Origin: a virus
Length of the DNA stretch: 64,000 nt
IMG/VR virus record: IMGVR_UViG_3300041583_000345
Location: 57,931 to 121,930 of that record
Direction: 5' to 3' (one strand)
The position numbers and the translations under genes were made by a program. Under the pieces are notes generated by a model. That model made no database searches, had not been told where the DNA came from, and saw only the letters and a list, made by a program, of their open reading frames with translations. Positions 1-64,000 of the stretch are shown here, one piece after another. Numbering within the stretch: the first letter of the stretch is position 1; the number at the start of each line of letters is the position of its first letter.

Positions 1-882
1 GTGCCATTTCGTTAAATTTACTGAGGATAAACAACAAATAAAGGAATGTTCTTCGTCGGTAAATAATGTAATTTCCGAACAGATATTTGTCATCGTAACT
101 TCAAGGTTATTTCTCGTATATGCAGGAGGATTGTCATTATTAACGTTATCCTTAAACATAATATAGGGTTCTCCTGTTTCTACTCTAGACTTAAGTATCT
201 CTACCCATGTCTCCATTGCCTCCGGTACTCTCCTGTCGAGTTTCTCCATAAAGCTATCATCCACTACAACGCATTGGTGTAGGTTTAGACACTGTCTATT
301 AGGGTCCCCTTTAGGTCTTCTAATTTGTAAAAATTCTTTAATATCTGGATGATTTATATCTAGGTTAACTGATGCTGCTCCTCTACGAACTGCGCCTTGG
401 TTAGTTGCTATGATAGTAGAATCGTAAATCTTAGCCCAAGGTATTACACCTTCTGACTGTCCCATTTCTAAGGTTCCGATTTTTTGACCTCTACCTCTAA
501 CTTTAGATAATCCAATACCAACTCCACCTCCTAAGGAAGTCAATCTCATGAGTTCAGCATTGGTCAAGCCAATACCTCGAATTGAGTCGGGGGTATCAAT
601 TCCGAAACATGAGATTGGTAATCCTTTATCAGTTCCTGTATTTGATAGAACAGGTGAGGCTAAATTTAACCACCCTTTCCACATATACCTGAAGAATTTT
701 GGTGCTAAATCTGGTCGATCTAGTCTTTTTGCTACCGTATCAGCTACTCTCTTGTATGCTAATTTTGGTGTTTCATTTGGTAGTAAATACCCTTTTGATA
801 TTGTTGCTATTGAAACTTCGTTCATCCATTCCGGATAGTCTTTTCCTGCTTCCCAATTGTAAGTATCTACTGGTGTATTCAT
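1..882 (-). CDS. nrdA: Ribonucleoside-diphosphate reductase alpha subunit, N-terminal part (cut by window edge)
   Basis: The large catalytic subunit of class I ribonucleotide reductase reduces ribonucleoside diphosphates for phage DNA synthesis. An open frame of 294 codons runs from an ATG at 882 to base 1 with no stop, so the C-terminus lies outside. Visible family signatures are SLGGGVGIGLSKVRGRG, the SCFGI segment with the first active-site Cys, TNICSEI, and CCLSSVNL near the window edge. The start overlaps the stop of the upstream HNH gene (ATGA), which suggests translational coupling. nrdB lies just beyond that HNH gene, so this is an nrdA-HNH-nrdB block. I am very sure of the identity. 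Activity cannot be judged without the C-terminal half. Confidence 0.95.
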   Translation of the reverse strand, partial: MNTPVDTYNWEAGKDYPEWMNEVSIATISKGYLLPNETPKLAYKRVADTVAKRLDRPDLAPKFFRYMWKGWLNLASPVLSNTGTDKGLPISCFGIDTPDSIRGIGLTNAELMRLTSLGGGVGIGLSKVRGRGQKIGTLEMGQSEGVIPWAKIYDSTIIATNQGAVRRGAASVNLDINHPDIKEFLQIRRPKGDPNRQCLNLHQCVVVDDSFMEKLDRRVPEAMETWVEILKSRVETGEPYIMFKDNVNNDNPPAYTRNNLEVTMTNICSEITLFTDEEHSFICCLSSVNLTKWH

Positions 883-1691
883 TTAATTTTGTTTTTGTTG
901 TTTCCGTAATTTATATTCTCTACGTAGTTAATTATAGACCCTTTTAATTTACCTCCTTTTACTGTAGTTCCTGTGTTTCTATTTCTCTTTAATGTTCCTT
1001 CATCGTACTTTTCTAAAGCTTCCATTAAGCTATGTAGTAGTTCTTTGCTCTTGTCTGGGTGTATAATTGTATAGGTTCCTTTCGATTTTCCGTAATTACC
1101 TGCTAACTCTCCTGGTCGTTTTACTCCCCACTGTGAGCTCTTCTCTCCTGTGTGGTTTTTTATGAACTTTTCAAAATACTCCTTCCGTGTCATACTGCCT
1201 TTAGTCTGCTTACAGGAATACACTCTTTTTTCTATAGCTTCTCGTGACTGTTGGTTTCCGGAGTTACATAATTCTCGTATCCTTGCAAGTCCTTTTTCTG
1301 AGTGGTATTTCCCGTTGTACTTAGCTTTTTTTGTTTCTTTTGCCTTATCTACGGTTTCAGTATTGAACATTGGATTTTTCTCTAGAAAAAGCTTTCTCCG
1401 TTTTTCTACAGGGTAGGCTATTAAGCACAATTTTTTTCTTTGTAACTCCCCCTCTTCTGTTTTACCTGATAGTAGCAACCATGCTACTTTATCTTGCATT
1501 TTCCCTAACCACTTGTACCGTATCCAATGTGCTGTTGCATGGTTTTTTATTGATAGTCTTACTAAGTTAGATTCTTCGTTGGTTCCTTGTTCATATCTTG
1601 GAATAATGTGATGTTTATGTGTACCCCCTATTACTTTATTACTTTTTCTCTCCTCTAGGAATTTTTTATAAATTTCTTGCCAGTTTACCAT
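879..1691 (-). CDS. HNH homing endonuclease between nrdB and nrdA
   Basis: Free-standing HNH nuclease of about 270 residues. Near residues 24-50 it has HKHHIIPRYEQG, then SNLVRLSIKNHATAHW, which supplies the HH, N and H of an HNH site. The lysine-rich remainder has repeated short helical segments resembling NUMOD-type DNA-binding modules (for example the GKYHSEKG and NYGKSKGTY segments). It sits between nrdB and nrdA and overlaps the nrdA start by 4 nt. Mobile endonucleases at the nrd genes are well known in T4-like phages (MobE in T4), so a selfish element targeting an nrd gene is likely. A TATTTATT box lies 13 nt before the start. The target site is not visible. Confidence 0.88.
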   Translation of the reverse strand: MVNWQEIYKKFLEERKSNKVIGGTHKHHIIPRYEQGTNEESNLVRLSIKNHATAHWIRYKWLGKMQDKVAWLLLSGKTEEGELQRKKLCLIAYPVEKRRKLFLEKNPMFNTETVDKAKETKKAKYNGKYHSEKGLARIRELCNSGNQQSREAIEKRVYSCKQTKGSMTRKEYFEKFIKNHTGEKSSQWGVKRPGELAGNYGKSKGTYTIIHPDKSKELLHSLMEALEKYDEGTLKRNRNTGTTVKGGKLKGSIINYVENINYGNNKNKIK

Positions 1692-1704
1692 AGTATTTGT
1701 TTAG

Positions 1705-1712
1705 AATAAATA
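1705..1712 (-). promoter_or_regulatory. Candidate late-promoter box upstream of the HNH gene
   Basis: The coding strand reads CTATTTATT, 13 nt before the HNH start. It matches the (C/A)TATTTAT(A/T) box found before many genes in this window. Promoter function is inferred from recurrence and spacing. Confidence 0.4.
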
Positions 1713-1744
1713 GGTAAGAAAAAGATTTTATTGCAACTCGAATC

Positions 1745-2719
1745 TTAAAAAGCGGTGTCCCAATCCATATGTCCTTTACTATAATTTGTTACGCGCACAG
1801 CGAAGAAATCTGAAAATTGTTTACCTGCAATTACTGCGTCAAACCATTTCATTGTCTTTAATGCTCCTTTGTCAATTTCTGTTGAGGGTATTAATGGTTT
1901 TAGTCCTAAGTCCCCCATTTTGGTGTTTACTCTATGTTTAATAAAATTCTTAAGCTCTTCTTTGGTAAGATTCTCTAAATCTCCCATTTCAAAGACTTTG
2001 TCTATAAAGTCATATTCAAGTTTTATAGCAGCTGTTGCTGCTTCTCTTATATCCTGCTCTAATTTAGCTGTTTTAAATTCTGGGTGTTCTTTCATTAATG
2101 TTCTAAATAACCAACAGCCTGCTTCTGAGTGTAGAGATTCATCTCTTACTGACCATTCTACTATCTGTCCAACACCTTTTAGTTTGTTTCTCATCTTAAA
2201 TGAAAGTAACACTGCAAAGGAACTAAATAAGTTAACTCCTTCTGTGAAAGCAGAGAAGATAGCGAGAGAGACAGCTCTTTGGTGCCAATCCGGAGATTCG
2301 TGTGAATCTCTAACATCCATTAGATGTTGAATTTTTGCCATTGTAGCTTCATCCTCCATAAACTCCGCAAAATTATCCAAACCCAGCTGTTCGTTTAATA
2401 ATGAATAAGCTTCTGCGTGTATTGTTTCAAAAGATCCAAAAGTGACCGCCATTGCAATGACTTCTGGTTTTCTAAACCATTTTGTAACTAAATTAGTCCA
2501 GTAGTCATTTACTACTGTTTCGGTTTGTGCGAATCCTTTTAAGATTCCCCCAATAAGGTTCTTTTCATGATCCTTTAGGTTAGAATTCCAGTCTGTTACA
2601 TCTTGTGACATTGGTATTTCTGTATGTAGCCAGTGGGCTTGTTGCTGTCGGAGCCAGTAGTCGAATGCTTGTGGATATTCAAAGGGCTTGTAAACAATTC
2701 GTTCCTGTAAAAGACTCAT
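1745..2719 (-). CDS. nrdB: Ribonucleoside-diphosphate reductase beta subunit
   Basis: Small, radical-bearing subunit of class I ribonucleotide reductase, 324 residues. The diiron ligands are visible: E67 (in QTETVVND), E98 and H101 (in FETIHAEAY), E160, E194 and H197 (in RDESLHSEAG). Y105 sits seven residues after E98, as the radical tyrosine does in E. coli R2 (E115..H118...Y122), so a tyrosyl-radical enzyme is expected. The length is slightly short but normal for phage and flavobacterial-type R2 proteins. It pairs with the alpha subunit downstream, from which it is separated by the HNH gene. No disruption is seen. Confidence 0.96.
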   Translation of the reverse strand: MSLLQERIVYKPFEYPQAFDYWLRQQQAHWLHTEIPMSQDVTDWNSNLKDHEKNLIGGILKGFAQTETVVNDYWTNLVTKWFRKPEVIAMAVTFGSFETIHAEAYSLLNEQLGLDNFAEFMEDEATMAKIQHLMDVRDSHESPDWHQRAVSLAIFSAFTEGVNLFSSFAVLLSFKMRNKLKGVGQIVEWSVRDESLHSEAGCWLFRTLMKEHPEFKTAKLEQDIREAATAAIKLEYDFIDKVFEMGDLENLTKEELKNFIKHRVNTKMGDLGLKPLIPSTEIDKGALKTMKWFDAVIAGKQFSDFFAVRVTNYSKGHMDWDTAF

Positions 2720-2835
2720 ATGTATTTATATATTTGAAGTTAAATTAGATGGGAATATCCTCTTGGTTATCTCTCGGGGACGTTTTAATAAATAGAATAT
2801 ATATTCTACTTTTGTCTGGTTTTTTAAGAACTTTA

Positions 2836-4173
2836 TTATAGTAATTTCTGTAGCGTTTCTGATGTTAAGTTATACTTAGGTTTAGCGGCTTCTGCTAATA
2901 GATCATCTAAGTCTGTTTTACCTTTAAATGATATATGTCCGTTATTGGTATCCATGTTTATGTCGTAAGTCATTCCGTCCATACCGTATCTGTTTTTCAT
3001 AATATGAATTCGACCAGTTCCTAAAACTTTATCTTCTTTCATCCTAGATAAGGATAAACATACATCGGCTACCATCATCTTATCATACGATCCTGCAGCT
3101 TTATCTCCTTCTATTATTGAATCTTTAGCTCCCATACGGTTAACCTGTGAAGGTGTTAAGATTGGTATTTTTAATTCTTTGGCTAATCCTTTAGTTGCGA
3201 TAAAAACATCATCGATTTCATCTTTTCTTTCGGCGAATTTACCTCTTGAAGGTGCTCTTAGGTAATCAACATAATCAATGATTACTAAGTCTGGTTTATG
3301 CCCCATATCGGTACATTTCTGTATATGAGACTTAATAGTATTTACTGTTGCTCCCTTTGGTGGGTATTCTTTAACAATTAACTTCCCCTTTAGTGCGTCT
3401 ACTGTCTTCTGAACTTCTTTTCTATGTTTGTTTACTTCATCTATAGAATATCCGGTAAAATAACAGTCAAATCGTTTCCCAACATAGTCTTCTCCTAATT
3501 CTAAGGTGTAATATATAACATTATACCCTAGTTTTACAGCGTGGGCTCCAGCTGCTACCATAGTCCATGATTTTCCACCTCCTGGGTTACCAAACATGAT
3601 AATTAAATCTCCTGGTCCGAATCCTCCCTGTATAGCATCATTCATTATAGGCCAAGGTGTTGGGATAGTAGGCCTGTAGTCAACTCTGTATCGAGTCTCT
3701 ACATCTTTATTGTATTCATGGCCAATGTTTTTATCCATCCCAGCTTTCATTGCCTTTTCAACTTGATTTCTAATCCCGTCGAAATCTCCATCTTTTAAAA
3801 GGTCTGCTGATGCTAAAATTGCAGCTTTCATCTCTTGGTTCTTACAAAAGCCTAAAAACTCTTCTTGAATATACTCTAAATCCTCTTGAGATGCTGCGTA
3901 AGAGTTTCTAAGCTCTTCTTTTAACGCTACGACTAGTACTTCATTCTCTACCTTCTGAAGTTCTACTTTCAGAACATCCATTGTTACTACTGTATGGTAT
4001 TTATCAAAGTACCTGATAATTTCATTTATAATCCACTTATGTGAATCCGCATCGAAATAGACATCTGTCAATACATCTCTGGTATTCTGTAGGAATGTTT
4101 TGTCTGTTAGTAGTGATCCTAGTACTTTTAATTGGAAGCCTTTTCCGTATTGCTGAAGTGATTTAAGTGTCAT
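2836..4173 (-). CDS. 41: Replicative DNA helicase, DnaB type (T4 gp41)
   Basis: Hexameric 5'-3' helicase that unwinds the fork and partners the primase (gp61, encoded at 51.7-52.7 kb). Residues 1-150 form the helical N-terminal domain. The RecA-like motor starts near 170, with Walker A GNPGGGKS at 195-202, an acidic Walker B in LVIIDYVDYL near 295, and a motif like TPSQVNRMGA. The length of 445 is typical for gp41 (T4: 475). It is the last gene of a tight run gp32-uvsX-exonuclease-gp41, with only 8 nt separating it from the exonuclease gene. gp41 is a known split-intein site in marine phages, but this copy is uninterrupted. Confidence 0.95.
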   Translation of the reverse strand: MTLKSLQQYGKGFQLKVLGSLLTDKTFLQNTRDVLTDVYFDADSHKWIINEIIRYFDKYHTVVTMDVLKVELQKVENEVLVVALKEELRNSYAASQEDLEYIQEEFLGFCKNQEMKAAILASADLLKDGDFDGIRNQVEKAMKAGMDKNIGHEYNKDVETRYRVDYRPTIPTPWPIMNDAIQGGFGPGDLIIMFGNPGGGKSWTMVAAGAHAVKLGYNVIYYTLELGEDYVGKRFDCYFTGYSIDEVNKHRKEVQKTVDALKGKLIVKEYPPKGATVNTIKSHIQKCTDMGHKPDLVIIDYVDYLRAPSRGKFAERKDEIDDVFIATKGLAKELKIPILTPSQVNRMGAKDSIIEGDKAAGSYDKMMVADVCLSLSRMKEDKVLGTGRIHIMKNRYGMDGMTYDINMDTNNGHISFKGKTDLDDLLAEAAKPKYNLTSETLQKLL

Positions 4174-4181
4174 TGTATAAC

Positions 4182-5210
4182 CTATTTAAATATTGTTAAT
4201 CCTCTAAAATTTTCCAACCAACCTTCTGTATTTTTGGTGATCCCTTCAATCTTATCTGTGTCCAGTAAGTGTAGGAATCCTCCTACCTGTAGTGACGGTA
4301 TTGGGCTCTTTATTACTTCTAATATATGGTCTTTTTCTTTCTGATCCAACGCTGTAATGTGTAAATCCATTAATTTAAAATTAGTTTCCACACGATCCCA
4401 TTCGCTTATAATTTTAGGAAAGATTTTTTTTACTTTGGGGTCTGTTAACTTAGCTGCGCAGACATCGTACACATACTCTAATGTTGTGCCGGGTACATTT
4501 ACCAGGTCAGGGAACTGTGAGATTATAGTCTTTATCCCCAAACCTTTTACTCCTGCTAAATTATCAGAGTTGTCCCCTAAAAGGGCTTTTACAACATTAT
4601 AGTTTTCAGGAAGAACTTGTAATTCTCCTTGAATGTTAGCAGCTGTTAATAGAAGTTTTTTAACCGGAGCATAAACCTCTACGTTTTCATCTACAAGCTG
4701 TAAAAAATCTTTATCTGATGAAATTATGGTAAGTTTCTTATTAGTAGACGATGCTGTTTTTGCTAAATATGCTATAATATCATCTGCTTCAAGTTTTTCC
4801 ATCATAACCTGCTGAACTGGTAAACATTCTATATAGTCCTGTGTTCTATACAGTTGTGCTATTAATGCTTCCTGTTCTTCGGCTTTTGTATCATATAGTC
4901 CCCAGTGCGTAATTCGAGATGTTGCTCGATTGGCTTTATAATTCTGGTCTATATTCTTTCTATTAGCAGAACCTCCTTTTCCGTCCCATATTATAAGTAC
5001 CCTTGTCGGGTCAAAAGTACGGGTTACAAATCCTAATGATCGCAGGAAACCAATTAGACCGCCTACATGGTGGCCTAAAGGGTTCATTGCCTTAAGGAGT
5101 GAAAAGCTTCGAATTAGCATATTCATAGCATCTATAACTAAAATATGGTCGTTTAACTCTCGGGGTGGGGACTGTTTTAAATTTTTCAGAAGATCTGAAT
5201 AGTCCGTCAT
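4182..5210 (-). CDS. rnh: 5'-3' exonuclease / RNase H (T4 Rnh family, FEN-like)
   Basis: Flap-endonuclease family protein that removes RNA primers from Okazaki fragments. The acidic cluster of the family is present: VIDAMNMLIR near residue 26, LEADDIIAYL, SSDKDFLQL, and GDNSDNLAGVKGLG (the helix-hairpin-helix that grips DNA). The length of 342 is close to T4 RNase H (305). Its start overlaps the uvsX stop (TAATG), so the two genes are probably translationally coupled. Role and neighbours agree: lagging-strand processing next to the recombinase, SSB and helicase. Confidence 0.93.
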   Translation of the reverse strand: MTDYSDLLKNLKQSPPRELNDHILVIDAMNMLIRSFSLLKAMNPLGHHVGGLIGFLRSLGFVTRTFDPTRVLIIWDGKGGSANRKNIDQNYKANRATSRITHWGLYDTKAEEQEALIAQLYRTQDYIECLPVQQVMMEKLEADDIIAYLAKTASSTNKKLTIISSDKDFLQLVDENVEVYAPVKKLLLTAANIQGELQVLPENYNVVKALLGDNSDNLAGVKGLGIKTIISQFPDLVNVPGTTLEYVYDVCAAKLTDPKVKKIFPKIISEWDRVETNFKLMDLHITALDQKEKDHILEVIKSPIPSLQVGGFLHLLDTDKIEGITKNTEGWLENFRGLTIFK

Positions 5211-6280
5211 TAGTCTAGTAGGTTTGGTGTAATTGTTTCTTCTTCTAAATCTCCTTCTTCAATTAAGTCGAAATCTATTGATCCAACAAGTTTTAACCAG
5301 TGCTCTTTATGGGCGTCTCTGTACTTATCGATAGCTTTTTTATCATCTTCAATAAATCCATGAGAGGTCATTACTACTTTCCCTCTAGATTGTACTCCCC
5401 CTATGTGGTTCTTTTCAATCTGGATGTTTGTACGTTTGGCAAACTCTACCTGTAAACCATCTTTAACTGCTTTAATCTTAGAAGTGCCCGGGTTTGTAAT
5501 ATTACCGAAGGTAACTACTAAGGTAGCGTCGTACCACATAGACATTCCTCCTTTATTCTGCAGCTTAGGTTGTCCCATTGGATGCTCAGGTTTCATAGTC
5601 CATACTTTATTAATAGCTACAAGAGTATTGGTGTAGGGAAAGTTTTCTTTTCTTGATAATAAAATCTTTTGATTTAAATTATTACCAAACTGTGTGGACA
5701 TCGCTCCCGCATTCCATTCATTGTTATTCTTATTAGAACGAACTGATAAGTCACATGGTATAGAACCGATAGAATCCCAAAAGAAACATAAATCGAAAGG
5801 TAAGTTACCTTTAGCCTGCTCATCCATTAAGTCAGCCATATGTACAGCTACTTCTTCAATGGTATTTAAAGATCCTCGGTCTGCATATAGAAAATGTCCT
5901 TCAAAATCTACTACTTTACCGTTTTCATCTTTAACTTCATTAAATTGAAGCCCCATCTCCCTTGCATGCTCCCATGACCATTTCATCTCCGAGATAATAA
6001 ATACCGGTAAGATACCCATTTTCTGTGCACTTACTGCTGCTTCTAATAAAGCAGTAGTTTTTCCTGTGTCAGAATGCCCTCGTAGTAAGGTGATGTGACC
6101 GGTTGGAATACCGGGTAAGGAAGTAATATCTTGAAAAGCTTTAGATAGGGGTATCCAACCCTGCTCTTTAAATTTTACAGATGCTTCTGCAAAGCCTTTC
6201 TTTTTTTTAAAATTACCAAGATTAAAATTCTTCTTGATGGCCGCAGATGCGGCCTCCTGTACTTCCTGTTTCTTCGCCAT
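5210..6280 (-). CDS. uvsX: RecA-like recombinase UvsX
   Basis: Strand-exchange protein used for recombination-dependent replication and repair. Walker A GHSDTGKT is at residues 68-75, and the Walker B region is DLCFFWDSIGSIP. The following QFGNNLNQK region and the KGGMSMWYDA segment fit the RecA/UvsX core. The length of 356 is close to T4 UvsX (391). The N-terminus is lysine-rich and the C-terminus acidic (EEGDLEEET). Two bases separate it from the gp32 stop, and its own stop overlaps the exonuclease start. gp32 and UvsX compete and cooperate on ssDNA in T4, so adjacency is functionally sensible. Confidence 0.95.
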   Translation of the reverse strand: MAKKQEVQEAASAAIKKNFNLGNFKKKKGFAEASVKFKEQGWIPLSKAFQDITSLPGIPTGHITLLRGHSDTGKTTALLEAAVSAQKMGILPVFIISEMKWSWEHAREMGLQFNEVKDENGKVVDFEGHFLYADRGSLNTIEEVAVHMADLMDEQAKGNLPFDLCFFWDSIGSIPCDLSVRSNKNNNEWNAGAMSTQFGNNLNQKILLSRKENFPYTNTLVAINKVWTMKPEHPMGQPKLQNKGGMSMWYDATLVVTFGNITNPGTSKIKAVKDGLQVEFAKRTNIQIEKNHIGGVQSRGKVVMTSHGFIEDDKKAIDKYRDAHKEHWLKLVGSIDFDLIEEGDLEEETITPNLLD

Positions 6281-6282
6281 AA

Positions 6283-7104
6283 TTACTCGTTAAATAAGTC
6301 GTCAAATTTGCTAACTGTATCCTGTTTTCCAGCAGTAGCAGTCTCTAGACTAAAGTCAGACTTTTTTTGTCCTAGGCTTTCTGGTAATGATGTATCAATA
6401 TTACTATCTACCGGTTTTGTAACTGTAGTAGTTGTCTCTTCTGTAATCGAAGAAGGGTCTAAGTATCCTTGAAGTTGTTTCTTAATGTAGTCGTAATCAT
6501 ATTGGGTATGTACATCTACTGGGTTTGGTTGAGTCTTCAGCCACAAATCTACTTCTTCATTTTTATCTGATAGAGTAGTTTGTTTAGGTTTAATACGTAC
6601 AGTAGTTTCAGGGTAAGGGTTACCAGCTGATTGTTCTACCACCATATCCCATCCTTGCATAACATCTGTGAAGTCCCCAATATCTTCATCCTCTGCTAAA
6701 GCAAGTAATGCTTTGTATATTGTTACACCGAATCCCCATAAACGTACTCCTTTGTCTTCTTCTCCTCTTACTATAACAGGAGCGAAAACACGAGTTTTAG
6801 GGTTTAATTTACCTGATAAGGACCAGTTGTCTTTATCTGATGTCTTCCTAAGTTCTTTTACAAACTCTTCGATTGGGTCTTGTTTACCAAAGTTTGATAA
6901 AGCTACCATTGGATACTTTCCAATTCCGTAATGGAATTTTAATTCTTTAAATGGGAACGCAGGGTCATAAGCAGACGGGACAATACGAATTGTCTGTTTA
7001 CCTAATGAGGGTTTCCAAAAAATAGTTGAATAGTCAGTTTTTTCTGTGTCCTGACTAGTAGAGTTCAAAGCTTCTAGCTTTGCTTTAATTGCATTAATGT
7101 CCAT
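6283..7104 (-). CDS. 32: Single-stranded DNA-binding protein (T4 gp32 family), zinc site missing
   Basis: Coats ssDNA at the fork and organises replication and recombination proteins. The order of features fits gp32: a short N-terminal arm, a core with KQTIRIVPS and FKELKFHYGIGKYP, and an acidic tail ending KFDDLFNE, the protein-interaction region. T4 gp32 binds zinc with one His and three Cys. Here the equivalent region carries a His but no CxxC, and the whole protein has no cysteine, so the zinc site is absent. At 273 residues it is slightly shorter than T4 gp32 (301). Its place immediately before uvsX supports the call. Confidence 0.88.
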   Translation of the reverse strand: MDINAIKAKLEALNSTSQDTEKTDYSTIFWKPSLGKQTIRIVPSAYDPAFPFKELKFHYGIGKYPMVALSNFGKQDPIEEFVKELRKTSDKDNWSLSGKLNPKTRVFAPVIVRGEEDKGVRLWGFGVTIYKALLALAEDEDIGDFTDVMQGWDMVVEQSAGNPYPETTVRIKPKQTTLSDKNEEVDLWLKTQPNPVDVHTQYDYDYIKKQLQGYLDPSSITEETTTTVTKPVDSNIDTSLPESLGQKKSDFSLETATAGKQDTVSKFDDLFNE

Positions 7105-7164
7105 ATAACTGATTTTAAAATTATAACGTTTATCTAATATAAGAATAATATCTTAAACTACCAA

Positions 7165-7617
7165 CTAGATTTCAATAATCTTGTGTAATTTTGTATTTAC
7201 TCTTTTTAGTTCCGGTCCTTTGGTTAAAAGTACGCAGTTTTTGTAGTCCGCCCAATTAATACGGAAGTTAGAATCTAACTCTCCATCGTTTAATTGTTTG
7301 ATTAGTGTATTAAGTGCATTAATAGTGTAAAGAGTATTGGACTCTTTTTTGCGATGCACTAAGATAGTATTATCTAGGAATGTACCGACGTTACCGAAGT
7401 CCACGTTATAGGTACATATGTATTCGTCTTGGCTCTTTGAGTATAGAACGAATATTTTATTATATATAATCTTATACCTCTCTTGTACTGTCGACAATAC
7501 TTCGTCTAAAGTATCTTCAGAAGCGAAGGTACAGAATAGTTTGTTACTCATATCTTCATTTAAATAAAATGGTTCAATATCGTAGTCGAACCGGGACGTC
7601 ATAACATCTGTTATCAT
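7165..7617 (-). CDS. Conserved phage protein of unknown function between gp32 and polymerase
   Basis: I do not recognise this family. The 150-residue product is mixed alpha/beta, without membrane segments or clear motifs. The annotated ATG at 7617 lies one base from a TATTTATA box (7619-7626). The next in-frame ATG, at 7602 (MTSRFDYDIEP), would place the box 16 nt upstream, the usual spacing here, so the true start may be 7602. In T4 the neighbourhood of gene 32 holds small replication and late-transcription accessory factors (59, 33, dsbA), so a similar role is possible but unproven. Confidence 0.6.
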   Translation of the reverse strand: MITDVMTSRFDYDIEPFYLNEDMSNKLFCTFASEDTLDEVLSTVQERYKIIYNKIFVLYSKSQDEYICTYNVDFGNVGTFLDNTILVHRKKESNTLYTINALNTLIKQLNDGELDSNFRINWADYKNCVLLTKGPELKRVNTKLHKIIEI

Positions 7618-7618
7618 A

Positions 7619-7626
7619 TATAAATA
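7619..7626 (-). promoter_or_regulatory. Candidate late-promoter box
   Basis: The coding strand reads ATATTTATAT. It is 1 nt from the first ATG of the next gene but 16 nt from that gene's second ATG (7602), which matches the spacing seen elsewhere and argues for the later start. Confidence 0.35.
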
Positions 7627-7636
7627 TCTTTGTTGT

Positions 7637-8962
7637 CTATAAAACTAAATTCTTACTAAATTTAAACTTTACCGGGTAATTGCCACCCGATTCCATTATT
7701 CTTTTAATATCTTCTAATGTTTCCTTACCGTCCGCTTTATGAAAGTCAAATAAAAATGCGTCGTAGGTATACAAGACTATCTTGGTTTTCTTATCTTTTA
7801 GGTACCTTAATACATCTTTTAATGTAAGTATATTTCTTGCGGTTTCCAACGATTGCATCATATAGTTCATTAATTTGGCTGGATGCATTTCTTTTAGCTC
7901 TTTGGTAAAAGGTTTGTTTGATATCGGGTTGTACACCACCCCGTCATTTTGGTAGGATTTCCACATATCATCTATGTACTGCTGTACTTTCCGAAATATA
8001 GGTAAGTCTTTATGTTCTTCCGGTATTTTACCGTAAATTGCTTGGAAGTTGATTTGTTTTGCCTGTATATACTGCTCTTCTGATATATCTTCAGTCCCAA
8101 AGTAGGTTTTTGCTAATTCTCTGTGGGCAGAATCTCCTTTTAATAGGTAATGAATCTGATCACACAATAAACGAAGGTGATACCCATCAAAATCGAGTTC
8201 AACAAAATAATCCCCTTGCGGGAAGAAACAGTTCCTGTGCTCTGCACTCTTAGGAATAGCAGCGAAATTAACAGAGTTAAAAGCATTAGTAGGTCTAGAT
8301 GTGACATTATACAAATTGTATTGGGTTAAAACTATGTTATTTTCCACGTTATATTTAGGGTCTCGTGGTGTAAACAGTTGATTAAATGCATCGTAGTGTA
8401 TTCCTATTCCGGGCTGTTCTAATAAATAGAATACATTTACTGCGGTTTTGTTATAAAAGTCAAAGCCTAGTGGGATATTTAACTCAATTACGTGTTTAAC
8501 TTGATTATATATTTTTTCACATGATTCATATAATTTAGATATAGGGATCAACTGATTAATGTTTGAAAAACCTCTAAATTTATTATAAAAAAAGTTTAAC
8601 GTCTCGTTTTCTTTTGAATACTCTAACCTATCAAACTTTACCATGGAGTAAACTAACGATAAATCTATAGCTTCCTGTAGATTAAAGTGGTAGAGTAGGG
8701 TTTTCTTATCTAATGTATACAGTTTACTTGAAGACGAAAGCAGTTCATAGAGACGGTCTTTTGCAATGTTTATACCTTCATCATGATTAATAGGTACTAT
8801 AAAGCCGTGCTGACTTAAAAGAGGTCTTATGTAGACCGCTACAGTCGTAGTAAGTTTTGGATGGTATAGATCATTGGTGGAGATTACATCTACGTAAACT
8901 CCTTCTTTGGCCAACATCTCTAAGTTAAGTAACTTATCTTCTTCTTCTACTATATAAAACAT
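7637..8962 (-). CDS. Divergent family A DNA polymerase
   Basis: The 441 residues carry the family A palm and fingers signatures in order. A pre-motif segment TSRPTNAF...AAIPKSAEHR corresponds to the Pol I TGR...NIP...R region. Motif A is VELDFDGYHLRLL (D257). Motif B is AKQINFQAIYG (K302, F306 and Y310 at Pol I spacing). Motif C is LYTYDAFLFDF (D401). Deviations: the steric-gate Glu of motif A is His262, and the Asp-Glu pair of motif C is Asp-Ala. The N-terminal 200 residues look like a decayed 3'-5' exonuclease domain (KLYTLDKKTLLYHF resembles an exo segment, but no D-x-E is seen). T4 itself uses a family B polymerase, so this is notable. It may be the main replicase or an auxiliary enzyme. 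Confidence 0.8.
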   Translation of the reverse strand: MFYIVEEEDKLLNLEMLAKEGVYVDVISTNDLYHPKLTTTVAVYIRPLLSQHGFIVPINHDEGINIAKDRLYELLSSSSKLYTLDKKTLLYHFNLQEAIDLSLVYSMVKFDRLEYSKENETLNFFYNKFRGFSNINQLIPISKLYESCEKIYNQVKHVIELNIPLGFDFYNKTAVNVFYLLEQPGIGIHYDAFNQLFTPRDPKYNVENNIVLTQYNLYNVTSRPTNAFNSVNFAAIPKSAEHRNCFFPQGDYFVELDFDGYHLRLLCDQIHYLLKGDSAHRELAKTYFGTEDISEEQYIQAKQINFQAIYGKIPEEHKDLPIFRKVQQYIDDMWKSYQNDGVVYNPISNKPFTKELKEMHPAKLMNYMMQSLETARNILTLKDVLRYLKDKKTKIVLYTYDAFLFDFHKADGKETLEDIKRIMESGGNYPVKFKFSKNLVL

Positions 8963-9000
8963 TTTTAATATAACCTTTTATACAATATAAGATAAATTTT

Positions 9001-9510
9001 CTATTCTACAAACTTCCCATAGTCTTTTATGTACTCTTTTAATCCTTTTATAAGATTATCTTGTATTTCTATGGTTTGTTTATTTTTTGTTTCAGCTCCT
9101 TGGTAAATATACGGAGGTTTAACCAAGTCCTTGGCTGGTCCTTTAATAACCCAGTTTAATTCTATGCCTTTAATATGAGTTTCTTTTATAAGGTAATAGT
9201 ACTTGTCTTGTTGTACTTCTATTATCTTTAAATTTCTCCTATCTTGCAGTACATACCTTGTAAAGTATCCACGTACATAATCTCCTTGTTTTGGAGCAAT
9301 TATATCCAGTGTAAAAGTAAATTCTCTAGTGTAAGGTTCTTCACTAACAATGGTAAGTTCCTTTGTAGTATTAGAGGGTACCTTCCCTGTCAGGTACCTA
9401 TCATTATAAGTCTTTATATACCACCCCACATACGGGGTACCGTCTTTTTTAAAAAGAAAGTCTCCTCTTGAATGTTTAGGTTCACTATATTTTGATTTGG
9501 GTATATACAT
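9001..9510 (-). CDS. Hypothetical protein next to the baseplate hub gene, possibly structural
   Basis: Unrecognised 169-residue basic protein. It opens with YIPKSKYSEPKHSRGDFLF and has a short YVGWYIKTYNDRYLTGK segment, a style I associate with structural proteins of marine myoviruses. No catalytic motif, signal peptide or membrane segment is visible. It lies 21 nt downstream of the hub-peptidase gene and begins the tail block when read from the replication genes. A baseplate or tail-assembly role is an inference from position only. Confidence 0.55.
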   Translation of the reverse strand: MYIPKSKYSEPKHSRGDFLFKKDGTPYVGWYIKTYNDRYLTGKVPSNTTKELTIVSEEPYTREFTFTLDIIAPKQGDYVRGYFTRYVLQDRRNLKIIEVQQDKYYYLIKETHIKGIELNWVIKGPAKDLVKPPYIYQGAETKNKQTIEIQDNLIKGLKEYIKDYGKFVE

Positions 9511-9530
9511 ATTTAAAGTCCTATTATTGT

Positions 9531-12410
9531 TTAAAAACCTAAAGCATTTTTTTGAACAAAATTATTAGTAGTCTCTCCAACTTCATCCCAGATTATTTTA
9601 GAAGGGTCACCTATCCCATTACCTTTGGAAATTTTCATATGTAAATGGTCTAACATTCTAGTTGATTGATAAGATTCCGATACTGATCCCATTCTTCCTA
9701 TAACAGTGGATGCTTGTATTACGGTTTTTCCATTAAATCTTTGTTCACCGGCAAATTTTGTTACATACCCAAGTGTCATAATAATGCCCTTATATTCCCC
9801 GGTTCCGGTGATTTCAAAGCGTCCTATGGTTGTTGTATCTATTTTCTGTCCTTTTGAATATGGTGCGTTCCAGGTGATTGTTCCCGGGAATGGGCAGTAG
9901 ACTAAATCTCCTTTTGTTACTAGTACATCCCAGGCTTTATGTAAGTAGTCTTCCCCTGTTTTCTTATTTTTTCTTGGACTTGTCCAAACTCCTTTTCCTT
10001 CGAGATCATTTCGGGTATCTAAATCTTTTTTACCTAATGGGTTTATATATTTAAGCTTAGGCATGGGGACTGCAGCGTACCCTCCTAAGATTTTTACTGT
10101 AAAAGCTTCGTCTGAAAAGGCTGTTAGGTCTAACTCTTCCTTTGTTCCTGTCACGGTGGCGGTGGTAATCATCTGAGTTTTTATATCCGTAACCCATCTT
10201 CCGCTTTTGATGCTATTTGAAACCCCTGTCACTAGAAAAGCAATTCTATCTTTGTACTTTTTAGGAATTACTTCGTTAGGTACAAGAAAGGATTGTCCAA
10301 TTTTAATTCCAGCGATTCCTTTTATCGTGAAGCTTAATTCAAAAGGTATAATACCTGCAGGATTAGTGTTTTGTTCTTTCGTTGTATATTCTACAAAGGA
10401 GGTTGTAAAGCTAGTATGGTGAGGAATTATAGCTTTAAGGGCATTAGTATCAAATATTAAAGCATTCAAGTTATTAAATTGATCGTTTGCGCGATGTAAA
10501 TGCAAAACTAGTTGTTCACCATCTTTTACGTTTACTATAGTTGTTTTTTCAGGGATTCCCTCTGTTTTAATTGGAGAGCCTATATTCTTAGTAACAAGGT
10601 GTCTATCCTGTATGCCCTTATTCCAGTTAAGAAGTGCGCCGGTGTCTGTGCCTAAATCTGTGGATCCGTACTGTGCTGATATAGCCATCATTGTGGTAAT
10701 ATTACTACTCAACTTAGAGGTGAAAGATAAATTTTCTAACATAGAATTTAAACCTACTAGGTCTATACTTGACCCACTATTCTTAAGGGCGTCTCCTCCG
10801 GGAACTACTTTTCTATCCACTATATAATAAGTAAATTCATCTTCATCATAATGAAAATCAAACTCATTAATCCCCCCCATTGTTTTTTGTATAGTAGCTA
10901 ATAGTTCTTTAACAAATTTGAATACAGTTGATTGGGTTGGGTGGGGTGTTGTTATAGTCTCATCTAATATCGATAGTATATGATCTATTCCCACGTATAT
11001 ATTAAGTATATCGTTTGAGAATTTACTTTCAACTTTACATTTAGATGCTACTGCATAATTATATTCTGTATTCTGATCTCCTTTAGGTAATACTGCAATG
11101 GTAGGGTCTAAAGCGAAATGCTGAAAGTATGTTAAAAACTGGGTTTTTATTTTTTCTTCTTTATTTCCTGTGTAAAATTTAATAATATTTTCTCCCTCTT
11201 GGTCGGTAACCATATAAATTAAATTAACTAATTCTAAAAGGTGATGTAAGGGGATTAACTTTACCCTACTTTCACCGATTGATGTTCCTTTACTGTCAAT
11301 ACTATTCACATCAAATTCTATAAAGTCAAAAGCTTGTTTATTGTTTTCTAAATTACTTTTTATTTTATTATAGTACGTAGGTACATATTTTGTAAGGGCT
11401 GCTGCTGCATCTGTCTTTTCCGTATAACTTTTTATAGTAATTAAGTATCGATGAAGGATACTTTTCTTAATCTCCCCATCGTAGAAATCAGTAGGATCGT
11501 CGGGGAATTGTTCGGGGAATTCTACTAGCGGTTCAGACGGATTGTATTTAGGTACGGGGGAACTATCAGTATAGACAATAGAGGGGTAAGTGTTTGACGG
11601 TGATCCGGTGTTGGGGGATATAATAGTTTGAATAGATTCTATTAACTCACCGGGAGATATTATATCTACACTACAATTATATGTTCCATCTACGTTAAAA
11701 CTCCAAGAAAAGTTTTTAATAAATCCAAACATTGCATCGTAATTATAGCTTGAATTTTTCTTAAGAGTCTGTATTTTAGATTGTATAACTGATTTGGATT
11801 GACCTGTAAAGTAGTCCGAAAATGAGGAGATTAGTGTACCTATCTCGTTACTGTTACTTACGTATATAGAATGTCCCCATTCTAGTAGGATTGTATACCC
11901 TGGTCTTAGGTATATTTGCTCTAAATCATCTAACTGCTCTATAGAGTTAGCTTTAAACTCTACTTTTCCTTCTCTTAGTGTACCAAATTGATTTTTACTT
12001 GAAACAGTCATAGAAGTAATTCCTGGCATAGGTCGTGCTCCGTAGAGATTCGATTTTTTATATGCACCGGTAGAAGGATCAAAACCAGCCTGAAGTTCCT
12101 TGCCTTCGTATAACGTTCCACCTAAAAGTACATTGTTTTTAGCTAATTCTGAGCTATATTTTGGTACTTCTGTGGGTGAAATTACTTCCCCTGTTTTAAT
12201 AACTTTGGGGATTTCTATGTTAATAGATGAGGAGAGTTTTACCCATCCGGTATTACTATTTAGGTATAGTATATCATCTTTAGTCCTTGTATGTCTCTTA
12301 CTAATAATATTTTTTCTAGCAGTAAGCTGGTTAATTACTCCTCGGTCTAGCGGTCCACCTATAATAGCACTGTCTATATCAATATTTAGGGGATTAGATA
12401 TTTTGCTCAT
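9531..12410 (-). CDS. Baseplate hub protein with C-terminal M23-type peptidase domain
   Basis: Large tail protein of 959 residues. Residues 1 to about 770 resemble hub/spike-associated tail proteins: beta-rich, with a segment LEQIYLRPGYTILLEWGHS typical of gp27-like hub regions. The last 140 residues match the LytM/M23 zinc endopeptidase pattern. HKAWD at 824-828 gives the first His and Asp ligands and is followed by the conserved PFPGTI turn. HLH at 922-924 gives the remaining catalytic and ligand His residues. T4 carries a lysozyme domain in gp5 at this place. Here a peptidase that cuts peptidoglycan cross-bridges seems to do the same job during injection. The LysM-like gene is immediately upstream. 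Confidence 0.85.
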   Translation of the reverse strand: MSKISNPLNIDIDSAIIGGPLDRGVINQLTARKNIISKRHTRTKDDILYLNSNTGWVKLSSSINIEIPKVIKTGEVISPTEVPKYSSELAKNNVLLGGTLYEGKELQAGFDPSTGAYKKSNLYGARPMPGITSMTVSSKNQFGTLREGKVEFKANSIEQLDDLEQIYLRPGYTILLEWGHSIYVSNSNEIGTLISSFSDYFTGQSKSVIQSKIQTLKKNSSYNYDAMFGFIKNFSWSFNVDGTYNCSVDIISPGELIESIQTIISPNTGSPSNTYPSIVYTDSSPVPKYNPSEPLVEFPEQFPDDPTDFYDGEIKKSILHRYLITIKSYTEKTDAAAALTKYVPTYYNKIKSNLENNKQAFDFIEFDVNSIDSKGTSIGESRVKLIPLHHLLELVNLIYMVTDQEGENIIKFYTGNKEEKIKTQFLTYFQHFALDPTIAVLPKGDQNTEYNYAVASKCKVESKFSNDILNIYVGIDHILSILDETITTPHPTQSTVFKFVKELLATIQKTMGGINEFDFHYDEDEFTYYIVDRKVVPGGDALKNSGSSIDLVGLNSMLENLSFTSKLSSNITTMMAISAQYGSTDLGTDTGALLNWNKGIQDRHLVTKNIGSPIKTEGIPEKTTIVNVKDGEQLVLHLHRANDQFNNLNALIFDTNALKAIIPHHTSFTTSFVEYTTKEQNTNPAGIIPFELSFTIKGIAGIKIGQSFLVPNEVIPKKYKDRIAFLVTGVSNSIKSGRWVTDIKTQMITTATVTGTKEELDLTAFSDEAFTVKILGGYAAVPMPKLKYINPLGKKDLDTRNDLEGKGVWTSPRKNKKTGEDYLHKAWDVLVTKGDLVYCPFPGTITWNAPYSKGQKIDTTTIGRFEITGTGEYKGIIMTLGYVTKFAGEQRFNGKTVIQASTVIGRMGSVSESYQSTRMLDHLHMKISKGNGIGDPSKIIWDEVGETTNNFVQKNALGF

Positions 12411-12411
12411 T

Positions 12412-12714
12412 TTACCTTATTGTATTTTCTCTATTAAATAACTCAACTGCTTGTGATTTACTTGCAGGAATTCTTAATTGTACCCCTGGCTGTACTATTA
12501 GGGAGGCTCTTTCTGAGTTATTAGCTGATGCTATTATCCACCACAGTGAAGCATCATTGTAGAACTGTAGGGATAATGTATCATATCTATCCTCTATAGT
12601 AGTTATAATATAGATATCATCTTCGGATACAGGAATAGCTGGGTATATAGTAGTTCTTTTATACTGTCTACCTTCTTGAGTTTCTATATTATCTATATCT
12701 GTATATCTATTCAT
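12412..12714 (-). CDS. LysM-like baseplate protein (gp53-like)
   Basis: The small 100-residue protein has a LysM/tail-protein-X style core: DRYDTLSLQFYNDASLWWII, then NNSERASLIVQPGVQLRIP. Such domains occur in baseplate wedge and hub proteins (T4 gp53 and P2 gpX families). It ends 2 nt before the hub-peptidase gene and follows the tube/baseplate protein by 12 nt, so it belongs to one operon with them. The fold call is good. Equivalence to T4 gp53 is only likely. Confidence 0.7.
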   Translation of the reverse strand: MNRYTDIDNIETQEGRQYKRTTIYPAIPVSEDDIYIITTIEDRYDTLSLQFYNDASLWWIIASANNSERASLIVQPGVQLRIPASKSQAVELFNRENTIR

Positions 12715-12726
12715 TTTATAACTTTA

Positions 12727-14202
12727 TTATGTTTTAGTTGCCTCTGGAACTTCTGTTCCACCGAATTTAGATGTAGTCTTATCAAAAAATTTTGCTCCGT
12801 TGTTGAGTTTATTGTTGGAGGTAATATAATGATAAAGACCTGTCTGTGGGACAAATTCATGTATAGGTCTAAAATTAACCTGACAGTTTAATAACATAGG
12901 GAGTTCTTGTTGATGAAAATCTGCTTCATTCTCTCCTTCTTTTGCTTGCGGGGTATTCATAGCTATCTCCCATGGGTAGTTTTGGTCCCAAGAGTAGTTA
13001 ACACTTTCTATAATCCCGTACTGTTTGTCTACATAATCCCCTACTGTCAACTTAGCAATTGTTCCTCTCATATACCCCTGTTCAGTATATGTAGGAGCGG
13101 TTGCAGATGCTAAAGCTACTATTTTTTGATAAAGAGGTCGCATTTCATGTCTTGTATTTGCTGATATAGTAAACCCTACCGAAATAGTTCTATTAAAACC
13201 CTGGTAGGTAAAAAAGTCTTCTCCTCTACCGACGTAATTAAAACTGTTCCAATTTCCTGCATAATTATCAGTAAAGGAAGTTAAGTACGCTCTAAAGAAT
13301 AGTACTTTTTCTACGTCTGGGGTGATTATATTAAATCTAAATTTAATTATATCCCTTCCTAATTCTGCTGTTGTAGCGGCTTTAAAATCGTCTTTATCTA
13401 CTATACCTTTAATGTTAACTTTATCTATAGCTGCATTTTCAGAGGGGCTCCAGTATTCAGTACTGTTGGCCTTTGTGCGTTTAAAAGAATGATCACTTAC
13501 ACCTATTCTGGATTCTTTTCTTACTATATTTCCTACTCTGGGTTCTACGTCAATTCCTGCATATTTGTTTAATTTTACCCGTGCCTGTAGTTCTGATGTT
13601 CCTAATGCTGCTATTGCTGCTTGTTTAGAAAGTTTTACTGTTTCTTTTGGAGGGCTTACTTTTATACCAGTAGCCTTTTCAAGTCTATTAGCATATCCGT
13701 CTACCTCCTGATACTGTGTTTTTTCGCCTTTTAAACCAGAGTTTTCTAGTTTTGCGCCCCCTATTGTTCTTTCTAAGTATCCTTTATTTCCGGCGAATCC
13801 TTTTACAAAATGGGTACCGGTTCCGTTTAAAGGTACTTGGGCTAGGGTGGAACCTATAATTTTAACGCTATTGAAAAGATTTGCTCCAACTGTAGCAAGT
13901 ACACTTCCTACTCCTGTTCTATCAGTACCGTCGGGTTTTGGCTTTATTTCTACACTTGCTTTATTTAATAGGGTTTCATTTGCTATCCACTTAAGGCCTG
14001 GTTTTTGAGTAAGTAAAGTACCTATTCTCTTTAAATCATCAATACGTCTTGATACTTCGTTAGAGGAAGGTCCGTTTTCTCTTAGGCCAGTAGGAATCTT
14101 TTTAGTAACTATTGGAACATTGCCTATAGATGCTATTTCCCCAAACTTAAGTTTATTAAGTTGGGTTTGAGTTCCGTTAGCAAATGATTCTATTAAGGCC
14201 AT
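12727..14202 (-). CDS. Baseplate/tail-tube-associated protein (gp48/gp54-like position)
   Basis: The 491-residue structural protein has a C-terminal half rich in tail-tube-like beta segments: FRFNIITP, FFRAYLTSFTDNYAG, GRGEDFFTYQGFNRTISVGF and YGIIESVNYSWDQNYPW. These resemble proteins that cap the baseplate and start the tube. Residues about 191-217 contain a stretch nearly identical to the tape measure protein (SKQA...TSELQA.VKL.KY.GI), encoded by a matching 81-bp DNA segment. It sits between the LysM-like gene and a 59-residue gene. The exact T4 equivalent is not certain. Confidence 0.7.
   Translation of the reverse strand: MALIESFANGTQTQLNKLKFGEIASIGNVPIVTKKIPTGLRENGPSSNEVSRRIDDLKRIGTLLTQKPGLKWIANETLLNKASVEIKPKPDGTDRTGVGSVLATVGANLFNSVKIIGSTLAQVPLNGTGTHFVKGFAGNKGYLERTIGGAKLENSGLKGEKTQYQEVDGYANRLEKATGIKVSPPKETVKLSKQAAIAALGTSELQARVKLNKYAGIDVEPRVGNIVRKESRIGVSDHSFKRTKANSTEYWSPSENAAIDKVNIKGIVDKDDFKAATTAELGRDIIKFRFNIITPDVEKVLFFRAYLTSFTDNYAGNWNSFNYVGRGEDFFTYQGFNRTISVGFTISANTRHEMRPLYQKIVALASATAPTYTEQGYMRGTIAKLTVGDYVDKQYGIIESVNYSWDQNYPWEIAMNTPQAKEGENEADFHQQELPMLLNCQVNFRPIHEFVPQTGLYHYITSNNKLNNGAKFFDKTTSKFGGTEVPEATKT
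13552..13632 (-). repeat. Segment shared with the tape measure gene (copy 1)
   Basis: These 81 bp match 15638-15721 with a 3-nt indel and roughly ten substitutions, including an uninterrupted run TGCCTGTAGTTCTGATGTT on the plus strand. Both copies are read in the same coding phase and give similar peptides. Confidence 0.8.
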
Positions 14203-14205
14203 GTA

Positions 14206-14385
14206 TTACCTAGGTAAGTTGTTTACGTATTTTTGTGGTGTTTTTCCGTCTAAATCCAAATCAGATTGATCGGGAAATGAATCGGGGTTGTGTATTGGAG
14301 AAGATTTTAATGCTCCTGCTCTCAGGGGTGGTGCTTGACCTTTTAGCCCTAAGTTTGAATTTGGTAATGAATCTAGTAATCCCAT
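14206..14385 (-). CDS. Small 59-residue tail-operon protein
   Basis: ATG at 14385 and TAA at 14206-14208 give 59 residues, beginning MGLLDSLPNSNLGLKGQ and ending GKTPQKYVNNLPR. It fills the gap between the tape measure and tube/baseplate genes, and its stop lies just 4 nt before the next ATG. A TATTTATA box (14401-14408) lies 15 nt upstream. The product is Pro/Asn-rich and probably unfolded or a binding peptide. Similar short Pro/Asn-rich peptides occur at this place in other T4-like phages as I recall them, but I cannot name the family. Confidence 0.7.
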   Translation of the reverse strand: MGLLDSLPNSNLGLKGQAPPLRAGALKSSPIHNPDSFPDQSDLDLDGKTPQKYVNNLPR

Positions 14386-14400
14386 ATTAGTTTATTTTAT

Positions 14401-14408
14401 TATAAATA
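14401..14408 (-). promoter_or_regulatory. Candidate late-promoter box
   Basis: The coding strand reads CTATTTATAATAA, 15 nt upstream of the 59-residue gene and within the end of the tape measure gene. It is one of the best matches to the recurrent box. Confidence 0.5.
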
Positions 14409-14410
14409 GT

Positions 14411-16726
14411 TTAACTTAACTTATAGGATGATAGCACAAGGGCTTCTCCTACTTTATTTCCGTCCATATAAACATTTCCTCCTTTTTCTACTGCTGCAAT
14501 AAGTTTCTCTAGTTTTGCAAGTATAGCGCTTTCTCCTTTTTGGTTACTACTGCTACCGTTAAGATTTGTTCCTGCTATTATACTATCCTGTTTGTTTAAC
14601 TGTATAGATCCTTTTTGCCCGGATACTACTAGTCCTCCTTGGGGGTCTATAATACCGTCGTCTATCCTATCGTCACTTACTGTAGTGGGGGTGCCTGATT
14701 CTTCCTCTTCCGAGCTAGAACCCATATTTTTTGATGTCATCACCCCAGCTGCAAGACCTGCACCGACGACTGCTAAACCCCCTGCTATTGCGAAAGCGGC
14801 GGTACCTCCGGTTAAGGCTAGCGCGGTCACTACTGAACTAGCAGCTACTAGTGCCATGGTTACTGCAAGAGATGTTAAAATTCCAACTAGAAGAGGTAGG
14901 TTATCTATAAGGGAAGCAAATATATCTTTTGCTTTATCTAGTGCCCCATTAAACCTATCCTGCAGCTTAGCTCTCTCTAATGCTGCTTTAGCGTCTTTTT
15001 CGGATGCTGCTTGGTTTAGTATTCTATTTGCTCCTTCAATGTCGCCTGCTTTTGTTAATAGGTCAACTCTGTCTAGTAACTGTTTTTTTGTGTTTTCTCC
15101 TAAACTATTTAAGTTTTGTTGCTGTAATAAAACAGTAGCTAATTCATCAGCGGTCATGTTTACTGCTTTAGCTAAAGAATCTTGTGCAAGAATATTCATA
15201 TCTTGGAAATCTTTTAAAGATCCAAAATTCTTAGCTAATTCTACGGCTGCTTCTGCTGATTTTCCTTGAAGAGCTAAGTATCTTGCTTTTTCAAGGTTTA
15301 ATTCTTTACCTGTTAGTAATTCCGCTTCTAATTCGTTGGATATACTTGATTCAAAGTCCAACAAACCTTTGGAGGCTGCTGCTGCTTGTTCTAAGGTCAA
15401 ACCTAATCGTCTAGCTTGTACTACCGCTGCTCCTATTAATACAGGGTTATTTTTATAGTTAGCAGCTAATCTTCCGGATGTATTTGCTACTTCTTCGAGT
15501 ATTTCCCTATTATCTAATGATACACCGTTTTGAAACTTTAAAGCTTGTGTCTGCTTAATAACACCCTTTAGGGTGTCATCCATTGAAATTTTTGATACTC
15601 TGGCTAATGTTCCAAGTTTTGCTCCGGCTTCTGCAGCAATTCCTACATATTTGGTTAATTTTACCTGTGCCTGTAGTTCTGATGTTTTAAATCCTGCTGT
15701 TACTCCTGCTTGTTTAGAAAGTGCTGTTTGTGCGTCTACAAGGCTTTGTGTGGTCTCTAGTATTCTCCCGCTACCTCTAGCTGCGTCCGAGAGTTCTTCT
15801 CTAAATGCTGCAGCCTCTTTATAGGATTTACCTTGAGATTTGGAAATTTCTGTTATCTGTGTATCTACTTTAAATGCTAAATTTAATATACCTTTAAAAG
15901 CGGTGGCTAAAAGTGCAAGCTGTCCCATTGGACTTGCAAACATTCGTGTTATACCCCCAACGATGGAGTTCATCCCTGCTGCGTTTGCTTCAGCTAAATT
16001 CTTTGTCTTTTTATATGCGGCTGCTGCAGCTTCTTCGGCTTCTTTAAATGCGGGGGCTAGTTTTCTAAGACCTGGTATTGCTCCTATTATATCTGCCATT
16101 GCGGCAAATTTAGCTGTAGCTTTATTTATATCTTTCTGAAGTGCTAGACGTTCTCCAGCTTTGTTTATTATTGCTTCTTCTATCGCTAACTTTTGAGTCG
16201 AGTATTTTAAAAGCTCGTATTCCTCCTCCGTTATAGCCTTACTTACTTTTAATTCGTCTAGTTTAGTTTTATAAGCTTCCCCCTCCAAGCCAGATAGCTG
16301 ATATTGATTTTTAAGTAAGTCTGTACTTGTCTCAAGTATACCTTTTTGAATTTCAAGAGAGGCTAGGTGTTTTATTAGTTGTTTCTCTGAAAGATTTACT
16401 AACCCATTTTCATCGTTTACTAGTTCCTGCGATATATTTCTAAATTCTTTTCTACTTTTAAGGGCGTTATTGGTAAAGGATTCTGTTTTGGAAAGTTCCG
16501 CTAAATTTGCTCGTAGAATACTAGTAAGGTCTGCAAAGGTTTCATTTGAAAAAGCAGCAATATTAGATAATTCTGTAACTTTTAAAGCCATAAGTCCTAA
16601 TTGGACCTGTGCTGCTGTTACATTATTTTTTACGGCTTCAAAAGCAGCAACCATTGCTTCTACTTCTTTGGTAGATGCACCTAATTTATTAAGTTGCCCT
16701 ACTATTTTTGCTAATTCCTTATCCAC
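14411..16726 (-). CDS. Tail tape measure protein
   Basis: This 771-residue, Ala/Leu-rich, largely helical protein sets tail length and is expelled during injection. Long predicted coiled coils run through residues 1-600. A strongly hydrophobic stretch of about 55 residues (roughly 605-665, including LVGILTSLAVTMALVAASS) is typical of tape measure proteins that later contact the membrane. The tail after it is Gly/Ser-rich. It follows gp26 and the small frame-shifted ORF, as tape measure genes follow tail-assembly chaperones in many phages. Residues about 336-363 share a near-identical segment with the 491-residue baseplate protein. Confidence 0.85.
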   Translation of the reverse strand: MDKELAKIVGQLNKLGASTKEVEAMVAAFEAVKNNVTAAQVQLGLMALKVTELSNIAAFSNETFADLTSILRANLAELSKTESFTNNALKSRKEFRNISQELVNDENGLVNLSEKQLIKHLASLEIQKGILETSTDLLKNQYQLSGLEGEAYKTKLDELKVSKAITEEEYELLKYSTQKLAIEEAIINKAGERLALQKDINKATAKFAAMADIIGAIPGLRKLAPAFKEAEEAAAAAYKKTKNLAEANAAGMNSIVGGITRMFASPMGQLALLATAFKGILNLAFKVDTQITEISKSQGKSYKEAAAFREELSDAARGSGRILETTQSLVDAQTALSKQAGVTAGFKTSELQAQVKLTKYVGIAAEAGAKLGTLARVSKISMDDTLKGVIKQTQALKFQNGVSLDNREILEEVANTSGRLAANYKNNPVLIGAAVVQARRLGLTLEQAAAASKGLLDFESSISNELEAELLTGKELNLEKARYLALQGKSAEAAVELAKNFGSLKDFQDMNILAQDSLAKAVNMTADELATVLLQQQNLNSLGENTKKQLLDRVDLLTKAGDIEGANRILNQAASEKDAKAALERAKLQDRFNGALDKAKDIFASLIDNLPLLVGILTSLAVTMALVAASSVVTALALTGGTAAFAIAGGLAVVGAGLAAGVMTSKNMGSSSEEEESGTPTTVSDDRIDDGIIDPQGGLVVSGQKGSIQLNKQDSIIAGTNLNGSSSNQKGESAILAKLEKLIAAVEKGGNVYMDGNKVGEALVLSSYKLS
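15638..15721 (-). repeat. Segment shared with the baseplate/tube protein gene (copy 2)
   Basis: The 84-bp partner of 13552-13632. Here the peptide lies in a continuous helical Ala/Lys-rich context, which makes this the more likely original copy. Confidence 0.75.
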
Positions 16727-16741
16727 TTAAAAGTTATTTAT

Positions 16742-16749
16742 TATAAATA
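16742..16749 (-). promoter_or_regulatory. Candidate late-promoter box
   Basis: The coding strand reads CTATTTATAATAA, 15 nt upstream of the tape measure start codon. Confidence 0.5.
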
Positions 16750-16762
16750 GTAAAGGCCTCTA

Positions 16763-17005
16763 TTATTTAGAAGCCTTTGTGCTGTATGCTGGTTTTATAT
16801 TAGGTCGTGCGATAGCTGTCGATGGTTTAGTTGGTGGTTGTGTATCTTCATTCTGTTTATCGTACCATTCTTTTAATTTATTAAATGTAAACTTTCTTAA
16901 CCATATTGGCATGTTGTATACATCTGCCCATGAATACCCTCCATTACCATGGAAGACTATATCATGTATTTGAGAATAGAACGATGTTCTATAGTTTTGC
17001 GTCAG
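16763..17005 (-). CDS. Small tail protein after gp26 with no canonical start (CTG start or frameshift)
   Basis: An open frame of 80 codons ends at TAA 16763-16765 and encodes a compact conserved-looking peptide (IHDIVFHGNGGYSWADVYN, then MPIWLRKFTF) with a Pro-rich tail. No ATG, GTG or TTG is available before that core. The frame opens just after a TAA and overlaps the end of gp26. Either the CTG at 17005 starts it, or ribosomes in gp26 shift +1 at the T7 run (17009-17015) and continue past the gp26 stop. Tail-assembly chaperones encoded just upstream of the tape measure gene are classic frameshift products. The drawn start is the CTG. Confidence 0.65.
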   Translation of the reverse strand: MTQNYRTSFYSQIHDIVFHGNGGYSWADVYNMPIWLRKFTFNKLKEWYDKQNEDTQPPTKPSTAIARPNIKPAYSTKASK

Positions 17006-17729
17006 GCCAAAAAAAGTTTAGAGTAATCGGAAGATCGACGCCCTCCTCAACGCCGTCTACATAAACTATTAAGTCTATGTCTGGGTTTATTCTAGAGTAT
17101 TCATCTCTAAGGGCTCTAGCATCAAGGGCTAATAGTCCGTTATCGACAAAGTCTCTAATGTCTTTTTTCTCTGTACTTCCGTTTACTGATAAAATTATAT
17201 GCTTTAGTCGGGTGGTGCTTGTAGTCGAACTATCTTTATTAATTTTTTTCAGACCTTTCATTTCTCTTTCTATAGATGCTTCATCCGAATGAGTTAAAAG
17301 TTTAAATGTTACAACATTATCTGTGTTTGGTAGTTGAAATAAAAATTCATTCTTTCTTTCCTTATACAAGTCCTGGTTGATTTCTTTTTCTTTTATCTGG
17401 GATAAATCAATAGTTTCCTGTTTTCCTTTCACTGTGGTGGTATACTCTTTTCCATACGCAAGTATACGTGCTGCTATCATTATAGCATTTTTATCACCAG
17501 TTAGTAAATCTCCATAAACAATCCCTTCTGTTACGATAAGGGACTGTAACAGTTTATCTATTACTGTACCATTTGTTATATAATTACCGTTGGTTAGTAT
17601 ATCTTCTTCCCTAGCGGTCATATACTTCATTTCAATCTTACCGGTGGCTAGTGGTGATCCTTCGGGGTAAAGTAACCCTTTTGAAGGCAAATCTACCGTT
17701 TCGGTAGGTAAATTAAATTTTGATTCCAT
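16989..17729 (-). CDS. 26: Baseplate hub assembly protein (T4 gp26 family)
   Basis: The 246-residue protein starts with LPTETVDLPSKGLLYPEGSP and continues with IEMKYMTAREEDILTN, GDKNAIMIAARILAYG and a C-terminal NFFWPDAKL, all typical of the gp26 proteins of T4-like phages. It lies upstream of the tape measure gene as expected for tail assembly functions. The last codons run through a T7 tract and overlap the next small ORF in a different frame. A TATTTATA box lies 28 nt upstream of the start. Confidence 0.82.
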   Translation of the reverse strand: MESKFNLPTETVDLPSKGLLYPEGSPLATGKIEMKYMTAREEDILTNGNYITNGTVIDKLLQSLIVTEGIVYGDLLTGDKNAIMIAARILAYGKEYTTTVKGKQETIDLSQIKEKEINQDLYKERKNEFLFQLPNTDNVVTFKLLTHSDEASIEREMKGLKKINKDSSTTSTTRLKHIILSVNGSTEKKDIRDFVDNGLLALDARALRDEYSRINPDIDLIVYVDGVEEGVDLPITLNFFWPDAKL

Positions 17730-17757
17730 AAATTTTATTAGTTATAACTTGTCTATA

Positions 17758-17765
17758 TATAAATA
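17758..17765 (-). promoter_or_regulatory. Candidate late-promoter box before gp26
   Basis: The coding strand reads ATATTTATATATAG, 28 nt before the gp26 start and downstream of the tube-gene terminator, where a new transcript would have to start. Confidence 0.45.
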
Positions 17766-17835
17766 TACGAAGAATATATTTCTAAAACAACAACTAGTTA
17801 CTCTATTTTACAGCTTTTAGTTAACTATATTCCAT

Positions 17836-17870
17836 AAAAAAATGCCTATCTAATTTAATCTAAATAGGCA
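17836..17870 (-). terminator. Rho-independent terminator after the tail tube gene
   Basis: On the minus strand, TGCCTAT (17870-17864) pairs with ATAGGCA (17849-17843), and seven T follow. It ends the sheath-tube transcript before gp26. Confidence 0.8.
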
Positions 17871-17924
17871 CTATTTTATAAAAGTAGTAGTTTAATATAC
17901 GTTCTTTAGTATTTCAACACAACA

Positions 17925-18410
17925 TTAATAATTTAGGATACAATAATCCATTGATACAGTAATTGCTAAATCTACCACTGCATCTGAAGTCCAATCATAT
18001 TGACCGAAATCTCCTGTTTGTAAGAATGCTCCTTTAATAATCCATTCTCCTACTATATCCCCTACTGGTCCTAAGATGTTAAGGGTAAGGTCTTTTTTGT
18101 AAAAGTCTGAATATCCAGCTCTACCTGTTACTGATTCGTAAGATAGACGTGCCCATTCCATTACCGACTGTGCTCCTGATGGAGTGATTGGGTCGTAAAG
18201 AGTCATTGACATATCTTGCCATTCTCTCTTTCCTCTAATTTTTCGGTAAGAGTTAATATGATCAAGTTTAATCACGTTATCTGTAAATGATGGTGCTTTC
18301 ACATTCTTTACTAAGAAAGAAGGTATTCCGTCCATGTACATTACAAATCTGTTTTGTACTTTAGGCTCGAAAGCTCTAAACATTATCTCATTGGGATCTA
18401 ATACTGCCAT
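17925..18410 (-). CDS. 19: Tail tube protein (T4 gp19)
   Basis: The 161-residue protein (T4 gp19: 163) forms the inner tube of the contractile tail. Typical segments are FEPKVQNRFVMYMDGIPSF near the N-terminus and KREWQDMSMTLYDPI in the middle, the pattern shared by gp19/Hcp-like tubes. It directly follows the sheath gene, as in T4, and is followed by a strong terminator. A TATTTATA box lies 16 nt before the start, consistent with high late expression. Confidence 0.94.
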   Translation of the reverse strand: MAVLDPNEIMFRAFEPKVQNRFVMYMDGIPSFLVKNVKAPSFTDNVIKLDHINSYRKIRGKREWQDMSMTLYDPITPSGAQSVMEWARLSYESVTGRAGYSDFYKKDLTLNILGPVGDIVGEWIIKGAFLQTGDFGQYDWTSDAVVDLAITVSMDYCILNY

Positions 18411-18426
18411 GTTGTATTTGCTTTAT

Positions 18427-18434
18427 TATAAATA
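18427..18434 (-). promoter_or_regulatory. Candidate late-promoter box before the tail tube gene
   Basis: The coding strand reads ATATTTATAATAAAG, 16 nt before the ATG of gp19. Confidence 0.5.
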
Positions 18435-18447
18435 TCTTAAATTTTAA

Positions 18448-20169
18448 TTATGCTCCGAAAGTAGCTCCTGATGGTTCTACTACGAAATCTAGTACTATAA
18501 ATTCTGCTGTCTTAGCTGGTTGAATAAATATTTGTCCAACCAATTGGTTTCTATCAATTACATCAGCAGTGTTATTAGTATCATCCATTACTACTCTGTA
18601 TGCATAAAGACCTTGTCTCTGTGTTACTGATTCTAAGTAAGGGTTAACTGTAGATAAGAATTTATTTCTTGTAGTGATTGTATTTTGTTCAAATACTAGT
18701 CCTTGAGAAACTCCTCCGATAAACTTCTTAAGATCAATTAATAATCTCCTAACGTTTACTCTATCTAAAGCAGAAGCTTTAGTTTGTAATGTTTTTTGTC
18801 CAAATACTGCTAAACCTGTTCCAGGGAAAGTAGCGATTGGATTAACCTTACCGTTATATAGAGTGTCTCTATCTGTTCTAGTTAATTTTCTCTCTGCTTG
18901 TATCACCCCAACTAATCCTCCTCTAACTAATCCAGCTGGTGCGAACCATGGTGCTGAAGCTCCGTCAGTAAAAGCATAAATTCCTGGAATAACAACTGAA
19001 GCTGGTACCCATACATTTTTACCTGTAGCAGATTGAACTTGTAACCAAGGCCAGTAAGTAGCCCCATAGGAACTATTCATTACTGTTGCTTGTGTTTTAG
19101 CTGCTCCCACTGTAGAACCGTATTCTACTGTGTCTACTACTGCGATTGCATCTCCTCTATTCTCTGCTAGAGATAAGATACTATCTATCTGTGCAGAATG
19201 AAGGCTTTTAATTAATCCTGGTGCTGAAATAATATTAAATTGATAATCATCGGCATTACTTAATAATGTGATAACTTTAGTATAGTCCGTGGCTGCAAGA
19301 CCTTGTGTGTTTACATTACTAATGTTACCGTATAATTTAGCTGTGGTTAAAATCTCTCCAACTCCGCCGTAGAATGATCCTTTTCCTGCTGATGGTAGTT
19401 TATCTGCATTTTCAGATGTATAAGTTACTCCGTCATTTGCTAAGTAATTAAGTATCTTGTGCGGTACAGAAGCTACTCTTATGAAGTTGGATTGATTAAT
19501 ATATTCTCCTACTTGAAGTATAGCTGTTCCGTCTGCTGTTATTGCAGAAGATTGGTTACCAATTACTTTCTCGATGTAGTTAGTTGAATTAGCATCTAAA
19601 GATAAGTTGTTGAATGTCTCTAATACTATTTTACTGTTTGTATTATCATCTCCTCTACGGACAGATAGTGTGAATGTTCCTTGTGTTGGTTCTACGTTTG
19701 AGATTTCCCATCTTAGGTTATCTGCTGAACCTAACGTTAATGATCCGTCTGCAAGTTCATCGCCCGCTTGTAAAGAAGCAGATGAAGCATTATAAATTGC
19801 ACCTTTACCTAAAGTACTTAGAGTAAAAGGTTCTGTTCCTGCTGAGGAAGAGATAAATGTAGATGATGCATTAGTCCAGTTTGTAGCTATTGATACTACT
19901 CTTGTTACAAGACAGGTATTCCCCCCTTGTTCAAAGTAGCTTTTAACAGCTAATGAGGTTAAGAACTCTTCTTTAGAGGATTCTAATTCGAATGTTACTC
20001 CAAACTTTCTTGTAAAGTCATTATAAGATGTAACAATAGTGGGTACTTCTACCGGTCCTTTTACTGTAGGGCCAAGGATTACTGCTCCGGCTTCTATTGA
20101 AGCTGGTTGGATAAATGAAATATCATTTTCTCTTTGGAATACACCTGGGGAGATTATTGATTCTGCCAT
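18448..20169 (-). CDS. 18: Contractile tail sheath protein (T4 gp18)
   Basis: The 573-residue sheath subunit polymerises around the tube and contracts on infection. The N-terminus, SPGVFQRENDISFI, is characteristic of phage sheaths. The middle domain is variable and Ser/Thr-rich. The C-terminal domain has WVPASVVIPGIYAF, GLAVFGQKTL, NVRRLLIDLKKFI and IFIQPAKTAEFIVLDF, the conserved core that mediates sheath contacts. The length is close to that of many T4-like sheaths (T4: 659). It is the gene before the tail tube. Confidence 0.95.
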   Translation of the reverse strand: MAESIISPGVFQRENDISFIQPASIEAGAVILGPTVKGPVEVPTIVTSYNDFTRKFGVTFELESSKEEFLTSLAVKSYFEQGGNTCLVTRVVSIATNWTNASSTFISSSAGTEPFTLSTLGKGAIYNASSASLQAGDELADGSLTLGSADNLRWEISNVEPTQGTFTLSVRRGDDNTNSKIVLETFNNLSLDANSTNYIEKVIGNQSSAITADGTAILQVGEYINQSNFIRVASVPHKILNYLANDGVTYTSENADKLPSAGKGSFYGGVGEILTTAKLYGNISNVNTQGLAATDYTKVITLLSNADDYQFNIISAPGLIKSLHSAQIDSILSLAENRGDAIAVVDTVEYGSTVGAAKTQATVMNSSYGATYWPWLQVQSATGKNVWVPASVVIPGIYAFTDGASAPWFAPAGLVRGGLVGVIQAERKLTRTDRDTLYNGKVNPIATFPGTGLAVFGQKTLQTKASALDRVNVRRLLIDLKKFIGGVSQGLVFEQNTITTRNKFLSTVNPYLESVTQRQGLYAYRVVMDDTNNTADVIDRNQLVGQIFIQPAKTAEFIVLDFVVEPSGATFGA

Positions 20170-20197
20170 GTTAGGTTAAGTTTGTTTTTGTGTCTAT

Positions 20198-20205
20198 TAT
20201 AAATA
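20198..20205 (-). promoter_or_regulatory. Candidate late-promoter box before the sheath gene
   Basis: The coding strand reads ATATTTATAATAG, 28 nt before the gp18 start codon. Confidence 0.45.
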
Positions 20206-20255
20206 TAAGTAGAAAATCGAAACCAAGTTTAAATTAAACGGGCTTCAACTACATA

Positions 20256-20263
20256 TATAAATA
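20256..20263 (-). promoter_or_regulatory. Second candidate box upstream of the sheath gene
   Basis: The coding strand reads CTATTTATATATG, 86 nt before the sheath start, between the 84-residue gene and gp18. It is weaker evidence than the proximal box. Confidence 0.3.
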
Positions 20264-20285
20264 GACTAAAACTTATTAAACATCT

Positions 20286-20540
20286 TTACTGAAGAGGAGT
20301 AAACTCACCTGTATCTATATTAACATTTCCTTTACCGTAAGTCTGTTCCAGTACTTTGGCTATCTCTTTTTCTTTATTAATATTTTCTGAGTAGAATACT
20401 TCTATTTGGGTTTCTCTTAGTTTAATATTGAGCTTAATTTGTCCTACAGCAGCTAACTCCTCTTTTAAGAGTGCTTGCCTCTGTTGGAGTTCATTTAAGA
20501 GTTCTAGGTGTTCCTGTGTTAATTTTACTGTTTTTGCCAT
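20286..20540 (-). CDS. Small coiled-coil protein upstream of the sheath gene
   Basis: An 84-residue protein with a continuous helical coiled coil (LNELQQRQALLKEELAAV and on to EVFYSENI) followed by EQTYGKGNVNIDTGEF. I know such short coiled-coil proteins with a YGKG..nidtGef ending from many phages but not their function. It is preceded by an interrupted gene and followed by the sheath gene. A structural or assembly-factor role is plausible. Confidence 0.65.
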   Translation of the reverse strand: MAKTVKLTQEHLELLNELQQRQALLKEELAAVGQIKLNIKLRETQIEVFYSENINKEKEIAKVLEQTYGKGNVNIDTGEFTPLQ

Positions 20541-20545
20541 AACTT

Positions 20546-21016
20546 TTATTTATTTATACGTGTATCCACTCCCTCTCTAACTTCTATTTTAGTTCCTATC
20601 TCTACTTTCTTCTTTATGCTGACTGTTTTATAGAGGGTTATAGCTTCTCCTTCTTCATTAAAGCTTGTATAAGCGGCTTCCTTTTTAACTTCTCTTTCTT
20701 GAAAAATGGGTAATTCTACTTCTTTTTGTGTTGAAACGGATGTTTTAAAAAAGTGCGGGACTAAAACTTCTATCCCCTCACTATCTGTATTATCAAAGTA
20801 GAGTAACCTTTCCTGTACTAGCCCGGTTGCATTTTTTGGTTCTTCGTCTAAATACTTCCTATTAAACTTCAGAGCGTAACTTTGATCGAACCATTACGTT
20901 AACTGTACTGCTATATCGTTTGCAACTTTATTATAGGTAAGACTCTCTATTCTTACATATACCTCGTGCGAGGGACCTTCACTTGTCTCCAAGTCAACAT
21001 TTAATATAAAACCCAT
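20546..21016 (-). pseudogene. Structural-operon gene interrupted by an in-frame TAA
   Basis: One frame runs from an ATG at 21016 to TAA at 20546-20548 (156 sense codons' worth) but has an in-frame TAA at 20894-20896, codon 41. The first part starts MGFILNVDLETSEGPSHEVY. The second continues WFDQSYALKFNRKYLDEEP and keeps good coding character to the end. Translation would stop after 40 residues, and no ATG restarts the rest in frame. A single CAA-to-TAA change, a sequencing error or a real nonsense mutation would explain it. It lies within a long gap between the sheath-stabiliser gene and the 84-residue gene. The product is unrecognised. Confidence 0.7.
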
Positions 21017-21017
21017 T

Positions 21018-21083
21018 TTAATTTTTTATTCTGTTAATTGATCTACTTGAAGTTACTCTCGTATTTGAATACCTATTTGCCAT
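21018..21083 (-). CDS. Tiny 21-residue ORF coupled to gp15
   Basis: The ATG at 21083 overlaps the gp15 stop (TAATG), and the frame ends 1 nt before the next ATG. The peptide begins MANRYSNTRVTSSRSINRIK and is strongly basic. Exact stop-start spacing on both sides supports translation. It could also be the remnant of a longer baseplate-type protein, many of which begin MANRY. Confidence 0.4.
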   Translation of the reverse strand: MANRYSNTRVTSSRSINRIKN

Positions 21084-21931
21084 TATATTAAGTTTTTTAT
21101 ATCTACTACTGACTCTACCCCAAATATAACCGCAGCTTTATTAAAAAACTTACTAACTCCCTGTGGAAGGGTGTTTATTCCGTCCGGAATTATATGACCA
21201 AGAAGTTTTATCTGAAATGTTGTTTTAACTGTTCTATCTTGTCCTTGGTTTAACTCTGTAGAAGTTGTATAATTATCAATCATAGCCCTAAAATTAAACT
21301 TATCTGGGTCTCCCCAGTAGGCATCTGAAGCATAATTTATACTTTCTACTAATTTATTCATCTGTTCTATATATTCTGTGAAGATTGTGCATGAATATGT
21401 GATATTTACATAGTCAGGCATAACAACTCCTTGATATTCTTTAACAATTGATCTTGTATTTAGTATAGAAAACTTATCGTATTTGTTTTTACTAGAGTAT
21501 TTTTTTTCAAATATACCGAAATGATTTGGATTGTTAGCATCCATTTTATTTCCCACCTGTCTGTTCTTTTCTATACTGTCTCTCTTAATCATTATAAGAG
21601 GAACTTGTATCTTTCCGTTTTTATCCCTGTAGAATCCGTCTTTTTGTACTGCAGCCCAGCGTTCTGGTGAACCATATAGTACGGGGACTGTTTTGGTTAT
21701 GCTATTTTGTACAACAGAGGGTCTAATTACTTCATTAAAGTAAAAGAATATTGCTTCATCTATTTCTCTAAGACCAATACTAAGTCGTTTTACATCATCT
21801 CCTTTAACTGTACGCTGGTTAGCTCTTGTTTTTGTGTTAACATCAGGGGTTTTGCCGTCTGGGAGTAAAGATGTTACTGTTTTCTGTGAGAGTTCTACTT
21901 GAGATTTCGGAAGTATTGTTTTACCTGCCAT
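21083..21931 (-). CDS. 15: Tail completion and sheath stabiliser protein (T4 gp15-like)
   Basis: The 282-residue protein matches gp15 in layout and length (T4: 272). VPVLYGSPERWAAVQ, VPLIMIKRDS, YVNITYSCTIFTEYIEQMN and a later RTVKTTFQIKLLGHIIPD correspond to the conserved strands that form the ring closing the tail. It follows gp14 and a small gene and precedes the sheath genes, as neck and tail-completion genes do in T4. It overlaps the preceding 93-residue gene by 11 nt. Confidence 0.78.
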   Translation of the reverse strand: MAGKTILPKSQVELSQKTVTSLLPDGKTPDVNTKTRANQRTVKGDDVKRLSIGLREIDEAIFFYFNEVIRPSVVQNSITKTVPVLYGSPERWAAVQKDGFYRDKNGKIQVPLIMIKRDSIEKNRQVGNKMDANNPNHFGIFEKKYSSKNKYDKFSILNTRSIVKEYQGVVMPDYVNITYSCTIFTEYIEQMNKLVESINYASDAYWGDPDKFNFRAMIDNYTTSTELNQGQDRTVKTTFQIKLLGHIIPDGINTLPQGVSKFFNKAAVIFGVESVVDIKNLI

Positions 21932-22202
21932 ATTTCCTATTTACGTGTTGTCTAAATGCTTTTTTAAACGATGCAAAGACGTTAAACAGCTGTTCTAGCT
22001 TCTGATCTTCAGGGTATTTCTTTAATACATCTTTATAATTATCATATGCGGACTGAATAGCAGTATCTACTCTTTTTAACGGGGTATATTTAATATCCCA
22101 AGACACTGTACCTGTTACCGGATCAGTGCCAGTTTTTTTTGATTTAAAAGTAGTGCTATCCTGTCTCCAGTCGTCTTCGTTAAGTATATCCTTTATCTTC
22201 AT
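21921..22202 (-). CDS. Small protein with capsid-targeting-like N-terminus
   Basis: A 93-residue protein of unknown family. Its first nine residues, MKIKDILNE, match the M-K-x-x-x-I-L-x-E pattern of T4 capsid-targeting peptides cut by the prohead protease. The rest is helical (KRVDTAIQSAYDNYKDVLKK) with a basic end (FRQHVNRKYGR). It sits between gp14 and gp15 and overlaps gp15. It is either a neck-associated protein or a small protein carried in the head. Confidence 0.6.
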   Translation of the reverse strand: MKIKDILNEDDWRQDSTTFKSKKTGTDPVTGTVSWDIKYTPLKRVDTAIQSAYDNYKDVLKKYPEDQKLEQLFNVFASFKKAFRQHVNRKYGR

Positions 22203-22206
22203 CTTA

Positions 22207-22214
22207 TATAAATA
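22207..22214 (-). promoter_or_regulatory. TATTTATA box 4 nt before a start codon
   Basis: The coding strand reads CTATTTATATAAG, directly before the ATG at 22202. If it is a promoter, the transcript would be nearly leaderless, so this is an outlier in spacing. Confidence 0.3.
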
Positions 22215-22216
22215 GT

Positions 22217-22711
22217 TTAGTAACTAGTACCTTCAAATTCAATCCCTGTCTTCTCTCTTCTTGTTAAATGACAGTCAACTATTATAGAAACTGATGTTCC
22301 AAACTGTTCTCCGTAGCTAGTTAAATTGTAATTCCTATCTCTACCTACAAATAATTGGTTTTCTCTTACTGTATCTACTTCATAGTAATCTTCTTGCCAA
22401 TTTAGTATGTCCCCTACCTCAGGTACCGTACCTATATCTACTAGATCCTCTCTTATGAATGCAAATGATACATCTCTTGTAAGATCTGGTCCAAAATCAT
22501 CAACATTTATTATTTGATCCCCTCTAGTTATTAAACAATTCAATTTTACCGGGGTCCAGTAGTTTTTAGTTAGAGCTTCTCCGTAGAGATTAGCTTGTGT
22601 CTCCTCTAAGCTTAGTTTATAGTACAGTACCTCCTGTTCTACTATGTCTTTTAGTAGTTCTCGGCTAATACCGGTTAGTAAATTAAAATCTCTGTTAGAT
22701 CCAAATAACAT
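22217..22711 (-). CDS. 14: Neck protein (T4 gp14-like)
   Basis: A 164-residue protein next to gp13 and gp15. It has an N-terminal helix followed by YYKLSLEETQANLYGEAL, and later strands ending in VPEVGDILNWQEDYYEVDTV, the layout of gp14/head-completion proteins in which a 'GDil' turn precedes the final strands. It is shorter than T4 gp14 (256), as in many marine relatives. Position between gp13 and gp15 is the strongest support. Confidence 0.65.
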   Translation of the reverse strand: MLFGSNRDFNLLTGISRELLKDIVEQEVLYYKLSLEETQANLYGEALTKNYWTPVKLNCLITRGDQIINVDDFGPDLTRDVSFAFIREDLVDIGTVPEVGDILNWQEDYYEVDTVRENQLFVGRDRNYNLTSYGEQFGTSVSIIVDCHLTRREKTGIEFEGTSY

Positions 22712-22712
22712 A

Positions 22713-23030
22713 TTAATAGTCTCCTGGTAATTTCATTCGTTCGATTGTCTTATTTGCTATTTTTACTACTTTAACATCCGGGTATCTCTCTAAAGCGGAC
22801 TTTTTGAAAGCTTCAAAAGCTTCTGCCCCGTTTTTTTGTGTTATTAATTTTACTTTAAACACATACGTCTTAGTTAATTCATTGCTTCCGGCTGCTGTTA
22901 CTGTTGTAACCCCTGGCAATGCCCTTAAAAGTTCTGCTAGTCGCGTAGTAGATTCTCCAGTACTAATAACCTGTACCATAGCTCTGTAGGGTATAAAGTT
23001 TACTTCCAGTAATATGTCTGATAGTTTCAT
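22713..23030 (-). CDS. Small neck-region protein with capsid-targeting-like N-terminus
   Basis: A 105-residue protein starting MKLSDILLE, the tag shared with several proteins here. The remainder looks like a ferredoxin-type alpha/beta fold (LAELLRALPGVTTVTAAG, then YVFKVKLITQ and ERYPDVKVVKI). I do not recognise a named family. It lies between gp13 and gp14, with 0-1 nt spacing on both sides, so it is co-translated with the neck proteins. Confidence 0.6.
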   Translation of the reverse strand: MKLSDILLEVNFIPYRAMVQVISTGESTTRLAELLRALPGVTTVTAAGSNELTKTYVFKVKLITQKNGAEAFEAFKKSALERYPDVKVVKIANKTIERMKLPGDY

Positions 23031-24172
23031 TATCCGATATAAATTGTCATTGGAATTTCTTTTAAAGTTCTGTTAAGGTTTTCTGATTCAGAAGCTCTTC
23101 TTTCTAACTGTGATTGACGTGATGTTTGTTCTAACATCTCTCTTAAACTAGTTAGCAATTCTAATTTTTCACTTCTTGCATCTGCTAATAAGTCTGCTTG
23201 ATTTAGTGTAACTTCTGAACCGGGAACTGGTACGTTTTGGTATTTCCCGCGTACATATGCTAGTAATTCTTTGGATAAAGCCAGTGTGTATCTAAATATC
23301 CACTGTCTTCCTATACTGTTTATTGAAAGATAAGAAGGATTATTGTAGGGGACTTCTGCTACATTGGTTATTAACCCTGCTCCATCTTGAATAGATGCTG
23401 CTTTCTTTTCATTTACTTTAAAATATTCAAATCTCATCTTACCTGCTGCTTTTGGAAGAGGTAAAACAGTAAGTGTATTATTTATTAATTGAAAAGTATA
23501 AGCTGATCTACGTATCTGATCGTTAAATTCTATGGCTTGGGTTTTTAACATATCAAAAGATGCTGGCATCATTAAGAAGTTGACACCTGGACTGTAAGAT
23601 CCAAAGTCAAAAGCGTCCATTAGAGATTGTATACCTGTTCCGGTTCCTGCATATGGGTCAAAGTATCGCTGAATGGCCGGTGGAGCTTCGTAAAATACTC
23701 TTCTTATTTCAATACTGCCTGTTATCCCCTGCTCTACCGCCCATTGATCAAGATTGTACTCTTGAATTGAGGAAGAAATATTTAATGTCCCGGTATACCT
23801 TGTTACATTTCCTCCTACATCTGCTTCCGTACCGTAATTTTTACCTATTTGAATTAACCTATCTAAAGAGGGGTTAATAAGTTTGTTATTTATACTGTTA
23901 GTACTATTGGAGCCTTCTAGTGATATATAGTTCTCTCTTATTTTGTACTGAAATACTTCATTACCGTATGTAGAAACTGCTTCTTCAAAGCAGGCAAAGA
24001 AATTTTCATCCTGCAATTCTACTTCCATAAGCGGATACCCAAGACGGGTACCGCAAAACTTAGCTACCTTGTTAGCGTCTGTTTGAAAATCTGTATCTGT
24101 GTCGTAGAATCCGAAAGGAGTAGAGCCGACAGTGAAATTAGCACTACCGTTCCATGTAGTTGTATTAGCCAT
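23030..24172 (-). CDS. 13: Neck protein (T4 gp13-like)
   Basis: The 380-residue head-completion protein resembles T4 gp13 (309). The N-terminal KFCGTRLGYPLMEVELQDEN..CFEEAVSTYGN aligns with the LGAPIINVELT...ALELYG region. The C-terminal WIFRYTLALSKELLAYVRGK, with VTLNQADLLADARSEKLEL and a final MTIYIG, aligns with the T4 C-terminus. A TATTTATA box lies 15 nt upstream. It heads the neck run gp13-gp14-gp15. Confidence 0.82.
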   Translation of the reverse strand: MANTTTWNGSANFTVGSTPFGFYDTDTDFQTDANKVAKFCGTRLGYPLMEVELQDENFFACFEEAVSTYGNEVFQYKIRENYISLEGSNSTNSINNKLINPSLDRLIQIGKNYGTEADVGGNVTRYTGTLNISSSIQEYNLDQWAVEQGITGSIEIRRVFYEAPPAIQRYFDPYAGTGTGIQSLMDAFDFGSYSPGVNFLMMPASFDMLKTQAIEFNDQIRRSAYTFQLINNTLTVLPLPKAAGKMRFEYFKVNEKKAASIQDGAGLITNVAEVPYNNPSYLSINSIGRQWIFRYTLALSKELLAYVRGKYQNVPVPGSEVTLNQADLLADARSEKLELLTSLREMLEQTSRQSQLERRASESENLNRTLKEIPMTIYIG

Positions 24173-24187
24173 AAAATACGGTTTACA

Positions 24188-24195
24188 TATAAATA
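24188..24195 (-). promoter_or_regulatory. Candidate late-promoter box before gp13
   Basis: The coding strand reads CTATTTATATG, 15 nt before the gp13 start codon. Confidence 0.48.
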
Positions 24196-24199
24196 GTAG

Positions 24200-24886
24200 T
24201 TAATCTCTGAACTTCTGGTATACTTTTAGTATAGGGGATACTATTTCGTGTCGGTGATTTTTTTCTAAATTTACTGTTCTAAATCCTGGTACGTGTTCTT
24301 CTATTCGAGATAAAAAAGAAAATCCAGTTTCTCTCCTATCTTTTAGGTCTATTTGAGCTAGGTCCCCGCAGATCACCATTTTTGAACCTTTTCCAAGGCG
24401 ACCGATGACAGTCTCCATTTGAGAGTGGGTGACATTTTGTGCTTCATCTACTATTACAAAGGCATTGACGAAAGTTCTTCCTCGCATGAAAGCAAATGGT
24501 ACAATTTCAATACGTCCTTCCTCTAACTCCTTCTTTACTTTCTCTTCATTATAAAGTATATATAGATTGTGGTAGATTGGTGCTAACCAAGGGTCCATTT
24601 TTGCCTGTAGATCGCCTGGTAGAAATCCTATATCTTCTTTAGATACGGTCGGTCTTGTTATAACAATCTTCTCTACTTGTTTGGTAAAGAGCATATCTAA
24701 TGCTACCTGTGTTGCAACGAGCGTCTTACCTGAACCGGCCATTCCTCTTATGGCTGTAATTGGGGATTCTATTATTACTTGCTTTGCGTGTTTTTGTTCT
24801 TCATTTAGTTGAACATTAAATTTAATTGGGTTCTTAGGTCTTCTCTTTTGAACGAATACATCGTCCGTGTGATGGTGTGAACTCAT
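24200..24886 (-). CDS. phoH: PhoH-like P-loop ATPase
   Basis: A 228-residue PhoH-family protein with Walker A GMAGSGKT at 48-55, Walker B AFVIVDEAQNV, and GDLAQIDLKDR as sensor region. PhoH-like proteins are frequent in marine phages and related to RNA-associated ATPases. Their phage role is unclear. The His-rich start (MSSHHHTDD) could bind metal. It sits between gp13 and a homing endonuclease and is preceded by a promoter-like box. Confidence 0.92.
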   Translation of the reverse strand: MSSHHHTDDVFVQKRRPKNPIKFNVQLNEEQKHAKQVIIESPITAIRGMAGSGKTLVATQVALDMLFTKQVEKIVITRPTVSKEDIGFLPGDLQAKMDPWLAPIYHNLYILYNEEKVKKELEEGRIEIVPFAFMRGRTFVNAFVIVDEAQNVTHSQMETVIGRLGKGSKMVICGDLAQIDLKDRRETGFSFLSRIEEHVPGFRTVNLEKNHRHEIVSPILKVYQKFRD

Positions 24887-24910
24887 TTATAATAACTTTT
24901 AATTTGTTCT

Positions 24911-24918
24911 TATAAATA
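24911..24918 (-). promoter_or_regulatory. Candidate late-promoter box before phoH
   Basis: The coding strand reads ATATTTATAAG, 24 nt before the phoH start and just after the terminator of the endonuclease gene. Confidence 0.42.
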
Positions 24919-24953
24919 TCCGAAATTCTATTTTAATATACTACTTCTTAAAC

Positions 24954-24983
24954 AAAAAAAAGAGATTGCTACTTGGCAGTCTT
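24954..24983 (-). terminator. Terminator after the zinc-finger endonuclease gene
   Basis: On the minus strand, AGACTGC pairs with GCAATCT (one mismatch) around a short loop, followed by eight T. It ends the endonuclease transcript before phoH. Confidence 0.65.
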
Positions 24984-25000
24984 CTTTTTAAATGTTACTG

Positions 25001-26407
25001 TTAATGGGTCTTTCCTTTTAGTGTATTCTCTATTCTTGTCCACTCGTATTTATAATTTCCGCAGTCCCATACCCTATGGTAACCCCTATCTAACATTATT
25101 TCATATTCAGACATATTTGGATCTCCTCCTTGCTGTACAAGTTTATGTTTTTGAAACTGAAATCTTGAATAACGTATTTTGGACTTAACATAGAAGTACC
25201 CGGGCACTGTTGGTTTCAGTTCGGACATTCCTAATGTACTATATAATGCACCGTTACTCCAATCTCGGTTAGCATACGAAATTATACGTTCCGGTGTATA
25301 CGTCTTTATAAAGTAGGAGTATAGTTTTGATGCTCCTCCTATTACTGCAGTGTTTAACTTATTACAGAATCTAAGTAGTTCGTACTCTCCTTTCTTAGCT
25401 ACTTGTCCTGTAGCTGCTCTTAATGAAGAAAATGTCATGACACTTACTAGTTCTTCCCCTGTAAAAAGTCCTATACGTATTTTAGAGATTCCGCTACCCT
25501 GTAAATGGTTATTTCCTAGAAACGTATTCGCTTCCTTATAGGTGATTTCACGTACCTCTGTCTTCCTTGCATAGATTCTATCTGCTGTCTTACCTAATAC
25601 GTTAGCTATCACCGATCTTACTATTGCTTCTTTCTGAATCCAATCTGCTTCCCATATGTGTATTAATCTATACCCTTTATCTGCTGCTGCTAATTGCTTA
25701 CTTAGGTGGTACTTTCTATCTTTAAATAAATCACTATGCCAGTAACTCCCGTTGTACTCTATAGCTACTTTTTCTGACTCTACTACTATATCCAGCTCTA
25801 ATCCACTCAATATACCCCTATTGCTCTGCTCTACTTCAAAACCTAAACCCTCTACCATCTTACACACTTCTGCTTCTCCCCTACTTGGACCTGAGCTGTG
25901 CCATGTTCCCCTGCCTTCCTGCATTCTCTTTATAGCAGCTGCTCTCATGGTCTCTCTCTGTTCCTTACTGTTCTCCCTGTATCCTGGTCTGTGCTGATGA
26001 TGCCCTGCTAACATAGTTCTTGAATAAGCTACCTCCCCTTTTTCATTCTTACCATGTCTTATCAATCTAACATCTTCTCCACAGCCACAGGAGCAGGTTG
26101 GAGGTGTTCCATTAAAGAAGTACTTTATAAAATAGTCTTGCCAACTTATACCATGTGTATGTATATGATGAAGTAACTGCTTATGTGATATTTGAGACTC
26201 TTTACAGATTTCACACTCTATTCCGCTCCCTTCCCGAAGTTTTTGTGCGGTCAAGTGTTTCTTTCTAAATTCTCCAAATGTTTTCGAATATTCTTCTGAG
26301 GACATTTTGTCATGCTTATGGTAGAGGTGGCTCCCCATCCCGGAAGCTGTTAAACTTATTTTACATATTTTACAGGTAATCGGTGTACTATCTTTTTCTC
26401 TACTCAT
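25001..26407 (-). CDS. Homing endonuclease: zinc fingers plus Vsr/EDxHD-type nuclease
   Basis: The 468-residue protein has two C2H2-like fingers (CKICKISLTASGMGSHLYHKH-type at 16-36, and CEICKESQISHKQLLHHIHTH-type near 65-86) and a Cys cluster PTCSCGCGEDV. The nuclease core follows: SRGEAEVCKMVEGLGFEVEQ, LELDIVVES, VAIEYNGSYWHSD, then YRLIHIWEADW, with the E, D, E and H of the patch-repair/EDxHD family. The C-terminal third resembles DNA-binding parts of phage-encoded endonucleases. It lies between gp23 and phoH with its own terminator and an upstream box, so it looks like an inserted mobile gene. Confidence 0.82.
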   Translation of the reverse strand: MSREKDSTPITCKICKISLTASGMGSHLYHKHDKMSSEEYSKTFGEFRKKHLTAQKLREGSGIECEICKESQISHKQLLHHIHTHGISWQDYFIKYFFNGTPPTCSCGCGEDVRLIRHGKNEKGEVAYSRTMLAGHHQHRPGYRENSKEQRETMRAAAIKRMQEGRGTWHSSGPSRGEAEVCKMVEGLGFEVEQSNRGILSGLELDIVVESEKVAIEYNGSYWHSDLFKDRKYHLSKQLAAADKGYRLIHIWEADWIQKEAIVRSVIANVLGKTADRIYARKTEVREITYKEANTFLGNNHLQGSGISKIRIGLFTGEELVSVMTFSSLRAATGQVAKKGEYELLRFCNKLNTAVIGGASKLYSYFIKTYTPERIISYANRDWSNGALYSTLGMSELKPTVPGYFYVKSKIRYSRFQFQKHKLVQQGGDPNMSEYEIMLDRGYHRVWDCGNYKYEWTRIENTLKGKTH

Positions 26408-26440
26408 ACTTACTTAAAACGCTAAATAGTTATTTATACT

Positions 26441-26448
26441 TATAAATA
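26441..26448 (-). promoter_or_regulatory. Candidate box before the zinc-finger endonuclease gene
   Basis: The coding strand reads CTATTTATAAG, 33 nt before the start codon. A perfect TATAAATA on the same strand lies just inside it (26431-26438). Confidence 0.38.
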
Positions 26449-26472
26449 GGCTAGTTTTTACATAACAGACAT

Positions 26473-26497
26473 AAAAAAAGAGCCCCGAAGGGCTCTC
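26473..26497 (-). terminator. Strong terminator after the major capsid gene
   Basis: On the minus strand, GAGCCC-TTCG-GGGCTC forms a six-pair stem with a UUCG loop and an extra A-T pair, followed by seven T. This is a textbook rho-independent terminator 26 nt after the gp23 stop. Confidence 0.93.
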
Positions 26498-26523
26498 TCT
26501 TAGTATTAAATCTAAAGTTAATC

Positions 26524-28095
26524 TTAGATTTGATTTAAATCAGATACGAAGATCTTACCATAAAATTCTGGTCTGATCATTTTCTTAGCATAACGAGTCA
26601 TTAAACCTTTTCTTGGAGTGAAAGTTTCTGGATCGTATACTAATGGAGTCATCATCAATGGAACATAAGGAGCATAAACTGCACCTGTTTCTAAGAACTG
26701 AGAACCTCTATATCCCATAAGGATTGTGTTTTCAGTCATGTAAGGGTTCTTGTAGACCTTGAATCGGTTAGATAAAGCTCCTACTTTTTGAACTCCCATA
26801 TTAAATTCCATTGCATCACCATCTGTTGCTGCTGCAAATCCTGGTATAGACTCTAATACAGTTGCTACTGTTGGAGATACTACTACGAAGTTTGCACCAC
26901 CTCTAAGAGTTTTTTGGTGAATCTTGTTAGATACTTTTTGGATTTTAGTTCCTAAAGTTTGGAACCATTGTCCTTGAGTATTGTAGAAATCTGAAGTAGA
27001 TACTGACCAGTTAGATCCGTCCCATACTTTGTTGTTTTCAGCTGACCAGAAATCAGTTGTTACAGCACCTGCAATTAACATATCTAATATTTCCATGTCA
27101 ATCTCCATAGAGATGTACTCAGATAATAAAGAAGTTAATTCAGCTTCTGCATCAATTGAATGGTAAGCGTTAAGATCCTGTGCAAATTCTGGAGTCCATT
27201 GTGCTTTTAACTTTCTAGTCTTAGCAACAATTGATTCAGAAGCAAGTTTAACATCAATAGACGGAATAGAGATTGAAGTATCTACTGCAGCATTTGAATC
27301 TGCTTCGAAATCTCCTCTATCGTTGTCTACTGGTTGTTTGTGCCATAATACAACTTTAGTTCCATTTGATCCTGCATCACCTGTAGCTACAACAAATACT
27401 AGGTTAGCTCCAACTACCTTAGTATATTGTGCTAATACTGCAATACCTGTAAGTCTAAATGCTCTAATACCTGTACTGTCGTATCCTGCTAAGTCTGATG
27501 TTGCAAAAGATACTGTATCGTAAGATGCAGGTGCTAATCCAACTTCGTAATCTAAAGAAGATGAAGTTGCTGTTGCAACTGTACCTGTAGCTGAAGTAGA
27601 GTTTTGGTTGATTGAGTAACCGAATTGACCGGCGCCGTAAAGACCTCCTGATACTTCTTCGTTTACTGCCATTTTGTCATTAGCTGTAGATACGTTTCCG
27701 TACATGTTGTCAGCTGCGGCTCTTCCGTTTGTTGAAGATCCATATTTAAAGTCAAGATAGAATACAAGACCTGATGGTAGGTTCATTGGTTGAACTGATA
27801 CGAAGTCTTGAGCTACGATTTGAGAAAATACTTTTCTTACTAACGGTAAAGCTACTCCTGCCCACTGCTCACCTGCTCCTGCAGAGAAAGAACCACCACC
27901 AACGTTAGTTGAGTTTGCTTCAGCAACGATTTGTTTTGCTTGATTCTCAAGGATCATAGCCATGTTGTTAGCATGACGCTCGTCTTTGATGCCTTCTAAT
28001 AATCCCGATTGAGACCATTTGTTTGCTAATTTAGTAGCGTCAGCCTGCATACTTTTGTATGAGTTTGAGCTTTCTAATAATGTGTTTATTTCCAT
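26524..28095 (-). CDS. 23: Major capsid protein precursor (T4 gp23)
   Basis: The 523-residue precursor (T4: 521) forms the head shell. The first 59 residues are a propeptide ending QIVAE before ANSTNVGGGSFSAG, so the prohead protease is expected to cut after E59 (T4 cuts after E65). Mature landmarks are WAGVALPLVRKVFSQIVAQD, VSVQPMNLPSGLVFYLDF, a long middle insertion, and C-terminal RSDLN-type residues in FYGKIFVSDLNQI. gp22 is directly upstream and a strong terminator directly downstream. Confidence 0.96.
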   Translation of the reverse strand: MEINTLLESSNSYKSMQADATKLANKWSQSGLLEGIKDERHANNMAMILENQAKQIVAEANSTNVGGGSFSAGAGEQWAGVALPLVRKVFSQIVAQDFVSVQPMNLPSGLVFYLDFKYGSSTNGRAAADNMYGNVSTANDKMAVNEEVSGGLYGAGQFGYSINQNSTSATGTVATATSSSLDYEVGLAPASYDTVSFATSDLAGYDSTGIRAFRLTGIAVLAQYTKVVGANLVFVVATGDAGSNGTKVVLWHKQPVDNDRGDFEADSNAAVDTSISIPSIDVKLASESIVAKTRKLKAQWTPEFAQDLNAYHSIDAEAELTSLLSEYISMEIDMEILDMLIAGAVTTDFWSAENNKVWDGSNWSVSTSDFYNTQGQWFQTLGTKIQKVSNKIHQKTLRGGANFVVVSPTVATVLESIPGFAAATDGDAMEFNMGVQKVGALSNRFKVYKNPYMTENTILMGYRGSQFLETGAVYAPYVPLMMTPLVYDPETFTPRKGLMTRYAKKMIRPEFYGKIFVSDLNQI

Positions 28096-28118
28096 TTTTT
28101 TAATTTAATGTTTTTTGG

Positions 28119-29075
28119 TTATTTAATAATTCCAGCTAGTTTCTGCATTCTACGGACTGCATCAGATACTTCCGAAATAATCTCCGGTTTAGAAGCTGTT
28201 GTTCCTGTAGCTTTAGACGCCATACCTTTAAATTTTGATTCTGTAACATTTTCTTTTCTTGTATTAACTACATTTTCAGAAACTGTTTCAAAAACTAGTT
28301 TTACTTCTTTTACTGTTTCAGCTTTGTCGAAAGCAGCTATGATGTTAACTTTTTGTGATTCTGTAAGGCTGTTTGCCTTAAAGATTTTGTTTACATATAA
28401 CAATTTTGAATTAAGAAGGTTTACTTCTTGAAGATCTTTTTTAAGATATTTAATAGTATTTAAAGCTTCTTTAAGCTCTTCTTCCATTTTATCTTCTTTA
28501 TCAGACTTTTTAGATTTATGGTACTTCTCGCTTACTTGTTCTTCGTTTCCGTATTCTAATTCTCTTAAAAGTTCATCTAAATCGATTTCCTCTTCGTCTT
28601 CTACTTCCATTCCTGGTTCTTCCATTGCCGGTTCGTCTCCCATTCCTTCGATATCACCAGCATCCATATCATCTCCCATCTCAGCGTCGCTGCTTCCGAT
28701 TTCTTGAGCAATAATATCTCTGATCATGTCTTTGAATTGGTCTACTGAAAGATCACTAAGATCTTGGTCGCCTTCTAATTCCTCTTCTTCTGATTCCTCA
28801 GCTTCGTATCCTGGTGCTTCTTCTTCAGCTTCGTCTTCAGATTCTTCTGAATCATCCTCTGCCTCTTTTACTGCAATAAATCCTGATGCGTTTTCCTCTA
28901 CTCCTTCTTCTTCTTCATTAGATGAATCTTCCATCTCTTGAAGTTTAGCAGCTAACATATCTTTTAGATGAGGGGTTAAAGTCTCTTCTAGAGCTTGTTT
29001 AGCGTTAGCAATAGCGGCTTCACGTACGGATTTAGCTTCAGCAATAGCTTGCTTAAATAAATCTTTGTTTGCCAT
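28119..29075 (-). CDS. 22: Prohead core scaffolding protein (T4 gp22)
   Basis: The 318-residue, extremely acidic, helical protein (runs such as DDSEESEDEAEEEAPGYEA) is the main scaffold inside the prohead and is degraded by the protease. The C-terminal third is the more conserved core-forming part (KMEEELKEALNTIKYLKKDL and on to AVRRMQKLAGIIK), matching gp22 proteins that end in ...RMQKLAGI. It is 24 nt upstream of gp23, the T4 order. A TATTTATA box lies 94 nt upstream and probably drives gp22-gp23. Confidence 0.92.
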   Translation of the reverse strand: MANKDLFKQAIAEAKSVREAAIANAKQALEETLTPHLKDMLAAKLQEMEDSSNEEEEGVEENASGFIAVKEAEDDSEESEDEAEEEAPGYEAEESEEEELEGDQDLSDLSVDQFKDMIRDIIAQEIGSSDAEMGDDMDAGDIEGMGDEPAMEEPGMEVEDEEEIDLDELLRELEYGNEEQVSEKYHKSKKSDKEDKMEEELKEALNTIKYLKKDLQEVNLLNSKLLYVNKIFKANSLTESQKVNIIAAFDKAETVKEVKLVFETVSENVVNTRKENVTESKFKGMASKATGTTASKPEIISEVSDAVRRMQKLAGIIK

Positions 29076-29169
29076 TTTAATTTAATGTGTTGAGTTTCGT
29101 ATAGCTATTATAAGCTATAATGTGAAGTTATAAATTTTTTCAATACCGTATAGAGACGGTATATTATGT

Positions 29170-29177
29170 CTATAAAT
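29170..29177 (-). promoter_or_regulatory. Candidate promoter for gp22-gp23
   Basis: The coding strand reads ATATTTATAGAC, between the upstream terminator (29191-29221) and gp22. With a terminator just upstream, a promoter is required here for the capsid genes. Confidence 0.45.
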
Positions 29178-29190
29178 ATAGGCATTTTTA

Positions 29191-29221
29191 TAAAACAAGA
29201 AACCCCTACATTGCTGTAAGG
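29191..29221 (-). terminator. Terminator after the IPNP-repeat gene cassette
   Basis: On the minus strand, CCCTTACA pairs with TGTAGGGG (one mismatch), followed by a T-rich run TTTCTTGTTTT. It directly follows the repeated block at 29228-29264. Confidence 0.7.
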
Positions 29222-29227
29222 GAATCG

Positions 29228-29264
29228 ACACCTGCCTTCGGTACCTTCCGAGGGAATTATTTTT
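29228..29264 (-). repeat. Repeated terminator-linked block, copy 1
   Basis: About 36 bp nearly identical to 30328-30363, with two changes in the first 33 bp. The minus strand reads AATTCCCTCGGA, then CCGAAGGCAGGTG. Inside, CCTCGG and CCGAAGG can pair. Each copy is followed at once by an unrelated terminator hairpin. Confidence 0.8.
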
Positions 29265-29298
29265 AAGAGTTTAATATATTCTTTATTTTATTTTTATG

Positions 29299-30066
29299 TT
29301 ATGAATCTAATTTAGAAAATCCATTGGGTACAACTCCTTCACATATAAGTGTTGCTACAATTGGTGATACTACTGAACCTACAAATATACCTACACCTGC
29401 TGGTGTTGATAATGCTGCTGTTGCGTATATTGGATTTGCTTTACCTACTACATTAGTAAGTACTCTTGTTAGTAATGGTTTATCACATTTTCCGTTAACA
29501 CCTGGTATTAAAAATATACCTTCAGCTAACAATTTACCAATTACAGTTGATACTGTCATCATTGCCACTTTTTGTCCTACTGTTGCCATTGCCGCTAACA
29601 TAGTTGCACTAATTGTAGTTGATGTTACAGTACCGGGGTCAGCGGGTGCGGGTTTTGGTGTGAAGTATATAACACATCCGGTTGTTAGTGCCATATTCAA
29701 TCCAATGTAACAAGCATTTTCATCTAACCAATCAATAGCAGCTGTTACTCCTTCTTCAACTACTTCCAATCCTTCTTTAGAAAATTCAATTGCCTGTGCA
29801 CTACCTTCTTTCCATACTGTAGATGTCACATCAATACCTTGTTTGGCCGCTTCAGTTGTATTCTTAGCAACGACATCTGTTGTATGTACTACGGCTTTTG
29901 TTGCATCCTTATATATATTCTCAGTAGTTTTAACCACATTATCAACTTCATCCTTAATTATATCAATGGGGTTAGGTATTTTAGGAATTGGGTTAGGTAT
30001 GTTTGGTATTGGGTTAGGTATTTTAGGTATTTTAGGTACTTTTATTTTGTTTAATGGATTCTTCAT
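29299..30066 (-). CDS. Accessory protein with IPNP repeats and hydrophobic C-terminal half
   Basis: A 255-residue protein of unknown family. Residues 7-38 are a Pro repeat (KIPNIPNPIP-type units). Residues 40-115 are helical and amphipathic with many Thr/Lys. After that come several hydrophobic stretches (CYIGLNMALTTGCVIYF, ATMLAAMATVGQKVAMMTV and PAGVGIFVGSVVSPIVATLI) that could span or insert into a membrane. It is paired with a two-segment membrane protein in a cassette bounded by repeated terminator blocks inside the head operon. It could be a membrane-acting moron or effector, but there is no homology evidence. Confidence 0.6.
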   Translation of the reverse strand: MKNPLNKIKVPKIPKIPNPIPNIPNPIPKIPNPIDIIKDEVDNVVKTTENIYKDATKAVVHTTDVVAKNTTEAAKQGIDVTSTVWKEGSAQAIEFSKEGLEVVEEGVTAAIDWLDENACYIGLNMALTTGCVIYFTPKPAPADPGTVTSTTISATMLAAMATVGQKVAMMTVSTVIGKLLAEGIFLIPGVNGKCDKPLLTRVLTNVVGKANPIYATAALSTPAGVGIFVGSVVSPIVATLICEGVVPNGFSKLDS

Positions 30067-30071
30067 AATTA

Positions 30072-30275
30072 TTATTTATTTCTTTTATTATTGTTCATAC
30101 CGAAATAAGTGCCCACTATAGCCACTAATCCAGTAATTGTCACTTGTAAAAGGTGTATTATGTTTTCGTCTATAGGTCTACTATCTTCTAATGCAATGTA
30201 GAAATCTCCTATTACTATAATTACTAGTAATATCATTATACCTGTAACCAATATTAATACAACTTTTTCTTTCAT
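30072..30275 (-). CDS. Small two-segment membrane protein, holin-like
   Basis: A 67-residue protein with two transmembrane segments: VVLILVTGIMILLVIIVIG (5-23) and LLQVTITGLVAIVGTYFG (about 42-59), followed by a basic tail NNNKRNK. This topology is seen in small class II holins and in other phage membrane peptides. It lies 5 nt upstream of the IPNP-repeat protein gene, so the pair is probably co-expressed. No lysin gene is adjacent, so holin function is only a suggestion. A TATTTATA box is 4 nt before the ATG. Confidence 0.6.
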   Translation of the reverse strand: MKEKVVLILVTGIMILLVIIVIGDFYIALEDSRPIDENIIHLLQVTITGLVAIVGTYFGMNNNKRNK

Positions 30276-30279
30276 TTCC

Positions 30280-30287
30280 TATAAATA
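30280..30287 (-). promoter_or_regulatory. TATTTATA box 4 nt before the small membrane protein gene
   Basis: The coding strand reads ATATTTATAGGAA, then ATG. It lies between a terminator and the cassette, so a promoter is plausible, but the spacing would give a nearly leaderless transcript. Confidence 0.35.
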
Positions 30288-30291
30288 TCGT

Positions 30292-30320
30292 AAAAAAGAA
30301 AACCTCATATTTCTATGAGG
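30292..30320 (-). terminator. Terminator after the gp21-linked operon
   Basis: On the minus strand, CCTCATA-GAAA-TATGAGG forms a perfect seven-pair stem, followed by TTTTCTTTTTT. It separates the gp21 operon from the accessory cassette. Confidence 0.88.
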
Positions 30321-30327
30321 TCATCCC

Positions 30328-30363
30328 CACCTGCCTTCGGTAGCGTCCGAGGGAATTATTTTA
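30328..30363 (-). repeat. Repeated terminator-linked block, copy 2
   Basis: The near-identical partner of 29228-29264. Here it overlaps the stop codon of the 222-residue gene (AAATAATTCCCTCGG) and is followed at once by a terminator. Confidence 0.8.
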
Positions 30364-31024
30364 ATGATTTAAGAACTGCTTCTTTAAGCGTCTTTTCTCT
30401 TTTAGTTAAACCCTCCATTATACTCTGTATAGCCATGTCATTTACTTCATCAGCCATTTCATCTGTTAGTTTATCTAACTCATCATCTGTTAATGGAGTT
30501 CCGTCTTCATATTCTGCATAACTTATAAAAGCATCAGCAAAGTCTGGGTAGTCTCTAGAGTCAACGCCATCTACTTCTATGGTTGATCTATCTATAGGTT
30601 TTGTTAAAGCACTAGGAGGATTCCCTCTACGTGCAGACCTAGCTAACATAGCATCAATACTTGCATTTGAACCTTTTTTTGGTTCATTCTCTAAAGAAAC
30701 TTCGTTTTTCCTTTCTCTCATTGACATTTCCTCCGAATTGGAGGCGAAGTCAATTACATCGTCTTTTAAAGCTGCTAAATCTTGTAGCAAATCTGTATCT
30801 ATTCCTCCCTGGTCATTCCATGCATTTATATAATCATCTACTGTAGGAAGACTTGTTATATGTTTAGGAGCATATTTATTCATTATTCGATCAAAGTTGA
30901 TTCTCTCTAAAGCTACTCTTAAGGCTTCTTCCTCACCTTCTATTGCTTGTTCTTTAATTATTTTACTTGTTTGTGAAAGTTTATTTTCTAATATAAACCC
31001 TCGTAGGTTAAAGTTGTTGCTCAT
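30356..31024 (-). CDS. Head-operon protein with one KYAP/DDYI domain and acidic C-terminus
   Basis: A 222-residue protein of no named family. Residues about 33-101 hold one copy of a roughly 70-residue domain (KYAP, LPTVDDYINAW, GGID, DDVIDFA) that is present twice in the 600-residue neighbour. The C-terminal part, IEVDGVDSRDYPDFADAF followed by TPLTDDELDKL, is a module I associate with marine phage proteins. It overlaps gp21 by 4 nt. Location between gp21 and gp22 suggests a prohead core or internal protein. Confidence 0.65.
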   Translation of the reverse strand: MSNNFNLRGFILENKLSQTSKIIKEQAIEGEEEALRVALERINFDRIMNKYAPKHITSLPTVDDYINAWNDQGGIDTDLLQDLAALKDDVIDFASNSEEMSMRERKNEVSLENEPKKGSNASIDAMLARSARRGNPPSALTKPIDRSTIEVDGVDSRDYPDFADAFISYAEYEDGTPLTDDELDKLTDEMADEVNDMAIQSIMEGLTKREKTLKEAVLKSLK

Positions 31025-31602
31025 AATGCTCTTAATATATCGTTTATAATTAATTCTAGTTTACTATATATATTATCAGTTGTTTTTCCTTCATTTAACG
31101 CTACTGGGTTCATAAAAGCTCCCTGTGTAGATGGATTAGATACGAAGTCCCAACATACTAGCTCAAAATCAGTTTGTACTTCTAAAGTACCTTCGTTTGT
31201 TTGCTGTACTGAACCGGTTCCTCTAGAGGAAATACCTATTGTATGCCCTGCTTTGCATATTTCTTTAACAATATTACCTGAAGGTGTATTTAATAGCTCT
31301 ATACGTCCCATAAGGGCGTCTCCCTCCCACCATAGTTCTTTTACTACATGTGAAGCGTTCTTTAGAGAGACTATAGGAGACTCAGGGTGATCAAGTTCTC
31401 CAAAGGCATTTCCAACCTTAACAAACTCTTCTATATATCTTTGAGATTCTCTAAGAAGAATTTCTTTACTGTATGTGCGTCCGTTTTGATTCTTGGCTAC
31501 TGCTCTCTGCAGAATACCTTCTACTTCGTAGACTCCAGGTTTTGTTTTGGATTCTGTAAGTAGGGATCTAAAAGGGGTGACATCTACTAATAGCTGTGAC
31601 AT
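31021..31602 (-). CDS. 21: Prohead core protein protease (T4 gp21)
   Basis: A 193-residue serine-type protease that matures the head by cutting after Glu at I/L-x-E sites. The S78-like signatures are present: NGRTYSKEILLRE, GELDHP with the catalytic His (H72), and GHTIGISSRGTG with the Ser (S125/S126), followed by FELVCWDFVSNPST. It is slightly shorter than T4 gp21 (212). It is encoded in the gp20-gp21-gp22-gp23 order of T4, with extra core-protein genes between. Its predicted targets include gp23, gp22 and the tagged proteins discussed under findings. Confidence 0.94.
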   Translation of the reverse strand: MSQLLVDVTPFRSLLTESKTKPGVYEVEGILQRAVAKNQNGRTYSKEILLRESQRYIEEFVKVGNAFGELDHPESPIVSLKNASHVVKELWWEGDALMGRIELLNTPSGNIVKEICKAGHTIGISSRGTGSVQQTNEGTLEVQTDFELVCWDFVSNPSTQGAFMNPVALNEGKTTDNIYSKLELIINDILRAL

Positions 31603-31605
31603 AGT

Positions 31606-33408
31606 TTATTTTTTTTTAGATTCATATACCGGGGTAAACATCGTTTGTTTATCCATACCTTCTTCTCCTAATGGTCTCTCTCCTGAATTATGAGCTTCTA
31701 TGTCTTTTGAAGATATTGTTTTTACTTTAGGGAGATCTAATCCCTTAATAAATCCTTTTGCTATTACTGGTCTAAGATCTTTCATGAACGCTGATTCTAT
31801 GGCTGGTGCTAAGAAGCCTCCAACTTTTAATCCCTCTTCGTTTGTAATATTACCTAAATCTCCGTATACTTTTTGAATCTTCTCTCTTACTTTAGAATAA
31901 TACGCTTCTACATCTGTTACAATATTTTCTAGTTGATTGATAGCATTCTGCATTCCTTGAAATCCATCATACTCGTCTGCAATATGGGAAAGGTTTCCTG
32001 TAGCTGCTTCGTTAATAGACTCTTCTGTTAATACTTTTCTAATAATAGATTTAACAGCTTCTTTTAATTTAGCATTACTTTCCGCCATATTCTGATTATC
32101 TAGGTTTTTAGCGTAATGAATTACGTCCTGTTGAAGGAGTTTTGGGTCTAAATAATCTGGATCTAATCCTCCTGAGTCTTGCCATGCTTTAATATAATCA
32201 TCTTCGTCTGGTAAGTTATTTACATTTCTAGGAGTATATTTATCAATTAGTACTTTAAAATTAATTTTAAATAGGGCTTCTCTAAATTTTGTTTCTAAAT
32301 CTGAATCTTCATTTTCTGCCATATTCTGATTATCCAGTTTTCTAGCGTAATCAATAATGTCTTGCTGAAGCATTCTTATATCAAGGAAGTCTGGGTCTAA
32401 TCCTCCTTCGTTCTCCCATGCTTTAATATAATCATCTTCTGTAGGTAGATTATTTAATCCCTTAGGTGCGTATTTATCTACTATCCCCCTAAAATTTACT
32501 TTTGCTAAATTATTTCTAAATTCAGCTTCAAGATTTTCAGAATCTCCTTCTGTTTTCATAGCTCTTTTAATAGCTTTAGTTCTAGCTCCTCTATGTTCTT
32601 TTTCACCTGTTTCAATTTTACCGTTTCCGTCATAATCTTTATCGGCTAATTCTTTTTCGTTTAGTGAATCATAGTTAACACTAATAAATTCATCAAACTC
32701 ACTTACAGGGTCCATATCTGGATTGTTCATTAAACCGGTAGCTTTTGTGTGTAAGAAATCTTTTATTATAGCGTTAAGACCGGGTATTTCCTGATATTCT
32801 GCTGTAATAGCGTTTATAGCTGCTGCTAAAATTTCTTTTTTACTACTAGTAGGTTCTTCTGTGGTTAGTCCTTTTCTCTCTTTAATTTTAGCTATAGCGG
32901 TACTAATTTGATTTTCTGTATATCCGCTTTCTTTTAGTGTTGCTTTCTTCATACCGTTAAACACGTCTACTTCTGCTTTACCTCTTTTTGTTTCAACTTC
33001 TCTATCATGTTTATTAACTTTAGAAGATTCCCCGGACACTAAGTCCAGGTAATGTGTTGGATTTTTTTCTAAGTTATCTTTAGCTTTTTTTTCAGCTTTC
33101 TTAAAATCTTCTGCAGATACTGTTTCTCCTTCCTGTTTTCCTAAAGCTTTTATTTCAGCTCTAATGCCTCTATCTAAAGATCCTAAGGAATAGTTTAATA
33201 CTGGTCTTTCATCATAGACTACTTCTTCTACTTTTTTAGTTTCAAATAAGAGACCTCTATTTTTTAAGATCTGTACTGAGTCGTCAAATCCGTTAAATTG
33301 AGTTACATGCATAGGGTACTGTTGTCTCATTTGACGGACAAATTCCTTTTTTGTCATAGTGCCTTCGTTTACGGCTCTATATCTCTCTGTTACTGATTTT
33401 ATCTTCAT
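31606..33408 (-). CDS. Large head-operon protein with tandem KYAP/DDYI domains and an EF-hand-like loop
   Basis: A 600-residue, charged, helical protein. Residues 293-366 and 371-444 are two tandem copies of one domain (VNF/INF, DKYAP/DKYTP, LPxEDDYIKAW, GGLDPD, LQQDxIxYA, LDNQNMAE). Residues 258-269 form a perfect EF-hand-type loop (DYDGNGKIETGE), so Ca2+ binding is possible. The C-terminal part, LSHIADEYDGFQG, then VKVGGFLAPAIE-like text, looks separate. Several I/L-x-E sites could be gp21 cuts. Its place between gp21 and the portal suggests a core or internal head protein. Function is unknown. Confidence 0.72.
   Translation of the reverse strand: MKIKSVTERYRAVNEGTMTKKEFVRQMRQQYPMHVTQFNGFDDSVQILKNRGLLFETKKVEEVVYDERPVLNYSLGSLDRGIRAEIKALGKQEGETVSAEDFKKAEKKAKDNLEKNPTHYLDLVSGESSKVNKHDREVETKRGKAEVDVFNGMKKATLKESGYTENQISTAIAKIKERKGLTTEEPTSSKKEILAAAINAITAEYQEIPGLNAIIKDFLHTKATGLMNNPDMDPVSEFDEFISVNYDSLNEKELADKDYDGNGKIETGEKEHRGARTKAIKRAMKTEGDSENLEAEFRNNLAKVNFRGIVDKYAPKGLNNLPTEDDYIKAWENEGGLDPDFLDIRMLQQDIIDYARKLDNQNMAENEDSDLETKFREALFKINFKVLIDKYTPRNVNNLPDEDDYIKAWQDSGGLDPDYLDPKLLQQDVIHYAKNLDNQNMAESNAKLKEAVKSIIRKVLTEESINEAATGNLSHIADEYDGFQGMQNAINQLENIVTDVEAYYSKVREKIQKVYGDLGNITNEEGLKVGGFLAPAIESAFMKDLRPVIAKGFIKGLDLPKVKTISSKDIEAHNSGERPLGEEGMDKQTMFTPVYESKKK
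32077..32532 (-). repeat. Tandem internal duplication within the 600-residue gene
   Basis: Two consecutive units of about 222 bp (32532-32311 and 32298-32077) encode the duplicated domain. Similarity is clear at the DNA level around the NQNMAE ends, where both units read CATATTCTGATTATC on the plus strand. Confidence 0.8.
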
Positions 33409-33411
33409 AAT

Positions 33412-33636
33412 CTATATATAATCAAATCCTTTTGTATGTGATGGCCGTGTAGGACGGCTAACCTGTTTGTATCCTAATTTTGTTAATGTTTTCTTAGCTT
33501 TATTACCTTTTCCGAAAGCTTTTGGTGTCGCATATTGTGCTCCATCTCCTGGTGAAAAAGATCCTCCTCCGGTACTGGTAATATTTGCTTCGTCAAGCAT
33601 TTCCTTTATTAACTTAGTTAAGTCTGATCTTTTCAC
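33412..33636 (-). CDS. Small protein with a gp23-like protease site (possible prohead core protein)
   Basis: A 74-residue basic protein. Residues 1-16 (MKRSDLTKLIKEMLDE) look like a removable helical leader. They are followed by ANITSTGGGSFSPGDG, which closely echoes the mature N-terminus of gp23 (ANSTNVGGGSFSAGAG) including the Glu-Ala cut. The remainder, YATPKAFGKG...LGYKQVSRPT, is basic. T4 has small core proteins gp67 and gp68 near gp20, and this could be the equivalent. It abuts the 284-residue gene at one shared base. Confidence 0.68.
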   Translation of the reverse strand: MKRSDLTKLIKEMLDEANITSTGGGSFSPGDGAQYATPKAFGKGNKAKKTLTKLGYKQVSRPTRPSHTKGFDYI

Positions 33637-34490
33637 TATACTATTTTTAACTCATTAACTAATTCGTAGTATTGCATAAGGTTAACTAAGTGGCTATCGG
33701 TTACTTTTTCCTTGTTGGTTAAAGGCTTAATAGCTTTAGATACTTCATCTAATTTAATTTTAACTACCTCGTCTTTTACCTTTAAAGATAATTGTCTAAC
33801 CTGTTCAGCTATTTTAACTAACTCTTCATTTACAATTGTATGTAAACGTTTATTTGAGTTTACTGACGTAATAAACTCTCTTAATATGTTTTTCTGTTCT
33901 GGAAGTAAGTCTTTGTAGTTGTCGTTAAACTTCTCTAATAGTATTTTAAATGTAAGAAGACGTAAATCTTTATCGTACTTAGAGTACTCTTCAATTAATG
34001 TGTCCTTTACATCTGCTTCTTTCTGTGGTGATGATGTTAGGTGTTCTAAAATTGTGGTTTTATTATCCACAAGAAAAGAAGGGCTTACTAAATCAGCATT
34101 ATTCTGTGCTTCTAATAAACAGTACAGAGCGGCAAGGGCTTTATAATCCCTTACTTGAATGCCGAAAAATTCATCTACATTATACGCTTCTTTAATATCA
34201 GATATTAATCCGTATTTTTGCTCTTTTAAAGCTTTTTGATCTAGCTTACGAGATACTTCCGTAATAGTAGAAACAATGGCTTCTGCTTTAGACTGGGATA
34301 CATTCTTATTTTTAACAATGAATTCATATAATTTGAATTCCCTTGCCAGGGCTGTTCTACCGGTAAAATATTTTTTTACAATATTAACAGCAGCGGAATC
34401 TTTATTATTTAGAGTGTCCGAAGCTATTTGTTTTACTAGTAGCTCAAAAATAAGACCTGTATTTCTAAATTTCGAGTGTTTTACTTTCAT
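33636..34490 (-). CDS. Conserved head-operon protein downstream of the portal gene
   Basis: A 284-residue helical protein starting KVKHSKFRNTGLIFELLVKQ, with later KILLEKFNDNYKDLLPEQK. I have seen proteins with this start beside portal genes in marine T4-like phages but know no function. The spacing (TATTTATT box 16 nt upstream, next gene overlapping by 1 nt) shows it is a real operon member. Core formation or protease regulation are possible roles by position only. Confidence 0.68.
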   Translation of the reverse strand: MKVKHSKFRNTGLIFELLVKQIASDTLNNKDSAAVNIVKKYFTGRTALAREFKLYEFIVKNKNVSQSKAEAIVSTITEVSRKLDQKALKEQKYGLISDIKEAYNVDEFFGIQVRDYKALAALYCLLEAQNNADLVSPSFLVDNKTTILEHLTSSPQKEADVKDTLIEEYSKYDKDLRLLTFKILLEKFNDNYKDLLPEQKNILREFITSVNSNKRLHTIVNEELVKIAEQVRQLSLKVKDEVVKIKLDEVSKAIKPLTNKEKVTDSHLVNLMQYYELVNELKIV

Positions 34491-34506
34491 TGTATACGTT
34501 TACTAT

Positions 34507-34514
34507 AATAAATA
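34507..34514 (-). promoter_or_regulatory. Candidate late-promoter box
   Basis: The coding strand reads ATATTTATTATAG, 16 nt before the start of the 284-residue head protein gene. Confidence 0.42.
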
Positions 34515-34518
34515 TGGA

Positions 34519-36414
34519 CTAATTACCTAAATCTTTAATGTTATCTTCATTCATCATATCTGGTTCAGATATAGTTTCTTTAGAAAACACTATATTTTTT
34601 AGTGCTGCTTTATTTTTATGGTAAACTCCTTTAGTGACCATGTTCTCCATTACATTCTCGTTGTCTGATGGGTATCCGCCGTGCATCCCGTGGGTGCCTA
34701 AAGGGTCTCTTCCTCCTAAACCGGCTGTTGTTCCGTATACTGAGGCTTTTTCAGTCGGTCTTCCTCCTTCTGGGCCTGGTTCTCCCCAATCCGGGGTTTC
34801 TTCTTCATATCCTGCTGGTACTTCTCCCGGGCCTCCACCTTTTGGTGTTGAAGTAGATCTTCTACCGTACATTGAAGCTAAGTCATGAGGGGTTCCGTAA
34901 GTTGTTCCTGATTTAGCAGGATCATTACCTTCATTCTCAATTTGTGCTATTCTAAATAGGCGTTTGGAATCTTCCCTAACTAAATCTCTCATTTCCATAT
35001 ACTCATCTTCTGATAAGTTAAATAGGTTTTCATATATGTAATCTGATGAGAATAATTTAGAGTCTTTCATTTGATTTGCAAGATCAATTTTCTCTTTCAT
35101 AAGAGCGACTTTTTCTTGTTCAAATATAATAGAAGGGGTAGTAAGTTTAATTTCAAAATTGGTTAAACTCTCTCCGGTAAATCCCTGTGTGTATAAATGT
35201 ACTAGTGCAATCTTAGTTAATTCAGATTCCAGTATCTTTTGAATTCTCTCTACAGTTCTAGCAAATCTAATGTCTTCTGCTGCTAATGTTGCCTTACCTG
35301 ATAAATCTCCTTCGTACCCGAAATAAGCTTTTGGTATCTTTAATGCTGCAAACATCTTAGCTTGTAGGTATATAACGTCTGTTACACCGTCATACTCTAA
35401 TCCTTTAGTAGTTTCAATTCTAGTAGAAGTATCACCTCCTCTTACAGGCATGTAGAAATCTTCCATCATGTTCTGCATATTAAACTTTAAGTTATATTGT
35501 CCATCATCTCCAATATAAGGAGTTTTTTTCATTCCATTGATAGTCTTTTGCATGAACTGTTCTACCTCTGTAGGTGGTACGTTTCCTACATTTATATAGA
35601 ACATTCTCTTTTCTGGAGCTCTCATGATTCTATGAATCAACATTGCATCCTCCATTAAAGTTACCTGTTTAAAGATTTTTCTGGCTGGCTCTAAATAAGA
35701 ACGGCCGTAAGGTAGGTAATTTGTATCTGAGATTAGTCTAAAGTGAGCAATTTCGTAATTGTCAAACTCTACTACTCTTTGGTCTGATTTTCTCTTGGGT
35801 AAGTAGTTTGGATTCTGTGAAGATGCTAATCCGTCTGGGTCTAGTTGGAATGAAACTTTGGAAGGGTTTTCTGGGTCTATGCCCTCTCTTCTCACCATAT
35901 GGTAAACTGTATATGGAAGTACATTATAAACTCCAAACTTCTCAGCTATCTCTAATTTTAAAAAGAAATCACCGTATTTACACATATTACGAGTCCATGA
36001 CCATAAGTTAAACTCGATGTTTAATACATCGTAAAATAAATTATAAAGAACTTTTTGAATGTTTTCGTCTGATGATTTAATCGCTAAGATTTCGTTTTGA
36101 TCGTTCTTAGTGCATGCTTCATCGGCAATAATATCTAATGCTGAAGCTATAATAGGATCGGTGTCCATCGCTTCATAATCAGAATATAATTGAATCCTTA
36201 ATGTTTGATAATTCAAGTTAGGATTAAATATATTTTTATTGTTGTAAATATATAGACGGCTAAACCTGTCTATAAGTGAGTTTGTCTGGTATTTACCAGT
36301 CTGCTGTATTTGATTAACATCGGCAATCTTTAACTCATTACCTCCTACGTTTCTGATTACAATATCAGAAGCAAAGAGTGTTTTAAGTCTGCCAAATAGT
36401 GAAGTATCCGCCAT
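34519..36414 (-). CDS. 20: Portal vertex protein (T4 gp20)
   Basis: A 631-residue portal subunit (T4: 524) that forms the dodecamer through which DNA passes. It has the typical gp20 run: LRIQLYSDYEAMDTDPII, ALDIIADEACT, FLKLEIAEKFGVYNVLPYT, RLISDTNYLPYGRSYLEPAR, HRIMRAPEKRMFYINVGN and DVIYLQAKMFAALKIPKAY. The C-terminus is extended by about 100 residues rich in Gly/Pro (HGMHGGYPSDNENVMENM), longer than in T4. A box lies 16 nt upstream. The terminase C-half gene is immediately upstream. Confidence 0.95.
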   Translation of the reverse strand: MADTSLFGRLKTLFASDIVIRNVGGNELKIADVNQIQQTGKYQTNSLIDRFSRLYIYNNKNIFNPNLNYQTLRIQLYSDYEAMDTDPIIASALDIIADEACTKNDQNEILAIKSSDENIQKVLYNLFYDVLNIEFNLWSWTRNMCKYGDFFLKLEIAEKFGVYNVLPYTVYHMVRREGIDPENPSKVSFQLDPDGLASSQNPNYLPKRKSDQRVVEFDNYEIAHFRLISDTNYLPYGRSYLEPARKIFKQVTLMEDAMLIHRIMRAPEKRMFYINVGNVPPTEVEQFMQKTINGMKKTPYIGDDGQYNLKFNMQNMMEDFYMPVRGGDTSTRIETTKGLEYDGVTDVIYLQAKMFAALKIPKAYFGYEGDLSGKATLAAEDIRFARTVERIQKILESELTKIALVHLYTQGFTGESLTNFEIKLTTPSIIFEQEKVALMKEKIDLANQMKDSKLFSSDYIYENLFNLSEDEYMEMRDLVREDSKRLFRIAQIENEGNDPAKSGTTYGTPHDLASMYGRRSTSTPKGGGPGEVPAGYEEETPDWGEPGPEGGRPTEKASVYGTTAGLGGRDPLGTHGMHGGYPSDNENVMENMVTKGVYHKNKAALKNIVFSKETISEPDMMNEDNIKDLGN

Positions 36415-36430
36415 TGAAATAATATTTATA

Positions 36431-36438
36431 TATAAATA
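36431..36438 (-). promoter_or_regulatory. Candidate late-promoter box before the portal gene
   Basis: The coding strand reads CTATTTATATATAAATA, 16 nt before the portal start codon. Both TATTTATA and a T4-style TATAAATA are present in overlap. Confidence 0.5.
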
Positions 36439-36444
36439 GTTGGT

Positions 36445-37605
36445 TTATAGAAGCCAGGTGATATCCTCATCCCCGTAGGCTGTCTTTATAATATATGGAT
36501 TTTCTCTCTGATTTCCAACTGAAGACATAACTACTCTATTCTGAGTGTTTAGATTACTAAAAGAGGACATTTGTGCTCTGGTTAGGTCCATTCCCTGTTG
36601 TCTTAGTCTTAATGCAGTATCTCGTACATACAATGCAGTAGCACATGATATAATTAAATCGTCATTGTAATTTGTTTGTGCTTGGGGCTTTCCGTTTTTC
36701 CAAACAAATACTCTCATCTCCCCCATTGTACGTTTAGATTGTATTATTACAGATCTCTCCCTAATGTACTCAGTCATCTTAGCGATCACTAAAGGTCGTG
36801 TTTTCATAGACATTGTAAAGCCTGGTACTAATTTATCTCTTTCATATTTAGACATATACGATTCTACTGTCTCCATATTACCTGTTGAACTGTAATATAA
36901 GTTTCTATATTCACGTTCCATTACCTGTTCTATAGTAGCCCACCCAATATTGGCATTCTCTATTACAAGAAGTGCTTCATTATATTCTGTTGCTATACCT
37001 ACAAGAACATTACCAAAATCTTTGGGTGATACTTTGCCCTTGTATTCCCCTACTTGGGTACAAGTTTCTACATCAAATATGTGAAATGCAGAATAATCGG
37101 CAGAGTCTCCTCTAGAGACATCCGCTACAACTATATAGTCTTTAGTGTAGTCTGGTGATTCCCAAATCCATAAATTACTATCTACCCCTCTTTTTTCGAC
37201 AGGGTCTCTTTGATAAGTCTGTTCGTAAAATAAAAGATCATCTGGTTCAAATACTGTATCTCCAGAAGCTAAGAAATCACAGTTATGGGATACGAGTTTG
37301 TCAGCAATGAATAGATGCTTAGTGCCTACGTCTACTGGGTCGTATAATATGAAGTCTCCTTCTATCTTTTCAATGGATACTACTGTTACATCTTTCTGTA
37401 GAATATCCCCCGGTTTTATGTCTTTAGCAAGAACTTCTAGTCCGTCAACTATAAACCTATGTTCTAAAGAAGACTGTATCTCTACACTGTTGGAAAGTAT
37501 AAAATGTATAACTTCTGATTTAGATGTTTTCCTAATAGCAGAGAAAGGTTTATAGCCGTCTGGGGTCATTAGCTCGTACCTTGTGTTCTTTCTAATTTCT
37601 ATCAT
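36445..37605 (-). CDS. 17: Terminase large subunit, C-terminal half, fused to C-terminal split intein (gp17-C)
   Basis: A 386-residue protein in two parts. Residues 1-108 are the C-terminal intein fragment, ending DKLVSHN. Residue 109 (Cys) starts the C-extein CDFLASGDTVFEPDD, which is the gp17 nuclease half: IVVADVSRGDSADYSAF (metal-binding Asp), VIENANIGWATIEQV and TNYNDDLIISCATAL. The half must be joined in trans to the ATPase half (38347-39195) to make a working packaging motor. The ATG overlaps the end of the endonuclease gene by 14 nt. Joined sequence QECD-CDFLASG reads like an uninterrupted gp17. Confidence 0.93.
   Translation of the reverse strand: MIEIRKNTRYELMTPDGYKPFSAIRKTSKSEVIHFILSNSVEIQSSLEHRFIVDGLEVLAKDIKPGDILQKDVTVVSIEKIEGDFILYDPVDVGTKHLFIADKLVSHNCDFLASGDTVFEPDDLLFYEQTYQRDPVEKRGVDSNLWIWESPDYTKDYIVVADVSRGDSADYSAFHIFDVETCTQVGEYKGKVSPKDFGNVLVGIATEYNEALLVIENANIGWATIEQVMEREYRNLYYSSTGNMETVESYMSKYERDKLVPGFTMSMKTRPLVIAKMTEYIRERSVIIQSKRTMGEMRVFVWKNGKPQAQTNYNDDLIISCATALYVRDTALRLRQQGMDLTRAQMSSFSNLNTQNRVVMSSVGNQRENPYIIKTAYGDEDITWLL
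37282..37605 (-). other. C-terminal split-intein fragment (IntC, 108 residues)
   Basis: An intein fragment with the expected end blocks: EHRFIVDGLEVLAKDIKPGD (block F/B-like hydrophobic strands), FLYDPVDV, and a final VSHN before Cys+1. Its large size, with a very short partner, is the reverse of typical split inteins and matches the atypically split terminase intein AceL-TerL as I remember it (about 25 + 104 residues). Confidence 0.9.
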
Positions 37606-38329
37606 ACTTCACCCTTATAAATGTACATCCTAATTTCTTTTCTATTTGCTTCTGTCTAGTAGTATCTTTACTACATAATTCACCGGTCTTATCAAAGTGG
37701 TGTTTTTCATCTACTTCTAAAGCTACATTACTTATAGGGTCGTATCCGTCTAAAAAGTATCCAAGGTGCTCTACAAAGAATTCTCCTCCATTTTCAGCAT
37801 GCATAAACTTATACCCGTTCTTTCTTCCGTACTCCTCTATTACCTTAATAGAGTCTATATTATACCTAGGAGCTAATTGACCTTTACATTTTGTTAAGTA
37901 CGCTAAAGTAGATACTCTCATCTTCCGTTTAGTTTCTTCAGTATGTGGTTTACCTAATTGATTTCTCTTAGGGTCTGGGCATTTTCTACAGTACTGCGAC
38001 CAATTATACTTTCTACCACACTCACATTTTAATTTACTAATATCTCTATCTAGCTCTGTGATAAACTTAAGTCTATGTGTTAGGTTGTAAGCTGTTTTGT
38101 ATGTCTTCTGGTTTGTAAATAACTCCTCTAATTCAGTAGTATGTTCAAGTACTGATTTATATAGTTTAGGGTGCTCTTTAATGAAAGTTCTATTTTTAGC
38201 TTTACCTATGTACCTCTTATATAGCTCTCCTTCAAGTAGTAGATCTCTTGTCTCTATATATGAATAGAGCTCAATAGCTTCTAACTCTTCTTTTAGTTTC
38301 TCCCAATACACCTTAGTATGATTTATCAC
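37592..38329 (-). CDS. Homing endonuclease inside the terminase gene break
   Basis: A 245-residue protein starting at GTG (38329). It has a zinc-ribbon-like KCECGRKYNWSQYCRKC near the middle, a NUMOD3-like GKPHTEETKRKM, and a C-terminal Vsr/EDxHD-type core: FFVEHLGYFLDGYDP, then VALEVDEKHHFDK and CTFIRVKY. It lies between the two halves of the terminase, the arrangement called a fractured gene, where a free-standing endonuclease separates the split intein halves. A TATTTATA box lies 16 nt before its start and overlaps the stop of the N-half, so it has its own likely promoter. It presumably cuts intein-less gp17 genes. Confidence 0.88.
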   Translation of the reverse strand: MINHTKVYWEKLKEELEAIELYSYIETRDLLLEGELYKRYIGKAKNRTFIKEHPKLYKSVLEHTTELEELFTNQKTYKTAYNLTHRLKFITELDRDISKLKCECGRKYNWSQYCRKCPDPKRNQLGKPHTEETKRKMRVSTLAYLTKCKGQLAPRYNIDSIKVIEEYGRKNGYKFMHAENGGEFFVEHLGYFLDGYDPISNVALEVDEKHHFDKTGELCSKDTTRQKQIEKKLGCTFIRVKYDRN

Positions 38330-38345
38330 AAGAATGCCTTTCTTT

Positions 38346-38353
38346 ATTATAAA
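38346..38353 (-). promoter_or_regulatory. Candidate promoter overlapping the end of the terminase N-half
   Basis: The coding strand reads CTATTTATAATAAAG, of which TAT-TTA-TAA are the last codons and stop of the N-half. It is 16 nt from the endonuclease GTG. Confidence 0.5.
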
Positions 38354-39195
38354 TAGTCGCCTTCTTGCGATATAAGTGAATAAAGTTCTTCTAATGTTAC
38401 ATTCTGTTCTATATTAGTATGCTTGTCAAGTACCTGTACTCTACTCTCCCCCCATAGACAGTCACACTCCTGCCCTGCCATGCGTGGTCCTAAATCACGG
38501 TCCTGCATATCTCTCCAATCTTGAGTTCTTTCAGGGTGCACACTCCATGGCAGTCTCACAGGCATAAAGGAATTTTCTCCTGTTTCTGCTTTTTCCCATG
38601 TCTGGTGGAACCAATTCCCAATACCGTTAGGTGTTGATAGAGCCATACATTGTCCACCTGTTGCTAGTGTTTGTTGTGCTGCTGCAAAGGTTTCATCAAT
38701 ATTGTCTATAAAAGCGGCTTCATCTATTAATAGTAGAGATACCGCTTCTGATCTAGCTGCATCAGCATTCGATGATTTAGCCTGTATCTTAGAGCCGTTT
38801 TTTAGTCTTAGTGATAGTTTGTTCTTTTCAACAGATGGTAGCTTTAGCCACCTTGGTAGTTCGTCATACATAAAGATAACCTTTGTTACAAGGTTTCTAG
38901 CTGTGGCCTGTGTGGTTGCTAGTGCGAGTATGTTTTTATCCCTATGAAACAACATTAACCAGAGGCTGTATGCTGATGCTAGTGTGGATATGCCTAATTG
39001 TCTAGATTTAAGTGTTATAATAAACTGCTCATCTCTAAATAAATGTAAAACTTTCTCTTGAAATGGGTATAGATTAAAGAGTATCCTACCTCTCTGTGGG
39101 TGTTGTATATGGCAGTACTTTCTCATAAAGTACGCCGGATCCTTTGCACACTTGATGTACTCCTGTGCAATTATTTTTTTTATGTCTTGACTCAT
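38347..39195 (-). CDS. 17: Terminase large subunit, N-terminal ATPase half, fused to N-terminal split intein (gp17-N)
   Basis: A 282-residue protein. Residues 1-245 are the gp17 packaging ATPase: Walker A SRQLGIST at 64-71, Walker B AVSLLLIDEA at 151-160, and motif III-like LSTPNGIGN. At D245/C246 the sequence switches to an intein: CLWGESRVQVLD begins the 37-residue N-fragment, which stops at 38347. The nuclease half is encoded separately at 36445-37605 and begins with the matching Cys. Trans-splicing of the two is needed for packaging. Confidence 0.93.
   Translation of the reverse strand: MSQDIKKIIAQEYIKCAKDPAYFMRKYCHIQHPQRGRILFNLYPFQEKVLHLFRDEQFIITLKSRQLGISTLASAYSLWLMLFHRDKNILALATTQATARNLVTKVIFMYDELPRWLKLPSVEKNKLSLRLKNGSKIQAKSSNADAARSEAVSLLLIDEAAFIDNIDETFAAAQQTLATGGQCMALSTPNGIGNWFHQTWEKAETGENSFMPVRLPWSVHPERTQDWRDMQDRDLGPRMAGQECDCLWGESRVQVLDKHTNIEQNVTLEELYSLISQEGDYL
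38350..38460 (-). other. N-terminal split-intein fragment (IntN, 37 residues)
   Basis: Block A is present: Cys1 followed by LWGESRVQVLD, then LEELYSLI. With only 37 residues it is too short for a standard intein N-half, so the split point is atypical. The partner is at 37282-37605. Confidence 0.88.
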
Positions 39196-39211
39196 AACTC
39201 ATTATTTTATT

Positions 39212-40333
39212 CTACTTTATTAATGCAAGTCTAGGAGTATAATCAGAAACTGTTGTTACTATCTTTATAGAGTTACCAATCTCCTGCTCAAGGTCTTGAC
39301 TATTACTTATTATTTTATAGTCTAGGTCACTACTAATAAACATTATAGGATGTGCTATTTCTTCTATGTATGCTTTGGCAAGATCTTTTGCTATTCTTAA
39401 ATTAAATTGCGATAAGGAATTTAGGTCCGCAGTTTCTACCTTTACTACCCCTGGGCCGTATATATCATCTAAAAGTTCCTTAAGGTTTATGTAAAATTGG
39501 TTTTCCTTATTTTTATCAGATGTTTGTTTAAGAACGTTTAAATAGTGGAATAACCTTCCCGTCCATCCTGCATTTTTAAGCGGTATTAATACCTTAGCAT
39601 CTTCTTCCGGGAAGAATTTTAATATGTTTGAAACTATTTCACCTATACTATCTCCTCTTCCTGAAATCTTTTTTGGAGCTAGTATTGCACCTGTTAATGT
39701 TCCTTTCTTATTTAAAGAAGAAGCTTTTAATTCTAATGTACCACTAGCTGTTAATACGTCCCCCTTTGGTGCACTTTTAGTATCACTAAGAAGGCAAACT
39801 AAGGCTATCTCTCCTCTTCCAACTCCTTTTTGATTTGAACCCGGGGAGAAGCTAATTAATTTATTAATATGTTTTGAATCTATACCGGTTATATTTGCTA
39901 ACTCGCTTGAGAGGTTTCCTGATTTAGAAAGTTTATCGAATGTATTATTACTATTATTAAGCGAGGAAATTATATTGTTTTCTATGTTATTTTTATCTGC
40001 ATACCCAACAATTAAAAGAGTTTGTTCTTCCCCTAACCCTTTTTTAGTTAATGCATTAATTAGAGAAGTAGTATACCCTTTCCCGGTTTTCTTAATAACT
40101 GAATAAAGCTTAGCAATCTGTTCTGGGGAAAACTCTTGTTCTTTCGAATTTAAAAGTTTAATTATATCCTGGACTGATTGGTTGGTTTGTTGAGTTTCTT
40201 GTTTTACTGTATCTGTAAGTTTAACTCCAAACATATCTTCAAATAAAATTATATCCTCTTGATTATTAATATCAGGATATCCTTTATTAGTTCTATAAGA
40301 CCATTCTTGTATAATTTTATCTATAAGATTCAT
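39212..40333 (-). CDS. Unknown protein with possible PD-(D/E)XK nuclease core
   Basis: The 373-residue protein starts NLIDKIIQEWSYRTNKGYPDI, a helical start common in marine phage proteins of unknown role. The middle has GRGEIALVCLLSD, then KGDVLTASGTLELKASS. The E...D...E-x-K spacing resembles a PD-(D/E)XK nuclease site. No other motif is seen. It lies directly upstream of the terminase N-half and follows a tagged acidic protein. The nuclease idea is an inference from one motif. Confidence 0.6.
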   Translation of the reverse strand: MNLIDKIIQEWSYRTNKGYPDINNQEDIILFEDMFGVKLTDTVKQETQQTNQSVQDIIKLLNSKEQEFSPEQIAKLYSVIKKTGKGYTTSLINALTKKGLGEEQTLLIVGYADKNNIENNIISSLNNSNNTFDKLSKSGNLSSELANITGIDSKHINKLISFSPGSNQKGVGRGEIALVCLLSDTKSAPKGDVLTASGTLELKASSLNKKGTLTGAILAPKKISGRGDSIGEIVSNILKFFPEEDAKVLIPLKNAGWTGRLFHYLNVLKQTSDKNKENQFYINLKELLDDIYGPGVVKVETADLNSLSQFNLRIAKDLAKAYIEEIAHPIMFISSDLDYKIISNSQDLEQEIGNSIKIVTTVSDYTPRLALIK

Positions 40334-40342
40334 TTATTGTTA

Positions 40343-41002
40343 TTATGCTTCTGGTTCTTCTCCGTCTTCAAAATCAATAGGCTCATCGGATAAATCCTCT
40401 CCTCCTCCTTCATCACCACCTTCTGCTCCTCCGGTATCATCTGCTGCAAAGTCATCTTCTCCTCCTGTTGCTCCTCCTTCTCCTCCAGGAAATTCCCCAC
40501 CGCCCCCAGATGCGTCTGCTACATCTGATCCTGATACTGAGTCTTCCCCTGCGCCTTTCATTGGTGATTCTGAGTAGAGTATTGCAAGTTTGTCTAGAGC
40601 TTGTTGGTAGTCTGAAATATTGGAAAGGGTGTATCGTTTACCTAGAATTTTAGCAACAAAGGTTTTACCCATCCATTTTAACTCGTAGTCTTGACCGTTC
40701 TTGAGGTTAATTCTAAAAGCGGTCGGTCTTGGAGAGATCCAATCTATTGTATCTACAAATTCTAAAAAGTCTTCTGTTTGTAATTTTACAATAGCCTGTT
40801 TCAAGGTTGGAAACTTAGCTAAAATAGTATCTGTTGCATCTTCAAGTACAGTCTCTTTTGGTGCATCCATATCAGGTTCTTCTTCAGGTGTTGGCTTTTC
40901 TTCAGTTTCTTCTTCAGCTTCCTCTAGCTCATCTAATAAACCTTCTAATAAAACTTCTTGGTATGCTTCTAGTATAATATTCTTTAAATCGCTTTTTTTC
41001 AT
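40343..41002 (-). CDS. Acidic, Gly-rich protein with capsid-targeting-like leader
   Basis: A 219-residue protein. It begins MKKSDLKNIILEAYQEVLLE (tag-like, with I-L-E and L-L-E sites), then an acidic stretch to residue 50, a central folded part (FRINLKNGQDYELKWMGKTF), and a disordered Gly/Asp tail (GGGGEFPGGEGG and so on). It resembles head-core proteins in charge. It overlaps neither neighbour. I do not recognise the family. Confidence 0.6.
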   Translation of the reverse strand: MKKSDLKNIILEAYQEVLLEGLLDELEEAEEETEEKPTPEEEPDMDAPKETVLEDATDTILAKFPTLKQAIVKLQTEDFLEFVDTIDWISPRPTAFRINLKNGQDYELKWMGKTFVAKILGKRYTLSNISDYQQALDKLAILYSESPMKGAGEDSVSGSDVADASGGGGEFPGGEGGATGGEDDFAADDTGGAEGGDEGGGEDLSDEPIDFEDGEEPEA

Positions 41003-41003
41003 A

Positions 41004-43712
41004 TTACTTAGTTCTACAATGATCTTTACCTTTTAAAAATGGAGTTTTACATTTAGACCCCTTAACGTGTACCCGGCCACATTTTCCACAGCAGGTTCCT
41101 TTTTCTTCGTCAATATGGTGACCCTTATCTGTTGCCCAATCATCCATATCATCGTTGACATCCTCATCTTCCGTAATGGATAAAAGGTTAAGCTTTTTAG
41201 TTTCGTCTTCTGCTCTTTTCTTAGTTGCAAAATCTGTTATAATTTTATCTCCTTTCCATACTTGGTATGTATTATTAGATTTCGAAAACTTTACTTTGTG
41301 TTTTCCCTCTTCTATTGATTTTTTAATTACACCACCTTTATTATATATGTTTGTAGCTTTAGTATCGCCTGTTCCTTTATTGTAGGATACACTATATTGA
41401 GGTCTATCCATTATGTCTGTTCCGGCTTTTGTGATAACACCTGGGTGGCCTAAGTGTTTTACTTTGTCTCCTACTTTAAACTCTAACCCTGAAGCTTCTT
41501 CTAGGTCTTCGCTTACTATATTACCTTTGGTAGTTTCAGATACCTCTTTAGATAGTTTTTTATACTTAGATAGTAAATTAGCTATTTTGTCATCTTTCCC
41601 AACCATTGTATTAATTTGACTAGGTTCTAATTTTCTACTATAGTATTTTTCTATTTGATTTTTGAGGTCTTTAAGTTGAGAGGGTTCGTTTACTTCTATT
41701 TTACGTTCCTCAAGATATTCATTTTCGGCACCAACAGCATTATATGCTTCTATACCAAATCTTTTTATTACTTCTTGTTGAGATTTCCCAGAATCGATCA
41801 TTCGCTTTGCTCCCTCAATATCTTTTCTAAATTGTGTTTTTTTAGGTTTGGATGGGCGACTGGCTGCTTTGTCAGCATACTTTTGTTGTGCTGGTGTTAT
41901 TTCATTTACACCATCATAGTTTTGTTTTCTTAATACTTGCGTAACAGCGTAGACAGCATCCTGTAATGAATAATCGTATCTATCTGCTAATTTTCTTATA
42001 AATCCATTTACTAGTCTATCTAATTCGGGGTTTACATTTTCTTTTATATTAGAGGAGGAGGGGAGTATTGAATTAGTACCTCTAACTATTAGTCTTAGTT
42101 TACCATTTTTTATAACTACAGTTTTTGTAAATAAGGAATCTGACTTAACATGGTCCACCTTATAATCTGTGCCTTTAATAAATGAGTTTTTATCTTTACC
42201 ATTATATTTTACAGTATCTCCGGGTTTTACCGTATTATAAAATTTGATTTGTTCTTTTTGGTCTAGCCCTTCATTTTCTTTTACTAAATGGGACATCCAT
42301 GATGAATCTATTTTATACCCATCCAGCCAGTCTTTTAGTTCAGCAGGGGAATCTCTCTTAATGGTAGAAGTAGCATTTTGATCATATATACTAGCATCCT
42401 TCTTTGTTATATCCATTTCCCATTTATTCCCACTTTTTTGAATATCGTATTGCTTACCAGTATTACTGTCTTTATATAATGTTGAGTTACCTTCATTTAA
42501 CCCATCATAGTTTTGTTTTCTTAATACTTGCGTAACAGCGTAGACAGCATCCTGTAGTGAGTAGTCGTACCTATCTGCTAATTTTCTTATAAATCCATTT
42601 ACTAGTCTACCTAATTCGGGGTTTACATTTTCTTTTACTATTTCATCAATAACATCAATAACTTCATCTGTATCATACCCACTTGAATCTGCCCAATCTT
42701 GGAACCTATCGAAGTCTCTTTTTGGTAAAACATAATAAGTATCCCTACCGTCTTTTTTATAACCTAAGTTTCTAGAAAGACTTTCATCAGATAAGAATTT
42801 ATCATCTAAATATCCATCGTCTAATGTGAACGTAATGGTATTACTATCTTTATTAGTATTTTTATTTTTATTCTTTTCGGTTGCTATTAAAGCTTGTATT
42901 TTCTCTATGGTGGTTTTTTCAGGATGGTTTTTTAGTCTATCAGCTTGTTGTGCATCAGAAAATTCATTATCTGTCATTTCACTTGTTGGTGTAGGGTGAT
43001 ATTGTCTTAGGTTTGGCTTTACCTCTATACCGTGTTTAGTACCTCCTTTTAAAAAGGCTGCTCTACGGCTTAATTTATTGGCGGTTGATACTGCCCTATT
43101 TGATGTTTTAATCTTTTTTTCTTGCATTTTGGAAGAAAAATGTTTGGTAAGCTCATTTGCTATTACATCAACATGTATTACCGGTTCTCCTGATGGTTTA
43201 ATACCTATTTCACCAACTGCTTTATTATATGAAAAATCTACTAAGTGTAATTCTTCTCCCTCTATATAAAAAGAAAAGTTATCTGTCCGATTATCTTTAT
43301 ATTCTACGTGTAGATTAAAACTACCCTCTTCTATGTTTATAGCTTTCATATGAGATAATTCATCTCCGGCTGCTATAAGGGCTTTGGCTAAAGATTTACC
43401 TACCCCTCTTGCAATTTGTTTAGTTTCTTCTACCGAAAATCTAGCTTCTCCTTTTGCTTCTTTAGTTAACTTAACGTTGATCCCTTTTTTGGCTAGTTTT
43501 TCTGCTTCTATTTCACTATCAGTAGATATTGTACCAGCTTCTTGTTCAGCTAAAATTTTTAATTCACTATCTAATGCTTCTTTAATAGACTGTAGCTGGG
43601 ATATGGTTTCTTGTACATTTATTCCAGGTACATTTTGATATGTTCCGCTCTGTAGTGAAGTTAGTGCGGACTGAACGTTTGTTAACCTGTCGTTTAGTTC
43701 TTGATATGTCAT
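41004..43712 (-). CDS. Large modular protein with a near-identical internal repeat
   Basis: A 902-residue protein that looks like joined modules. Residues 1-210 are helical. Two 49-residue units (about 359-407 and 556-604; NPELGRLVNGFIRKLADRY...AVTQVLRKQNYDG) are almost identical. Between them lies DTVKYNGKDKNSFIKGTDYK. Later come a KOW-like VGDKVKHLGHPGVIT segment and a Cys-rich C-terminus (CCGKCGRVHVKGSKC). Several L-N-E and similar sites border the modules, so cleavage by the prohead protease is conceivable. Function is unknown. The gene lies upstream of a tagged acidic protein in the accessory block. Confidence 0.65.
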   Translation of the reverse strand: MTYQELNDRLTNVQSALTSLQSGTYQNVPGINVQETISQLQSIKEALDSELKILAEQEAGTISTDSEIEAEKLAKKGINVKLTKEAKGEARFSVEETKQIARGVGKSLAKALIAAGDELSHMKAINIEEGSFNLHVEYKDNRTDNFSFYIEGEELHLVDFSYNKAVGEIGIKPSGEPVIHVDVIANELTKHFSSKMQEKKIKTSNRAVSTANKLSRRAAFLKGGTKHGIEVKPNLRQYHPTPTSEMTDNEFSDAQQADRLKNHPEKTTIEKIQALIATEKNKNKNTNKDSNTITFTLDDGYLDDKFLSDESLSRNLGYKKDGRDTYYVLPKRDFDRFQDWADSSGYDTDEVIDVIDEIVKENVNPELGRLVNGFIRKLADRYDYSLQDAVYAVTQVLRKQNYDGLNEGNSTLYKDSNTGKQYDIQKSGNKWEMDITKKDASIYDQNATSTIKRDSPAELKDWLDGYKIDSSWMSHLVKENEGLDQKEQIKFYNTVKPGDTVKYNGKDKNSFIKGTDYKVDHVKSDSLFTKTVVIKNGKLRLIVRGTNSILPSSSNIKENVNPELDRLVNGFIRKLADRYDYSLQDAVYAVTQVLRKQNYDGVNEITPAQQKYADKAASRPSKPKKTQFRKDIEGAKRMIDSGKSQQEVIKRFGIEAYNAVGAENEYLEERKIEVNEPSQLKDLKNQIEKYYSRKLEPSQINTMVGKDDKIANLLSKYKKLSKEVSETTKGNIVSEDLEEASGLEFKVGDKVKHLGHPGVITKAGTDIMDRPQYSVSYNKGTGDTKATNIYNKGGVIKKSIEEGKHKVKFSKSNNTYQVWKGDKIITDFATKKRAEDETKKLNLLSITEDEDVNDDMDDWATDKGHHIDEEKGTCCGKCGRVHVKGSKCKTPFLKGKDHCRTK
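41901..42046 (-). repeat. Near-identical 146-bp repeat, C-terminal copy
   Basis: Matches 42492-42637 at about 138 of 146 positions. Most differences are silent. Confidence 0.9.
42492..42637 (-). repeat. Near-identical 146-bp repeat, N-terminal copy
   Basis: Direct repeat of 41901-42046, about 446 bp apart within the same reading frame. Confidence 0.9.
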
Positions 43713-43753
43713 AATACTTTTTCTTATTGTACGGTATATTTAATAAATATCTT

Positions 43754-44374
43754 CTATTCTTCTTTATTAAGAGTATAATAATATATCTCTTCGTCTTCTT
43801 TATTTATTAGCCATTTATCTGATACATTCTCACAACACCAGTCTTTATTATCTATTTTCCAATCAGGTTTTTTAGGAAATGGCCTAGTAATAAACGACAT
43901 ATCTCTCCATATTGTTCTATTATTAGGTTGAAGAGTAAAATTACCGTCATCTAATTTAATTAAATGTGCAGCTTTATATTGGGTAGGTTCGTTAGAATAG
44001 GGGTTACTATGCCAATCAAAAGTCATAAGGTAGTTTCCCCATTCTGATGTTTTATCTTTAAATATAGTCTTTACTCTTGATTGAAGTAAATAATCATAGG
44101 TATTAGTTGTAACTTCATGTCCAAAACAATCCCAAAGCTGTAAATGATCTAGAGGTTTTTTAGGAGCATCTTCTTTCCACCCAAGCATATGAATAGGGAC
44201 TCTTGAACGAACTGCCCCTTCATCGGTCATAACGTGAAACGTCATAGCTCTCCCTGCTACTGATTGTGCACCAAAAACGATTACATCTTGAAAGCCGGGT
44301 CTATCATCATGCTGGTAGAGGTGTTCGCTCCGCATTTTAGCATAAAAGTGAGGTATTGATATATTTAAACTCAT
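43754..44374 (-). CDS. Conserved marine phage protein of unknown function
   Basis: The 206-residue protein has DVIVFGAQSVAGRAMTFHVM, RVPIHMLGWKEDA, LDHLQLWDCFGHEVT and KLDDGNFTLQPNNRTIW. I recognise this set from many uncultured marine phages, where it is uniformly hypothetical. It has no membrane segment and many aromatic residues, suggesting a compact beta-rich fold. It stands 42 nt from the 902-residue gene and 56 nt from the next gene. Confidence 0.68.
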   Translation of the reverse strand: MSLNISIPHFYAKMRSEHLYQHDDRPGFQDVIVFGAQSVAGRAMTFHVMTDEGAVRSRVPIHMLGWKEDAPKKPLDHLQLWDCFGHEVTTNTYDYLLQSRVKTIFKDKTSEWGNYLMTFDWHSNPYSNEPTQYKAAHLIKLDDGNFTLQPNNRTIWRDMSFITRPFPKKPDWKIDNKDWCCENVSDKWLINKEDEEIYYYTLNKEE

Positions 44375-44429
44375 AAATTACTTTTTTACGCCCTTCATAT
44401 TAACACACTAGTATCGGACCCACCTTCAT

Positions 44430-45089
44430 TTAGGTATTTTTGTACCGTGCTTTTTGTAAGTATTTATTTTCTTTTAATTTAGGTGTATTGTCGTGCCAAC
44501 ATTTATGGCAAGTATATAAATCGTCTCCACCCTCTTTTATTTTCCAATGCCAATCGCAATTGTCGCAGTGTATTTCATCTCCAACTATGGTTTCGAACAT
44601 ATCTTCGGCTTTATAAGCTGATACGTCTACTTCAATATCATCTGTTCCACTTATTTTAGCTTTTGGAAAATTTTTCTGTATAATAATTTTATATAATTTT
44701 GCTCTAGTATTATCTTTAGCATCTTCTTCCCCTGTTTTTCCTTTGGTAGGAGAATATAGTATACTATCAACATCACCCTTATATTCTATAAAAGATTTTA
44801 CTATATCAACTATAGTAGACATTATTTTAAGTGGTTCGTTTCCCCCCGTTAATTGTTTTGAAGACATACCCCTAACACCATGTTGGGCTAAAAATTCAAG
44901 TTCCCAAACAGAACGAGTGCCTATGTAATTGTAGAGATTAACCTCATATTTAGTACCACTGTCTGTGATAAAAGTATATACGTCATTTTCTTCATCGCTT
45001 TTATCAAATTCAGCTTTCCAATCGTAGGGTTTTTGAGATAAATCTCCTATCTCGTTTAGTTTTTCGAATATGATATCAGTTAATTTCAT
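44430..45089 (-). CDS. Tagged protein with C-terminal zinc ribbon
   Basis: A 219-residue protein. It begins MKLTDIIFE, the capsid-targeting-like tag. The middle is alpha/beta (YTFITDSGTKYEVNLYNY, then VWELEFLAQ). The end is a zinc ribbon, CDNCDWHWKIKEGGDDLYTC followed by HKC, with four Cys. Such ribbons often bind nucleic acid. It lies 2 nt from the next upstream gene, within an operon of tagged proteins. Family unknown. Confidence 0.65.
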   Translation of the reverse strand: MKLTDIIFEKLNEIGDLSQKPYDWKAEFDKSDEENDVYTFITDSGTKYEVNLYNYIGTRSVWELEFLAQHGVRGMSSKQLTGGNEPLKIMSTIVDIVKSFIEYKGDVDSILYSPTKGKTGEEDAKDNTRAKLYKIIIQKNFPKAKISGTDDIEVDVSAYKAEDMFETIVGDEIHCDNCDWHWKIKEGGDDLYTCHKCWHDNTPKLKENKYLQKARYKNT

Positions 45090-45091
45090 CT

Positions 45092-45817
45092 TTATCCTAA
45101 ATTAGTAGACTGTGTACCACCTTGAGGTTTAATTAAATCTTGGGCAAAAGCAGTTAATTTTTCTATTGAAGTAAATGCTGGGGTTCCTTTAGTTTCTCCT
45201 GTAGCTACATCTACTACTCTATATAATGCTCTACCGGATTTGTCTTTATATGTAGGTTCCACTTTTACTAATTTAAAAATATACTGATCATTATACTTAG
45301 AAGAAATTTGGTTTGGCCATTCTTGTGGGATGTCTTCCTCCTTTATAGCTTTTTTAGATAATTTAAAAGCCGCTAATCTTACTTTTAATCTTTTAATTTC
45401 AGCTTCATACCCCTTAGGATTTTCATCTTGTAATATTTTAATTTCTTTTTCTATATCCTTATAGGCTACAGCATTTTCGGCTACAGCTTTTTTAGCTGTT
45501 AAAGCTGCTTTAACTTGAGCTATATCTTTTTCTAGGTCCATAACTTCTTTATCCGTACCTCTAGATTTAGCTATTGCTAGCTCGTTGTTTAGGTTTATTA
45601 TGTACTGAGCTAGTTCATTTCTAGTGGTATTATCATATGCTGCTTCATTCTTCATAGCATTACCTGCTGCCACTGCATCTTTGTGTGCATTAGAATTACC
45701 GTGAGATGGTTTTTTACCTTTTTTACGTTTAGCATTAATATTAGCCCATAAGCCCGGTGTATTCTTTTCTGCTAATAAAGCATCTTTGATAATTTCTATA
45801 AGGTATGATTTTTTCAT
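45092..45817 (-). CDS. Tagged basic/coiled-coil protein
   Basis: A 241-residue protein. It begins MKKSYLIEIIKDALLAE, a leader that could end at A-E, then NTPGLWANINAKRKKGKKPS, a very basic segment recurrent in phage proteins. A coiled coil spans about 65-155. The C-terminus is a small beta-rich part (YRVVDVATGETKGTPAF). The strong basic patch after the leader suggests DNA contact inside the head. No family assignment. Confidence 0.6.
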   Translation of the reverse strand: MKKSYLIEIIKDALLAEKNTPGLWANINAKRKKGKKPSHGNSNAHKDAVAAGNAMKNEAAYDNTTRNELAQYIINLNNELAIAKSRGTDKEVMDLEKDIAQVKAALTAKKAVAENAVAYKDIEKEIKILQDENPKGYEAEIKRLKVRLAAFKLSKKAIKEEDIPQEWPNQISSKYNDQYIFKLVKVEPTYKDKSGRALYRVVDVATGETKGTPAFTSIEKLTAFAQDLIKPQGGTQSTNLG

Positions 45818-45818
45818 A

Positions 45819-46181
45819 TTATAATTTACTTGTTTCTGATGAGATTATTATTATACGAATTACAATTGCTACAATTGAGCCAAATATAATCCAAAGTGCC
45901 TTATTAACACCGTTTCTCCACCTTTTTACGTCCTCTAGCTCCATCATCTGTGAGCGAAATTCCTTATCCCCCAGTTCCATTTTATTTCGGAAATCTGTGT
46001 TTTTATTAGTGTTTACTACTACTCCGGTTTCCGGGTTAAGCATAGTGTGTTTTATTTCCGAGATATCCTCTTTAAGTTCTTCCATATCTTTTTGCATCTG
46101 CTTTAACTCTCCGTTAGGCATATGGGTTTTGATATGTTTAATTTCAGTTAAAAGGGCATCTAGTACTTCTTTTTGAGTCAT
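45819..46181 (-). CDS. Coiled-coil protein with one C-terminal membrane segment (XhlA-like)
   Basis: A 120-residue protein with an amphipathic coiled coil in the first 50 residues, a linker, then VKRWRNGVNKALWIIFGSIV and a hydrophobic end (AIVIRIIII). This matches the layout of XhlA-type holin partners and other tail-anchored phage proteins. A TATTTATT box lies 17 nt upstream. No endolysin gene is next to it, so a lysis role is uncertain. Confidence 0.62.
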   Translation of the reverse strand: MTQKEVLDALLTEIKHIKTHMPNGELKQMQKDMEELKEDISEIKHTMLNPETGVVVNTNKNTDFRNKMELGDKEFRSQMMELEDVKRWRNGVNKALWIIFGSIVAIVIRIIIISSETSKL

Positions 46182-46198
46182 TAGTAGGCGGTTTTAGT

Positions 46199-46206
46199 AA
46201 TAAATA
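46199..46206 (-). promoter_or_regulatory. Candidate late-promoter box
   Basis: The coding strand reads CTATTTATTAC, 17 nt before the XhlA-like gene. Confidence 0.42.
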
Positions 46207-46211
46207 GTTAC

Positions 46212-46790
46212 TTAAAAATGTTCCCGTAAGTGACCTAAGTAAGTCTTGAGGTCTTCTAATAACTGCTTGCTTTTATTTGTATTTGAGTTCCAGTCTTCTA
46301 TTACTCCATCTTCTGTGACAAAAGATTCGTTTGTATTAGATACTAAATCTAACACCCAATGTTCAACATCTTTTGCAAATGCTTGAATATTACCGGACAT
46401 CATTTTCTGTTCATAAGCTTGATATAAACCTGCTTTTTGTAAATCTGCTTCAAAGTTGACTGTACATGGATCAAAACAAAAACCATGTAGTTTATACATT
46501 TTTTTAGCTAAGTGGTGTTTCATTGTGCCCTTACACTTTGGACATATTAATGGTATATGAACTGCCTTTTTTGCAGCGTCTAATTTGGTAATGTTCTGTC
46601 TAATCCCATTTTTAACCGTCCAGTTCTTACCTCCTTCTTCCCATATTTCACCTTCTTTGTACCTCTTTATAACTTTTTGATACCCAACTTGGGTTTTAGT
46701 GTTAGCTGTATAGTCCTTATTTACTATATTCCTAACTCGTTGAACATCTGATTGTTTAAAGTCTTTTTTTAATAACGATTCCTTACTCAT
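46212..46790 (-). CDS. Zinc-ribbon-like phage protein
   Basis: The 192-residue protein has a CPKC...C...C cluster (LICPKCKGTMKHHLAKKMY, then FCFDPCTVNFE) that probably binds zinc. The N-terminus is basic (SDVQRVRNIVNKDY). I recall similar proteins in marine T4-like phages without known function. It overlaps the HAD-family gene by 8 nt, so the two are co-translated. Confidence 0.6.
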   Translation of the reverse strand: MSKESLLKKDFKQSDVQRVRNIVNKDYTANTKTQVGYQKVIKRYKEGEIWEEGGKNWTVKNGIRQNITKLDAAKKAVHIPLICPKCKGTMKHHLAKKMYKLHGFCFDPCTVNFEADLQKAGLYQAYEQKMMSGNIQAFAKDVEHWVLDLVSNTNESFVTEDGVIEDWNSNTNKSKQLLEDLKTYLGHLREHF

Positions 46791-47328
46791 ATCCGAGTTC
46801 TTTTAATTGACCTATTACTTGTTTTACATTTCCCTGCACACATCTAATAGCTATCCCGCCGCTGGCAGTCCATTCTTCTATATTAGATTTCTTATCATCT
46901 ATTAGGATAGTATTACTTTTTGCGTATCTTTGTTTATCAGCAGAGTATGAAAATATTACTTTTGGGTGTGGGGTTAAATGATTTCTAACCCACATATTTT
47001 TACCCAATCTTGAGTTATTATCTCTTGAAGGGGATGTAAGAAGGTCTGGTTGATAAGGTTTGATAAAGTCCCAAAGTTGTTGGCCGTTGGGCATAAATTT
47101 CATATCTGACCAAAACTTAAGTCCCACTTTCACATCTATTAACTCCCAAAAAGCGGCTGTACTATTTTTACTCTCGTATTCTTTTGGTTTCATACCGGAG
47201 AAATGTTCAAATCTCTCTTCGAAATCTGTTAATACTCCGTCCATATCACAATAAATCTTGTAAGGTGGTTTTTCTTTTTGTTCCGGTAATGTGTACCCTT
47301 CTGCTAGTAGTTCTGATATTTTTTTCAT
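46783..47328 (-). CDS. HAD-superfamily phosphatase (deoxyribonucleotidase-like) with targeting-like N-terminus
   Basis: A 181-residue HAD protein. Motif I is IYCDMDGVLTDF (nucleophile Asp). The motif III/IV region is NTILIDDKKSNIEEWTASGG. These fit 5'-nucleotidase or polynucleotide-phosphatase-like enzymes. Before the fold there is MKKISELLAE, like the capsid-targeting tags. If the tag works, the enzyme would be carried in the virion and act early in the host, for example on nucleotides. Substrate is unproven. Confidence 0.8.
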   Translation of the reverse strand: MKKISELLAEGYTLPEQKEKPPYKIYCDMDGVLTDFEERFEHFSGMKPKEYESKNSTAAFWELIDVKVGLKFWSDMKFMPNGQQLWDFIKPYQPDLLTSPSRDNNSRLGKNMWVRNHLTPHPKVIFSYSADKQRYAKSNTILIDDKKSNIEEWTASGGIAIRCVQGNVKQVIGQLKELGYE

Positions 47329-47340
47329 ATAACCTTTATT

Positions 47341-49968
47341 TTATAAATTAACTTTTAGCCCTAATGCTTTTATACGGCTACTCCATAGTCTTTTAATCTT
47401 CATTCCTTCTTCCGGTGTAACTTCTACTTTATTTAGATAATCATCCACGACGTCTTTAAATGGAGTCTTACTCTTCTTAGCCTTAAAGTACATCCCCTGT
47501 ATCATTGCATCTATTTCTTTTGGAAGAGTATAGTATTTATTTTTATCTAACAAACCTACATTAATAAGGTCTCGTAAAGTTTGATCGTTTCCAAGGTACT
47601 TTCCCTGTTTTAAATTAGTGCCATCCTGTGTGAGGTGCTCTATTTCATGACGTATCACATCTTTAATATCCATTGATAATTCCTGATAATCTATTTTTTT
47701 AGGAACTTCAAATACTATATTTATTAGGGGTTGTATTTCATCTCCATCATCATCAATACCGGGGTTTGCTCCTCCATCTACTGAATAGTTATCTTCTGTG
47801 TTTCTCATGTGGATGTTTAAGTCAAACTCTAAAGGATGGTTATAATCAGCATCTTCCTCAGGACCTACTCTAAATGTATCCTCTACATCCTCACCTTTTA
47901 GGTGTGCAGTTTTAAATACTTTAAATACCGCGCTAGAGATATCATTAGATATCTTATCATACTTTCCTTCACTCACTACTGTTTTTTTTTTCTGACCGTC
48001 TTCCCAGTTGCGGAAGGTTATATTACCCTGTAAATACGCTTCTTTCTCTATCTCTAATAGATTATTATCTTCATTTGTATCACTAGTACCTATTAGGCCT
48101 AAACGTCCTTCTAGGTTCTGTATATGATGTATCATTTCGTGTACAAATGATCTCATAATATCTTTAGGGTGCCTTCCCTCTACATACAAAACTACTTCTT
48201 TTAAAGATGGGTCATAATATGCTGTCTTTCCAAAGAAATTTTCTGATTCGGTTAGGTCTTTTCTAATTCTAATCTCCGGAAGAGGTATAATTTTCATTTT
48301 TTGATCTATCATATACTCTAAAATAGAAGACATATAAGGTGTATAGTCAAATCCTTTTCTTTCTCCTTCCCCTTTTAGAGTTATACGTATATGATCTTGG
48401 TGAAACTCTATATTATAAAAGCTATCTCCAAGTACATCTCTCAATTGATTAAAGGTTCTCAGTAATTTAGCCCTATCATCTGATCTAATTATGGATTTAG
48501 GAGCGATAGGTGTTCCTAAGGATCCTTCTTTAATTTCTTCTTTAGTTGAAAATAAATCTTCAAGTGTACTAGTAAGGGCCATTTCCATTAACGTAGGGGC
48601 TAGTATATTTAATATCTTCTCTCTATCGCTCTTAGATACTTCTTTAGGTATCCAATTACCGGTTTTTAAGTATGTTTCTGAGTGTCTAATTGCAGTGGCA
48701 GAGAATTTATTATCTTCGTCTTTAACTTCAGGTAGGGTGAGTATCTCTAGATTTGGGTGTCTTTCAGGTTGTTTTAAGAAACCTGTAAATTTACTCATTT
48801 CGTCAGGAAGTGCTCCTGTAATAATCTTACCTACTGTGTTCTCATTATATTCTACGTACTTGTATATATCCGTTACTGGTGAGATAGGGCTAATTTTTAA
48901 TTCTATATCTGTAGGTATATACTTTGAATATACTTTCCAAATTTGTAAGGACTGGTCAGGGGTTATTTCTAATCCTTCCCTTACTTTTTTACCAATAAAA
49001 ATTACTAGTTTATCAGCTTTTCCTGCAAGTATTTTAGCATTATTAAAATGTGCTAAATGAGGAGGTTTAAATCCTCCTCCATACAGGGCTACTGTTTTAT
49101 TTTTATTTTCTTGTTCAAGTAAACTATCTACTTTGCTAAGTGCTTTTTCTTTATTATCACCTTTCGGGGTATTCGCTTCTCCTGATTTAACTGATATCAT
49201 ACTTTTAAAAATACCTTTTACCCTATTTTTTGATCTAGGATTTTTTAATTTATGAACAACGTCTACTAATAACTCTTCAAATGAACCTTCTATATTATAG
49301 TTGGATAGTAAATCTTTTATACTATTCCAATTAGTTGAAGTCCAAATTTCCTCTCTAGATACTTCTTTAAACCCTTCTAGTTTGACTTTTCGTAGTGTTA
49401 ATTTATTTGAACTTAAGTTAAATTCAAATTCTTCGTTTTCTTCTAAGGTAGGTATGTTTTTAATTCCCATTCTCTTGAATACATCTTGAGGATTTTCTTC
49501 AAGTAGAACCACTTTAGTCAACCCTAAAATTAATCCTTGCTTTTCAGCAGGTATATCTAAGAACCCACCTTTAAATTTATGTTCTTCATCGGTAAGGGAT
49601 ATTATATTATCTACCTGTATGTACTGGTTTTCTTTACCCTCTATCGGGTACAGTACCGAAATAATTTCTCCAGAATTATAATACTTTCTTCCCAAGTATT
49701 TTTCACTTTTAAATGGAATAATAATAGTGCTAGGAAGAGAATTAATTACACTTATAATTCTTTGTTTAACTTCTTTTTTATCTTCCCCTTCAAATAGGGT
49801 TATTAAATCTAAATCCCCATAATCAGATTTAGACCCTACTTTAACACTGCCGGAAAGATCCGCTTTCTTAAAACCAGGTACTTTTTTTAGAACTTCTTTT
49901 ATATATTTCTGAAATGTCTTTTGTACATCTGCTTTTTCAATTCTATTTCCTCCTGCTACTCCTGACAT
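47341..49968 (-). CDS. Fusion of nucleotidyltransferase, HIGH-type adenylyltransferase and two HExxH modules
   Basis: An 875-residue multidomain protein. (1) Residues about 20-130: pol-beta-type nucleotidyltransferase, GSVKVGSKSDYGDLDL (G40/S41, D52, D54) and a later Asp in YIQVD. (2) Residues about 290-460: cytidylyl/adenylyltransferase fold with GGFKPPHLAH (298-307) and SATAIR (423-428), as in NMN or nicotinate adenylyltransferases. (3) HEMIHH at 610-615, with a later Glu (EIEKEA), as in zinc metallopeptidases. (4) RHEIEH at 773-778, a second HExxH. Function is unknown. It could supply NAD-linked chemistry plus a protease, or be cut into parts. The upstream 302-residue gene has a related first domain. 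Confidence 0.78.
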   Translation of the reverse strand: MSGVAGGNRIEKADVQKTFQKYIKEVLKKVPGFKKADLSGSVKVGSKSDYGDLDLITLFEGEDKKEVKQRIISVINSLPSTIIIPFKSEKYLGRKYYNSGEIISVLYPIEGKENQYIQVDNIISLTDEEHKFKGGFLDIPAEKQGLILGLTKVVLLEENPQDVFKRMGIKNIPTLEENEEFEFNLSSNKLTLRKVKLEGFKEVSREEIWTSTNWNSIKDLLSNYNIEGSFEELLVDVVHKLKNPRSKNRVKGIFKSMISVKSGEANTPKGDNKEKALSKVDSLLEQENKNKTVALYGGGFKPPHLAHFNNAKILAGKADKLVIFIGKKVREGLEITPDQSLQIWKVYSKYIPTDIELKISPISPVTDIYKYVEYNENTVGKIITGALPDEMSKFTGFLKQPERHPNLEILTLPEVKDEDNKFSATAIRHSETYLKTGNWIPKEVSKSDREKILNILAPTLMEMALTSTLEDLFSTKEEIKEGSLGTPIAPKSIIRSDDRAKLLRTFNQLRDVLGDSFYNIEFHQDHIRITLKGEGERKGFDYTPYMSSILEYMIDQKMKIIPLPEIRIRKDLTESENFFGKTAYYDPSLKEVVLYVEGRHPKDIMRSFVHEMIHHIQNLEGRLGLIGTSDTNEDNNLLEIEKEAYLQGNITFRNWEDGQKKKTVVSEGKYDKISNDISSAVFKVFKTAHLKGEDVEDTFRVGPEEDADYNHPLEFDLNIHMRNTEDNYSVDGGANPGIDDDGDEIQPLINIVFEVPKKIDYQELSMDIKDVIRHEIEHLTQDGTNLKQGKYLGNDQTLRDLINVGLLDKNKYYTLPKEIDAMIQGMYFKAKKSKTPFKDVVDDYLNKVEVTPEEGMKIKRLWSSRIKALGLKVNL

Positions 49969-49972
49969 ATTA

Positions 49973-50881
49973 TTATACTTTATATATTGTTAATTTTGAA
50001 TCATCTGGTAGAAATTTTCCTTTCAGTCCTAATCTTTCCTGATTATCAATCCAGTAAGGTTGTAAATCTTCAGGTATATCAGCTCTAGTAGAGTCTAGAA
50101 TCTTAATAAATCGATCTAAAATACTATTTAACACATCTTCTTTAAAGTTATTTCTCATAAACTCTATTAATTTAAAATAATCTTCTAATATTTCCGAAGT
50201 AAATTTTATATTATAAGATTTGGTTAATAAGTCTATTGCTTTAGAAGGTGACTTTGCTACTATTTTTTGAGTTTCTTTATCCTTAACTCCGTAGTTATGG
50301 GAAAATGTATATCCTAAATTTGAAAATAAAGCAAGCATTAGTTGTGTTCTATGTAGTCCTTTAACATTTCCTGAGTAGTTAGCGGAGTAGTAAGCAAAGG
50401 ATAACCAATCGAGATTACCGAAGTTAATGTCAATTTGTACCCCTATATTAGATTGTTCACCTTGGGGATTATATTGGGGGAATACAAAAAATAGAGTACC
50501 TGTTGATGAGCTTTTCTTATCAACTCCTATATCGGTGTTAAATTCTTCTATCTTATCCGCAATAGTATCCAGTACCGCTCTTTTAATTAACTGCCTGTTT
50601 GTTGCAGATCTAGCTCTTTGTTTATGGTTCCTATATAGTTCAACAATTTTAGATCTATCTAAATCCCAATCTTCTACTTGTATTAGAGATCTTTCTCCCA
50701 TTGCTAAGTCTATATCCCCGGAGTATTCTTTTTTTCCAACTGAACCTAGGGGTTTAATGTCTTTAAAGTATTTAGATGCTTTAGGGAAGATAGTACCTAA
50801 CTGCTGGTAGAATTTACCTAATGTAGGTTCTATGTCCTCTCTTTTTATCTTATCTGTAGCATTAAATACATTACCTCCCAT
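49973..50881 (-). CDS. Pol-beta-type nucleotidyltransferase
   Basis: The 302-residue protein has GSVGKKEYSGDIDLAMG (G46/S47, D56, D58) and a third acidic strand in VQIDINFG, the nucleotidyltransferase triad. Its N-terminal domain is like that of the adjacent 875-residue protein, so the pair probably came from a duplication. The helical C-terminal half includes LDRFIKILDSTRADIPEDL. The transferred group and target are unknown. It is the first gene of this operon, 5 nt before the fusion gene. Confidence 0.72.
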   Translation of the reverse strand: MGGNVFNATDKIKREDIEPTLGKFYQQLGTIFPKASKYFKDIKPLGSVGKKEYSGDIDLAMGERSLIQVEDWDLDRSKIVELYRNHKQRARSATNRQLIKRAVLDTIADKIEEFNTDIGVDKKSSSTGTLFFVFPQYNPQGEQSNIGVQIDINFGNLDWLSFAYYSANYSGNVKGLHRTQLMLALFSNLGYTFSHNYGVKDKETQKIVAKSPSKAIDLLTKSYNIKFTSEILEDYFKLIEFMRNNFKEDVLNSILDRFIKILDSTRADIPEDLQPYWIDNQERLGLKGKFLPDDSKLTIYKV

Positions 50882-50970
50882 ATTTCAATATCTTTATTAG
50901 TTTCTAAATATAGTAAATTTAATTCAAATAAACTACACTATTCTAATAAATAGTTTCTATATACGTTTAC

Positions 50971-51756
50971 TTACTCAAGCTTAAGTGCGGTGGGAAATGA
51001 CTTATATGCAGGCTTAACATCAGGGTTATCTAGTAAAAAGAGCTTGTAGATTAACATAAATAACTCATGATTTTTATCAATTTCATCTACAACTTTAATT
51101 TGCCAACCCTTACCTTGGTATGTATCTTTCTTTTTAGATTCTCCTCTAGTTAAAGCCTTCAACCATAAGATCCCAGTTCTTTGTATCTTTAATCCTGTTT
51201 TTTCTTCTATAGCTTTAGCGTATGCAGCTAACTGTAGGTCATAAGTTTTATGTAAATGGTTAGATGTTTTAATATCTAGTAACCATATTTCTCCATCCAT
51301 TTTTACAACTAAATCTGCTGTGCCTGCATATTTGTGTTTATCTGACCAAACAAATTCTTCAGTTGAAATTAATTCAGGTTTATGTGTAGTCCAAAACTCA
51401 TGAAATCTCATAATCATTTGCCAAACAAGTTGAGAGTATTTTGCATTTCCAAAATCATCTATCCAGTTTAATTCTTCTCCTTTTAATAATGCTTCAGCTG
51501 CTTCGTGTACCTGTGTACCTTCTCTACCAGCTTTCCTCATTATAATATCGGAGTTGTGTCCTACATCTTTTAACCAGCTTTCAAAAAACCTATTCTTTGG
51601 CATGTATTGAAGTATGGTTGTTACTGATGGGTAAAATACATCTTCGTCTCTCTGGTAAACTCTTCTATCTAGAAAGTTAACCTGTTTAAGTTTTTTGTTC
51701 CAATCTAATCCCGGTTTTGTACTTTCTTTATTAAAATTTGTTCCTTTTTCAATCAT
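50971..51756 (-). CDS. PD-(D/E)XK exonuclease (RecB/Cas4-like)
   Basis: The 261-residue protein has the nuclease order GTQVHEAAEALLKGEE (His), HKYAGTADLVVKMD (Asp), IWLLDIKTSN (E/D-x-K) and DLQLAAYAKAIE (QxxxY). This is the RecB-like fold used for DNA end processing in many phages. It overlaps the primase stop by 4 nt and is the only nuclease of this type next to a replication gene, so it may act in recombination or repair of phage DNA. Confidence 0.85.
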   Translation of the reverse strand: MIEKGTNFNKESTKPGLDWNKKLKQVNFLDRRVYQRDEDVFYPSVTTILQYMPKNRFFESWLKDVGHNSDIIMRKAGREGTQVHEAAEALLKGEELNWIDDFGNAKYSQLVWQMIMRFHEFWTTHKPELISTEEFVWSDKHKYAGTADLVVKMDGEIWLLDIKTSNHLHKTYDLQLAAYAKAIEEKTGLKIQRTGILWLKALTRGESKKKDTYQGKGWQIKVVDEIDKNHELFMLIYKLFLLDNPDVKPAYKSFPTALKLE

Positions 51757-52676
51757 AGGTCTAATTTATGCAGTATTAAACTTGAAAAATCTAATTCTTC
51801 TGCTATTTGTACTAATTTAGTAAAAGCTTCAAAGCCCATTTCAGATGGGTCTTTAGATTGAAGGTTTATTATAAATATTCTTTTACCTTGGTTTAATAAT
51901 TGTTCTGCTATTTTTAAAGCAGTTATTTTTGCATCTAAATCTAATGCTATATATACGTCCACTAATGGACTAGATATAATTTTTTTATAAAGGGCTTCTG
52001 ATATTGCTTTTCCAAGTATTGGAATTGCATTTCTACGAATTGCTATAGCATCAAAAGCTCCTTCACATAGTATAATAGGCTGAGTCCAGTTAATTAGGTT
52101 TTCAAAAAATATTATGTCTTTGGAAGCTTCTGGGTTTTTATACTTAAAGTAATTGCCATCATGACTTCTTCCAACATAGTAATTGAGTTGACCGGATGTA
52201 GAATAACTTGGAATAATAATTCTTCCTCCAAAGTCCCCATCTGTACAGTATCCAATATCATATTTAATAAAATCATTGTCGGTAAGTCCTCGTTCATATA
52301 GATACTTTCTTACTTTATTTGCTATGACTGATGTTGTAGAGGCTCCATATAGTGGTTGAAACTCTTCAGGTAATGTTACTGCTTCTAATCCTTTATACTC
52401 AACATAGGTTCCTTTTGGCAAATACTTTAGTATATCGGCTGCTTGGTCTCTAGGTGTTTTTAACTGTTTTAATAGTGATCGAATAGTTGTACCTCGAGAT
52501 TGGCATACCCAACATTCCCAAAAGTTTTTACCCTCTTCGTTGGTGTGCATATTAATCTCAAGCTTAGGTTTGCGGTGATTACAGAAAGGGCAATGAAAGG
52601 CATAGTTCTCTCTTGCTCTTTTATGGCTTTTGCCAAGTAAGTTTTCAACCGATCCTAATAGGAAAGCATAATCCAT
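51753..52676 (-). CDS. 61: DNA primase (T4 gp61)
   Basis: A 307-residue primase that makes RNA primers for the lagging strand and works with the gp41 helicase. The N-terminal zinc finger has CPFC (29-32) and CWVC (55-58). The TOPRIM core shows IILCEGAFDAIAIRR and VYIALDLDA with the metal-binding Glu and Asp pair. The length is near T4 gp61 (342). It lies far from gp41 in this genome, which is common in T4-like phages. Confidence 0.93.
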   Translation of the reverse strand: MDYAFLLGSVENLLGKSHKRARENYAFHCPFCNHRKPKLEINMHTNEEGKNFWECWVCQSRGTTIRSLLKQLKTPRDQAADILKYLPKGTYVEYKGLEAVTLPEEFQPLYGASTTSVIANKVRKYLYERGLTDNDFIKYDIGYCTDGDFGGRIIIPSYSTSGQLNYYVGRSHDGNYFKYKNPEASKDIIFFENLINWTQPIILCEGAFDAIAIRRNAIPILGKAISEALYKKIISSPLVDVYIALDLDAKITALKIAEQLLNQGKRIFIINLQSKDPSEMGFEAFTKLVQIAEELDFSSLILHKLDL

Positions 52677-52733
52677 AAAAATATCCGTAACTATAATACT
52701 ATAATATACGGACTTTAATTCGATTTAGCAACT

Positions 52734-53162
52734 TTATACGTCAATCATTTTAAGTTGCCTTGTTTTTAGGTCTATCATTACATTCCCCTTACCGAAGTCC
52801 AATTCTTGTGGATCTATATTGTTTTCCTGTGCTTCTTGTTTAACTGCTTCTTCAAAATCATGAGGTATTTCTCCATTGAATACCTGTAAAAGCTCCATTG
52901 TTATAATACCTAATTTTGGGTTCATTACTTCTACATCGTGAATAAAAGCAAAGTTTCTAGTTGGTATTCCTTTTAGAAGTTCTGCATGTTCTATTTCAAC
53001 CTCATCAGTAGTTACTTTAACAACCACATTGTTAACTTGATATGCTGAGCCATAATCTCCTGAACCTAAGAATTTACCTCCGTCTGATTTTATTTTATCT
53101 ACAAGTCTAGTGTATTCTGGTGTAGGTTCTATAATTTCAAGTATAATAGAGGATAATTTCAT
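52734..53162 (-). CDS. Miniature protein-kinase-like protein with capsid-targeting-like N-terminus
   Basis: A 142-residue protein. It starts MKLSSIILE (tag). A kinase-type N-lobe follows: glycine loop GSGDYGSAY (33-41), VVVKV with Lys49, and an alpha-C Glu in VEIEHAEL. A short C-lobe remnant has LDFGKGNVMID (D122...N127, the D-x4-N spacing of HRDxKxxN) and KMIDV with D141 in the DFG position. The protein ends right there, so activation segment and most of the C-lobe are missing. It could be a truncated or minimal kinase, or a regulatory decoy. It is unusual for a phage. Confidence 0.7.
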   Translation of the reverse strand: MKLSSIILEIIEPTPEYTRLVDKIKSDGGKFLGSGDYGSAYQVNNVVVKVTTDEVEIEHAELLKGIPTRNFAFIHDVEVMNPKLGIITMELLQVFNGEIPHDFEEAVKQEAQENNIDPQELDFGKGNVMIDLKTRQLKMIDV

Positions 53163-53166
53163 GTTT

Positions 53167-53607
53167 TTATGATACGTCTATTTCAGAATGTTCAGCATCA
53201 TAACCTGCATTTCTCAAAGCAGATATCACTTCATTTTCATCAAATCTACTTCCATGGGAAAGTACTATTCCTGTTATACTCTTTATCATTTCAATAGCCT
53301 TAACTTCGTCTTCCTCTCTTTGTTTTACACCGTCGATAGATATACTGTATAGTTTACCGGTTTGCTCTACTGAGGTTATATTTATTTTAGGGCTACTGTT
53401 TTCTTCTGCTATTTCATCTAAACCTAAGTGTTTATGAAGTTCTTCCATAAAGAGCCCAACAAGGTGGGAGCCGTATTCATTTCTTACTACTTCTGCTACT
53501 CCTTGTGCAAAATCTTTATATCCTAGATTTGGATCTATTTTATCAATAGCGCTATTAATTGCTACTGCAATTTTACTTTCTTGTAATATTATATCCGTTA
53601 GTTTCAT
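53167..53607 (-). CDS. Tagged protein of unknown function
   Basis: A 146-residue protein starting MKLTDIILQE. The helical middle is GYKDFAQGVAEVVRNEYGSH, and the C-terminal half looks beta-alpha (KLYSISIDGVKQREEDEVKA). No enzyme motif is visible. It overlaps the preceding 44-residue gene (TAATG) and precedes the mini-kinase by 4 nt. The tag suggests virion packaging. Confidence 0.6.
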   Translation of the reverse strand: MKLTDIILQESKIAVAINSAIDKIDPNLGYKDFAQGVAEVVRNEYGSHLVGLFMEELHKHLGLDEIAEENSSPKINITSVEQTGKLYSISIDGVKQREEDEVKAIEMIKSITGIVLSHGSRFDENEVISALRNAGYDAEHSEIDVS

Positions 53608-53741
53608 TACCCCTGCCCTTTATATAGTTTTTGATAGTTTTTTGAACTTTTTAACTTTGATGTTTTACTTTTTGAATGAACTCCTGGTCGGCTTATTTTG
53701 CTTTTTGTTTTTGCTCTCCCGGCTGATGTTTCTTTTGCCAT
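53607..53741 (-). CDS. Small basic protein, 44 residues
   Basis: ATG at 53741 and TAA overlapping the next start. The product is very basic, beginning MAKETSAGRAKTKSKISRPG and then VHSKSKTSKLKSSKNY, ending KGQG. I remember small Ser/Lys/Gly-rich phage proteins with SRPGVHxKxKTSK in marine phages, which supports a real gene. DNA binding is likely from the charge. Confidence 0.72.
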   Translation of the reverse strand: MAKETSAGRAKTKSKISRPGVHSKSKTSKLKSSKNYQKLYKGQG

Positions 53742-53754
53742 ACTACCTTTAATA

Positions 53755-54513
53755 TTATATTCCTAATGATTTAGCATATTTCATTAAATTACAAGTCCAG
53801 TAGCCTGATTTTGTTTTGTCCGTCTTTGTAGAACACTTGTGCCTTATTCTATAAGCAGACATGGCTCCTTTAACTTTATTCTTTTGTGGGATACCCCCAT
53901 CGGTAAAAGCTACTTTTATTACTTTATTCCCATCCTTAACATAAACGTAGTATTTTTTAGTACCTCCACGTTTAGGTTTATCAAGTTTTACTTTTTTACC
54001 TTGATATTCTGCCTCGTTCATATATCCAACTGAAGCTTTTAACATATCAAATCCGCTGTAGTCAAAAGATTCATTATTTACGTCTACTGCTTTTCTAAAC
54101 TTATCCATATCTATTTGACCCCCTATTGATTCAACCATTTCTTTTATCTGGTCAAAATCAATCATATCAGCAATACATGACGCTTCATCAATTGTATCTT
54201 CATTTTCAATCATAGAGTCAATAAGTGCTCCAATTTCAAATAATGGATTATATTTTTTTGATACCATAGGCAGGTCTAATGGAACTTTCATACCATTATA
54301 TTGTGCATATTCTCCTATGTCTGTTGTTTCTATCAGATCTTGGTCCTCTTCTGTTAACTCTATTTCTTCGTTGCTAAGAGATTCTCTTGCTTCAGCAAAT
54401 AGGTTTACAAAGGCTGTTTCGTTACCCCGGTAGACATGTTCGTTTAATGGTAGTCCATTATCTAAATGGTACTTTAATGATGGGTAGCCAAGTACTTCTG
54501 TTAGTTTAATCAT
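53755..54513 (-). CDS. Modular protein with conserved C-terminal phage domain
   Basis: A 252-residue protein. The N-terminus has LTEVLGYPSLKYHLDNGLPL and FVNLFAEARESLSN, the middle is acidic, and the C-terminus (about 165-252) has GGTKKYYVYVKDGNKVIKVA and RHKCSTKTDKTKSGYWTCNL. This end is a domain I have seen fused to many marine phage proteins. Its Cys pair may bind a metal. The domain mix suggests a cargo or structural protein. It overlaps the GIY-YIG gene by 8 nt. Confidence 0.62.
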   Translation of the reverse strand: MIKLTEVLGYPSLKYHLDNGLPLNEHVYRGNETAFVNLFAEARESLSNEEIELTEEDQDLIETTDIGEYAQYNGMKVPLDLPMVSKKYNPLFEIGALIDSMIENEDTIDEASCIADMIDFDQIKEMVESIGGQIDMDKFRKAVDVNNESFDYSGFDMLKASVGYMNEAEYQGKKVKLDKPKRGGTKKYYVYVKDGNKVIKVAFTDGGIPQKNKVKGAMSAYRIRHKCSTKTDKTKSGYWTCNLMKYAKSLGI

Positions 54514-54973
54514 TTTTAAAATCTTTTCTGTAGAATTTCCCGAGGATATTATCGTTTATGTAATCGTTAGTATCTTCAAGTACTCCTTTTATAAATAGGT
54601 ATTTAGTTTCAAAGTACGTTAATTGTTTTTTATTAGGCACGTACTGTAGTATGCTTCTTTGAAAGTCTTCTATTTTTCCTTTCCGTACTAACTCTTTAAT
54701 TTCTACTTGAGAGCCGTAATAGGTTTTCCAATCACTTTCAGTTACTACCTTCTTTTTGGCAGGAGTTCTACCTCCTATACCTGCTGCTTTTCTTTCAGCT
54801 TTTAAGTTTTCAAGCTCTCTTATTCCAAGTCTTTTATTCCTTTCAAAATATAGAACTTTTTTTCCTATATACTTCTTACCTGTCGGTATATGTTTTACTT
54901 CATATATAAAGCCATATGTTCCTGCAGGCATATTTTCTATATCCGGAACCGGTGTTGTGTTATATTTCCACAT
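54506..54973 (-). CDS. GIY-YIG-like nuclease domain protein
   Basis: The 155-residue protein has YGFIYEVKHIPTGKKYIGKK near residues 20-40, the GIY...YIG pair. A basic helix follows (ERNKRLGIRELENLKAERKA), then SDWKTYYGS and a possible catalytic Glu in TYFETKYLF. It is smaller than typical homing enzymes and lacks a DNA-binding tail, so it may act as a general nick or repair nuclease. It begins the accessory operon read towards the primase. Confidence 0.75.
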   Translation of the reverse strand: MWKYNTTPVPDIENMPAGTYGFIYEVKHIPTGKKYIGKKVLYFERNKRLGIRELENLKAERKAAGIGGRTPAKKKVVTESDWKTYYGSQVEIKELVRKGKIEDFQRSILQYVPNKKQLTYFETKYLFIKGVLEDTNDYINDNILGKFYRKDFKND

Positions 54974-54997
54974 ACTTTTGTCTTTTAAAAACGTGAT

Positions 54998-55087
54998 TTA
55001 AGTTCCGTCTGCTTTTAATAAAACAGCGTTGTTTACAACAATTACTTGTTCTACTATATTTTCGTTATTTACTTTTGTCAATGCCAT
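54998..55087 (-). CDS. Short 29-residue MALTK-type peptide gene
   Basis: ATG at 55087 and TAA at 54998-55000. It begins MALTKVNNENIVEQVIVVNN, the start motif of the three larger fibre-region proteins. It lies 2 nt after the stop of the Gly-rich adhesin. It is either a truncated copy of that N-terminal module or a real short attachment peptide. Confidence 0.45.
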   Translation of the reverse strand: MALTKVNNENIVEQVIVVNNAVLLKADGT

Positions 55088-55089
55088 AA

Positions 55090-56127
55090 TTAAGCTGTAT
55101 ATGTTCCTGAACTTGTGTATATTAAAATTGTATGATAGCCGTCTGTGGATACCACCGGGTTGCCAGTTGTTGTTCCGCTATAGTTTGAGGATAGTATTCT
55201 TAGTATTACTACTCCAGAGCCTCCAGCTCCTGAATTACCAGTTATTGATTGATTAGGGTGTCCTCCCCCTCCAGATCCTGTATTGGTAGTTCCGTTGCCT
55301 GCATTTCCATTTCCAGAAACACTAGCCCTACCTACGCCGCCGCCTCCATTGCCTCCATTGCCAGCGGTTGACCCAGAGCCATTAGCGGCACCACCGCCGC
55401 CCCCAGAGTAAAAATTACTAGTACCACCTTTTATGTTAACTTCTAATCCCGCACCGCCATTAGCACCTATTAAAGCAGTTGTAGCGTTTTGACCAGAGGC
55501 TCCCGCACCGCCGCCGCCGCCACCGCCTTCTTGATTGGTTGTTGCTCCTGATGAAGAGTTGTTCCCTCCGCTATTTCCTTGACCCGCTGTGCCATTCCCT
55601 CCAACTCCAAAATCCCCAGCAGAAGAACCGCCGCCGCCGCCAGAACCTCCGTCAGAGCCTACATTATTAGGGCTACCAAGTCCCCCAGCCCCTCCGCCTC
55701 CACCAATAACTGTAGTATTGTAAAACGAAGAATTTGTGCCGTTATTTCCTTGACCTTGTGAGGGTAGCCCAGCACCTCCACCGCCAATAGTTATTGTATA
55801 TAATACTGATTCTGTTAGCAATAAAGGTGTGCCTAAAAAATTACTTAACAAGCCCCCAGCCCCTCCGCCTCCTGCACCTCTGTTATAACCGCCCCCTCCA
55901 CCTCCAGCAACTACTAAGTAGTCAATTAAAATAGGTAAAGCAGCCAGCTTAACCTGCTTCCATTCTGTCCCGCTATAATACTCAGTAACATTGTCATCGG
56001 TATTACTCCTTACCATACCAGTTACAGCAGAAGATGGCCTCTGAGCCGTTGTTCCCTTAGGTAGATTAAGACTTAACGTGCTATCGCCTAGTTGTAGTAA
56101 ATCGTTTGTTACTTTAGTTAAAGCCAT
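55090..56127 (-). CDS. Glycine-rich tail-fibre adhesin
   Basis: A 345-residue protein. Residues 1-65 form a tail-attachment head (MALTKVTNDLLQLGDSTLSL, TGMVRSNTDDNVTEYYSGTE). Residues about 75-310 are rich in glycine runs (GGGGGGYNRGAGGGGAGG), separated by short non-Gly loops, like polyglycine-II sandwich adhesins such as the gp38-type receptor binders of T-even phages. The C-terminus is SGVVILRIL followed by a beta segment. Sequence loops between the Gly runs are the usual sites of receptor specificity. It lies in a duplicated cassette region. Confidence 0.82.
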   Translation of the reverse strand: MALTKVTNDLLQLGDSTLSLNLPKGTTAQRPSSAVTGMVRSNTDDNVTEYYSGTEWKQVKLAALPILIDYLVVAGGGGGGYNRGAGGGGAGGLLSNFLGTPLLLTESVLYTITIGGGGAGLPSQGQGNNGTNSSFYNTTVIGGGGGAGGLGSPNNVGSDGGSGGGGGSSAGDFGVGGNGTAGQGNSGGNNSSSGATTNQEGGGGGGGAGASGQNATTALIGANGGAGLEVNIKGGTSNFYSGGGGGAANGSGSTAGNGGNGGGGVGRASVSGNGNAGNGTTNTGSGGGGHPNQSITGNSGAGGSGVVILRILSSNYSGTTTGNPVVSTDGYHTILIYTSSGTYTA

Positions 56128-56136
56128 TTTGTGTGG

Positions 56137-56319
56137 TTAAGTTAAAAAAACGCCAGTAAATAAGTTTTCTGGCAAATATATGATTTTAAGGTAGTCATTC
56201 ATTACGCAGTAAATAGCAACCGCTGTTAGTACTATTTTTAACAATAGGTCTATTTGCATAAAATTAAAGCCTAATGTTATAACATTTATAAAAGCTATTT
56301 TAATGTCAGAAGTAGTCAT
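56137..56319 (-). CDS. Small membrane protein (full-length member of a duplicated pair)
   Basis: The 60-residue protein has hydrophobic stretches KIAFINVITLGFNFMQ and LLLKIVLTAVAIYCVM. The end is YLPENLFTGVFLT. Its first and last parts recur at 59582-59650 with the middle missing. It lies between two fibre genes, so it is either a small membrane protein tied to fibre expression or a passenger. A holin-like role is possible but unsupported. Confidence 0.55.
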   Translation of the reverse strand: MTTSDIKIAFINVITLGFNFMQIDLLLKIVLTAVAIYCVMNDYLKIIYLPENLFTGVFLT

Positions 56320-56329
56320 ATTTTATTAG

Positions 56330-58666
56330 TTAGAATTGGTTAGCAAAAGCCATATAGATATAGGTTTGTCCGTTTCCATTAAATTCTACATAACTAGTCT
56401 TTAATTCAAAGCCATTAGACAGAAAATCTATACCGTCATAAGCACCACCCTCTGCATTACTAAGGTTAGCATATAGTTGAATATCAGCTCCTCTTTTATT
56501 ATCCATCATTTGCCAGTTTCCGTTAGCTGAACTTGTCAATTTAATCATTACAAAAGCTGGTTCAAAACCAGTTGTAACAGTTGGCCCATTAGCAGAACCA
56601 TTACCAGTATAACTACCAATCTTACTAAACCCAGCCTTTTCAGCAAAGCAGTATGCTACTAAGTTTTCCCCGCCTATAGAACCCATTTGTCCGTCAAAAC
56701 TATAACCACCAGCAGCGCCAGCTGTATTTAATGTTAATATCTGTCCTCCTTTTAAAGTAAATGTATCATTTGAAGTTGAATTTTGCTCAACAGATTGATG
56801 CCAAGTAATCCATTGGTCGGTGCTATCGTTTCTATTTTTAACAATAAGCAAATCCAAAGGGCTTCCTAATCCGTGACCCACAGTAGTGCCAGAAGAATTA
56901 CCTCCGCTAAAAGTTACAATACTAAACCCAGCATCTACATTAGCAGACACCTCAGAAGTAATAGAGCCGTCTGTGTTAGTTACAGCAGCACCACCAGCTT
57001 TCCAACACCAAGCTACAAAGTTTTGAGAGTTTGCATTAGTTCCAACAAAAGTAGCTGCACTTACTGTAAATCCATCTAAATCAAAAGAGGTTATTGTATT
57101 GTAAAAATTTTCAGCAACAGTTAAATTTGAAATTAAGCCGTAACCAGCACCCCTAACTACATCGTGTAATTGATGGTCATAATCAATGCTTCTGCTCTTA
57201 ACCCATACTAAATCTGGCTGAAAGCCTACCCCACTAATAGATTGAGTAGAACCATTACCAGTGTAAGTAACAGTATTAAAACTTGCGTTACTTGGGCATT
57301 GCACCTCATTGTAAAGCGTTGTTACTTCTGCTGCTGTTATGGCTCTGTCGAAGATTTTAACTTGGTCTAATTTTCCGCTAAACTGTCTGCCAGAAGAACC
57401 AGCATATCCGCTTATTTGTGTCTCTAAACTAACAGAATTATTTAAAGCACCATAGCCACTATCTGAAATAGTAACACCTACGTTGTTTAAATATGAATTA
57501 AGAACACCGCTGCTATTTATTGTAAAAACTAAATGACTCCACACATTTGCAGTAAGCGTTATTGTAGGGGAAACCTTAAAAGAAGAACCATTAAAAAGAG
57601 CAAAATAATAAGTGTTTGTACTAGTGCCACTTTGTTGAATTACCCAACCACCTGTAGAGGTGTGTAAGTGGTCTATCATATGATTAGTACCACCTTGAGT
57701 AGCTTGAGGATTTACCCAAATAGATAAAGATATTGCACTAGCACCCAATCCAGCAACCCCAAAAGATACGTTTCCTAAAGTTATTTCACTACTACTTCCA
57801 TTAAACCCTCCAGCACTACCAAACCTTCCTTGTGTCCAACTAACATTCGTAGCCGTTCCATCGTATAAAGTTCCACTACCATTAGAATCTGTAGCATTGC
57901 CATCTAGCTTGTAGTAAGCTATGCAGTCTGGCACTATTTGTGGCGTATCTGTTGTGCAAGTCTTTTCGCAAGCTGCCTCTGCGTATAAGGTAGATACCTC
58001 TGCTGCTGATATTGCCTTATTGAAGATGCGTACTTGGTCTATTGAGCCGTTTAACCACCTATTTCCGGAAATCCAAGTGCCAAGCTGTAACCCGACGCTT
58101 GTATTGTATGCTTTTCCAGCCCCTCTTGTTAAGGTGGATTCTAATACTCCATTTATATATGCTTTTAAAGTTCCACCAGATAATCCGTCCCAAGTTACAA
58201 TAATATTAATCCAATTTCCGGAAATTAAGTTTGTTGAAAATCCAGTCATTACTTCATCTACATTTGGTCCGTTACCAGCAAATCCATAAACGTTTAAAGT
58301 GTTGGTGGTTGGGGCTATTGAAAATTGGTTATTATCTGCGGAAGAAGTTGAGCCTAAGCTAACTAAAATATTGTCTGTATTTGTTGTTTTGTACCAGCAA
58401 GATATTGTTCTTGATAAATTCCCACTTATTCCAGAAGAAGCAACAACCTTACTACTACTCCCATTAAAAGAACCAGCACTATCTATATGACCATTAACAA
58501 AAGAAACATTAGTAGCTACGCCATCATAGTTGCCACTCATATCTGAGCCATCCCAGTTCAATTGGTATAAAGCTACACCGCTGCTATCTCCAAAAATATC
58601 CGCTTCGTCAGAAGTACATACACCACCGCCAGCATCATTTGATTTTATTAATCTTGAATTAATCAT
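56330..58666 (-). CDS. Tail-fibre protein with two LamG-like domains
   Basis: A 778-residue adhesin. Residues about 20-230 and 250-455 are two LamG/concanavalin-like domains, each with the pattern YDGVATNVSF/YDGTATNVSW, FNGSSS, ISCWYK or SLSIWV, KAYINGV, then GSIDQVRIFNKAISAAEV. Residues about 465-778 resemble fibre-tip modules of marine phages (VTYTGNGSTQSISGVGFQPD, WCWKAGG and IGSYTGNGSANGP). Such proteins bind surface glycans. The ATG and the 4-nt gap to the next gene fit the operon. Confidence 0.83.
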   Translation of the reverse strand: MINSRLIKSNDAGGGVCTSDEADIFGDSSGVALYQLNWDGSDMSGNYDGVATNVSFVNGHIDSAGSFNGSSSKVVASSGISGNLSRTISCWYKTTNTDNILVSLGSTSSADNNQFSIAPTTNTLNVYGFAGNGPNVDEVMTGFSTNLISGNWINIIVTWDGLSGGTLKAYINGVLESTLTRGAGKAYNTSVGLQLGTWISGNRWLNGSIDQVRIFNKAISAAEVSTLYAEAACEKTCTTDTPQIVPDCIAYYKLDGNATDSNGSGTLYDGTATNVSWTQGRFGSAGGFNGSSSEITLGNVSFGVAGLGASAISLSIWVNPQATQGGTNHMIDHLHTSTGGWVIQQSGTSTNTYYFALFNGSSFKVSPTITLTANVWSHLVFTINSSGVLNSYLNNVGVTISDSGYGALNNSVSLETQISGYAGSSGRQFSGKLDQVKIFDRAITAAEVTTLYNEVQCPSNASFNTVTYTGNGSTQSISGVGFQPDLVWVKSRSIDYDHQLHDVVRGAGYGLISNLTVAENFYNTITSFDLDGFTVSAATFVGTNANSQNFVAWCWKAGGAAVTNTDGSITSEVSANVDAGFSIVTFSGGNSSGTTVGHGLGSPLDLLIVKNRNDSTDQWITWHQSVEQNSTSNDTFTLKGGQILTLNTAGAAGGYSFDGQMGSIGGENLVAYCFAEKAGFSKIGSYTGNGSANGPTVTTGFEPAFVMIKLTSSANGNWQMMDNKRGADIQLYANLSNAEGGAYDGIDFLSNGFELKTSYVEFNGNGQTYIYMAFANQF

Positions 58667-58670
58667 AGTT

Positions 58671-59216
58671 TTAGTTTATTGGCATTCCATTTTCCCCCAA
58701 TGTTGAAGGGAAGAATATAGTACTGTATTTTAATGCTTCTAAGTAAGTTGTAAGTGCGTTTACCTCTGCTTCTTTTTCATCACACTTAGCTATTGCTTTT
58801 GCTCTTTCTGCCAATACATCTTCATCTATTGCAATGCCTCTTTCTGATAGCCTTATAACTTGCCAGTCCGTACCGCTTAACATACTGCCGCACATACCTT
58901 TTAAGGTTGCTATAATCTGCTTCTTTTTAGCTGCTAAATCATAGGCTGGTGTTTCAACACCATCTTCATCTGTATTAACAGTATCAAAATCAAAGTCTAT
59001 AATTTCCCTTGTAAATACTTTCCCATCAAAGTAAACATTACCCAATGATTGTGTTTCGCTGTCTATTGAGGGTTTTACAACAGGGTAATACCCATGAGAC
59101 TCAACAAAGTCTTTTGACTGCTTATTAAAGCCGTGCATAGTTCCTCCATCTACCTCTATAGATTCAGGCAGGTTCTTTGTAATAACTATTTTTCCGTTTA
59201 TTTCTTTTCCTACCAT
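58671..59216 (-). CDS. Fibre-associated accessory protein, copy A
   Basis: About 181 residues when started at the ATG 59216 (MVGKEINGKIVITKN). An upstream ATG at 59249 would overlap the previous gene by 31 nt. The C-terminal half (LKGMCGSMLSGTDWQVIRL, ALTTYLEAL) is paralogous to the protein at 60496-60975 (LKSITGGELQKTDWVVIRQ, ALTTK). Proteins of this size after fibre genes often act in fibre assembly or capping. The exact job is unknown. Confidence 0.62.
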   Translation of the reverse strand: MVGKEINGKIVITKNLPESIEVDGGTMHGFNKQSKDFVESHGYYPVVKPSIDSETQSLGNVYFDGKVFTREIIDFDFDTVNTDEDGVETPAYDLAAKKKQIIATLKGMCGSMLSGTDWQVIRLSERGIAIDEDVLAERAKAIAKCDEKEAEVNALTTYLEALKYSTIFFPSTLGENGMPIN

Positions 59217-59218
59217 TA

Positions 59219-59563
59219 TTAAGATATTTCTTGTGAGATTGAGTACCAATATTCACCCGTGTTAGTAACCTCTACCTGTATAAAGTTTACATCTGTAGTG
59301 CTATAAGTACCTGCTATTTTTTTTCCAGGTAGAGTAAGTGCATAGGTTGCCGGCGTAACAACAAACGTTTTTACGTCACCTATTTTTGTGTTAGAGTACG
59401 TAAATGTATCTGCCCCCGTTAGTGTCTTTGTGAACACAGCAGACGACGAAAAATCCACGTTCGAAGTAGACACAACCGAGGCAGTCGTAAACTCCACGCC
59501 TAGCTTTGCGTAGACAATAGCATTGTCTTCTATTAATTCACTTATTATTTTTGTTAGTGCCAT
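59219..59563 (-). CDS. MALTK-type small fibre protein, copy A
   Basis: The 114-residue protein is paralogous to the one at 60978-61322 (MALTKI..., KLGVEFTT, NFIQ, YSISQEI). It has a helical start then mainly beta strands (TFVVTPATYALTLPGKKI). It probably attaches fibre components or is a small trimerising tip. The stop is followed directly by the start of the accessory protein gene. Confidence 0.65.
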   Translation of the reverse strand: MALTKIISELIEDNAIVYAKLGVEFTTASVVSTSNVDFSSSAVFTKTLTGADTFTYSNTKIGDVKTFVVTPATYALTLPGKKIAGTYSTTDVNFIQVEVTNTGEYWYSISQEIS

Positions 59564-59581
59564 ACTGTTCTTTTTGTGCGG

Positions 59582-59650
59582 TTAAGTTAAAAAAACGCCA
59601 GTAAATAAGTTTTCTGGCAAATATACGATTTTAAGGTCAGAAGTAGTCAT
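59582..59650 (-). CDS. Deleted 22-residue copy of the small membrane protein gene
   Basis: ATG at 59650, TAA at 59582-59584. The peptide MTTSDLKIVYLPENLFTGVF plus two residues equals the first and last parts of the 60-residue protein at 56137-56319. The central 114 nt are gone, exactly between two ACNTTAAAAT-like repeats, so the frame survived. The flanking leader before the next MALTK gene is also shared. Confidence 0.6.
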   Translation of the reverse strand: MTTSDLKIVYLPENLFTGVFLT

Positions 59651-59655
59651 ATTTT

Positions 59656-60495
59656 TTATAGTATATCAAAAATTCGAAACTTACTAAGAGTTTCATCTCC
59701 CCAAGCCAGTTGCGTGTTATTATTTACAATAGTAGGTGCTCCTGGACCTCCGTTTGCAGACTTACATACATATGTCTTAGTAGAAGTTAAATCAAAAGGA
59801 ATTGAAAAGTTTATTAGCAAAACATTATTTGTATTTGTGCTTGCTCTTTGTGTTACTATACATTGAGTGCCGTCATTTTGAAATATAATTCCATAACCTA
59901 TTGAGTTTGATAATCCAGTTGCTGCTGTTGTTAAATTTATACTTGAAAGCAAAGTGAAAGTGCTTGTAATGTCATAAGCAATAGATAAACTATACATATA
60001 AATTTGTAGGTTGCTGCCATCTGTATAGTCTCGAATCACAAACTTATTTCCGTCGTCTAAAAAAGAAACCCCAATCGGTCTCTGTGGAGGTGTTGATTTT
60101 GTCCTAAGATTTGACGCACTTGTAATATTGTAAGGTGTAGATAAATCGTATGTTAATATATTAGTACTGCTACCCGTTGATACTAACATTTTATTTCCAT
60201 TATCATAAAACTTAAAATCACTTCCGTAACTGTTTGGTGGGTCAAAATTGGCAGGGCTACTCGAATACATAGAAGCCAAATTAAACGCTGTCGATAACGT
60301 GTACTTATAAATTTGATTATTAGGATATTCACTTTGAGAATAGCAACTTAACCCGTCCTCTGAAAATTGGAATCCACTAGCAATATAAAGACCTTGTTGG
60401 TCTGGGTTTGCCTCTGAATTTAAAGAAAACCCACTGTCTATATTCCATTGACCAGATGAAACAGTACTGGTATTTATTAATCTTTTTCCAAACAT
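59656..60495 (-). CDS. Beta-propeller-like fibre protein
   Basis: A 279-residue protein with at least four repeats of a GF/DF-x-F-x-D-x-G-x-x-x segment followed by YTLSTAFNLAS-like strands (GFQFSEDGLSCYS, DFKFYDNGNKMLVS, GVSFLDDGNKFVIRD, GIIFQNDGTQCIVTQ). This is the signature of a small beta-propeller. In a fibre cassette it is most likely a receptor-binding head. It is followed by a copy of the accessory/MALTK pair. Confidence 0.68.
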   Translation of the reverse strand: MFGKRLINTSTVSSGQWNIDSGFSLNSEANPDQQGLYIASGFQFSEDGLSCYSQSEYPNNQIYKYTLSTAFNLASMYSSSPANFDPPNSYGSDFKFYDNGNKMLVSTGSSTNILTYDLSTPYNITSASNLRTKSTPPQRPIGVSFLDDGNKFVIRDYTDGSNLQIYMYSLSIAYDITSTFTLLSSINLTTAATGLSNSIGYGIIFQNDGTQCIVTQRASTNTNNVLLINFSIPFDLTSTKTYVCKSANGGPGAPTIVNNNTQLAWGDETLSKFRIFDIL

Positions 60496-60975
60496 TTATT
60501 GTAAATTAAAGGTTGGTAAATCATAAGTAAGAACCGCTTTCTTTGTAGTTAAAGCCTTAATTTCTGCACCTATTGTATTGCTTTGTGTTCTTAATTCTGC
60601 TCTGCTATCTATAACTTCTTGTGGGGCAACTTCTCCGCTATCCATTTGCCTAATAACAACCCAATCTGTTTTTTGTAATTCGCCTCCTGTAATAGATTTT
60701 AAATTGTCTATTTTTTGTGTTTTTAGTTCTGCTAAAGTTTGAGTGATAACCCTATCTACAACATCGTATGTATAAACATCTCCAACTAATTTAATAGCAG
60801 ATAACTCCTCTATTCTTGAATCGTAAGTAGGTGTGTTAATATTAAAATACCCGTAAGCTTCTAGTTCTTCGTCAGAAAGCCTATTGAACCCCACAACCGT
60901 CGATCCATTTATTGTTTTGTTTTTAGGAACTGAACTAACTACAGTTAATACCCCATTCTCATTTAATACTTTCAT
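60496..60975 (-). CDS. Fibre-associated accessory protein, copy B
   Basis: A 159-residue paralog of the protein at 58671-59216: FNRLSDEELEAYGYFNINTP, LKSITGGELQKTDWVVIRQ and a final ALTTKKAVLTYDLPTF. The pairing with a MALTK-type gene is the same as in copy A, so a two-gene cassette was duplicated. Confidence 0.62.
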   Translation of the reverse strand: MKVLNENGVLTVVSSVPKNKTINGSTVVGFNRLSDEELEAYGYFNINTPTYDSRIEELSAIKLVGDVYTYDVVDRVITQTLAELKTQKIDNLKSITGGELQKTDWVVIRQMDSGEVAPQEVIDSRAELRTQSNTIGAEIKALTTKKAVLTYDLPTFNLQ

Positions 60976-60977
60976 GT

Positions 60978-61322
60978 CTATATTATTTCTTGTGAAATTG
61001 AATAATGAAATACAGAGGAGCTTTTGGCTACTATTTGAATAAAATTATCTACAGACTCTACAAACCCGCCAGAAATCAATAATCCTCCTGTGATTATAAA
61101 ACTACCAGTTCCATTAAGGTAAAAATCTTTTACCATAGATACGTCTGCGTTAGTAATCGTGTAGGTAACTACGCCAGAGTTTGTCGCTGTGAATGCCGAA
61201 TTCAAACTAAAATCCAAAACAGTCCCCGCCAATGCTGCTTGCGTCGTAAACTCCACGCCTAGCTTTGTGTAAGATACAGAATCGTTTCCTAATACGCTTG
61301 ATGTTATTTTAGTTAGTGCCAT
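60978..61322 (-). CDS. MALTK-type small fibre protein, copy B
   Basis: A 114-residue paralog of copy A: MALTKITSSVLGNDSVSYTK, KLGVEFTTQ, beta-rich middle, end YSISQEII. A leader like TTAACCACATAAA precedes the start, shared with the Gly-rich adhesin gene. Confidence 0.65.
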   Translation of the reverse strand: MALTKITSSVLGNDSVSYTKLGVEFTTQAALAGTVLDFSLNSAFTATNSGVVTYTITNADVSMVKDFYLNGTGSFIITGGLLISGGFVESVDNFIQIVAKSSSVFHYSISQEII

Positions 61323-61331
61323 TTTATGTGG

Positions 61332-61682
61332 TTAAATTAATGTACTATTAAACCTAAGTTGTTGATGGTCTTCATTTAATCTGTAATTTAATATGCCGCT
61401 ATATGAATTTTCATCTTTTTCACAATAATCGCAAGAAATCAACTGATATACATCTGTTTCTTTTAGTTGTGGCTTAATGCCTATATAAAAAAGTGTTAGA
61501 GCATCCGACTTTTCCAATGTTGTTGGCTGCTCTCTTTCTTCTTTAAACCTTTTTAACAAAGATTCTTTTTCCACAGCATCCTCTTCTTTTTGAGAACGCA
61601 TTAATTGTTTTTCTGCTTCTGTTAGTTGAATTGCAATTTGCTCTATCCAAACTCCTTCTATTGTTGATTGAAAATTTTTCAT
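61332..61682 (-). CDS. Small helical protein in the fibre region
   Basis: An unrecognised 116-residue charged helical protein (WIEQIAIQLTEAEKQLMRSQ, then KEESLLKRFKEEREQ) with CDYC-type Cys residues near the end. It may be a chaperone or accessory of the beta-repeat fibre next to it. There is no homology evidence. Confidence 0.5.
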   Translation of the reverse strand: MKNFQSTIEGVWIEQIAIQLTEAEKQLMRSQKEEDAVEKESLLKRFKEEREQPTTLEKSDALTLFYIGIKPQLKETDVYQLISCDYCEKDENSYSGILNYRLNEDHQQLRFNSTLI

Positions 61683-61687
61683 ATTTT

Positions 61688-62983
61688 TTATTGATTATTT
61701 TGATTATTATTTCCGTCTATGCAAAGAACAACGCGTCCTGCACCTGATTTGGTTCTAAATGTTCCTAACGTCAAACGACAGTAGTAAAGCTTACCTGATA
61801 ATACGCCCGGCAATATTCCATTAAAATTTGCACCGCCAAAAGACTTTTCTCCACCTATACAATTATTAAATGTACCTGATGCCGTACCACCACCACCACC
61901 AAAATTATAACTACCTAGTGCTATACAATTAGTAAATCTACCTGATGCTGTACTACTACTACTACTGCCGCCCCCAAATGCATTATCTCTTCCTTGACAA
62001 TTAGTAAATGTACCTGATGCTGTACCACCACCACCACCAAATGAATTTGCATTTGCCGCTGCCGTACAATTAGTAAACACACCTGATGCTGTACCATTGC
62101 CGCCAAAAGAAGCATAATCACCTTGACAATTAGTAAATGTTCCTGATGCTATGCCAGAGCCACCAAAAGACCCATAAATACCTTGACAATTAGTAAACAC
62201 ACCTGATGCTGTACCATTGCCGCCAAAGGCATCAACCCCTCCTTGACAATTAGTAAACACACCTGATGCTGTACCATTGCCGCCAAAAGAACCTGTCCCT
62301 CCTTCGCAATTAGTAAATGTGCCTGATGCATTGACCTGATAACCAAAAGAATAATCCCCACCTTGACAATTTTCTAATTTTAAAGTATTTAGATTATTTC
62401 CTGTTATAAAACGTTTATCTAAAACGTCAACACCTTTTACAAAAATATTATTTGCAGTAATGTTGATTGTATTTGCTCCATTAAAAACAATACTTCTATT
62501 TCCGTCTAATGAAACTAAATCAACATATTCGGTATCCATGATAAAATTTCCATTTTCAAAATTGTAATTTCCAGGTGCTGCGATTACGATTGATTTTGTA
62601 GTTACAGAAACGTAGACACGAACATCGCCTCCATTATATGTAAATGCTGTCGGAAATTCAACTCTATATGGGAAATTAGCCATAACAACTTCTCCTATCA
62701 TATCAACACCTTCAACATTAAAAGTATAAGTCTGTCCTACAATTAAAACTGGTAACGTTCCACCAAAATCAATAAAATCTAGTGTAGTTGGAGTTTGTTG
62801 AGATGGTACATCATAAGGTGCAGAAAGAACATCAAAAGTTTGAATTTTTGTAATTGCTAAATCATAAGCTGCTTGTAATTCTATTGCATTCTCAACGTCT
62901 GTACCATTTGCTTGTACAAATACATACTGAGTGCCTTCTAATCCGCCCCCAGCACTAGGGAAAAAATCTGTTAAATTACTCAT
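61688..62983 (-). CDS. Fibre protein with eight 20-residue beta-repeats
   Basis: A 431-residue protein. Residues 1-205 form an attachment and stem part (SNLTDFFPSAGGGLEGTQYV). Residues 219-384 are eight repeats of about 20 residues, consensus ASGxFTNCxGxxxxFGGxGT, with a Cys in each, suggesting a parallel beta-helix or solenoid tip. A further FGG...C-containing end (GKLYYCRLTLGTFRTK) follows. Repeat number can change by recombination, which would alter fibre length or receptor contact. Confidence 0.78.
   Translation of the reverse strand: MSNLTDFFPSAGGGLEGTQYVFVQANGTDVENAIELQAAYDLAITKIQTFDVLSAPYDVPSQQTPTTLDFIDFGGTLPVLIVGQTYTFNVEGVDMIGEVVMANFPYRVEFPTAFTYNGGDVRVYVSVTTKSIVIAAPGNYNFENGNFIMDTEYVDLVSLDGNRSIVFNGANTINITANNIFVKGVDVLDKRFITGNNLNTLKLENCQGGDYSFGYQVNASGTFTNCEGGTGSFGGNGTASGVFTNCQGGVDAFGGNGTASGVFTNCQGIYGSFGGSGIASGTFTNCQGDYASFGGNGTASGVFTNCTAAANANSFGGGGGTASGTFTNCQGRDNAFGGGSSSSSTASGRFTNCIALGSYNFGGGGGTASGTFNNCIGGEKSFGGANFNGILPGVLSGKLYYCRLTLGTFRTKSGAGRVVLCIDGNNNQNNQ
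61832..62329 (-). repeat. Tandem 60-bp repeats in the fibre gene
   Basis: Eight in-frame units, some of 63-72 bp, share CCTGATGCTGTACCA on the plus strand. Three adjacent units are nearly identical (62069-62270 region). Confidence 0.9.
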
Positions 62984-62996
62984 ATTGTTTTGTTTT

Positions 62997-64000
62997 TTAT
63001 AATCCTATTATTACCCATCCTTTTGTTGCCCCTGAATATACAAATTCAAATGATGCCGTGGCGTTGTCCAGTGTTAAATCCTGTGTTAGCCCCATTATGT
63101 TATTCCCATTCCTACCAACTATACAAGTAGCAACACCCGATAAGTTTGACATTTTAACAGACGCTCCGTTTGTTGGACTAGACGGTAATGTCAATGTTAA
63201 GTCCGCTGTAAGCACATACAACGAACCTGCTATAGCGGCTGTACTTGTGGATATAACAAAAGGGTTGTTTAAAACAACAGCCCCTGTTTGCCCATTTACC
63301 GAGCTTACCGCAGTAACTAAAGAGGCTGTTGAAATAATCATAGTTTCAATTGCATCTCCAGCATCTGGCGCTTCAGAGAATGATAATGTTGTGCCTACTA
63401 AAGTATATGTATCTTTATTTTGGTAAGCCCCGTTCACATACACATCCATAAAGTCAATGCTTGGAGGTGCAGTAGATAACGTGAAATCCGTTTGGGCTGT
63501 AACACCCGTAAAATCATCCCTAGTTATTGTATTTGCGCTAGGAGATATATTATTAGAAACTAATGAAATAACTTCAATAGAACCGCCGTTTGGAGGTGCT
63601 GTTGTGAAGTTTAGTGTGCTACCTGTTATAGAATATGTTTCTTTTTCTTGATACACACCAGCAATATAAACACTAGTAAATAATGTAGATATAGGGGAGA
63701 CAGATAAAGTAAATGCTGTAGTTGCATTATCACCAGTAAAATCATCTTTTACTATTGTAGCTCCGCCGTCTACCGAGCCTCCAATAGCCCCCCATGCAGT
63801 GCCGTCGTAGCCTTCAAAAGTAAGTGAAGTTGTGTTGAACCTAAACATTCCAGCCACTGGCGTAGGTCTATTCCCATCCGTTCCCGTAGGCATCTCCAAA
63901 GCACCAGTTGAGTCTATATGAAGATCCGCCACCGTAACAGTTCCTGTAAATGTTGGCGAGGCTAAGTTAGACTTTAAATCCAACGCCGCTTGAGCAGCCG
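62997..64000 (-). CDS. Tail-fibre protein, C-terminal part (start outside window)
   Basis: An open frame of at least 334 codons continues beyond base 64000. The visible start AAQAALDLKSNLASPTFTGT is typical of the middle of fibre proteins. It has two related modules (VKDDFTGDNATTAFTLSVSP and TRDDFTGVTAQTDFTLSTAP), each followed by YIAGVYQEKETYSI or YVNGAYQNKDTYTL. The C-terminus, TLTLPSSPTNGASVKMSNL, suggests a fibre-tip domain. The N-terminal attachment part is missing here. Confidence 0.8.
   Translation of the reverse strand, partial: AAQAALDLKSNLASPTFTGTVTVADLHIDSTGALEMPTGTDGNRPTPVAGMFRFNTTSLTFEGYDGTAWGAIGGSVDGGATIVKDDFTGDNATTAFTLSVSPISTLFTSVYIAGVYQEKETYSITGSTLNFTTAPPNGGSIEVISLVSNNISPSANTITRDDFTGVTAQTDFTLSTAPPSIDFMDVYVNGAYQNKDTYTLVGTTLSFSEAPDAGDAIETMIISTASLVTAVSSVNGQTGAVVLNNPFVISTSTAAIAGSLYVLTADLTLTLPSSPTNGASVKMSNLSGVATCIVGRNGNNIMGLTQDLTLDNATASFEFVYSGATKGWVIIGL

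What the first reader, a model, noticed from the sequence alone, without database searches (positions are those of the whole stretch)
36445..39195. Terminase gene broken by an atypically split intein with an endonuclease gene in the gap
Seen: the ATPase half ends QECD then Cys246 with a 37-residue intein start. The nuclease half begins with a 108-residue intein end (VSHN) then Cys. A separate endonuclease gene lies between them. The joined exteins (QECD-CDFLASG) read as intact gp17. Known: split inteins with the break filled by a free-standing Vsr-like endonuclease are the fractured genes of metagenomes, and AceL-TerL (about 25 + 104 residues) is the atypically split terminase intein I recall. 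Here the same kind of element appears in a full T4-like context, with an unusual 37/108 split. The phage cannot package DNA unless the two products splice in trans.
Basis: partly seen in the sequence, partly recalled or inferred. Interest (0 to 1): 0.92.

Follow-up and report, generated by a model that had tools for sequence, protein, structure and literature searches.

The report
Split-intein terminase with endonuclease in gap
A phage's DNA-packaging gene is split in two by a self-splicing mobile element that carries its own DNA-cutting gene; the element is real and probably mobile, but its kind was already known, and the useful extra is a near-identical natural phage that lacks it.

Summary
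On the minus strand, terL is broken into an ATPase half (39195-38347, 245 aa plus a 37-aa IntN) and a nuclease half (37605-36445, 108-aa IntC plus 278 aa). A 245-aa endonuclease ORF (38329-37592) lies between them. IntC is a HINT fold whose best match, by sequence and structure, is the solved consensus "Cat" intein built from AceL-TerL and GOS-TerL. A 99.5-99.7% identical contig (L040) carries the uninterrupted 523-aa TerL (QECD-CDFLASG) and lacks exactly the 1179-bp element, so the joined product matches an existing natural protein. The three-ORF arrangement recurs down to about 70% DNA identity, with purifying selection on both intein halves and on the nuclease. A 37-aa IntN is the published size for GOS-TerL. 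Split terL inteins at this site occur in sequenced T4-like phages, and PX29 is annotated that way in GenBank. This is a new member of a known kind. The added value is a natural occupied/empty pair, evidence that the cassette moves separately from its flanks, and the finding that the same intein break houses several unrelated endonuclease families. Trans-splicing and homing are inferred, not shown.

The parts
38461..39195 (-). terL N-extein (ATPase half), 245 aa, ends QECD
   Evidence: Pfam Terminase_6N 2.1e-10; PHROG terminase large subunit 2.9e-44
38350..38460 (-). IntN, 37 aa, Cys1; ORF stop at 38347-38349
   Evidence: Starts exactly where the empty allele L040 lacks sequence; conserved in L021-L024, L159
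37592..38329 (-). Endonuclease ORF (GTG start, 245 aa): helical N-terminal domain, CxCG...CxxC motif, NUMOD3-like GKPHTEETKRKM, C-terminal Vsr-like PD-(D/E)XK-type nuclease domain; overlaps the IntC start by 14 nt
37282..37605 (-). IntC, 108 aa, B-block-like SLEH, F-block, terminal VSHN
   Evidence: Pfam Intein_splicing 2.5e-5, below the curated cut-off; 6dsl CatC; AF2 pLDDT 90.5 and Foldseek to 6dsl TM 0.88
36448..37281 (-). terL C-extein (nuclease half), 278 aa, starts with Cys+1 (CDFLASG); ORF stop at 36445-36447
   Evidence: 72% identical to Flavobacterium phage immuto TerL; PHROG terminase 8.5e-13
37282..38460 (-). Whole inserted element (1179 bp) absent from the near-identical allele L040
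34519..36414 (-). Portal protein (T4 gp20-like), downstream neighbour
   Evidence: PHROG portal 2.3e-63

Best explanation
This is a mobile, atypically split class-1 intein of the AceL/GOS-TerL family, inserted at the boundary between the ATPase and nuclease domains of a phage TerL, with a free-standing homing endonuclease occupying the break. Shown by sequence: the three ORFs, the intact splice-junction residues (Cys1, SLEH, His107-Asn108, Cys+1), the predicted HINT fold of IntC, the precise empty site, and purifying selection. Inferred: the two halves are translated separately, the short IntN docks into IntC, protein trans-splicing joins QECD to CDFLASG to give the 523-aa TerL, and the endonuclease cuts intein-free terL alleles in co-infecting phages so that repair copies IntN-endonuclease-IntC as one cassette.
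For: Coordinates and residues. IntC to Cat intein 6dsl: sequence E 6.8e-11, profile 1.3e-32 with gp41-1 and VidaL next, structure TM 0.88, rmsd 1.6. Empty allele L040: flanks 99.5-99.7% identical, single 523-aa TerL ORF, 1179-bp element absent. Second occupied allele L039: the element differs by 27/1179 but the exteins by 5/1588 (Fisher p=1.7e-6), the differing tract runs from 38461 to 37381, close to the element ends, and genes upstream of terL are 3.6-32% diverged. Three-ORF arrangement in L021-L024, L123, L159. dN/dS between L023 and L024: endonuclease 0.12, IntN 0.20, IntC 0.06. No other terL in G000. The site falls at T4-type residue about 353, before catalytic D401.
Against: No splicing or cleavage was measured. 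The -1 residue is Asp, whereas the Cat-like relatives L125 and L131 have Glu. The endonuclease has no above-threshold family match and only a weak structural match. The record is a fragment, so a second terL elsewhere cannot be excluded. Synonymous divergence within the element is uneven (IntC dS 0.014, not higher than in the exteins), so the cassette-mobility test rests mainly on IntN and the endonuclease.
Confidence: 0.9

Rival explanations
1. The two halves are not spliced and work as a non-covalent two-subunit terminase (gene in pieces, as reported for a phage ribonucleotide reductase split by a homing endonuclease gene).
For: The break lies between the ATPase and nuclease domains, so each half could fold alone; a split reductase that keeps function is known (work cited in PMC3322345 and PMC10448857).
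Against: Both halves keep all intein catalytic residues and intein sequence evolves under constraint (dN/dS 0.06-0.20), which a non-splicing tail would not need; IntC is predicted to fold as HINT.
Confidence: 0.05
2. Decayed element: the intein no longer splices and the record comes from a defective or minority genome.
For: All records are metagenomic; intein-free alleles dominate close relatives (2 occupied of 80 loci).
Against: ORFs are intact in at least six records, with purifying selection, and no motif is lost.
Confidence: 0.04
3. Assembly artefact joining two genomes.
For: Metagenome assembly.
Against: The same arrangement occurs in independent records from other IMG samples at 96-100% and at 44-60% IntC identity.
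Confidence: 0.01

Closest known systems
AceL-TerL / GOS-TerL atypically split inteins and the consensus Cat intein (PDB 6dsl)
   Same: Same host gene, short IntN and long IntC, Cys+1, HINT fold; best sequence and structure match. Sizes AceL 25/104, GOS 37/115, Cat 30/104 (PMC11766414) bracket 37/108.
   Different: IntC is only about 36% identical to CatC; the N-extein ends QECD; the gap holds a Vsr-like rather than a GIY-YIG endonuclease (the closest Cat-like relatives L125 and L131 carry GIY-YIG).
Split terL inteins of sequenced phages: Aeromonas PX29 (17A/17B), Vibrio VP-1, EniLVp02, Providencia PSTRCR_127
   Same: Same insertion position (QE[HYC]x|C.F.G), IntN about 33-37 aa where it is a separate tail, IntC about 106-111 aa; PX29 is annotated 'N-intein' and 'GIY-YIG endonuclease and C-intein'.
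   Different: GIY-YIG nucleases (free, or fused to IntN or IntC) or none, instead of a Vsr-like ORF.
Fractured genes (Dassa 2009, known to me from citations and memory; paper not held)
   Same: Essential phage gene broken by a split intein with a free-standing endonuclease in the break.
   Different: No essential difference that I could test; here there is additionally a near-identical empty allele.
EDxHD / Vsr-like homing endonucleases (I-Bth0305I)
   Same: C-terminal nuclease motif Y-x-D-G-Y-D...N..LExDExHHF...D..R plus a NUMOD-like segment; the family is also common as free-standing phage HEGs.
   Different: I-Bth0305I itself was not recovered by profile or fold search.

Membership tests
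Atypically split TerL intein (AceL/GOS/Cat) | HINT fold with class-1 residues Cys/Ser1, B-block His, terminal His-Asn, Cys+1 | tested here: met
Atypically split TerL intein (AceL/GOS/Cat) | Short IntN (about 25-40 aa) and long IntC (about 95-117 aa) as separate ORFs | tested here: met
   37/108; range in relatives; published 25/104 and 37/115
Atypically split TerL intein (AceL/GOS/Cat) | Homology to the Cat/AceL sequences | tested here: met
   6dsl E 6.8e-11; profile 1.3e-32
Atypically split TerL intein (AceL/GOS/Cat) | Protein trans-splicing activity | not testable with these tools
   needs expression
Fractured gene (split intein plus endonuclease in the break) | Free-standing endonuclease ORF between the intein halves | tested here: met
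   37592-38329
Fractured gene (split intein plus endonuclease in the break) | Intact exteins in intein-free relatives | tested here: met
   L040 and 77 further intein-free loci among 80
EDxHD / Vsr-like homing endonuclease | Vsr-like catalytic core motif | tested here: inconclusive
   Invariant D69, E80, H86, R100 and nearly invariant E83 and D97; DUF559 1.5e-5 in five members and PvuRts1I-like_N in three; Foldseek 1vsr E 0.79, AbaSI E 0.04
EDxHD / Vsr-like homing endonuclease | Cleavage of the intein-free allele at or near the insertion site | not testable with these tools
   needs biochemistry

The most novel reading that the evidence does not exclude
One fixed break in the terL intein acts as a shared docking place for homing endonucleases. 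Vsr-like, GIY-YIG, HNH and DUF7487-type genes (and sometimes none) have replaced one another there, and the cassette is currently spreading in a natural phage population in which occupied and empty alleles coexist at over 99.5% flank identity.
Probability: 0.55. Interest if true: 0.5.

Novelty: new member of a known kind. Interest (0 to 1): 0.33.

Why it matters
The class (atypically split TerL inteins, fractured genes) is known and used in protein engineering. This case adds a natural occupied/empty pair of almost identical phages, which makes homing of a fractured-gene cassette directly testable with a defined target (the L040 junction). It also suggests that the endonuclease is an exchangeable module of a conserved split intein, and it supplies a new candidate trans-splicing pair with a native -1 Asp.

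Tried and rejected
Unusual split size: rejected (GOS-TerL 37/115; relatives 28-40/94-117). First example in a T4-like genome: rejected (PX29 and others). A second terL in the record: none found (the Pfam model misses the known gene too, so the protein searches are the informative ones). Other members of this intein family or of this endonuclease family elsewhere in the record: none. Bacterial genomes: no relative of IntC. PDB profile search for the endonuclease: only GAL4-like and PvuRts1I sub-threshold matches. PHROGs has no family for the window's endonuclease. Paper searches for this exact element: none found. Sample provenance from IMG numbers: not resolved.

Full report
What is there. On the minus strand, three ORFs stand in a row: terL-N (39195-38347), an endonuclease ORF (38329-37592, GTG start) and terL-C (37605-36445). 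terL-N ends QECD followed by a Cys and 36 more residues. terL-C begins with 108 residues ending VSHN, followed by CDFLASG. The end of the endonuclease ORF overlaps the IntC start by 14 nt. The N half matches Terminase_6N (2.1e-10) and PHROG terminase (2.9e-44); the C half matches a terminase PHROG (8.5e-13) and Flavobacterium phage immuto TerL at 72%. Downstream is a T4 gp20-type portal and further on a gp23-type capsid protein (gp names from general knowledge of these PHROGs). The record is a 121.9-kb IMG/VR fragment with no other terL.

It is an intein. IntC alone finds the Cat consensus atypically split intein (6dsl, E 6.8e-11) and, as a 25-member profile, 6dsl at 1.3e-32 followed by gp41-1 and VidaL. 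The AlphaFold model (pLDDT 90.5) matches 6dsl with TM 0.88, rmsd 1.6. T14, P15, G17, F21, H49 and N108 are invariant and H107 nearly so across 25 relatives. Cat is the consensus of GOS-TerL and AceL-TerL, two TerL inteins with measured trans-splicing rates (PMC11766414).

The empty site. Contig L040 (3300005914_000476) matches the window at 99.5-99.7% on both sides of the element and reads ...CAG GAG TGT GAC | TGT GAT TTC... as one 523-aa TerL. The missing stretch is exactly 37282-38460, 1179 bp. This gives the splice junctions from nature: the predicted spliced product has the length and architecture of an existing TerL and near-identical sequence. Of the 80 best terL-C relatives in IMG/VR, 78 are intein-free and 2 are occupied.

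Mobility. A second occupied phage (L039) is more than 99% identical to the window in the exteins and the portal gene but 3.6-32% different upstream of terL. Inside terL its exteins differ from the window at 5/1588 positions and its element at 27/1179 (Fisher p=1.7e-6), and the differing tract runs from 38461 to 37381, that is, it starts at the element's edge and ends 100 bases inside its other edge. The simplest reading is that the cassette has a history separate from its flanks, as homing predicts. The caveat is that IntC synonymous divergence is not raised. Another hint of transfer: L158 has a C-extein only 44% like the window's but an IntC 55% like it.

Constraint. The three-ORF layout persists in L021, L022, L023, L024, L159 and L123 (and partly L158, whose contig is cut) with IntC 42-60% identical. 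Between L023 and L024, where synonymous sites are not saturated, dN/dS is 0.20 (IntN), 0.12 (endonuclease), 0.06 (IntC) and 0.04-0.06 (exteins). All three parts are maintained.

The endonuclease. Its C-terminal domain belongs to a widespread phage family found mostly as free-standing genes, many with NUMOD3-like repeats, with a core pattern D...E.DE.HHF...D..R. Five relatives hit DUF559 (best 1.5e-5), three hit PvuRts1I-like_N and eight hit NUMOD3. Foldseek gives only weak matches, among them AbaSI, PvuRts1I and Vsr, all Vsr-like PD-(D/E)XK folds by my own knowledge. So Vsr-like is likely, and EDxHD membership is plausible but not proven.

How it works. Inference from the above and from what is published on GOS-, AceL- and Cat-TerL: the two halves are made separately, IntN docks on IntC, and a class-1 reaction joins the exteins. 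The insertion corresponds to about residue 353 of a T4-type gp17, ahead of catalytic D401, that is, near the boundary between ATPase and nuclease domains (domain roles from general knowledge of gp17). The endonuclease would cut intein-free alleles.

What is not new. PX29 genes 17A/17B are annotated with N-intein, GIY-YIG and C-intein in GenBank; VP-1, 1.244.A, EniLVp02 and PSTRCR_127 have split inteins at the same site; Yersinia TG1 and Escherichia HY03 have another at the Walker B site (after residue 256), with a TnsA-like nuclease in the gap in TG1; Campylobacter CP21 has several inteins in terL, and the terL of IBB_35 was published as interrupted by an intein and an 'intron' enclosing a homing endonuclease. 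GOS-TerL has a 37-aa IntN.

What is modestly new. At this one site the gap holds Vsr-like (10 loci here), GIY-YIG, HNH or DUF7487 genes, or no endonuclease. On an IntC tree the window's group of eight is a supported clade with Vsr-like genes (SH-aLRT 95), while the four endonuclease classes need at least six changes over the tree; many deeper branches are weak. The intein break looks like a stable slot into which different nucleases are exchanged. I did not find this stated in the papers I could read, but the key papers (Dassa 2009, Thiel 2014, Bachmann and Mootz) are not held or were not read, so I claim no priority.

Noticed in passing
L134 and L140 (IMG/VR loci): terL appears broken by two split inteins, each gap with its own endonuclease ORF, so that TerL would be assembled from three polypeptides.
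   Followed up: partly
window 38350-38370 (IntN tail); L021-L024, L159: The IntN tail QE(G/C)DYL resembles the extein junction QECDC (exact QECD in L023/L024), at protein level with synonymous codon differences; unexplained, possibly chance or a relic of target sequence.
   Followed up: partly
L123:1405-2274 and 3119-3964: Two Vsr-like/NUMOD3 endonuclease genes around one terL: one in the intein gap and one directly upstream of terL-N.
   Followed up: no
L003 (Campylobacter phage CP21): terL carries an uninterrupted intein near the Walker A motif, a split intein, and a further mini-intein at the Walker B site.
   Followed up: no
L009, L012 (Yersinia TG1, Escherichia HY03): Split intein directly after the Walker B glutamate (residue 256) of gp17; in TG1 a TnsA/endonuclease-I-like nuclease lies in the gap.
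   Followed up: partly
window 39212-41004 and upstream compared with L039: Sharp recombination boundary just upstream of terL: 3.6-32% divergence upstream, about 0.3% from terL into the portal gene.
   Followed up: partly
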